NCBI RefSeq assembly: GCF_026151205.1
Contig: NC_087082.1
Span: 12,573,365 to 12,637,364, forward strand
Length of the DNA stretch: 64,000 nt
From: Bolinopsis microptera
Lineage: Eukaryota > Ctenophora > Tentaculata > Lobata > Bolinopsidae
Reading direction: 5' to 3'
Position numbers and translations under genes: made by a program. Position 1 is the first letter of the stretch. Each line of letters opens with the position of its first letter. Below are positions 1-64,000 of the stretch, piece after piece. A model generated the notes under the pieces. That model did no database searches. It was not told the origin of the DNA and worked only from the letters and a program-made list of their open reading frames with translations.

Positions 1-873
1 GACGTTCTCTATTGTTAACTTTGGATACATCTTCTTTGCTTCACGCAAAGTATATCCCTTTGAAGAATCTTCATCAATCAACTGAGTAGCATTTTGCCTT
101 GCCTCTGAATCAGGAAAACCAATAGCGATAGAGTTATTGGATTTGTTAACCTTTACAAAGTCCGTTTGTACTGATGACAATTTCTCACATACATTATTGC
201 AAACGGACTCAGCGGACTCAGCTGTGACATCTTCAGGGGGAGATAATATAAGCACTGAACTCTTGGACTGGATCCTAGGACGAGGTGCCAGTTGCTGCAT
301 CTTTGGAGGACTGCCCATGGTAGATGCCTGGAATACCTCCTGCTGTCTTTCCTGCGACTTGTTAGTAAATAGATCGGACATAAGGAATTTTTGAGAGTTA
401 GAACTTTGGGGCCCTGATGGACCAAGCTTAGCATCAATAGCATCATGAACACTTTTAAGGATATCCACTTTGAAATCTTTCATTTCACTTCTGAACTGAT
501 CACTGTCCATACCACCCGATCCAACCTGTTCAGAGTCTGTGTCATTACCCGTCTCAAAGGAGATCTTCTTGTTGTCGGTCAGATTACCCGTAGTTATGCA
601 GTTGGGACAGAACCACCAGGTACAGGGGTTCTTCTCCATAGCTGCAAGGACGTCACTTGAGAGGGGAATTGTTAAACAGAGGTTGTGGTACTTAGATTTA
701 CATTTCATGCATTCCAAAAGCTGGTCACCCGGCTGAGCATTGCAGGATTTGCAAGCGCCACTTGAAGCAATATGACCTAATCCAGGGTCAAAATCTTGGG
801 TTTTGGACCACGTGATTAGAAGCTTCCCTCGTGGGGTTCGCCCGTCAATCTTTAACTTTAAGCAATCAGTCAT
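1..873 (-). mobile_element. LINE ORF1 with PHD finger, partial (runs off the left edge)
   Basis: An uninterrupted reading frame starts at an ATG at 873 and stays open for 291 codons to base 1, where it is cut by the window edge. Residues 41-92 form a PHD zinc finger; ligands seen are C41, C44, C55, C58, H63, C66, C89 and C92. A hydrophilic linker with a short amphipathic stretch (about 120-150) follows, then a region from about 205 that may be a nucleic-acid-binding fold. There is no intron. PHD fingers are known in ORF1 of CR1-type non-LTR retrotransposons, and this layout (PHD near the N-terminus, basic and serine-rich tail) fits such an ORF1, with the endonuclease/reverse transcriptase expected to the left. 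The open frame suggests a young insertion. It is not an exon of the neighbouring ZMYND8-like gene, which has its own PHD exon and closes with its own stop at 1692. The retroelement assignment is inferred; the PHD finger is seen. Confidence 0.7.
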
Positions 874-874
874 T

Positions 875-916
875 GTAGTACTTGTATAGTACTTGTATAG
901 TACTTGTATAGTACCG
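875..916. repeat. 11-bp tandem repeat just upstream of the LINE ORF1 start
   Basis: About 3.5 copies of the unit TAGTACTTGTA lie immediately 5' of the ORF1 start codon. Short tandem repeats in the 5' UTR are common in non-LTR elements, so this may belong to the element. Confidence 0.7.
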
Positions 917-1204
917 TTAAAGGCACAGCACCAACAATGTGCAGTAGCAGGGGCAACTGGCAGTTAAAAATTGCCGATATAACAGAGATAAGGGAGCTCT
1001 GTTTTCAACACGTAACAAAACTGCAAAAGATAAATCGTAACATCGAACCATTAGATTAAAAGCAGCCCTATACCAGAGTTGAGAAATACTTGCCATGGCA
1101 ATGTTCGACGATGGCATAGAAGGTATTGTGAGGAGGTATTGAAAATCCAAATTATCAAAAGCAATCAACACAAACAAAGGAAATCAATACAATTCAAATC
1201 CACG

Positions 1205-1345
1205 CAAACTGCAAATAAGCATGTATACTAAGTCAACTGCAAACAAGCATTTATACTAAGTCAACTGTAAACAAGCATTTATACTAAGTCAACTGCAAAC
1301 AAGCATTTATACTAAGTCAAATCCAAACAAGCAAACAGACAAGAC
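1205..1345. repeat. 28-bp minisatellite, about 4.5 copies
   Basis: Copies of a unit containing AAGCATTTATACTAAGTCAA repeat with small differences. The array sits between the LINE ORF1 and the 3' end of the ZMYND8-like gene. No gene is seen in 917-1691. Confidence 0.75.
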
Positions 1346-1539
1346 AAGTTACCAACGTATAACAGAATGGTGCTTGGCACTCATTCCGAAACCGAGGTCC
1401 GAGCCTCTATTAGGCGAATATTAATTCGTTTTCTCAAACAAGACTCTGGCAATCTATGTAGGGGGCTGTGAGAAACTTTATAGAAGTGATACAAAGTGAT
1501 CATAATTGTAAATTTCTTGGACATGTTGCTTCCAAGATA

Positions 1540-1643
1540 GTTGACCATTAATGACCATTAATGACCATTAATGACAATGTCAGTTTTGACAAAATTCCAT
1601 CTACTGACATTAATGGTCGTTGCAACCCCCCCCCCCCCCCCCC
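1540..1643. repeat. Small inverted repeat with triplicated arm and poly-C tract
   Basis: Three copies of ATTAATGACC-type sequence are followed by an inverted copy (CTGACATTAATGGTC) and an 18-base C run ending at 1643. It resembles a decayed foldback element or MITE end. It lies just 3' of the ZMYND8-like stop codon. Confidence 0.45.
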
Positions 1644-1691
1644 ATTTCTGACTAATTTATAAGAAATTTTCCGAACTTGAGGTGAATAATC

Positions 1692-4600
1692 TTACATCAG
1701 GTTTAAGGTTGGCTTCTGTTGCCCAGGTGAGTTCGGGTGACGTGGGTGAGGTGAGTGAGGAGCTGTGTTGTGATACAAGTTTGATGTTGGAATTGGTGGA
1801 ATGTTGCGAGGTTTGGTTGTCAAATTCCTCGAACTGAACAAATATTTGTATTACATTCAATTCGAATTTAAACTCACTTTTATCATAAAATTCATCCACG
1901 AATGATATATAAGCTATGGCTAGGATAATGGGTGTTATGCCTCATATCTTACCTGTTTTGTTGTTCGCACTTGTACATGTGTTGTGGCCAGTGACCACGT
2001 TGGCAAGGGTAGCCACAGTAACTGGTGTTCCAGCAGCAGTGGTACATGGCTGGGCCACTACAATTCGCGCACTGTAGCAGGGAGATATGTCAGGTATGTT
2101 ATTTCAAAACCCAGTAAAACGAACAATCACAAAATCGGATGAGGAGCCAAGGCCGATGTATGGGATTCAGTTAAGCGGAATTGAGTTATACATACCCATT
2201 GACTTTTCTTAGTTTCAACAATAGCTTTCTCTTTTTCAGCAGTCAGATGTTGTCTCAACTCCTCGATCTGTCTATCCTTCTCCGCCTCAAGTTGTACGCG
2301 CTGTTCCTCCATCGATGTTCGTAACTCCTCCTCGTGGCGTGACGAGTTCTCACTGGACGACTTGCTCTTACAGCTCCGGCACTTGTTCTGATAGAGCGGT
2401 GCATTTGTGAGTCAGCTGATCTCAAATAATTTCTTGGATTGATATTAACAACTTTCAAGTTGAGTCAAATTCAGAATGATTTTATGTTTATACTAGTACG
2501 TCATTGGTCATTGGTAGGTAGTAGCGCTATATTAACAGTGTAGATCCTATACATTATAATACCTTCCGGGAATTATATCCACTAAAACTCGGGGACACCG
2601 AGGGCTGATAATTTGCTCATTTTTCCCGCAAGAGAAGCGAGGGTATTATCAGCCCAGACTCAGACTGGCTGGCGGCAAGTTTCAAAACAAATAACACTGG
2701 CGTTCTATATATTAGACACTATATTGTATGATGCGCACGTATCGGATTACACCCCTTCTGCAATCGGAACCGGAACGTATTATAAAATATAATACCTCCG
2801 CAACTTCGTGCCCGCAAATTCCCTCCAGCAAGCTGTCGGGAATTATAGCGCGCAGCACTCAGTGGCGGAGGTATTATAGTATTATAATACACCATGTGCT
2901 AAGTAGTGGTAGGTGTAAGATTTAGGTCAGTAGTACTAGTATAGGGTTCTTTTAAGCTTTACTGGTAAATATGAAGATTGAAGTTAGATATAATCCGTCA
3001 ACTTTCAAAGTATTATAAAAGCTCTTATAGTTATTTAAACAATAATTCTAAAAACACCTAATTTTAAAATCTCCCTTTGCTAATTCAGTGTGTATTGGTC
3101 TAAAGACGACAAATAAGAACTGACTACTGGCACTGCAAAATGCAAATACGAAGGTGCTAATTTAACATAATATGGCTATTATAATTCTGAACACGTTTTT
3201 TTAAATGCGATTACAATTGATCATCTAAAGACGTAGTCTGAACTTTGATATCATTGTGGTAATTCAATTTCTCGAAGCTGCAAGATTTCGCAGTTTTTAT
3301 AAATTCCTGGGTGCAGATAATTATATTTATATAGAATTAAAATAGAATTAAAGTCTATGTACCAAGCGCTGTTCCAATCTATAAATCAGTTTTATATTGG
3401 GGAAACTATTTTAATTCAGTCTCGGCCAGGGTATCCGTATAAGTTATAAGATTTCAGTGATGTTTTTCCGTTTATTAATGTGATCTCGGAAGGCAGGCCT
3501 CCACTTTGCCTCCCCTTCAGCCGGATATCCGGTCGGTTCATAATATGGTAATTGATAAAATACAGTTGTGGAACACAAGAAGAAAATTGAGAATAATATT
3601 GTGCACGAGAGGAGGGACCCAGATGTCGTTTCTAACCCGAATAAACTCTAAGGAGGCTTCTCATTGGAACGAATGTAAATAAAAAAGGAGTCTCGGGGTT
3701 CACTGATAATAAAGGAAATTAAGAATGGTGCATTTATTAAAGTTTAAAGGGCTTTTCAATCCACAAAATGTAAACTTTGAAACAATTTGAATTAAATGCC
3801 GTACAGTGCACAAGGTGCAAAAAGATTCAATTGATCATTGAGCATCGAGTACTTATACTACTACAAAAGCGATAACTTAATTACATTTTATAATATTACT
3901 AGAAATACAGGGAGGAAGCTAATAGTATTTTTTGTTAATAAGTTTAAATCGCGTAAAAATTATCCTACACAACCGAAGATACAGCCGATTAAATTGTTGC
4001 TCGCACTAAACACAACGTAATATTAACAAAACCGATAAAATGCCGTTCGCCAATCTTTGCACGTGCACGTGCGTGTAATAACCCTCGTTGCCATGGTTAC
4101 TTTGCAACCTTTTGCTTTTTACCTAATTTGCACGTGGGCGGTCGTACATACAGACAGACAAAAAGAATCTTTTGAATTATAGTAGAGATTCTAAATATTA
4201 AGTATGTATAATTTACCACGCGGAATATTTTTAACTTAACCCATTAGGGACGATAGGGTCGTTTTTATGACCCACCTTTTCTAGACAAAAAACCAAATTA
4301 CTAAACGTTATAACGAATCTATAGCATATATGTTCAAAATTTATTGGGCTACATATAATGAAGCCCAATACATTTTGAGGATATATGCTATAGATTCGTT
4401 ATAGCGTTTAGTAATTTGGTTTTTTGTCTAGAAAAGTTGGGTCATAAAAACGACCCTATCGTCCCTAATGGGTTAATATGTATCCTGCGTTGTAAATGTT
4501 GCGTTGAAAAATACCCTAGGGATTACTACTCACATCACGTTTGACCTCCAGTTTGAAAGTTTCTTTCTCCAGCTCAGCAGCCATCTTAGCCAATTCAACT

Positions 4601-7600
4601 GCTTTCTCAGCTTCAGTCTTATATTTCTGTTTAGTTTCCTCGAGCATCTCCTCAACCATACCGGATATTGCTTCCATCAGCTGAAAGATTTAAAGATGAT
4701 AACTTTTAATAAAACATAATCGGCTATAAAGTATAAAGCGGACACATTATCTAACCAAATTAAGATTATGTATTCTCAAAGTGGGCAACTTTCGTCTTAA
4801 AAATTCTGCTTACTTTGTTCTGATATTTCCAAGCGTTGCATCCGTTGGAGGTGACTGAGAAGACTTTCTCAACGATATTGTCAGAGGGAGCCGAAGTGGA
4901 GTTATTAACCAAGTTGCTGTAACTAAAATAAAAAGGGGGAGTTACAGAAAAATATCCTTCAAATCTAATAAGTATACCGCCTAACTTAGCAAAACGTATT
5001 TTTAAGAACAGTTGTCAATCCTATCTTGACTTATCATTCATCAGTTTACAATAAGTTAGAAAGTTCAGGGAAAATATATGATGAACTGAAACTAAACCAA
5101 CCTGGTAGATTTCTTGAAAGCAAGTTTCTGCTTGTTGAACTTCATTCGATCAGGTTCGATCTCGATCTTTATTTTATCGTCAGTTTTTCTTCTTTTGCCG
5201 CTGGGCTGTGGCGGTCTGTCTGCCTTCACAGGAGGAGTCCCTTTTAGCTCAGAATCTTCAAACTTAAAAGCATTGCTGATTCTTTCGTCTTTCAGCAAGG
5301 AATTACTGGATATCTTAAGTTTAGGAGCCTTGGAGACCGGTTCTTTCACAGGAGCTTTGTCTTTTTTCTTCTTCCGTGGGGCACTGTTCGCAGTGTTCTC
5401 ACTGTTCCCCTTCTCACTTCGTTCTTCATCCTGGTCATCCTGGTCCACCTCATCTTTCACCTAATGGTGGAACAAATATGTTCAGGATTTGAAAAAATAT
5501 TAGGTAATAATAAAAATAGTAATTTTGGGTATAAATGGCTTCATAAATCAACTAATCACTCATGGATAGTTTGGTTAAGATTTAAAAAAGAAAAGTAAAG
5601 AAATCTACATATTCGGATGAAATTTGAACCTTTTCAAAGTTTTCATAGTTTAAGCCTTGTACCTTGCTCAAATCAATAGGCCATCGGCCAGCTTTTTTGA
5701 GATTCTCCACGTATCGGTTCATTTCCTCCTCGGCCTGAACTCTGTTAGATCCTGCTTCCTTGTTCCGGTTCCCAGCAGGGGGCTCCTCGCTATAAACATT
5801 GATTTTAGGGCTCTCATTACAAGCAAGAGTCTCATCAGCATTCAACAACGGCCAACGTAACATAGCAAAATCTTAATATATTAAACAAAATATATGTCTA
5901 CGATGGTATTTATTTTTACAGATAACATCGTTATCAGACGCGGATAAGACAGAAATACCTACTAGAACAAGAATAACATCTTCAACATTTAAAAGAAGAC
6001 AAATTTACCTGATGTCCAGAGTGTTGCTCTCGTGGACCCACGCCCGTTCGTGCTGCCCAAAGAACCTCACGTCGATCTGTTGTCCCTGTCGCTGCAACAC
6101 TTTAGCTGGCCAGAAAGGAAATCCTCGCAACTTAGCCCATACCAAACGATGAGTCTTTTTCTGGGAAGAAATACGAACTCATAATAACTGCTTACAACAC
6201 TTAGTGTCATACCGGAGCCTAACGACAATATATCTAGACCGTCGAGACGAACGTCAAGCTCTCGGTCCAACTTTTTAGTTAATACAGTTAACAGAACTGA
6301 TACCGGTCTCGGGTAAGAACTTCATTATGTAAGTGAATTATTTAAGAGGTAGGGATTAAGGTATTAAAGATTCCGGGGCCCGGCAGGAATTCCACAATTT
6401 CACGTGGAACACCCCCAATTTAGTTGCTACTCACACAGGGCCGAGTAAACCAGTCTTTATCAGCAGTACATGAGTTAAGGAAACAGTCTGGACAGAGGCT
6501 GATCTCCAACATTTCGTGCTGACACACGTTGTACACGGTTCGTGCCAAAGCTGTCAATCTACTCTTACCTGAAACACGCGGTACTTGTACTGATTTAGAA
6601 TACACTTCTCTCCAGACAGATGTGTCAGACGGCATTTTGCTGCCGTAAAATCTTAACTGCTCATGCTGCCGTTAAATTTTAACTCAAGCAATGTTTAAAA
6701 TGAAGTTTGGTTGAGAAAAACGTTATCTTGGACGTGTGTTTCCATTTAATTGTGAGCTTACCCCCGTTAAAAATAATACAGTTGTGTAGAATCCACCGGC
6801 TATTGTCAAGGAAGTGTTGAGTGCATTGCCATACTCCTGCCTTCGCTTTCTGAAATGTAATACAGTAGAGATAGTGCCATTTTATGTAGGGTTAAGGATC
6901 GAACCCTAATTCTTATGGTGATCAAATTACATAATTTCAGGACGGATAACCGAAAGTTTGGTAACAGTCTGTTATTGAGTTTTCGTCACCAACCTGTCGT
7001 ATGGTGCCCATATCCATCGGATAGTGAACAAAGTCAAAGTAGTTGGGAGCCACTTCAGTAGTCACGGGTTGTTGGAAAGCTTCAGTGCCACTACTTGACA
7101 TACGATCGAGCGCATAGGGCAGCATCTTGGCAAGGTTTGTTCGGCAGCATTTGGAGCGGTCCCCAAGCTTCTTACACTCCTCGAGATGCTGTGAATATAT
7201 CGATAATTATTTATGTGATGACGAGAAAAGAATAACATATGTAACAGGAATATTTGTAGGTGACTTAACAAAAAATGAGATTAGACTGTGTAACAACAGA
7301 ACAAATTGCGCTCAGTTGGGTCAAGAAATAAAACATTCTCTAGATCTAAACTTACAGCACAACACGGACAGATCCAATCATCGTCGGGTTCTTCTGATAG
7401 AGGAACACACTTCATGTGGAAGACTCGAGGACATCTCTCACAGCATAGCATGTTGCCTGTGTGGTGACATATCCAACAATAGCAGTCGTTCTTCATCTTC
7501 TTGTCCTGGAACAAAAATCTAGATTAAAATATGTCCGAGGAACAATTATAATTTGCACTGTAAAAAAATTTGTAAAAAATAATATCACCACAATGATAAC

Positions 7601-8212
7601 AGGCAGGGTTTAGTGAGTACTATAAACCTCAGTTGAAACACCCAATAATAAACGAACCTTCTCCCTGTTTTTCTTGTCCTTGTACTGTATAACGACAGGA
7701 CCAGCCACCTCGACAACCATACCATTCTGCTTGGCGGGGGATGTGGTCGGCGAATCTTCTACATCAACCTCCATCTCACCGGGCGAGCTCTAAAAGAAAT
7801 AGTCGCCGGTATAGTAACAGTTAATTTATAAAAAGGAAAATTTAGCTGTTTGAGATAATATGGTATAAGTCTCCATCGGAAGTGATGTTAAAACATGTAC
7901 GAATATAAAATCATTTCAACCACATTTCAACAAGTTGAAAACCAGCTAAATTCTTAAACAACACAACAGAATTAAAGTTACGAGAGTGCTAAATCACTCT
8001 ACATTCGAACTTCGAGATTTTTCAAGTTTTATCATCACATCTAAAGTTAGAGAATAGCTGAAAAATCACGAAACAACCTGCAGCATGGCATCACATGTTG
8101 TACTGTTTCAGTGCAACGAGGTTGACATAGAACTTCACTTCAAAACAAATACAAGATAACAATTAAAACTCACCGAAAAAATCGACTGATCTTTGTTTTG
8201 CTTCAAATGCAT
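1692..8212 (-). CDS. ZMYND8: ZMYND8-like chromatin reader (PHD-bromodomain-PWWP-MYND), complete, 14 coding exons
   Basis: Exons in transcript order: 8212-8174, 7789-7658, 7505-7356, 7188-6994, 6849-6762, 6568-6435, 6160-6009, 5789-5630, 5460-5102, 4922-4814, 4680-4534, 2387-2196, 2071-1953, 1833-1692. They total 2118 nt (705 aa), close on TAA, and all phases agree. Domains: PHD finger about 65-106 (motif [18 protein letters not shown]); bromodomain about 115-215 with the acetyl-lysine-binding Asn in [13 protein letters not shown] from about 250 ([14 protein letters not shown]); acidic/lysine-rich linker; coiled coil about 507-619; MYND zinc finger 620-658 ([14 protein letters not shown]). This order matches vertebrate ZMYND8, a nuclear reader of acetylated and methylated histone H3 that recruits corepressors through MYND. 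The protein is shorter than human ZMYND8 because the disordered central part is reduced. The acceptor at 5789 is chosen by phase and is the least certain junction. Confidence 0.92.
2550..2895. repeat. MITE-like inverted repeat in a ZMYND8 intron
   Basis: TATAATACCTCCGC near 2790 and its inverse GCGGAGGTATTATA near 2865 flank a short core; a related end (TATAATACCTTCCGGG) lies at 2557. This looks like one or two overlapping small foldback elements. No coding capacity is seen. Confidence 0.4.
3455..3560. repeat. Diverged fragment of the dispersed 247-bp repeat family
   Basis: The segment contains GATCTCGGAAGGCAGGCCTCC followed by CCGGATATCCGGTCGGTT-like sequence, matching blocks of the 42.6-43.75 kb composite repeat. 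It sits in the 2.1-kb ZMYND8 intron. Confidence 0.5.
4236..4476. mobile_element. piggyBac-type MITE, near-perfect 241-bp foldback with TTAA ends
   Basis: The element is almost entirely an inverted repeat with arms of about 100 bp. Both ends read TTAACCC going inward, so TTAA is the likely target duplication followed by a CCC terminus, the signature of piggyBac-superfamily elements. It has no coding capacity and sits in a ZMYND8 intron, 58 bp from the exon at 4534. Arm similarity looks very high, suggesting recent insertion or gene conversion. Confidence 0.75.
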
Positions 8213-8898
8213 CCGCGAAACATCACGGCAGGCGGCACTTCATAAATTCATCGAGCTAGGAGGGGAAATCATGAGGATATTAAAAGAGCTAGCAGCAATA
8301 TAAAAGAAAGAAGTTACTTTTGCTAAATGCGGAACAAATTAAACTAGGATTTTAATTTTAGATGCGATCACAATGGGGCTATGACTTATAAGGATCCGTC
8401 AATTACGTAATTGGTGGCAACGCGCGCGATATTTTGCACTGCGCGATCCCCAAATGCCATACGCAAACTTCTTTATATTGGTACAGAACGCTAATTACAA
8501 AGCAAACTGGCGTTATTTTCGAAAAAGTGTGCCCGAAAAGCCAACTAAAATTCAAATTTAGAGTTGTTTTTAATAAGGACATAATTATCCGTGTATTAGA
8601 CAGCAATTAAATATTATGCGAACGTTTAAAAGGTAAATAACTGATTATCCATCAATTACAAGTCAGCAAAGATATACAAAATCGGGATCAACGCAGCCAC
8701 ACATCGATTAAAACTCTAGACCTTCAAGTTGCAAAAAATTGCCTTGGTCCTATCTTGACTGTATACGAAAGTAAATGGATTTCAAAATCTAAGACTTCAG
8801 TGCAGAGTGAAGTCGAATATAAGCTTATAAAATTATTAACATGATCTCGGCTGAATAAATAAAACAATAAGTTGTGTATAAGAAGATGAGACGCCATG
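8213..8898. promoter_or_regulatory. 686-bp spacer between SF1 stop and ZMYND8 start
   Basis: This stretch separates two genes on the same strand. It must hold the SF1 3' UTR and poly(A) site and the ZMYND8 promoter and 5' UTR, unless the two are co-transcribed. I saw no canonical AATAAA close to the SF1 stop, no TATA box and no additional gene. Confidence 0.45.
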
Positions 8899-11800
8899 TT
8901 ACTGAGGAGGGGGAGGCTGAGATGGAGGGGCGGGTGGTACCGGCGGTATTTGCACTCCGGGCATCGAACCTGCCATCTGAAACATACCGTTATTTTTAGC
9001 AAAAGAATAAGTATAATATTCAAGGAACAGATGACAAAGCGGTAAATTGTTACCGGAGGCGGTTTTCTTAGACAATATGATTATCTATATGGTCATATGG
9101 AGAAGTTATCTAAGAAGTTATCAAGTCATAGTCATGAACACTTGGCTTAAAGTTACTAAAGCTTGTTTACTAATGAGTTGTTCAGATAGAGAGTTCAGGC
9201 GTTTATCATCGTATTTACATTCAGGAAACGTGATCTACCATCCTTGGAAATACAAATGTACACATCTCTAAAACGAACAGTACAGTTACTGTTCATAAAG
9301 ATGCGTAATAGTGCATTCTTAGGGTTTTTACTTTTGTTAAACGGGCAATTACATAAAAACCATATGTGATTCATTTTCTTTACATCAATTACAACTTCTT
9401 TTGTCTCATTTCCAATGGGTGTCAGCTGTTTGAAGTTTTCTTAGGAAAATAATTGGGAATTCAGGTAAAAAATTCGCAAAAATTGTCCATGTTCTTTAAT
9501 ATCACATAACTCAAATTTTCTTAAGTTTTATGAATTGAAACCTTTTCAGCGATTACATCTGTTGATTACAGATTTTAGACTGATTATAGACTGTAATTTT
9601 CAAAATGACGGAGTAGATTTAAATCCCCATCACTTCAAAGACCTTTTATTTATTTATTTTCATTTATAAGATAGATGTCTCCATAGTACATCAACATGAA
9701 AATTCTACGAAACATACTTTTTAAAGTATGAAAATTGAATTGATCAGATCAAAAGTGACGACCATTTGAATTTTTCTAAAATTACACTATTTCTATTCCA
9801 AATCTTTAAAATCACGAATCATTATGAACAGAGATTGTACGTACCCATGGCGGCATGACAGGAGGCATCATACCCCAGCTTCCAGCGCCTCCTGCGTTCT
9901 GTTCCCATGGAGCTGGCTCTGGGGGCTCTTCTGGAGGGGGAGGGGGTTTGGTAGAGGGAATGTTAACTGCTGGTGGGGGTGGGAATCCAGGGTAACCACC
10001 ACGTGGCCCAAAGTTGTTACCGAAGTTGTTGGGCTGTTGCCAGGGTGCAGGGTTGCGAGGTGGTCCTCCTCTCGGCTGGAAACCTCCCCGGGAGTTGTAG
10101 CCTCCTCCACTGGGCCCACCGCGGTATCCTCCTCTGAATAAACCAACTTTAGTCCAGGCATAAAGAATTTGAAATACGATCTTATCTAAAGCATTCGATT
10201 TCACAGTGTGCATGAAACAAAACCGTGATCAATTGAAATATTATAACAATTGTTACTCCAGTTCAAATTACAGACCTGCTATTATTAGGTGGTCCACTTG
10301 AGTTATTGTTCTGCCAGGGAGGTCTGTTACCCTGGTAACCGCCTCCCCTACCAGGGGGACCGCCCCCTCTGGGGGGACCACCCCTGTTGTTAAACCCTCC
10401 TCTTCCTTCAGAACCCAATCCTGCGTACCGGGGCCTGGGCCCTCCTCCCTGCACGTTAGCTTGGCGCGGTGCAAACGACTGGGGGCCATCATGTCCTCCG
10501 CCTGGAGTTGAAATTGTTATTATCTTAGAGGCTGCTTTGTGAGTTTAACCAAGACTAGTTGCAACTATCTTTATTAGAATAGTCGAACGTGTTAATTAGT
10601 TATGTAACCATGGTTAGTCCATGAATAAACTAATCAGGATTGCAAGGGGATTCTGTATGACTAATTAACATAAGTAATTATGTGTTTATGTAAAATTAAC
10701 ATACCTGAAGGAGCAGGAGGAGGAGCGTTAGCTGAGGAGAGTCCAGCTCCCTCTTCTGCGACTCCCAACTCTGCCATCAGGGACATGTATTCACTGTCCA
10801 TCTTAGCTTTGTCTGATTATAGAGGAACATACGTTATAATAAATCAGATATTTTCTTATTCTTGAGAATCCACTGAATCGTCAGAAACATTTAGAATTAG
10901 AATCAAAACAAAAGAACTGTATAATTTGAAAAAACTTCTCACCTGGTATAAAGTTATCAGTGTCGGAGAGGTCGACTTGACAATCAGAAGCAAGATGACC
11001 ACCTCCACCACATCTCTGACACGTGACCATCTGGGTCACATTCCTATCTCCCTGACATTCCCAGTCCCTGTGATCCTGTAGAGGTGGTGAGGTTAGGGGT
11101 TACTGGTGAGGTTAGGGGTTACTGGTGAGGTTAGGGGTTACTGGTGAGGTTAGGGGTTACTGGTGAGGTTAGGGGTTACTGGTGAGGTTAGGGGTTACTG
11201 GTGAGGTTAGGGGTTACTGGTGAGGTTAGGGGTTACTGGTGAGGTTAGGGGTTACTGGTGAGGTTAGGGGTTACTGGTGAGGTTAGTGGTTACTGGTGAG
11301 GTTAGTGGTTACTGGCGAGGTTAGGGGTTACTGGTGAGGTTAGGGTTGGAGGGGGTGGTGATTGGTTATGGCTTCGTACTTCGTGGTGGCCTAGAATCAA
11401 CCGTAGACTTCAGGTAACAGATTGATCCCAGTAAATTTTAAGTTCTGCTCACATATATTTCTTAGAATTCTGGCCCAACGCATCCTGTACTTAAATTTGG
11501 TAATTAATTAAACAAAAGTGTAGCAAGAAGTGCCCATTCGCGTAAACATTATTGAAATTATACGAATGAAGTGTAACTTTCAGTGATCTCAGAGGCCTAT
11601 TTGATTTGACACTACAGTATATAATAACATGTATAACTAAAGTAAAATGAAACTTTTATGAACAGCATTAATGAAGCTCGATAAATTTCCCGGTAGAATC
11701 CAACGTTAAATTTGTTAAACAAGTAATACAATTAAATTATATCCTTCTAATCATGTCAAACATTTGATTTTATAGTGACAGATACAACAATGCTGTGAAT

Positions 11801-14800
11801 ACTACACTTTCCACATCGCTTAACGAAACAATATCCCCGCTAATAACCAGGTAATAGCAACCACGCCCTCTTACACAACAATACATATCAACATACATAT
11901 CAACATAATATCAGCATACATGTTATTTCAACACTTACCAGCGCACCACAGTTCCTGCACTTCAACATATCTTCATCCCTCAGGGTTCCGTTGAGAAGTG
12001 CCAACTCTCGCATTTGTAGTTTCTTCAATTCGTTAGTATTGTCGGGTGACTGTATCGCATCGTTTATAATGGAGGTTATCTGGAAATTGAGATTCACGGT
12101 TTAAGAGATGGATTTCTGAGGAAAACAGTTTGTTTTAATACCATTATATCCGGTAGTGTGGAGTGACATGGTTTGAAGGGGACACCGAGCTAGTATATAA
12201 TGATGTTAGCGGCTTCAATTTGGTTTAGAGTTCCCAATATTCTTTAATTTAAGGTCTATGGGTATTTAAAATGCGACATCCCTAAAATAACGTAATGTCT
12301 TTCAACAATATACGCCGTACATCAAAGCCGAATGCCGATTGAGCGATAACGAGATAGAGTCAGGTATTTAAAAGCACTGGTGTGGATGGTAATGGAAACT
12401 TATAAGTGATATGAAAGGTTGTTTGTTTCAGATGTTTTTAAATAAATTGTGTTAATTATCCAAAATAAATTGGGTAAATTAGCTAGGGACTCTTTGGGCC
12501 CCTGATGCAAACCCCGATCAGTAAAAAGACGGGGGTAAAAGGAGGATCAACACTTCTGTACTAGTAGTATCGCGAACAGTCGACTTCTTCATTACTGTAG
12601 GCTGGTTATTTTGTTACAATGCGACTGTTCTACAACCAAAGTAAGATGACTACTATAAATAGATTTTTAAAAGTTAAAAATTTAAAGAGTATAAAACATT
12701 ATATTTAAAGTTTATAACAATGAAAAAAGTAAAGTACCCTCTTGATAGCATTGTGAAGTCCCTCCTCAGTCGGCGCTGATATAAGAGCGTGGAGATCCTC
12801 ATCCTCACCGGGCATAGGGAGACCATCCTTCCTTCCCTTACCCTCCTTCACTGATCCTTTACCTGCAAACAACTTCAGTTAATGGAAATAACAAACTACT
12901 TCAGTAGATGACAATAACGCTGGTACTAGGCCACAACAACTCGGATACTAAGCCACATTTGGGGTTTGTTTAAGTTATTACAGTAGTAGTGGGCCCACGT
13001 GGGGGAGGCGGGGGTGTAGGACCAGACGGAGGCCTTATAAAACGTCTCAATAACAAAGGTAAGTTAAACTGCTGTTTGTACTGACGAGTATTACAATATA
13101 CACACTTGCTGTTACCCGTTACAAGGGTACATTATAACAAGCCGAGTAAATTGAGCAAGTTACCGAATGGAGTAGTACTGCGAACTCGGCAGTAAACAAT
13201 GGAGAATTGACACCCGCACTTTCCAGGGCAACACTTCTAAATATAGAATAAATGCAGACCAATTTTATAGTTATTGAGCCAAGTTGACGAGCGAAAAATT
13301 ACTTTTTGGGAGACATTATTCTCTGCAAACACGTACACTACATATATTATACTAGTAATATACATATAATAGTCACATACCTCGAATCATGATTTTAGTT
13401 CCGGTTTCTTCCTCTAGTTTCTTGAGGGAGTTTCCCCGGGGCCCGATCAGCAGGCCCATGAAGTTCACATTCGGATTGGCCATGACTGGAATCATCACTT
13501 TTTCCTGGTGTCGTACTTGTGGCACACTGAAAAGAAACGCCGTTAAAAGTACACAAATGCACTTTATACCAGTACTGTATTAGCTCTGTAGTATTAGAGA
13601 TATATACACCACCTACAATGGACAGTAAATGTTATTTGTAAGGTTTAACGACTTTAACCTGTGTGGCAGTGAAATGTTTCGATAATCTAGACGTAATTCA
13701 TATCTTTTTCTATTGTTATGTAATAAAATTAAAGATATAATCTAATGATACGTTGTCGTTAATTAATTTACGATTAAATGTCAGAGAAGTACATTAAACG
13801 CTAATTTTGGCAGTGATAGGGGATATATTATGTAGTGCAACTAAGTGGCTTTTAACAATACTTTTTTATATGATCACTGGTTTCTTTTAAAACTTATCAC
13901 GGGTACGTTTAACATCATTCTGTATTAACTTGTATGTAATTGATCGATTTTAAAGATTTACATTTTTAGTAAGATCCGAGGTATACCTATCTTGAACACT
14001 AAATCAATTACAATGCAATATAAAATAACCCTCTAAGAAGTCTGACTCTAATTACTGCTAATTACTGCTACCAACATAAAAGAAATTTGTATGAATTCAA
14101 AATTGTATTTTACTCCTAAATTTTGTGTTACAGTCTTGCATATTTAAAATATAGCGATGCTTTGAATGAAATCACACAAATTTTGTCCCACCCCGGCCCG
14201 ATCAGTGAGTGAGCTGCGAGGAGTAAGTCTATAACTAGCCAGTATAGTATAACCTTGGGTAGCAGTTTAATGGAACCCTTTAAAGAAAAAAACTTTTGAC
14301 GAAATATTCCAAATTTAGTTTAACTTACTCTCCGCCAGCAGGCTTGAAGTTGGGATTGAGCCTCATCGCTTCCTGGATCAGCGCTTGACGCTCGTCTTCG
14401 AGTTTCTTACGTATGCGAAACTCGCGTGTGTTCAAGCGCTTACCCTCACTATTGTAGATTGGCTCTGGAGACGGCGATCTGTAAATCAGTTAACCGTTAA
14501 AAATCCGCCTACACAGAAAAACCTCGAGTAGATTCGATCCTAAATTATAATTATATGTTGATTAAGTTACAGAATATTGCGTTATGTCGAAGTGAAATGG
14601 TGGAACAGCGGTTGAGGGTCGGTTTAGTTTCAATTCAACCAGGCGAAGTCTTCATACGTTAGCTAAAATTTGGAGAGTTAAAAGCTAGGATCAGGGGTGG
14701 TTAGGAGTTAATAGTGTTAGAACTACATTAGTATTTTTACTGTAAGAGTTCTTTTAAGATTTTTCTATAATGCTGACTACGATAATCCTTGCAAATCACA

Positions 14801-17800
14801 TCCAAAAAAGGAATGAAAGAGCCCTTCAGTTTCTTATACTGGGGTTACAAGACGTGTCCATTAAGGTGCAGTGTAACATTGTTTATTAATACAATATAAA
14901 TACAATATTATGTGTGAAACAGAAAATATTTTTAAATGGGTAAGTTTCTTTAGAATTTAGATGTAGGCTCAACGTTATATTATGGTCACGAGATGGTCCA
15001 ACCATTTCCCAGACAACATTCCTTCTCCACAAATTTTGGGCATTGTTTCATTTTAGCTTCTTTAAAAACTGAGCACAGTTCAACTTGGCGTAGGGATGAA
15101 AGATGCTAGGAAGTTTGTTATACCAAATCATCTTGAATTTACGTATCAAATAAAAATCAATGGCAATATGAGTATTTCATTTAGAATTTTAGTGAATATT
15201 TTCTGACAATTAGTAATGTATCACTATTTACATCAACTTCTTTTACGATATTCCTCATTTTAAAATAAAAATGTGTATTACATGAAAATTGCGAGAAAGT
15301 CTTGGGGATAATCCCAATTTTCGCTATCCATTTTGTTGGTTAAACGGAGGAAAAGGCAAAGTGAAAAATATACCAGATATTTCGCGTTCTTCGCCACTAC
15401 TTCATGTCGAACTTGATGAGAATATTAGCGTCTTTTTTGTCACGATTTAATAGCAAAAAACAAACACGACTAATTTGTTTGCTATTTAACTGCTGAGGAA
15501 AATTTTCTGGATAATTGATGATAGTCACAGCTTCCTTGTTTCTATTTTACGGCAAATTTAAATCACAAATCGTACTTGGGGATTGGAATACCGCATAGGC
15601 ATTCTTATAATGAAATAAAAGGAGTTTAAAATGCACACGAAAGATACTGTCCACAACATTGAATTCAGTCAACAACTCCAAGTTAAATGTAACACATAGA
15701 CTATGTAATTGACATGAGACGTGCAATCAAATGTCTACAGCTTCAATCCAAAGATTCGCCTAAAACGGGACCAAAAATGTGTTTCTAACTTCGCGCAAGG
15801 TAAGCATGAAATGGGTTAAAGATACCGGTGTTACCACTTGAAGTAGTTGGCGAGAGAGAGGAGATGCTTGAGTGATATCAAAGCACCAAGATAAAACCTG
15901 GGGACGATGAGGCGGGCCTGACTGATAAGTATCAGAAAGTCTCATGCGTCTCCAGCAGTGCAGAGTGTCTCTGCCTCGTTTTCTCACCTTGTAATCTCGC
16001 TAGAAAAATCTCCGCTCTTCAGTTTCTTGTTAATTTCTTCTATCTTAACGTGAACTAAGGGTTGCAAAATTGTTTGTTACTGGGGTCAGCTGCTTTGGGT
16101 AGCAGACAGATATTCGTTAAAAAACGGATAATTGGTTAAATGAGAGGTTGTTAATTGGGTTACTTGTTAGGTGTTAGGAGTTAGTCAGTGAAATAAAATC
16201 CCAAACATATCAACCTTAACCAACAGATACATCTTCAAAAAAACTTCATAAAATGTACTCACTGAGGTATAGTCGTTGTTGTTCGTCTGTAAGATTTGGT
16301 GGTAGCGTCACTGGCATTCCAGGTATAAACTCCAAATCATCTTGAGCGCCCCATCTTGACCTTCTCTTTCGTTTTGGTTTGTCGTCAGCTCCCAAGGCTA
16401 CGGATTCTCCCTCCTTTGAATTACTTCTGTTACGGCTCCTGTCCCTGCTCTTCTCGTTGCTCCTTCTGCCCTTCTTGCGGTCACGTGATCTCCGTGACCT
16501 GGACCGGGATCTGATGATTATACCCGATTATAATATAATAAAGTGATATGCCTTGCTGAATGCTGGTACCGAGTTATGACCCTTTTAAGATATTGCAGAT
16601 ACGTGATCTTGGCACTTAATCAGTGATTTCGTCACCCAATCAGTAATCAAATCGGCAGCTATTCGCTAGCGAGCAACAATGAGACTCATTAGGCGGTAAC
16701 GAGCATGTTGGTGGATGACGATCTGATCACTTTGAGTGAATATTGATAGTGACGTTTCTTAAAACCGAAGAAATTTGCGTTATAGCGCTTCGGTTGCTGT
16801 CCTATAAGCAGTCTTCAACCAATCAGGGCATTGATTGAGTGAAGATATCACTGATTAAGTGCTGGATCACGTATCTGCAAGATCTTAAAAGGGTCATAAC
16901 TCGGTTAAATTGTAAACAACCAACTTGGAATTTTGGGAAAGCAATTCAATTAGCAAACCAAATATATCTAGAAACTTTGAAGTTCCTAGCTGAAAGCGTT
17001 CTCACTTTATGGTGACAATAGCGAAAAAGAGGGAGTGGCGTGCCACACCCACTGTAATTAATAAAATTTGACGAAACTTTCAGGAAATCTAAGTTTGACC
17101 CATATCTATAATCTCTGAAATTTCTGTGCAATTCTAAGAAGAATTACGTGAGTTATTGAAGGGTTGCGTGTGGGCAGTTACTTTTGGACCACCCTGTATC
17201 ATTAAATTTATTCTTGAGTAGATACCCTCTAGGTGTTTTACCTGCTGCGCCGACCCCGTCTGCTTCTATCACGACTACGGCTCCTCCTACCACTGCGCTC
17301 CCTACTCTTCTCCCGTCTGCCACGTGATCGAGATCTGCTCTTGTTGCGCATTCTTGAAGGCTCCCAAGAACCTGGGTCTTTTGGAGGTGAGTTGCCAGAG
17401 CTCTGTTTCTGGGCAGCTTGAGGTGGCCACTGTGCTGGGGGCTGAGCCTGTTGGGGTTGTGGAGACATGTTTGCGAGATGGGGCAGCAGCATCGACCCTG
17501 AGTATTGACTTCATTGAGAATCAATGTGAAACATTTAAAAGACAGTTATATGGTCAATATTTAGGAAAATCAATGTACAATACTGGTAAAATGACAACTT
17601 TGACACTTTAGTGAGTTGAAGAGCTCTTTAAGGGATCAAAAAGTCCCGTTATTGCGTTTCAACAAAGCAATTTCTATCAGGAGAGTTCCACACACGTAGA
17701 CTGGTGAATTTTGAACTTTTAAGTTTCAATTACCGGCTGAAATTAGATTCAGATCAGTAAATAGCTGACTTGAATGCAAATCAACAATATTAAACATGAA

Positions 17801-17964
17801 AAATAGTAAAAAGTACTGAAGGGTACACCAAGAATTCATGATTGATTTAGAAATGTGAGCAAAAACTCACCTTCAGATGGTCTCGGTCCCTGGCCCATGA
17901 AGGCTGGATTAAGGGATCCAAGGGGGGTGGTATTAGCACCTGTTGCCTGCCGTCCACTAGGCAT
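8899..17964 (-). CDS. SF1: Splicing factor 1 / branch-point-binding protein, complete, 13 coding exons
   Basis: Exons in transcript order: 17964-17871, 17497-17242, 16510-16263, 16054-15988, 14478-14329, 13526-13381, 12862-12738, 12079-11939, 11075-10943, 10812-10705, 10501-10276, 10133-9845, 8976-8899. They total 2061 nt (686 aa), and all phases agree. SF1 binds the intron branch point in the early (E) spliceosome with U2AF. Seen: N-terminal ATGANTTPL as in human SF1; an RS-rich domain about 80-150; U2AF ligand motif KRKRRSRW about 164-171; phospho-motif SPSPEP; KH-QUA2 RNA-binding region about 275-400 ([12 protein letters not shown]); zinc knuckle 1 with C403, C406, H411, C416, split by an intron; zinc knuckle 2 with C428, C431, H436, C441; RGG- and proline-rich C-terminus. 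Fly and worm SF1 also have the N-terminal RS domain; the human protein has one knuckle and yeast BBP has two. Confidence 0.95.
8977..9844. other. Last SF1 intron, no gene seen
   Basis: An AT-rich intron between the exons at 10133-9845 and 8976-8899. No coding exon, RNA gene or clear repeat was recognised. Confidence 0.5.
11086..11346. repeat. 19-bp G-rich minisatellite in an SF1 intron, about 13.7 copies
   Basis: The unit is GGTGAGGTTAGGGGTTACT, nearly invariant; the late copies carry TTAGTGG and GGCGAGG variants. It starts 11 bp inside the intron upstream of the exon encoding zinc knuckle 2. The SF1 transcript is the other strand, so in pre-mRNA it reads as a C-rich AGTAACCCCTAACCTCACC array directly before the acceptor, which may supply a pyrimidine-rich tract. 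The G strand has GGTTAGGGGTTA, close to the animal telomere motif. Confidence 0.9.
13527..14328. other. SF1 intron, no gene seen
   Basis: AT-rich intron upstream of the KH exon. Nothing beyond simple low-complexity sequence is recognised. The introns at 14479-15987 and 16055-16262 likewise show no exon. Confidence 0.45.
16565..16907. mobile_element. Foldback/MITE in an SF1 intron
   Basis: Terminal inverted repeats of about 58 bp begin CCGAGTTATGACCCTTTTAA on the left and end with its inverse at 16907. The arms differ at a few bases and flank a non-coding core of about 220 bp. No transposase remains. It lies in the intron between the two RS-domain exons, so it will form a stem in the pre-mRNA. 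Confidence 0.7.
17181..17201 (-). repeat. Solo mariner-like terminus
   Basis: TTTTGGACCACCCTGTA resembles a Tc1/mariner end next to a TA. I could not find the partner terminus. Confidence 0.3.
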
Positions 17965-18459
17965 GACTGCTACAAATGTATTGAGTTAATTAATTGCTAG
18001 ATAAATTGGGATGGCTAGCTCAGTCAGGTCCTGCTACTAAAAAATATTATAAAGGAGCCTAGAATTAACTGCCCACCCCACAGCCAGAAACCATAGCAGA
18101 CTAGCAGATAATCTGCAAGGAAATTTTCGATTTCGGAGGAAATTTTTGGTGCCAAAGAGGAAATTTATAAAGTCTACGATCTGAATTTTGAAACATTTTA
18201 CCATGAATTTTCTGGGGTAAAGAGGAGATTTTCTAAAAACAATCCAAAATTGTTGACAAATGAAAGAGGAAAAAACTAACAGTTCTTTGAATCGTTCTTG
18301 AAACTGTGTTTGAAAATGATCTCTATTGCCAAATTGCTTGTAGGCCTTCTGTGTGGACAAAATGATCAAGAATTTTTGCCTGCGGCAAACATATCTTCAA
18401 TTCCTGTCTGTGTGAAAGTTTAAGTTGTATACATACATGTTACATGGTAAGGTCTCCTC
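17965..18459. other. SF1 5' flank / presumed promoter region and LINE 3' end
   Basis: Upstream of the SF1 start codon. ATTTGTAGCAG just before the ATG resembles a splice acceptor, so a 5' UTR exon further upstream is possible. From about 18050 the sequence holds low-complexity GGAAATTTT motifs that recur at about 20430 on the far side of the LINE fragment. No TATA box was recognised. Confidence 0.35.
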
Positions 18460-20208
18460 CTAGTCGTTGGAGTGGCCTGCATCACACACATCGCGTTGGC
18501 GGCGTAACATATGTCTCCACTGTACTCGGTTGGTAGCCAAAGCTTCTGTTGTGTCGTTGTCGATGTTTTCAACACCTGTAAACTTAGCAGCATCTTCGAG
18601 TACGCAGGACTTCCAGTTCTTACGGGGTCTGCCCCTTGACCTCTTTCCATAGTTTGGCTTCCAGTTCAACAGAAACCTCGGTAGTCTAGAGTCTGGCATT
18701 CTAACTACATGTCAATACCAACGTAGCCTGGCAGCACTGATGAAAGTCTCAACTGACTTGATGCCAGCCCTCCTAAGAACTTCGTCGTTGGTTACATGAA
18801 AGAACCATTTAATCCTAAGGATCCTTCTCAAGGAGGTTTGATGGAAAACCTCGAAACGTTTCATCTGCTTTTTGGTGGTGTTCCAGACTTCAGCTCCATA
18901 CAACAAGATGGTGAGGACAGCAGCCCTATAGATCCTGATCTTGGTTGGAGTCTTTATAGTTCTGCTATTCCAAATGTTCCAGAGCTGATGAAAGGCGCCA
19001 TTAGCCTTCTGGATACGGACATCCAGGTCTCTGTTGATTGTCCCATCCCCACTAATAGTTGCACCCAGGTAGACAAAGTTGCTAACCTGCTCGACGGGTT
19101 CACCCTCAACCGACAGCTCAATACAATCATCCTTGATGAAAGGTCGCTGGGAGGCGCACTTGCTTACAGCCATGCATTGGGTCTTCTTTGCATTTATTCT
19201 GAGCCCAGCGTAGGAGCTGTAATGAACTAATAGATCAGTTGATTCCTGTAGGCCTTCCCCTGAGTTGTCCATAATAGCCATGTCATCAGCATAATCGGTG
19301 TCCAGAATGACCTTTTCCTCGACCGTCTTCATCTCTTTCTGCAGCACTGCGCCTTGACTGATGATCTTGTTGGTCTCAGCCAGAAATGCAGAAAAGTTTA
19401 GGCAGAAATTAAAGACAGGAGGTGCTTGAATGTCACCCTGACCTGTGCCTGAGTTAACATCAAACCAGTCTGTCAGCTCCCCATTAACCCTCACGGCACT
19501 CATGGTACCCCCAAAAAATGACTGAAATATTCTGACATATTTTTCAGGCAGCCCATAGTGTCTCATACTGCACCAAATAAAGTCCCTTCTGATAGAATCG
19601 AACGCTGCCTTGAAATCCACAAAATTAATGTAAAGAGGAATGTTAAACTCAAGACAGTTATGAATAATAGTTCGGAGAGAATAAATCTGATCAATACATG
19701 AGCGGTTCTGTCTAAATCCGCACTGATTCTCCCTGAGGAGACACTCCATACCAGCATGTAACCGCTTAAGAAGAATCATCTGAAAAAGCTTGGATGCTGT
19801 AGACCTTAAGGTGATCCCTCTGTTGTTCCCGCAGACTGAAGTGTCTCCTTTCTTCCCAATAACAATGATCACACCCTTTAACCAATCTTCAGGAACAGTC
19901 TCTTCTTCCCACACTTTCTTGAATAGACACTCTAGTTGATCAACTAGAGCACTCGCACCATACTTCAGTTGCTCGTTAGTTATCCCGTCCACTCCTGGGC
20001 TTTTGTTGTTCTTAAGCTTTGTCAGGGAATAACTAATCTCGTCTCTGGTGGGTGGTCCATCCGAACAAGAGAGAGAGTTAAAGTGGGGTTGGGGTGGTAC
20101 TGTATTAAGTTGTATGCACTCTACATTTCTCAGGATATGGTTGCCTTTACTCTGCAAGGCAAATATAATAATTTGTGATAAATACGACAGATGGTGCAAG
20201 CTTGCCAT
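18460..20208 (-). mobile_element. 5'-truncated LINE reverse transcriptase with one in-frame stop
   Basis: A 498-codon frame (20208-18712) continues in the same frame after a TGA at 18712-18714 down to a stop at 18460. Reverse transcriptase motifs are in order: NNKSPGVDGI, motif A FVDFKAAFDSI, motif B GTGQGD, motif C YADDMAIM, followed by the thumb/C-terminal region. The TGA falls in RWY*HVVRMPDSRLPR, where related elements have Gly, so it is a single nonsense change. The N-terminal endonuclease is missing and the frame begins only shortly before the RT, as expected for a 5'-truncated copy. The clade is probably RTE-like but this is not certain. It cannot mobilise itself. It lies about 500 bp upstream of SF1, on the same strand. 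Confidence 0.88.
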
Positions 20209-23200
20209 GTTTTACTTGTGTGTTGTTATTATAGGAGAACGCCATTTTGTAATACACTATTTTGAAGGACTTCAGATATTTTGTTATTGTAGATTTTAAT
20301 GTGGCCAAGCGAAAACGCAAAAAATTTTTCTGGGGCCTAGCTCCAAATGCTTGAGACTGTCTAGCTTCACTTGCCGACATTGAAATAGTGGAAAATTGGA
20401 GAGCGGAGCGAGCGGGCCACAGAAAACAGAAAATGTGTATCTGCGAGGAAATTTTTAACTTTCTGGATGTGGGCTGCCCACACATTATGAGACCCTTGCA
20501 TTACAGACGTTATTCATGTCAGAGTTGCACTGAAATTGCATGTAATTGATATGGGAGGGGGAGGGGTGTTCCAATTTGATCGAAAGTAAGAAGAAATGAC
20601 AATGTGATGTCATTTATCAGACACAGACTGCAATTCGATTTGCTCAGAACTTGTATAATTTCTACGGGTAACAGAGGTGCCAGAATCCTTCCACCCACGA
20701 CAATATGTGATTTGGACCTTCACCTGATCATCACTCTTACATCTTAAAAGGACAGGAAGTGCTTGTTGGGTGAGGGTCTGAACTGTTTGTTGCAGTAATG
20801 TGAGCATTTAAATTAAACTGTAACATATATTGAAATTGTTTCTTCAACCACTGCGCCCCTATGTGCGGTGTTTCTTTCAACCTGATTCCTGAAGTTTTTT
20901 TCGTTTGATTTATTGCTCATGATTTATTTATTGTTTCTTTCATATGGTGGAATTTTTAAAACTGTACCAATTCATTTAATACAGGAAAGACAACATTTTG
21001 GAAAGACAAAGACATAGGGGGTTTTATTCTACCCTTGTTTTTAAAATTTTTTCCCGATCTATGACTTGAAGTGCCGAAGGCACAAAAGAGTCAAGGACAA
21101 GGGTTAGTGAACAAGTTTTTTTTGTATATGGTAGCTTGCGACCGTGCGACCGACCGTACGTGCCCTCGCCCCCAGTTATCGCCCATGTTTCTGCCTGCGC
21201 AAAGTTATTTTGCGCGATAATCTGAATTAAATTGTTGGCGCGCGGTGCTGAACTGTTAAAGTACATTGTTAATTTCACCATGTACGCATCCCTCTAAGGA
21301 CTAATTGATATAGATAGCATATTATTATGAGTTAGTATTACTATTTTGCATAGATCCGTGTCAGGTTGCATATACAATAAACATATGGTTACATAGAAAT
21401 ATACACGATTTTCAAATTCAATATAGAATTATATATTAACTGGGCGGCGCTCGGCCTCTCACTCCGCCATATCGCATGTTTATAAACAGTTAAGACAGGG
21501 GTCCCCAGGTGGTATGGAATATGATAAAATACGCCATCGCGGATCGGGAAATTGAGCGGCCATCCACAAAAGAAAAGCGGCCGCATTTCTTGTTGTTTTA
21601 CTTTTTGGGGGTATCCAACCTTATAGCTAGACAATTACCATTGTTGAAATAATCTGTGTATATTGGTTGAATAAACTACTCTGAGAAAAAAATAGCTACA
21701 AGATATATAATACAGAATCAGATAACAGATAAATTAATGTTGATCCATGTACTCAAATTACACACACGCAGCTAACACAAGGAAAAGATTTGGGGCAAAA
21801 TTTGAGTTTCATTTCCCTCTGACATACACAAAGAGTAAAGACTATATCAGATCATGGAGGGCCTGAGTTAATGAACTGAAGTAATAGATCTAAAAGATAA
21901 GAAAGCGAACACATTTAAAATCTTTAACCAAATACATACACTCGAAACAGCTAAATCGATGGATAAAAGTCGTTTAAAGTGCATTCAAATGATGTGTATT
22001 ATATGTATTGTATTAAAAAACAAAACTTGTCTCACTCAATTTTACGTTGTAAAAAAGAGTTGGAAATGTTGATAATAAACAATATGTTAAATTTTAGGTG
22101 CATTGCGAATTTATAGCATTATTCAATGAAACAAGAAATTTGTTTCAATGAAACAAGAAATTTAATTTTTAGCACATTTTACAGAACAAAAGGATGTTAA
22201 ACAATCTATAAAAATATAATGCTCATTTGGTGTATTATATGACTTTCTGTCCTTGACTGTTAGTTTGATTTTGAAGGGACAGGTAACTAACGGGGCAAAG
22301 ATGGTAGTCTTTTACTTGGTGTGCCATTTTATTCCTTCCGTGCTCAATTTTCTCCTAACTCAACAAATTCACCAAAAAAAGTGGTACATTATTTGATGCA
22401 ATTTTCAAAAAATCGTGTTATATATATATATAACTCTAAAACTCTGGTCACAAGAGCAACTGCCTAAACGTGAAGAAGTGAAAACAAATACATAAAATAC
22501 TAGCAATCCTTTAAATTCGCAATAAATAAGTTCGTTCAATGTCATATTATAATTCTTAAAACCGCATATATGAGACCAGTAAATAATTTAATTGGTCTAT
22601 AGACTACTGTTTAAAAATCTCAATATAAACTTTTTAACAATAATAAATTAATTAAAAACACACAACAACCTTTGGTGTGTAAGAATGATTAAACAGCCTC
22701 ATTTTGACACAAAATATCTTCATAATATTATAGTATATGCTATATAATAATATTAGAACTGTTTAGTTGAGTTCAGGTAACAGAATTTAACTGTAATAGA
22801 ACCTCTGCTGTGTTATCCACTGTTGAGATGTAGCCATATTTTCGTCCGGTCTAACATTGACCCCGGATCGTGTTAAGTAAAGGAAAATGTATGATCCGTC
22901 ACATCATCACACATGTGAACAAGATATCAACGCACCATGTGAAAAAATATATAGTAAATAATTCCCGACCAACATTGTCATGCGGCAGTTAGGTTTCAGC
23001 TAATTAAGAAATACAAATTAAATTTAACTTTAGTGTAGCAATATTATCAAATCTTTGAATATACTATAATCAATAATGAGGAAACCGTCCAGTCGCCACT
23101 CACGTATCACATATCAGCAGTCAACCAGGGCGTATAAAAGCTTAACTGCGCCTGGGTCCTTTCACCAACTGTGTTAATGAAAGTGACGGTACGTGTTGGA

Positions 23201-24480
23201 ACCCTTCTGTGAGTTATATATTACTTGATTACAGGTCGGGTCAGGTCGACTTTCACAGCTCGTGTATTATATACCAGCTAGCTGAGCTGCTTATAGCATA
23301 CGCACTTACTAACTCCACAAAAGTATATTTATAATAGTATAGTAAAGTGACTGATGCATGATATTATCATCTAGCGCCAAAATCTAATTGAATATTATTT
23401 ATTCGGTATGTATCTAAATATTTTATTGATTGATCGAGTGTGTAATAAATTTGTGATCAATAGTAAAATTTGATTGAATTTATTTGAAATTAAAAAAAAA
23501 GAAAGTTGTAGTTAATAATTTATTAATTTATTAATTTTGATGGTAAGAAGTAAAATACAATTTTTTAAGTAAAATGCAATTTTTATTTTCCACAGACGAA
23601 TCAATACATATTGAATTATAAATATCCGATAATTCCACTAATAATCATTAAAATTTGCTTTGTAAAATCAAAAACGAAAAGCCGTACGCTGAACGCACGC
23701 GGCATCTTTTCGGCAGCTGCCTAACTTGTAGCCGCTAACATCAAAGCCGCCGCGCGCGCCAAGTCACAAGTGCTGGGGTGCATTCTCATTAACAATTAAA
23801 CTTGGTCAAAGATATTTATATACAATTCCTAAATTAGTGAAACAAATTTTTAGTGAAACAAATTTAAAATTTTATCCTTTATTTTACAATCATAATATAT
23901 TAATATTTATAAGCCTCCGTTTTGAAAGTTTTAAATTTTAATATATTCACATTTCTATTTAAAATTCAATTTAATGTATAAATCAATAACTGGCCGCCAA
24001 AGCCGCGCATTCTTAAAAACAGGATTAAATTGTTTATGATTGTACGACAAATAGAAATAAATTTAAAACAATCCGTGGTTTTTTAAAAATAAATTATAAT
24101 CTTACCTAAATCCAAAGCCAGCTTTGTAAAATTTACTATTAGATCATAATATATCGTCAATTCTAAATATTTACAATGCAACATTTCATTAATCTACATA
24201 CAAGCGTACTCCAGCCCCTGCACGCATCCGTTCTTATGCGGCGCGGCTCAAGCCGCGCACGCACGTATTATTTTATACTTTTTGCTTTCTAATAAATATC
24301 GTGTCAATGTGTACGTCTAAATGTTCATGTTTTGTGTAAACCGAATCCAATTAAGATTAGTGACAAGGATAAGGACCCAAGTGCCTGTACGGCTTTTTCG
24401 GACCCCTGTGGACCACTACTCTTGAAATCGCTCTACAACTAGTGAACATTTATAACTGTCATATAATATACTAGAAACCC
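20209..24480. other. AT-rich intergenic region, no gene recognised
   Basis: No convincing exon in 4.3 kb. At 20300-20480 is repeat-like sequence flanking the LINE. At 21000-21290 is a GC-richer patch. At 22420 is a short TA dinucleotide run. A TATA-box-like TATAAAAG at 23133-23140 is followed by an ATG at 23177 and a possible donor GTACGT, too little to call a gene. Confidence 0.4.
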
Positions 24481-24560
24481 GCCGCTAGTCGAAAGCTTTG
24501 TTCGAGGAAATGTTAAGCATCAGTTATGTTTTAACTTTTCTTCATCATATAGCCCCAAAA

Positions 24561-24698
24561 CGATACTTTTTACCGCATCAAAAAATTTCAATCACAACCA
24601 AAGTTATAAATATATATATAGGTATATAGCGTCATGAGGGTAAATGTGAGCTAGTTGTGAAATTCTGATGTAGCATACAGCATAACACCGCGCGTTGA
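24561..24698. repeat. Block X', copy of the sequence 5' of the Pif1 fragment
   Basis: Starts CGATACTTTTTACCGCATCA and ends near CGCGCGTTG; a diverged copy (block X) is at 26658-26782. It forms part of a duplicated unit around the helicase fragment. Confidence 0.65.
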
Positions 24699-24884
24699 AA
24701 TCCGCTGTAGTTGAAAATTTTATTAAAGGACACTATAAGTGATAAGGGAGCGAATTTATCGTTCGAATTTATCGGTCATCGCTAGTCAATGGTCAAACAA
24801 TCCAACAAATATGCGTTAGTTCCCGAACCCTGCTTCACTGAAAATATATGAATTACACATTTGAATCATTTCGGTAAATGTCAG

Positions 24885-25152
24885 GTCCCTCATCGTCTCA
24901 TTTGATAGATCTGTTCAAATTGAAGTTTTTACGTATGAAAAATTGTGATAAATAAAAAAGGAAATTTGTGCTGAATGAAATTGGTAACATGACATAATCT
25001 ATCAAATGACTCAACACTTGGGACGCTGAGTGTAGATTTAACCTGAGTTACAAATGTGAATAAATGGATATAGGTTGGAAAAACGTTAGAATTATTATTA
25101 TTATCGTTATATAAAAATATTATATAAAAATTGATTGTTATAAAAATAAATA
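24885..25152. repeat. Block Y', copy of the sequence 3' of the Pif1 fragment
   Basis: Shares ACTCAACACTTGGGA, AAATGGATAT and AAAATTGATTG landmarks in the same order with block Y at 25906-26195. In this copy no helicase reading frame is attached. Confidence 0.65.
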
Positions 25153-25264
25153 GATAGGAAGAAGTCACTGTACAAAATATAAATGTAAATTGTAAATAAA
25201 TAAATCAAATCACATAAAAAAATGAAACGCAATCAAAATATAATCATTACACGAAATATACAAT

Positions 25265-25378
25265 GACAGAAGATAAAAGATAAGAGATAAAAGATAAAAG
25301 ATAAAAGATAAAAGATAAAAGATAAAAGATAAAAGATAAAAGATAAAAGATAAAAGATAAAAGATAAAGATAAAGATA
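25265..25378. repeat. 7-bp microsatellite (GATAAAA)n
   Basis: About 15 copies of GATAAAA, with an AGATAAGA variant at the left and GATAAA hexamers at the right end. Confidence 0.9.
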
Positions 25379-25447
25379 AAGAACAGAATGACATAATAAA
25401 ATAAAATCTCTGACATAATGAAATAAAATCATAAATAATAAATAAAA

Positions 25448-25657
25448 TCACTTCCGCTTACTCCTTCTTTTACCCTTCCCGCTAAAATCAGGTTCATTAA
25501 GATAAATCTTGATAAAATCTTCGTTGTCTTTTTTGAAATCGTCGTAATTTTCTAAAGTCTCAAGGATGGTGGAGACTATTACCAATGACTGTTGTACAGT
25601 CTCACCATCCTTTGGGAAGTATAATTTCTCCTCTCCATCTGAATGTCGTTTACTCAT
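25448..25657 (-). CDS. Hypothetical 69-aa protein with a basic C-terminus
   Basis: Small intact frame beginning MSKRHSDGEEK and ending GKGKRRSKRK. It is charged, with a short hydrophobic segment in the middle (VIVSTILETL) and a nuclear-localisation-like tail. I do not recognise a family. It lies between duplicated blocks Y' and Y on the same strand as the Pif1 fragment, so it may belong to that mobile unit or be a captured exon. No splice partner was identified, and chance cannot be excluded in 210 nt. Confidence 0.35.
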   Translation of the reverse strand: MSKRHSDGEEKLYFPKDGETVQQSLVIVSTILETLENYDDFKKDNEDFIKIYLNEPDFSGKGKRRSKRK

Positions 25658-25905
25658 TGTCTTAAATTAGTAAATAGTCTTAAATATAGATATCTATATT
25701 ATATTTATCTATATCATATAATAAAGTTCAATCACAAAGTTTATGAAATCATTTATGATACAAAAACTTACCAATAAAATAGGACATACACACCTTTCCA
25801 TCTATCACTTTCACTGTCATCGACATGTTATTCTTTGATTGTAAGGGTATTCGATAATTGAATTGTGATGTCATAAGTAGGTAATGTAATTGAACAATGG
25901 TAGTA

Positions 25906-26195
25906 GGCCCCTCACTGTCTCATTTAAAAGATCTGTTCATCAGACAAATTGATATTTTTACGTATGATTGAATTGTGAATTGTGATAGATAAAAAAGGAC
26001 ATTTTTGCTGAATAGTATGGGGAAAATGAAATATTTTATCAAAATCAAAGGACTCAACACTTGGGAAGTTGAGCGTAGATCCTAAATCAAATAGGTTAAT
26101 AAATGGATATTTATGTAGGTTGACAAAACGTTAATTCAAAATTATTATCATTATATGAAATTATTATATGAAAATTGATTGCTATGAAAATAAGT
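25906..26195. repeat. Block Y, immediately 3' of the Pif1 fragment
   Basis: Diverged direct copy of 24885-25152, ending a few bases before the stop codon of the helicase fragment. Confidence 0.65.
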
Positions 26196-26200
26196 AATAG

Positions 26201-26647
26201 CTAGTTATGAAGACAATCCTTGAACACGGGATTCTTTGCAATATTGCCCCGACTTGACAGCACCAAGATATCCTTAGGATCGTGTGTTCTTGACAAAGCG
26301 ACGCAAAGCTGTCCATGATTAAAACATTCGGACCTAAGGTCCAGTCCAACTATAGTGATGTCTTGTCCCTGAGCACGATTTATGGTCATGCTGTAACATG
26401 GCCGAACCGGAAATTGTTTTCTACGAAATATAATGCCGTTAGAAGCGTCTGTTGGTACCAGGGTTGTTCGTGGAATCAATATTATAGTTCCATTTTTGTT
26501 GAAGGCTTCAATTGTGTTTCTATGGAGACGTGACACAATGGCCCGTGTTCCATTAACCATAATTGGATGGTTAATATTGCGGAGAACAATAATAGGCGTC
26601 CCCACCTTCAACTTCAGTTTATGTGGTGGAAGTGAACCAATATTCAC
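26201..26647 (-). pseudogene. C-terminal fragment of a Pif1/Helitron-type helicase
   Basis: A 148-codon frame holds the C-terminal part of a Pif1-family superfamily 1B helicase: PPHKLKLKVGTPIIVLRN, a GTRAIV segment, a FPVRPCYSMTINRAQGQD motif (the conserved helicase motif V/VI region) and GQLCVALSRTHDPKDILVL. The Walker A/B motifs and everything upstream are missing, so it cannot be a functional helicase. Such C-termini occur in Helitron Rep-Hel proteins and in free-standing Pif1 expansions; flanking duplicated blocks favour a mobile-element origin. The frame itself has no internal stop. Confidence 0.75.
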
Positions 26648-26657
26648 AAAAAAGTAT

Positions 26658-26782
26658 CGATACTTTTTACTGCATCAAAATATTGCAATCACAAACAAAG
26701 TTATAAGAAGTCATAGCGTGAGCGTAAATGTGAGCTAGTTTTGAAATTATGACGTAGCATACAGCATAACAACGCGCGTTGT
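26658..26782. repeat. Block X, adjacent to the Pif1 fragment
   Basis: Copy of 24561-24698, sharing TACTTTTTACYGCATCAAAA and GTAGCATACAGCATAACA. Confidence 0.65.
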
Positions 26783-29700
26783 TAAGATGTTCTTGCTCGC
26801 GCACGTGCATTTTTATCATTGCTACGCAACAGCGCAGTAAACCTTTGCTAAAATAACGCCATTATTCTAACGATTATTTAACCTCACTTCCGACGTTAAT
26901 TATAAAAAATCTAAAGCCTAAATCAAAATTCTAAGAATGCTATAGCCTATTCCTATCTTTTTTCTACAACCCTGCTAAAAATGGCGAGGTTTCAACTCCA
27001 TTTGCGAGCTGGGTTTGGCTTCACCAGAGGGTCATTTTGAGGTCGATTTTCGGTGTTTTTTCTTCTATGTCCCCGTTGCCGGGGAAATTTCGTCAAGTTT
27101 AAAATATAGTATAGATAACGTCATTTGACAATTATTATCATTAATCTATAACATACAATCTAACTGTCTTGCTGAGGGGGAGTAGTAAACGCTTCACATT
27201 AAAATACAACATACAAAATTCAAAACCATCAACACGGTTAGTTGATATCATGGACAATTTGGTATACATCTATTTCGTTGTAATATCATTTGCTTTATCT
27301 TATATTAATACTATAATGAAGTACAGTAGGATATATGTTTCGAGAAAGAAAGGTTGGTCCGATTATTAACAAAAGTAAACAAAAGTCCATCAGGGACTCC
27401 GTGGAGTCGAAAAAGGTACACGGCCGCTGTCTGGTGCTGCTAGGCATTTATTGATCAAGATGTTTTATTGTATTGATTTATAATGATTCTATTGTTCGTG
27501 ACTAATCAAGTTCTAAGTGGAGGTATAAAGTGCTGTTTAAGATACTTCGTCATCTCATGTCCAGTATAATGATTAAGATATGTAGTATACAATGCAGTTT
27601 CAGTAGTTGACCCATGCAGTTAAGTCCGCCATAACTCACAATTGTTTAATCATCTGTCAATTGTCAAAGTCGTTGTATGTTTATTCGCTGAGATAGCAGT
27701 GAGATAAGTTGTTAGTGTTTACAAATGATTTTTTTGTAAATCTGTATGATAAAATGGTAAAGGAATAATTTTACTTTTGATAATGGATGTCAACTATACT
27801 TTTAACTACAGCAGAGTAAAAGTAAAATCCTGCTGAAATCAATGTTATTCATTAAAAGTTAATCTATTTTGTAAGTCTCATCTTTGTAAAAGTGTACTAA
27901 AGTTATGTGTTTGATTTAATATCCCCCAAGAGTTCATCATCGACTACTACTTCTAAAAACTCAACCTTGTCAATATTTTCAAATCAAAGTAGAACCTGTC
28001 AGTTGAACAAATTTTCATAACAATATGCTTTGGCCGTTGCATGTGTTGCATAAACATTATTGTACCAGACCATTGTCAGCAGATTTTATGTAAAGGCGCC
28101 AATGTCCAACCAAAGATTTATCCACTGCCAATATAGTTTTAAGAAAATGACTTAGTAGGGTGCTATTTGGCTGGATAACTAGCATACATATGCATAATAC
28201 AGCTATATCATGTTACTATAGCTCCAAAATAAATAAATTGCTCTAATTTTAAATTTTAAGTTATTTAAGATCAATCTTCTCAATTTTATGATTTAAGAAT
28301 TATCTTTTACCCTAACTATGATCTGGTGGCATTCCATACTTAACTAAAATTCAACTTTGAACTATCAGATTATTAGTAACAACAAAATTATAGTTATTAT
28401 ATATATTAAGACATGCATTTTGCTGTGTGTTTCCAATATTAGAGTTTATGATATGTATTGATTGAATGATTGGTAATTAATTTAACTATTGTTTTATTAA
28501 AATTTTATTTTATTATTAGTCGATAACTATTTTATATATGCGAGGAACGAAAATAGCAGCTAAAATGTCTGGTAAAAGAGGTGAGGAATATGCTCACCTG
28601 ATAGGCTTCATAAGAATTATACGTCGCTTCTTTCTACTTCAGAGCGTTCTCTCATAGTTGTTCTCTTATAGTTGTTCGAGAGTTCAGGGAAAAAGCTGTC
28701 AAAGAAGCTCATTTGGGATTCATCCTGTTTAATCTCATTCCATCTTGCGAATCATATGACTGTTAAAATTCTTGGTATTAAATGAAATTTTGGATTACTT
28801 AAATCAAATTATCAGACTGTATAGTATTTATTGGCTGCATACAATTTATCTATTGCCATCAAAAATGTTAAACTGAAACTTCTGTTAGAAACTTTAAATA
28901 CGATACAAATATAATCATAAAAAATACCCCATTATCTAGCTGAATGAAACTCACTGGGAAGATGATAATTAATATTAGGTAACAGCAGGCCAACCTTATG
29001 GTATTTTGCCCTCTCATTATCTCCTCCCTTGTGGCAAAGGAGGAAATTGGCAGAGGGGAAAGATGAAATTCTGATGTTAGGAAAACAAAAACCAGTAATT
29101 GATTTAGAAAAACATTAGAGGTAAAACGTAATTTAATCAGCATATTATCTTAAAACGATATTTTTGTCATGCACAGATGTTTGGGACTGGAAAATTTAAT
29201 GGTAAAATTTTGCCTATTTACCTTTTTCTTAAAGATAAAATTTGTGATACCACCCAAGAATTGTCCAATCTGTGATGGATTTCAAGAGACTTGTCAATAA
29301 GGGGTCATTCACATATTATTACGTTATCAATATTTTAGCAATTTTAACCCCCCTCCCCCCTCCGTAATCAACCGTAATCAAGACCCAACACCCCCCTCCT
29401 GACAGCAATATTACGTAATCATGGCCTGACCCCCCACCCCCCCCCCCCCCCCCCTTTGACTTGTTTCCCTGGAAATCATTTTTCTTTACGTTTCATGCTA
29501 CCCTGATCATGATGAGCCGAAATCATTGTTATGATATCCGGCCAAGCACCTTTCAAACTACTTACTTAGGCAGCCGGATTAAATAGGGCCGGGGGGCCGA
29601 TGGCATAAAATGGAGAATTCTATGCCATTTTAAGATTTAAAAATGGAAGCATAAAAGCAGTGGATTACACGTGTAAATTGTAATAGTCAAAGTAGTTCAG

Positions 29701-29876
29701 CAGTAGGAACGGTGATGTCATTGTATTAATTATAAACAATGTAAGCTCAATAATATTCATGTCATATATATGCTCTACTGAAATTTTGGTCTGCATTTAA
29801 GTCAAGTCAGTTTAGAATAAGACACCAAATTTAGTTAAATTCAACAGCTGTGTAATAGGTTATTTCACATAGATCA
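26783..29876. other. Intergenic region upstream of NAGK
   Basis: AT-rich, no gene recognised. ATGTCTGGTAAAAGAG at 28567 is followed by a donor-like GTGAGG but has no partner exon. Poly-C tracts and a GGGGTCATTCACATATTA motif (also near 62805) lie at 29300-29450, and a fragment of the dispersed composite repeat lies at 29505-29640. Confidence 0.4.
29300..29645. repeat. Poly-C tracts and fragment of the ATGGCATAAAATGG repeat family
   Basis: Contains ATTACGTAATCA motifs in both orientations, an interrupted C tract at 29428-29453, then ATGATGAGCCGAAATCAT, GGCCAAGCACCTT and GGCATAAAATGGAGAATT, matching landmarks of the 41-46 kb composite repeat in the same order. Confidence 0.6.
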
Positions 29877-32800
29877 ATGCCTCGACTTTACGGTGGAGTG
29901 GATGGGGGTGGAGGTAGCTCCAGTTTTTCTGTCCTCGACGAAAATGGAAAAGTTGTCGCTCAAAGTGAGGGTGAATGTACTAATCAGTGGGTGAGTTAAA
30001 AAAACATTGTTGCCTAATTTCGATATGTTTAAAATTGAAAAGGTTTAGCTATCAGACTGAGCATGATATCAGCTGTAGTCTGTACTATAATTTTGGAAAA
30101 TCATCAATTCATCAATTCTTACCTGCAGTAGTATAGCTTAGTATTAAAACCATTTCCCCTCATTTATAAGTGCTTGTGGTACTTAGTGATAAAATGATGT
30201 AATGATCGTTTCAGTGCACCCGTTTTTGAAAACTAAATATCACTGGTTGAACAGATCATGATATCTTTACTTAGCATCCCATTTATAATCAAATTATATT
30301 AAATATCCATCTTTAAGGAGCCATCGAATGATTTTATGTCATTGAACAGATTCAATTTCTAAAGTGATTTTCCTTGTAGGTAGAGATAGGTAGAGAGTAG
30401 ATAGGTACAGAACAGCTTTGAAAAGCTTTGTCGTTACCTCTATAATTTCAGCTAGTAGGGATAGATAAAGTGCTAGAAAGTGTAGAAGAAATGTGGAAAA
30501 AAGCATTTGAAAGCAAATCAATGGAACCAGTGCAACTAGAGGGGCTAGTAAGTATTAATATGGCTGTTTGCCAAATTCTTTTTTCGATATAGAACCTAAT
30601 TCCTACCATCAGGACTCATGAGGATGGGTATATAAGTTTTGTGACCGAACTCCTTTGGCCTATTTCCTTAAAATTAAATAAGCACAATTCATATTAAGTT
30701 AGCATCAATGTAAAATATCGGTATTCCGTACCTTCATAGTTTAAATTTTATTCGCAGAGATTGGGTAGTCGTTTTACCTGCATCACTCGAGTATTTTCAA
30801 TTTTGTGTAACGTGAACAAAATGGATCCACGATTGAATTTAAACTGGCCTCTTATTACAGCAGAACATCGATTTACCGCGCCTCAATTTACTGCAAGCCC
30901 CAGTTTGCTCATTGCTGTTGCAATTTCCTTTCCCCAAATGGGGGCTCAAAATCCATCAAAACCCTGATTTGGCAGCTTTCTCTTTTCCCCTGCGGAAATT
31001 TAGGTTTATACTGTATTTTTTTCCTTTGCGGGTGATTGAGCCAGCTAGAAATTGCCACGTTCTGGCTAGTTCCAGCATGTTCTGGATAACTTTCTAATTT
31101 AATTTCATTTTCATTCGTCGAATGGCTGTGGTGTCCGATGTCATAACAAAAGCTGAGTACTAGTCCAATTCGTAGCCATATTAGAGAGGTTCTTAGCGGC
31201 TTGTCGGGGCTATTCTCGCGGTGACTTATCTCATCACATCTAAATATAATAATGATTATCAAAATTGTAGAAACATTTTACATTTATTTTAGGGATTATC
31301 TCTGTCGGGGGTGGAGGCGACCCATGTGAAGGAGGAGATTATCGAGAAGATGAAAACAAGGTACTCTCATGTTACTAAGAAAACTATCCCTGTTAATGAC
31401 AGTTGTGGAGCTGTCTTCACCGCATTCAAACATGGTAATTACACGGTAATTGCACACGTGCTCTAAGAAATGAAACTGAATTTAGATTTCAAAACTTCTG
31501 ACTGAATTATTTTGTAACATCTACTAGCTGAAATACTACATCTAACACTAATCTTGACGATGGTTAGGAAAGTTTCTTATCAGGAAGTTTCTTGTCAGGT
31601 AGTTTCTTATCAGTAAATATTTTGATTTTTTAAATACCACCGACATAACCACTGACATAATTTTAAATAAATTTACTAAAAACCCAGGTGGCATAGTGAT
31701 AATAGCAGGAACAGGATCCAACTGTCAGCTTATATCATCGGATCTGGTTCAGCATGGGTGTGGGGGTTGGGGTCATCTTCTAGGTGAAAAGGGTAGCGGT
31801 AAGTTTAATCGTTTGCAGCATCGATTATGTAGTCTAACATACAACTTTTACCTGTATCAAACATCACTTTTGCTATGTATACCACGAATCATACTGCTGA
31901 AAAATGAATTGAATAGAATATTTATATTAATCAACTAGTATGTATATAGTTTTAAACTAATTACAACACTACAAATCTATTACATTTATTGAGAATTATG
32001 TAATGTAACGCGATGGAAGTATTTTAAGCGGGCATATCTTGTCCAAACCCAGGATACATGACATAAAAGATTCGTTTTAACTTGTTTGCATGAAAAGCAT
32101 TAATAGTTCTTCTTCCGAAAATGTTGGCAACTGAACCCATTTTAATTCAGCGTACTCGATAGCACACAGACTTGTAAAAGCAGTGTTTGATGACCTGGAC
32201 TGCTTTGAAGAGCCTGCCTATAACACTGATGTGGGTAGGAAACTGGTGTGGGAGTATTTTGGAGTTGATGATCAGATGAATATGTTGCAGTTTTATTACA
32301 CTAAGTTTGAGAAGGCTCACATTGCTGGTCTTACGAATAAAATATCAAAGGTAAAATGGGTTATTTTAGAATTTAAGGGTTGAACATTTTCTGGGATATT
32401 TTTGTTTTACATTATAAAAATTGTCACTTAACTGGCATATATGATATAAATTAATGAAATGTAAGCTTAACACTTAACAGTGCATGAAATAATGTTAGAA
32501 ATATAAAATATTATATATACGTAATATTTTATATTTTATATTATATATAATTTTTATATAAAATAAATATCAAACTGTTTGATCAGGTTGCAAGAGAACA
32601 AAAGGATCCGTTACTGTTATCATGTTTTGAGTTGGCAGGAGCACAATATGCCAAGATGCTTACTGGAGTCATTAAACGTTACAGGTTCGCATTTAAGAGG
32701 AAATTAATATTATATGCTGTTGTCAAGTAAAAGTTGCAGTTTTGGGGTGCATTTTATTTATGAAGATTGTATGAAATTGCCACTCACGTTTTTATCTAGA

Positions 32801-33897
32801 CGGTACGTAATTAATAATTATTGCCGTCAAATTCTGGCATAATCTAGCCCTCACTTTATAGATGATAGTTATAACAGTGTGGTGACTGACAGTTATTGAT
32901 TTATTTGGTTGGTCGAGCTACTGCAAGCTGATTTGTCAATTACTGTCACGTGTAAAAGCAATCACAACCCCCGCCCCCCCCCCACGATTAACACCCGCTA
33001 ATCTAAGGAAGGAGAAAGGCGAGGATTACAGAGGACCTGATGAGTATATAGACGTGGTGTGTATGGGAGGAGTATTCGAGTCTTGGGACCTTCTCGAACT
33101 AGGTAAATATATTATATCTGTTATTTTGTTCTAGAACTTCTAGAACTCCTGGAACTAGGAAAATATATCAATATCATATCTGTTATTTTGTTCTAGAACT
33201 TCTAGAACTTCTGGAACTAGGTAAAAATATCATATCTGTTATTTTGTTCTAGAACTTCTAGAACTCCTGGAACTAGGTAAATATATCAATATCATATCTG
33301 TTATTTTGTTCTAGAACTTCTAGAACTTCTGGAACTAGGTAAATATATCATATCTGTTATTTTGTTCTAGAACTTCTAGAACTCCTGGAACTAGGTAAAT
33401 ATATCAATATCATATCTGTTATTTTGTTCTAGAACTTCTAGAACTTCTGGAACTAGGTAAATATATCATATCTGTTATTTTGTTCTAGAACTTCTAGAAC
33501 TTTTGGGACTTCTGGGACATGGTAAATATGGTAAATATAATAATATTATATTACTCTCCTCCATAACTAATAGAACATTTTTCTGTTTAGTCACTATTTT
33601 GGGTATTTCTGTAACCCTGTAAATCCAGCCTCCTCAAATATTATTATATTAATATTAACTCATCATATTCCTCGAAATTATCACACGTTATTCTCAAAGG
33701 AAATAAAAATCAAACTTGAATAGTTCTCTCACCCAGGGTTCAGGGACCAGTTCAACCAACAATCTTACATTACAAAAGTTCGCCTGTACCGTCTTGAAGC
33801 TTGTGGATCCTTGGGAGCGGCTAGATTATGTGATCCCCGCTTAGAACTCGATTACAACAAGAATACCCGGCTATTTTGTGAGATTGTTAAAAAATAA
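29877..33897 (+). CDS. NAGK: N-acetyl-D-glucosamine kinase, complete, 8 coding exons
   Basis: Exons: 29877-29990, 30452-30547, 31293-31434, 31688-31798, 32151-32350, 32587-32684, 33008-33102, 33737-33897. Total 1017 nt, 338 aa (human 344), phases consistent, TAA at 33895. The enzyme phosphorylates salvaged GlcNAc at O6 with ATP in the cytosol, feeding UDP-GlcNAc synthesis. Seen: N-terminal phosphate loop [15 protein letters not shown]; catalytic Asp at 106 in VNDSCG (human Asp107); ATP-site [30 protein letters not shown]-terminal [10 protein letters not shown]. It belongs to the ASKHA/ROK-like BadF family. Two oddities: the intron after residue 285 carries a tandem array of potential 24-nt mini-exons, and the acceptor of exon 7 (CTAATCTAAG) has a weak pyrimidine tract. 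No TATA box was recognised. Confidence 0.95.
33110..33526 (+). repeat. Alternating 62/56-bp tandem array with in-frame mini-exons (NAGK intron 7)
   Basis: Seven units begin their exon-like part at 33135, 33197, 33253, 33315, 33371, 33433 and 33489, spaced strictly 62, 56, 62, 56, 62, 56 (a 118-bp higher-order unit). Each has TTATTTTGTTCTAG, then 24 nt, then usually AG|GTAAAT. The unit resembles the end of exon 7 (CTCGAACTAG|GTAAAT) plus intron start, so it probably arose by duplicating that exon-intron boundary. Units 2-6 have intact GT donors; unit 1 has GA; unit 7 is 33 nt with a GT donor. All lengths are multiples of three, and in the exon-7 phase they read ELLELLEL without stop. Confidence 0.95.
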
Positions 33898-35479
33898 GAT
33901 CGGACTTAGGAATAGGATACGATTAAAATTGTTTTTATTATTGGCTTTTGAGGATAGTATGTAAAGTAGATGTGATTGAAGTAAAGATATTATGTAATAT
34001 ACATATATGTATAATAGATGTCCGAATGTTATGTTTATTCTTTAGCGTATGTTATATTTATTCTAGAAAATTTGGTGTTTTTTTGAAGGTTTTACCGAAC
34101 ATTGTTTCGAAAGAAGATTAATTTCAGTAAAGTATTCTTGTGTTATTACCCAACCTCATTTATATATTGGTCGGATTTGGGTTGGGTTTCGGTCGGATTT
34201 GGTCGGGTTTTGGTTGGGTGTTGGTTGGGATTAGTTAATTTAAAATCGAATAGTTGGGCTCTTTTCAGTCAGAATAACGTTATTTAGGTTCTTAATTTGT
34301 TTAAATCAAAGAAATTTCCCATTTAGAGTCTGACAGCGATCGCGTTTATCTCAATGTTGATCAATTAACTAATGGCATTATCAGTACTTACACTATCTAC
34401 AAATTAAGTTGTCTGATTAAGTTTTTTTTTGAAATCTCGTAGATCTCGTAAGGCCGAGTGTGAGTTTTTAATTTTGGTTGAAACTTTAAGAACTGACAAA
34501 AGGTAAAATCCTGACAAAGAAAGTTCTCAACACTTCGTGCTCGGGGTTGGTAATGGCACAATTTATCCTTATTATTTGTAAAACCAGATGTCTTAGTGAA
34601 AACCATGACCTACCGGGCCGAGGTCATTTCCCCCCAAATGACGGCTTATTTTACATATAACGTGAACAATCAAAACCCCCAGTTTTCTGTAAACCCTAAT
34701 TTACCGCAGCATTTCTCTTCCTCGAAACTCTGTGGTAAATTGGAGTTAAACTGCCCTTTGTTTTTCGTATGGGCTTAGTTTGAGCTATCGTATGTATAAT
34801 CTTTCAAGAACGCAGAAAATACGTGCGATCTCTGCTCGACTCAAATCCGTCAAATTTTATTAAAACAAACTTAAGATATTATCAAATAAGATATGATGAC
34901 TAATTTATTGATTTTTAGTTTTTACGCAATCGGAATATAGTGTTTGTGTGGGATTTTAAGTTAATTAGATTGATTTTAAGATACCACTGCACATTTAACA
35001 ATTTGATTGACCTTTTAGACCAAGACCAAACTTAAATTTGTAGAATGACATTAACATATAATTTTTACAGTTAATATATAACTGCATGTTAGTTTGTATT
35101 TAGTTCTTTGTAGAGATTTATGAGCTTTTTTCTCGATGTAAAACAAAAATGAAACATTCATTATAGCTGCATGGTTTCACTTAAAATAACAACAATTTCT
35201 ATTTCTCACTACATACGGGTGCCAAAAAAATACACTCAATGAATTTAGGCTACATGTTATGCACACCGGCTATCTTTAAAAGCTACACAGCAAACCAAAA
35301 TGGCATGTTTAGAACTAGTCTTCCAGATAAAAATCAATAATTTTTAAAAACATTCAAAAAGAACCATAAAATGAAGCATAAAATGACCTGAAAAAGGCAG
35401 TTAAAACATTATTTTGAAGGTCGCGAGTCTACCCATCTACAGTTTTAGTGAGTTGTAACTAAGACATTCTGCACCACAT
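33898..35479. other. Intergenic region, NAGK 3' flank
   Basis: No gene recognised. A short GGTCGGATTTGGGTTGGG-like degenerate tandem stretch lies at 34168-34232. Confidence 0.4.
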
Positions 35480-36020
35480 CTACCACCGTCGGAAGCGGGT
35501 ATCGTAGACTGCAGTTCTTCCTCGTTTACGGTTCCCTTTCCCGTTTTCTCCTCGCTTTTTTACGTCGGTCTCATCCTTTTCTGTCTTATCCTTGTTCTCC
35601 ATCATGAAGTCTTCGTTACTTCCTGATCCCTCCGCAGTTTCGCCTATGGAATGAAAAAAGTGAGCTGGTTTTAAAGAGAACACTGCCTGCTCAGTTCTCA
35701 GGTTCAGTTATTTCGGCCATTTATCGGGTGTACAATCCCTTATGTAGGGCTTTATATCCCCTAATATATAAGTATTGTATAATTATAATGTAGGACGGAA
35801 TTATCTGAAGACTTGTAACTTTAGGCTAACATCAAATCATGTCAACCTCCATAAACTGTATCATTCAGTAAAAATGAAACATGTTTTCAAGTTTAAAGTT
35901 GTGAAATGCTAAACAACGAAAAAATGTGGTAGTTCCAACTCATGAAACTCTCAAAAACTAACCTGATGACACTGTTACGAGAACCAAAACCAAAGCAGAT
36001 ATGAGTATGAATAGTTTCAT
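35480..36020 (-). CDS. Secreted dibasic-processed peptide precursor B (73 aa, ends RRW)
   Basis: Exon 1 is 36020-35963, exon 2 is 35643-35480, joined in phase 1 (222 nt with stop). Residues 1-19 (MKLFILISALVLVLVTVSS) form a textbook signal peptide. An acidic, serine-rich spacer follows, then two basic cleavage sites, KKR and RKR. Prohormone convertase cleavage would release GENGKGN and a C-terminal cationic 13-mer, GRTAVYDTRFRRW, followed directly by the stop. There are no cysteines and no C-terminal Gly for amidation. The neighbouring gene at 36721-37163 has the same exon plan, phase and RRW end, so the two are tandem paralogues. Role is unknown; a neuropeptide/hormone or antimicrobial peptide precursor is the best guess from architecture. 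Confidence 0.75.
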
Positions 36021-36720
36021 CACTACCTAGTGTACCCTTGCTACAAATGGAGAGAACAGTTAAAACAAATGATAACCACTGCACTGAGTACAAGTTAGTA
36101 ACTGTGCTGTTTAAATAATCGTATATTATATTCTATGAGTTATACCGGTATTGTAAATATGCGCTTCATCAAACTCAGCTACTTAAAGTGAATTTTGATA
36201 AAGTGCTTTATAAGATATTATCCAATCATGCAGTATTGTTTAATGATTTAGTTGGTCGGAATATTCAATAAATTAAGTCACGTGACCTCAGCTAGCAGGA
36301 CATTATTGTAAATTGATCCTGTTATAAGATTCGTTAGGTTGCGAGAAGGAGGCCTATCATATTACAACTAGTTTCAAGTGAGTGATGGGTTACCTTTTCC
36401 TTTTCAGCCTTGTAATGTCATGCCTGCCCTTTTTTGTTTAGATTTGAAAGTTGAATGTACTGCTACGAATTCCTTAGGTCCAAAAATTGATACTTGAATT
36501 CTTCGCAATCCATAGTCATTGGAAATAGCCTTAAATCACACTGCTTACGGAAAATAAAAAACAACATATCAATAAAGTAATTATAGGGAATTATAAACAA
36601 TAATTAATATGATTATTGCTCGCATTTTTCGGGCATCCATCAAAAAGTTCATCCCGCCTCGAACTGGGAATAGTGGAGCTGAAGAGAGCTCCCTCCGTTA
36701 AGATACCCTCATAATACTCT
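36021..36720. other. Spacer between the two peptide genes
   Basis: 700 bp, AT-rich; presumably the promoter of precursor B and 3' end of precursor A. No clear motif or repeat seen. Confidence 0.4.
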
Positions 36721-37163
36721 CTACCATCTTCTCAACCTGTGTTTATTCTTCTTGTTGTTCGCTGAAGATCGTTTAACTACATTCAGAAATTCTTCTCCGT
36801 CCTCAGCATCTTCTAATCCAGCATCTTCCTCAAGTTCGAGCTTCTCGTCCAAATCCTCTTCGGTGTCAGCTGAAATAGAACATTGTGCTAGTAAGTGGGC
36901 TTTTAGTAGAAAATGATGAATATAACTGAGCATGCGTGTCACATAGCTATGTTTGTCATAACGAAATTGGCTAAAAAATTTGTATATTATTCATTTGAAA
37001 GAAACAGTATCGATTGACCGGAGATGATCCCTTTGTCACATAACAACAAGTCCATAAAAATATTTTATAAAATACAATATTAACCCATATCTAAAATGAA
37101 ATACTAACCAGCTGCAACTGTGAAGAGAGCGATAAGAGATAGTGATAAGAGGAAAACCTTCAT
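36721..37163 (-). CDS. Secreted dibasic-processed peptide precursor A (67 aa, ends RRW)
   Basis: Exon 1 is 37163-37109, exon 2 is 36869-36721, joined in phase 1 (204 nt with stop). The N-terminus MKVFLLSLSLIALFTVAA is a signal peptide. It is followed by a strongly acidic propeptide (DTEEDLDEKLELEEDAGLE and more), a VVKR site, and a cationic C-terminal 15-mer SSANNKKNKHRLRRW ending at the stop. An acidic pro-region balancing a cationic C-terminal peptide is typical of antimicrobial and some neuropeptide precursors. It is paralogous to precursor B by exon plan, intron phase, signal peptide and RRW terminus, although the middle has diverged almost completely. Family not recognised. Confidence 0.75.
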
Positions 37164-38399
37164 GTTGCTCAGATTATATTGCTAGTGGGATACTGGGATC
37201 AAATATAGGTTTTCTACTACAATACATACATAGTAATCTTAACTGATAATCTAGACTTTGTCTTTTTTTAAAAGGTGGTCAAGATCCAAAATCTAGTTCT
37301 CTGTAAAGAGAAAGTTCAGCCCAACCAAACTCCCCCGCCACAGCTTTAACTAAAATATGCAAACTGGAAGAGTTAGCAGCTGTTAAAAGTTAACGCCCAC
37401 TAAGTCTCTACCACACCGACTGCTACCACAGCTGCCACCACTACCCCTTTATATTATAGCTTAAATGCTTCCTAAAGTCACTCAAAACTGTTGCCTGCGT
37501 GACCCTGTGAATCTTAACCAATCATCTTGTCGTATTTCGAGGTTAAAAGGTGGTGCTATCCAACCATCTGAAATTGTCATCCAAGTCATTTAGAGTAATC
37601 AAGTGAAGCGAAGCTGATTGGACCGTCGAAACGTCAAATATCAAAATATATGTTATTATAATATCATTATACAGACAAATATTGCACTGGTTGTCATTTT
37701 AACTGATGCTTAAGTTCTTACCGTAAATTGGTCGGTCGTGGTTTGACTTAAAGTGCCAGCCGATGGTTAGTCAAAATATATTACATGACATTATTACTAT
37801 CTATCAAAAGTTAAAACTCACACAAAATTAAAACTATTGAAAACAAAGCCTATATAATACAAGCATAGCTGATTACAGTTAAAGTGGTCTTGAGGATCTG
37901 TAACGTTTTAATTATCTTCCAATAATAAAGATGAGCAGGACTAGCATTTGTCACGACAAAGAATTTTAAGAAGAAGGATTAAACATGGATATGGGACTGC
38001 AAAATAAGATATGAATAATGTAATGCTCGATTATCATCAATTTTGGTTTTTATCAAAGGAGACATTGAACCTGAGGACTTAGGTGCAGATACAATTTATC
38101 TGTTATTAATAATCCACATTCCACCCAATAACCACTTATAATACCAATGAAATGGAATGTGTTTAGTCTCAGAGGCGAGGTTCTGGCGGCATTTTAACGA
38201 TGTGACATTAAGAGAGAAGTATAGTAGTATCGAGTTATTGCCCTAATTACAGGTTAGCGTTGGTTGACAGACGGAAATAGTAGGTGGAGTAAAATAACTG
38301 CAGAAACGAGAAAACCGTAAAGGGTTAGCGAAAATCTTCATAGCGAACTTACTTTTTCTCAACATTTACTGTCTGCTGAACTGAAAACACTCCTTAGGC
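37164..38399. other. Divergent spacer between peptide gene A and CPOX
   Basis: No gene recognised. Reading toward peptide gene A, a TATA-like CTATAATATAAAGG lies at about 37445-37460. The sequence before the CPOX ATG (CACTCCTTAGGC) looks like a splice acceptor, so an upstream CPOX exon encoding a mitochondrial presequence could lie here or further left. Confidence 0.35.
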
Positions 38400-58582
<20,183 letters not shown>

Positions 58583-61138
58583 GTCAGTTTGAGGGAGATT
58601 TAGTTACTTAGTTTTATCACATTTGTTTTTAGGTTTAACACACATGTTTCAGGGGTAAACACGGATGTATCAATATACCACCTTTCGTGTACATTTGAAT
58701 ATAACGAAGTGGAGGGTTAGGTAAATGAACTAGAGTATCTATCCTTTAGTGTGAGCCACCATGTTGTAAATATAGAGCTTCAGTAGCGACGAGAGACGTT
58801 AATGAACTTAATTTACCACAGTGTTGTTTTAGAGATGTACACTTGAACATATTACACGTGTATAATGATAGTACGTGTAATATTACATTTTATTTCCTCC
58901 ATGCCCACCTTTCTGTGGTGTTAATTTTTATTCCAACTTCACACATTTCGGAGGGTTTGATCGCCACCAGTGCGAAGGTTTTTAAGATAAAATTGACATA
59001 CGATTCCAAATAATGCTGGCATCAAATCCCGAGGGAGCAAGTATTAGTTCAGTATCGTACAGTTGGGTTTACTATAAAGCTTGACTATCGTCACAACACC
59101 AACAAATTTCATCAAATTTGATTTTCTGCTTGGTTCTGACGTGAAATTAGGCCGAAATCGAAACAAGATAAGCGGGAAAGTTCACCGAATTTGTAGTTCC
59201 TTCCATATTCCGAGTTAGTGTCGTGGATATCGCACTTTATAAGGTTCTAAGATTACTTATGGTATATATCCTTTGACCATGAAGGCTTAATGAGAATAAT
59301 ATATAGGCCACATTGATTTTCTTATCAGTATCTTAAGAGCCAAACACAAGACACCGAAACGAAATATTCGGTTAAATGTTCCGCTTATCATGTCACACAT
59401 TCAGCCTTGTTTCATGGATATTTCTGTCGGAGGACAAGCAGAAGAAACAAGAATTTCGCCGCGGTAACACCACGCACGATCAAATTTCCCTACTGCCTAC
59501 ATTCTACAATGTAATTGTTCTACTTTTTTGTATTCCAGAGTGGTGTTAGGCGCATGTAATAATCGTTTATATTATATTACTATTAGGCGTACAGAACTTG
59601 AAAAATCCTGCGCGCATCTGAGGTGTCGCCGTCGATCTGTATGTGGTTTGGTTGTAAACCATTTCATACTTTGCGCGGTTTTGTTTCGTGTTAACGATGC
59701 GTATCATGATTCATGTCACGTCATATTATTGCATCGTATGCCAACTTTATTGACTGTAATGAAATATTCTGTCTCGTCTTAGTTATTATTTGTATCTAAC
59801 ATAAACTAATACATTTTGATGCTTAATCGACACATCTACAGCACCATCGACTATCATTTGATACAGGATTCTTTAAAAGCATACCGCAATCTTGATATTA
59901 GTTGCTTCTTGAATGTAAATGTAAAGTAACATCTGTTCTCAACTATGTATTCACTTTTTACCATTCAGTGTCGATTAATTGTTAAATAATCAATAATCAG
60001 CCACGAGTTTATCAGCTGATATCATAATTTTATTTGTTTTGACTTGCTGAATTTTATCACTCGGTAATTTATTAAGCTTGTTTCACCAAAATAACACAAA
60101 AATTGATGATTGATCCGTGTGTAACGGTCGTCAAGGACCAAAAACTGGTTGTTATGCCTGAAATTAATTAACACATAACTGGCGTCCCGCGCGCAAAATA
60201 GCCTCCTTTTATACACATAATTATAGGGGAGTGGTCTATATTGCGAAGGAGCAGACTTTTGTCGACACCGCAGGTCCATCGGGCCACCTCATATATCCAA
60301 ACCCGATTACTTATTCCCAACGATCTTTTTGCTTTCTGCAAGAGCAGGGAAAAATTAGTATCAACATTAAATATTGCTCTTAAGTGTTTGAATACCACAT
60401 CAAATAATTATTTTTTTCTTTTTAGGATTACAGGTTATAATTGAAATAAGTATCTTGATTAAACAGTCGTTTTGAATAAGCTGTAGATACGATTGTAATT
60501 ATGGATGGAACACCTATCTGTGTTGGCGCATTTAGATTAGATTAAATTTAAAGCCAAAGGTCAACATGTCCCCAGTTTAGGTGTGAAGGCCAAATTGTCA
60601 CATTTTCCCAAGTAAAGGGTGAGGTTAAAGTTGCTTTGTTGATTTATTTATTTCTCTATCATTAGATCATTGTCAGAACCATACTGAACAAATTGAAAAT
60701 CATATCAGAAAAATGGACCAACGAGAAAACTACAATTCAAAATTTGGAAAATTCGAAACAATAACATAAAAAAGATATAATCTCAAAATTATCGATGAAA
60801 AATCGAATATTACATACTGCTCACAACTGAAATAGAGACATGAGACGTAAAAATGGACGATTTAAAAAATTCGGTCCCAAAGATTATCGTTTTTCATCTG
60901 TATTGTACTAAAATGGTGGTTCTCGGAATCATTCCATTAGTGATTGGCGAACAAGCCGAAATCGATATTGGCTGAAGTCTCAATTTCAATTGTGACATGA
61001 GAATTTACAAAATTTGTACAGTTTTAGGACTTACACAGTTGTATAGCAATTAACAAATAAGATGCTAGGGTCTTCATAACCTTATTACGATTTAATAGTC
61101 CTATGGCTTAAAATCTAAAACTCACTAAAAGTAAACTG
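58583..61138. other. Region 3' of the last visible CPOX exon
   Basis: I searched for the expected final CPOX exon (YVEFN ... GTKFGL) and did not find it. Two fragments of the composite repeat lie at 59440-59490 (TTTCGCCGCGG block) and 60160-60360 (ATTATAGGGGAGTGGTCTAT block). Confidence 0.45.
60160..60360. repeat. Fragment of the composite repeat
   Basis: Shares TATAGGGGAGTGGTCTATAT, GGGCCACCTCATATATCC and AACCCGATTACTTATTCCC with 41440-41560 in the same order. Confidence 0.8.
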
Positions 61139-62734
61139 TTAATCACTGAACCACCAGCCATGTATGGTATAAGGAACCTTTACTAAATTATCAAACCTAG
61201 CTAAAACCTTCAAATCTTTAGCGTTCCAAACTATCAGCTCAGTCGTACTGTTGATCGTGTCATAAACATGTGCCACTATCACTCCATCGTCTTCTGAAGT
61301 GGGTTTAGGGTTTGCTGCAAAGACTGGCTCCATCACAAGCTTGCCATCCTCGTGCCAAGTGGTAGAGGTCTTCTTGCAGAGGTCATACTTCAGCAAGTCC
61401 ATGTTATTGGGGTTCATCTGCCACTGCTGGAAGTAACAGAAGCAGTATTCCTTTCCTACGTAAGCTGGATTGATAAAAGGAAACTCGACTAAGGCATCAA
61501 CTGGCTCCCAGTTCCTGGGTAAATCCTCTATGGTATACTGGTTGGTGTTGATGTTGAGGATATAACGTCTGAGCGTGGTGTTCCAAGGCATGTTCTTGTA
61601 CATAAATTCAGGGTCTTTCATGTTAGGGACCTTCAAGACATCGAAAAGGCAGTGCTTGTTCAGATCAAGTGCGTGGACATCAGAAGTAGTTGGAGCGTCC
61701 ATCACTACTTCCGTCTCTCCCTTAAAGTTGGTCCTCTCGAAAGAGTTCATGACGTGAACTCCTCTTGCTGGGGGCAGTTCAAATGTGTGAAGTTCTCCTG
61801 TTGCTATTGAGATGACATGGAAGTAGAAGGGGTTGTCGTATGTAAAGCGCATGCTGTGGCACAAATGGGTCATATCAAACATTATATTCATGAAGGACTC
61901 TGGGGAGAACTGGAGATTCCACAGTGGTACAACAATGAAGTTTTCTGTGGCACCAAACATGTGAAGCATCCTGATATCAGACATTGATCGGGGGATGCTG
62001 CCTATCTTTCTTGTCTTAATTTCTCCGGAACTGGTCGCTGAGTACTCGAAAAAGTCGTAGGATAGTTTCGACATCTTCCATGGGAGCATGGACATGGAAA
62101 GGATGTAGTTGAAGCTGGTTCCAGAGACGTGCTTGGCGTAGTGAGCCGCGGAGAACATAGCCGTTCTGGTTGATCCGATTGTAGCAACAGCTCCACTAAG
62201 CAGAGGTTGTTTGTACTTCAAGGAATGAGGTAGCATTTGTTCCATCATCGGGCTCTCTGTTGTAACTGTTACACTTTTACCGTTATCCAGATCCCATATA
62301 GCGATGTTGGCGTTGTCTTTTTGCTCCGGTTTGGCCATCATAACCTGAAGTTCCTCTTGCATGGTAAGATCGGGTACAACATCACCCATATACGCGTTAG
62401 GAGCCAGGATATTGTCTTTCATCGTCTTGTTATAAAGATGTGAAGGGATCATCTTTGCGGTGTACTTCACGGTTCCATCTCCATCAAAATTCCAGCCATG
62501 GATTTTAGCTAAGCCATCAACGATATTGTTGACGGACCGTCCACCGTGCTCAAACAGACCAGGTCCTACTCTGTAAAGATCTCCTTTTAACCAGGTGGGC
62601 AGGGCTCCTTCCGTCTTATTAAGGACTAAGTCGCTGTAATCATTTGGTTCTGATGAGAGCAGTGCTGTCATATCTCCAGATCCGAGGGTAATCCAGCTGA
62701 TTAGTATCAGTGCTCCTAAATGAACCTGGACCAT
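61139..62734 (-). CDS. Carotenoid oxygenase (BCO/RPE65 family), intronless, with predicted signal peptide
   Basis: A single 531-codon frame. The family of non-haem iron enzymes cleaves or isomerises carotenoids and retinoids inside a seven-bladed propeller. The four iron-binding histidines can be assigned: H170 (LPHS), H258 (LHMFGATENF), H327 (VHVMNSFE) and H525 (IHGWW, near the C-terminus). Other family features are WLKGDLYRVGPG (48-59) and HGWNFDGDG (79-87). Length is typical (about 530). The first 20 residues (MVQVHLGALILISWITLGSG) look like a signal peptide, unusual because animal members are mostly cytosolic; a start at M22 would remove it. NXS/T sites are present (N39, N102, N385, N495). 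It is intronless while its neighbours are intron-rich, so a retrocopy or naturally single-exon gene is possible. It is antisense to CPOX. Whether it cleaves carotenoids or acts on another substrate cannot be told. Confidence 0.9.
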   Translation of the reverse strand: MVQVHLGALILISWITLGSGDMTALLSSEPNDYSDLVLNKTEGALPTWLKGDLYRVGPGLFEHGGRSVNNIVDGLAKIHGWNFDGDGTVKYTAKMIPSHLYNKTMKDNILAPNAYMGDVVPDLTMQEELQVMMAKPEQKDNANIAIWDLDNGKSVTVTTESPMMEQMLPHSLKYKQPLLSGAVATIGSTRTAMFSAAHYAKHVSGTSFNYILSMSMLPWKMSKLSYDFFEYSATSSGEIKTRKIGSIPRSMSDIRMLHMFGATENFIVVPLWNLQFSPESFMNIMFDMTHLCHSMRFTYDNPFYFHVISIATGELHTFELPPARGVHVMNSFERTNFKGETEVVMDAPTTSDVHALDLNKHCLFDVLKVPNMKDPEFMYKNMPWNTTLRRYILNINTNQYTIEDLPRNWEPVDALVEFPFINPAYVGKEYCFCYFQQWQMNPNNMDLLKYDLCKKTSTTWHEDGKLVMEPVFAANPKPTSEDDGVIVAHVYDTINSTTELIVWNAKDLKVLARFDNLVKVPYTIHGWWFSD

Positions 62735-63216
62735 ACCTGATAATAGATCAGTGTTAGGAAATATCCTGGTAAAAATCCAAGAATCCAGGACTATTTATGG
62801 TAAGGGGTCGTTCATATACTACAGTTCTACGTAATCAATTGTTTGGCAATTAGAATTTGAAGGCCTCATCTACCTCTCGAGGTATGATCTTGGAGTCGAG
62901 GCTTCCAAGCACAATGAGGTCGTCCTTTGATAAATTATTATAATTCAAATTGTGTTTGTAATTGTGGATGTAATGTCTTATTTTGCGCAGCAGCGATATT
63001 GAATGTTGATACTAAGTAGCCAATAACACGACCTTTTATACGCTTTAAAAATCGGTTATAAGAATTATAATATTATGTCAATGTCAAATCTGCGATTGAT
63101 TGATCTCAAATAACATAAAATAGTGTGAGCACTAACAATAACTATATAACGTCTCTAAATTGACTAAAAGTAATGAGCGATGATATCGTACGTGATTTTT
63201 CTATCGTACTGTAGAG

Positions 63217-63349
63217 TTCTACCGTCACCCTCTCCCTAACGCGTGATTACCGTCACAATATCAAATCACAATTTCAGCCTAGTTTCATGAAAGAAAAAAG
63301 AAACTTTATGGTGTTGTGACGATAACCACGCATAATAGTGTCGGTAGAA
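63217..63349. mobile_element. MITE-like element, copy 1
   Basis: Bounded by TTCTACCGTCAC and a diverged inverse (TGTCGGTAGAA). The interior includes AACGCGTGATTACCG and CAATTTCAGC, shared with copy 2. Confidence 0.6.
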
Positions 63350-63543
63350 GTGAAAAAAGTGTAAAATATGAAAAACACTAGAATTAATAAATACAGAATA
63401 GTCAAATAGTGTGATATCCAATTCTAAATCTAGCGTACAATTTTTAACAACCAGTATGAGTATATAACAATTTTTAAAGGGGCGATGAAATTAAAAGTAT
63501 GTGATTTTTATTCCGTTCTGTCGAGTTATATCGTACTGTAGAG

Positions 63544-63700
63544 TTCTACCGTCACGGCGCGTCACCCTGTCCCTAACGCGTGATTACCGCCACAATATCA
63601 AATCACAATTTCAGCTTAGTTTCATGAAAGAAAAAAGCAAAAAAAATGATAAAACTTTATGGTGTTGTGACGATAACCACGCGTAATAGTGACGGTAGAA
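63544..63700. mobile_element. MITE-like element, copy 2
   Basis: Bounded by TTCTACCGTCAC and its exact inverse GTGACGGTAGAA. ATTAAAAGTATGTGATTTTT flank sequence is also duplicated (63490 and 63711), so a unit larger than the element was copied in tandem. Confidence 0.65.
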
Positions 63701-64000
63701 GGGGCGATGAAATTAAAAGTATGTGATTTTTATTCCGTTGATCTGTCGAGTTCTATAACACGTGACAAGCGGATGCTTTAATTAAACTAGCAGGAACCCG
63801 TATAATATAACCCTAAACGGTGTCAAGACTCAAAATACTAAAATAATTATTACCTATTTAATCGGCGTTTTTGAGACCACTTGGGGGCCCAAATTTTCGG
63901 CTCTAAAATCATTATTCCTTGGCCAATTTTTTATTTTTTCATGCCGATTTGAAGGCCATTAAAGCATTTGACCCAGCCAAAAAAGTTCCAGTTGTATATC

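Follow-up and report, generated by a model that had tools for sequence, protein, structure and literature searches.

A mirage-like minisatellite of copied exon 7/intron boundaries in the last intron of a NAGK gene

The window that we analyzed, a stretch of 64,000 nt (C11:12573365-12637364 in an assembly of 264,652,675 bases and 232 contigs), carries on its forward strand a NAGK gene whose structure was built by hand. The model spans 29877..33897 and comprises eight exons (exons 1-4 at 29877-29990, 30452-30547, 31293-31434 and 31688-31798; exons 5-8 at 32151-32350, 32587-32684, 33008-33102 and 33737-33897), which are open throughout and encode 338 amino acids when nothing from the array described below is included. 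All seven introns have GT-AG borders and lengths of 236-745 nt, and the protein matches human NAGK (2CH6/2CH5) in phmmer with an E value of 5e-64 over residues 2-331. Exon 7 stops one base past codon 285, which sets the phase for any mini-exon and places the insertion point after residue 285, as the preliminary description of this DNA had it; the last intron follows at 33103-33736 (634 nt). When the protein was searched against its own genome, all eight matches with E 0.001 or better fell inside NAGK itself. This search found no second NAGK copy and no retrocopy, which as a processed copy might have recorded the mature mRNA, and the locus with its array is present once in the assembly.

The last intron contains a tandem array (33103..33536, + strand), the first description of which proves almost correct. 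TTATTTTGTTCTAG is present seven times in this intron, and the first bases after the AG of the seven units (U1-U7) lie at 33135, 33197, 33253, 33315, 33371, 33433 and 33489, giving acceptor-to-acceptor spacings of 62, 56, 62, 56, 62 and 56 bp, the alternation originally described. The acceptor AG is present in 7/7 units and a donor GT in six of them (U7 and all 24-nt units except U1). The segments from AG to donor measure 24 nt in six units and 33 nt in U7, and all seven are open in the phase of exon 7: as had been claimed, the 24-nt segment reads ELLELLEL, and that of U7 (33489..33521, donor GTAAAT) is in frame and encodes 11 residues. Within the exonic parts of the six 24-nt units only one base varies, the C/T noted earlier as synonymous. 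Pairs of units make up three 118-bp copies on the + strand: D1 (U1+U2, 33135..33252), with mini-exon-like segments at 33135-33158 (donor GA) and 33197-33220 (donor GTAAAA); D2 (U3+U4, 33253..33370), with segments at 33253-33276 and 33315-33338; and D3 (U5+U6, 33371..33488), with segments at 33371-33394 and 33433-33456, the donors of D2 and D3 all being GTAAAT. Units 2-6 had each been credited with an acceptor and a GTAAAT donor, which holds for the acceptors and for the donors of U3-U6; U2 has GTAAAA instead, and U1 reads GAAAAT. Were the first 32 nt of the intron retained, the first acceptor's TAG would fall in frame as codon eleven and stop translation. TRF fits the array best with a period of 118 bp (3.5 copies, 98% match, score 796). 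A 27-mer from the unit has seven exact occurrences in the 264.65-Mb genome, all seven in the array, and a whole-array search of the genome, in which very common words were skipped, found the array alone. At gathering thresholds, no Rfam match was found in the window.

The unit originates from the neighboring exon edge, its source being the last 16 nt of exon 7 (33008..33102, + strand) plus the next 32 intronic nt, which match U6 and U4. The last 16 coding nucleotides of exon 7 agree with U6 at 14 positions (none of 2000 shuffles was as good), and the stretch made up of GAACTAG, the last 7 exonic nucleotides, and the first 32 nt of the intron differs from U4/U6 at one of 39 positions. When the exon 7 boundary was compared with the boundary of U7, donor region included, 0/2000 shuffles did as well, and with the exonic parts alone 18/2000 did; the right end of U7 is another copy of this edge, and has diverged further. 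These comparisons and their shuffle controls bear out the earlier suggestion that the units are copies of the end of exon 7 and the start of its intron, and the copied piece consisted of the exon 7 edge, the donor and the beginning of the intron.

The amplification is recent: D2 and D3 are identical, with two differences in 118 bases separating D1 from them. The 62/56 alternation is accordingly best described as a 118-bp two-unit repeat, a dimer that was copied lately. Because a single dimer was recently copied, neither the alternation nor the common C/T site nor the kept splice sites need selection to account for them, and, with 98-100% identity between the 118-bp copies, periodicity, splice sites and frame amount mostly to one event counted repeatedly. 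The preliminary description had held it unusual for intronic sequence that the period should be strict and that splice sites and frame should both be kept, an argument that is weakened by copies this similar and by shuffled units that often give in-frame acceptors. The two D1 differences, at 33160 and 33226, both lie in donors, and the change at 33160 destroys the GT; the pattern gives no indication that the sites are under selection. The synonymous C/T change is without statistical weight, being one variable exonic base among six 24-nt units.

The preserved frame is in part inherited, since the exonic bases that were copied are coding sequence whose phase relative to the donor was retained. 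The coincidence left over is that the acceptor lies 3n nt upstream and the frame in between is open. To gauge it, the homologous part of the unit was held fixed and its other 34 nt were shuffled, at two acceptor thresholds: an in-frame, open acceptor segment arose in 18.7% and 12.0% of mononucleotide shuffles (20,000 each) and in 61.6% and 41.0% of dinucleotide shuffles (5,000 each). We also ran TRF on a sample of 264 kb, made up of the window and twenty 10-kb stretches at fixed positions, which gave 39 rows with a period of at least 25 and at least 2.5 copies, or about 29 separate arrays as counted from their coordinates. Minisatellites are common in this sample, with about 24 arrays (period at least 25) in the 200 kb outside the window. 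An acceptor-donor pair within the unit was found in 2 of these ~24 arrays, and an AG..GT segment of 3n length in none of them; inside the window, one of five arrays, that of NAGK, has both the pair and the 3n length. An array of in-frame pseudo-exons is therefore uncommon among the sampled arrays, which counts against reading the units as decoys. By extrapolation, about one array per 8 kb would mean tens of thousands genome-wide, leaving room for one such case. Another possible boundary-spanning array in the sample, at L028 1278-1623, showed no recognisable boundary when it was read by eye together with the open frames around it.

Arrays of a similar kind have been described in amphioxus as mirages, in the globin genes BflGb6 and BflGb9 and in Adh3, TnC and PGBD5 (PMC3087553, PMC3902484), the last two having been added by PMC3902484. 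According to the passages cited, AG/GT signals occur in many but not all mirage units, the number of repeats varies between haplotypes, and inner units are homogenised whereas edge units are not (PMC3087553); their exonic parts have been suggested to seed new exons and introns (PMC3087553), and Adh3 data together with globin RT-PCR suggest that mirages leave regular splicing undisturbed (PMC3087553, PMC3902484). The NAGK array resembles the mirages, as these passages present them, in its short tandem units that cross an exon-intron boundary and lie beside the authentic one. Its units are minisatellite-like (TRF 118 bp x 3.5, 98%) and duplicate the adjoining authentic boundary (0/2000 shuffles; 1/39 differences), many but not all of them carry splice signals (AG in 7/7, GT in 6/7), and the inner copies are alike (D2=D3, with D1 differing at 2/118) while U7 and the exon 7 edge have diverged. 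Unlike the amphioxus mirages in the parts of those papers we draw on, each NAGK unit has an acceptor of its own and so encloses an in-frame pseudo-exon of 24 or 33 nt, the units are near-palindromic, the gene is NAGK, and the array is known from DNA alone. Other systems share single features in the sections cited. In a potato RdRp gene (PMC4974935), a duplication across an exon-intron boundary likewise provides splice signals for free; this case differs in having RNA-seq support for its splicing. In human segmental-duplication genes (PMC2812944), boundary minisatellite units are able to switch on cryptic splice sites and give rise to introns; these internal tandem repeats differ in having transcript evidence and in being located in recent paralogs. 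Schistosome micro-exon genes (PMC10526429) are similar in their runs of tiny exons, and differ in that exons of 3-81 bp are separated by long introns and encode secreted proteins, compared with a spacing of 32/38 nt within a kinase intron here. Full-text literature searches on the boundary-duplication theme and on NAGK splice variants returned, among the matches listed, no title or abstract on NAGK mini-exons. By analogy, the NAGK array is most likely a recent example of the mirage kind already described.

The anatomy of the array, its homology to the exon edge, the recency of its amplification and the spacing of its units are established by the sequence, and we consider it probable that they reflect a recent minisatellite of the mirage type, which duplicates the exon 7/intron boundary and is spliced out as a set of decoys. 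In this scenario, the last coding bases of exon 7, the donor and about 32 nt of intron would have been tandemly duplicated, and a two-unit block of 56+62 bp would then have been amplified and homogenised, in an order of events that we infer. Each copy would have inherited a donor, together with an open frame, because the copied bases were coding and in the same phase. The whole array would be removed with the 634-nt intron when exon 7 is joined to exon 8, and the decoys would remain silent because their neighbors are too close and because the units, if they fold in the cell as predicted, pair with each other over the acceptors.

The main competing explanation is that a single mini-exon, or rarely two that are not adjacent, is included, either as low-level noise or even as the usual form, adding 8 residues (11 for U7) to the kinase. 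The splice sites themselves would allow it. Of nine positions, seven agree with the U1 complement both in the donors of U3-U6 and in exon 7's own donor, and the unit acceptors have 9 pyrimidines in 11 positions, as many as the acceptor of exon 8; since these sites match the consensus as well as the gene's own do, sequence alone permits the use of the mini-exons, and the phase is compatible. The earlier view of the units as bounded by good splice sites stands on paper for U3-U6. Measured from exon 7, the introns that skip units would be 94, 150, 212, 268, 330 or 386 nt long, and those from a mini-exon to exon 8 would be 215-578 nt, so that joins of non-adjacent mini-exons through introns of at least 94 nt are possible. 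Exons of 24 nt are hard to recognise without enhancers, which weighs against this reading, as do the amphioxus mirages, reported in the passages cited above not to disturb splicing, and the predicted pairing of the unit acceptors discussed below. Moreover, should the high identity of the copies mean that the array is young, any usual form dependent on the array would have arisen recently.

By phmmer, one such step agrees with human NAGK at least as well as none. The direct join of exons 7 and 8 (33737..33897, + strand) aligns gap-free at the junction with human SWELLKE-GFLLALTQG, but is 6 residues short of human NAGK, the gap falling three residues past the junction. In phmmer, the forms with no, one, two and three mini-exons score 218.2, 220.7, 214.9 and 210.9 bits against human NAGK, and the U7 form, at 218.0, shows no gain; in a search of the PDB, one mini-exon scores 222.3 bits vs 219.7 for none. 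This gain is not specific to the sequence, however, as 14 of 27 shuffled 8-residue inserts and 45 of 300 random ones score as high as the real insert (150/300 of the latter reach the score of the form with no insert), and it disappears with BLOSUM62 (553 for one mini-exon vs 555 for none). When the real insert was placed at 81 other sites, the no-insert score was reached at six, the best three of which lie at most 10 residues after the junction. An insert of roughly this length is thus tolerated there. The one-step gain thus reflects length and not sequence, and it decides nothing, since shuffled and random inserts do equally well. Within these controls, zero and one mini-exon appear equal, and the alignment speaks mildly against two or more. 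For the same reasons, with a 6-residue gap nearby and 0 and 1 mini-exons equal, we dropped the gap-free exon 7-8 junction as support for a join free of mini-exons. A Pfam profile was uninformative on the junction, as its match ends before it in all four forms. We note separately that, at the start of exon 8 (33737-33780), a wide variety of inserts around 8 residues long bring the score back up. On balance, we regard inclusion of a single mini-exon as unlikely.

Each unit carries a near-palindrome, seven in all, with 19-nt arms that overlie the acceptors (33128..33500, + strand; inverted repeats I1-I21), so that any two units can pair in RNA. Hairpins between pairs of units are predicted at -28.9 to -31.3 kcal/mol, and the predicted mean probability of being unpaired is 0.08-0.18 at the seven unit acceptors, compared with a regional mean of 0.39 and 0.50 at the acceptor of exon 8; by a stricter measure that requires nine bases to be wholly unpaired, even the exon 8 acceptor is seldom free (0.001-0.006, and at most 0.0005 for the unit acceptors). 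The mini-exon acceptors are therefore predicted to be largely paired in all seven units. This masking would not be an effect of the array, since an acceptor in the context of one unit only is also predicted to be paired (0.132). Pairing hides the unit donors no more than it does the donor of exon 7 (0.30-0.39 unpaired vs 0.32). One could imagine that such pairing chooses a single mini-exon for regular inclusion, in the manner of Dscam, so that a self-masking array born as a mirage would set the length of a helix in the kinase and replace residues that human NAGK has; we think this very improbable.

The preliminary description went further and envisaged that any number of 8-residue steps might be spliced in; as a functional ladder, the array would yield a series of kinase isoforms lengthened by ELLELLEL. 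All seven segments are open in the right phase, and self-complementary units could in principle regulate their inclusion, but the geometry of the array speaks against it. Adjacent mini-exons are separated by 32 or 38 nt, and exon 7 by 32 nt from U1, compared with the 236-745 nt of the NAGK introns. As a control on intron length, we took 73 myosin-head rows among the matches listed (94 candidates, 65 scored) in the same genome, which gave 39 pairs of neighboring exons with introns estimated at 98 to 18,986 nt; 24 further neighbor pairs were set aside as their profile positions did not abut, and the control misses very short introns that lie within a single match. Spliced introns of 43, 49 and 56 nt have been reported in a human study (PMC4463651) and introns of about 25 nt in ciliates (PMC5014332), according to the passages cited, and we therefore claim no hard minimum. 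Joins between adjacent mini-exons through introns of 32/38 nt are nevertheless unlikely against a myosin minimum of 98 nt, and the idea of a ladder of any number of steps is implausible on this point. One of the two D1 changes also abolishes a donor, a single variable base in the exonic parts of the 24-nt units is too little to base a claim of selection on, the match to human NAGK worsens with two or more steps, and the array is recent and unique in the genome, all of which makes a functional ladder exceedingly improbable. The myosin pairs set aside include one with a gap of 51 bases, at C3:9154012-9154203 and C3:9154255-9154485, which cover profile positions 105-167 and 102-167 and probably represent a tandemly duplicated exon, possibly a mutually exclusive one.

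Equally hard to credit is the notion that the array acts, without any exonic role, as a folded intronic RNA which, by looping out sequence or slowing transcription, adjusts the splicing of exon 7 to exon 8: the predicted fold is strong (z -7.6 for the region against ordinary shuffles, and -4.1 for three 118-bp copies against arrays of shuffled dimers, with 0/200 as stable) and work in elegans is cited in its support in the part of PMC4039745 we draw on, but such a fold follows from a palindromic repeat unit.

Under the mirage reading that we prefer, the array offers a clean and recent case in which the copying of an exon edge fills an intron with in-frame exon candidates, and such copies are raw material for new exons and introns; by itself, it is no demonstration of new regulation of a protein. 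The mirage papers, in the passages cited (PMC3087553, PMC3902484), concern lancelet genes, and the range of the phenomenon would be widened if the host animal is not a lancelet.

Several other features of the window were recorded. On the - strand, a 499-aa open frame at 18712-20211 matches reverse transcriptase (RVT_1, DUF6451) and is presumably a fragment of a non-LTR retroelement, while an open frame at 26201-26674 contains a Pif1_2B domain and is possibly the remnant of a Helitron helicase. Also on the - strand, a single open frame of 551 aa at 61139-62794 matches the RPE65/carotenoid-oxygenase family. Further repeats include a tandem array at 42647-43642 (247-bp unit x 4, 91% match), a (GAGG)n simple repeat of ~0.9 kb at 52529-53421, whose 4-kb bin has a GC skew of 0.346, and an array at 40206-40441 with a 24-bp unit x 9.8, which has an open frame on the - strand that translates into repeated GAAISYFA/T.
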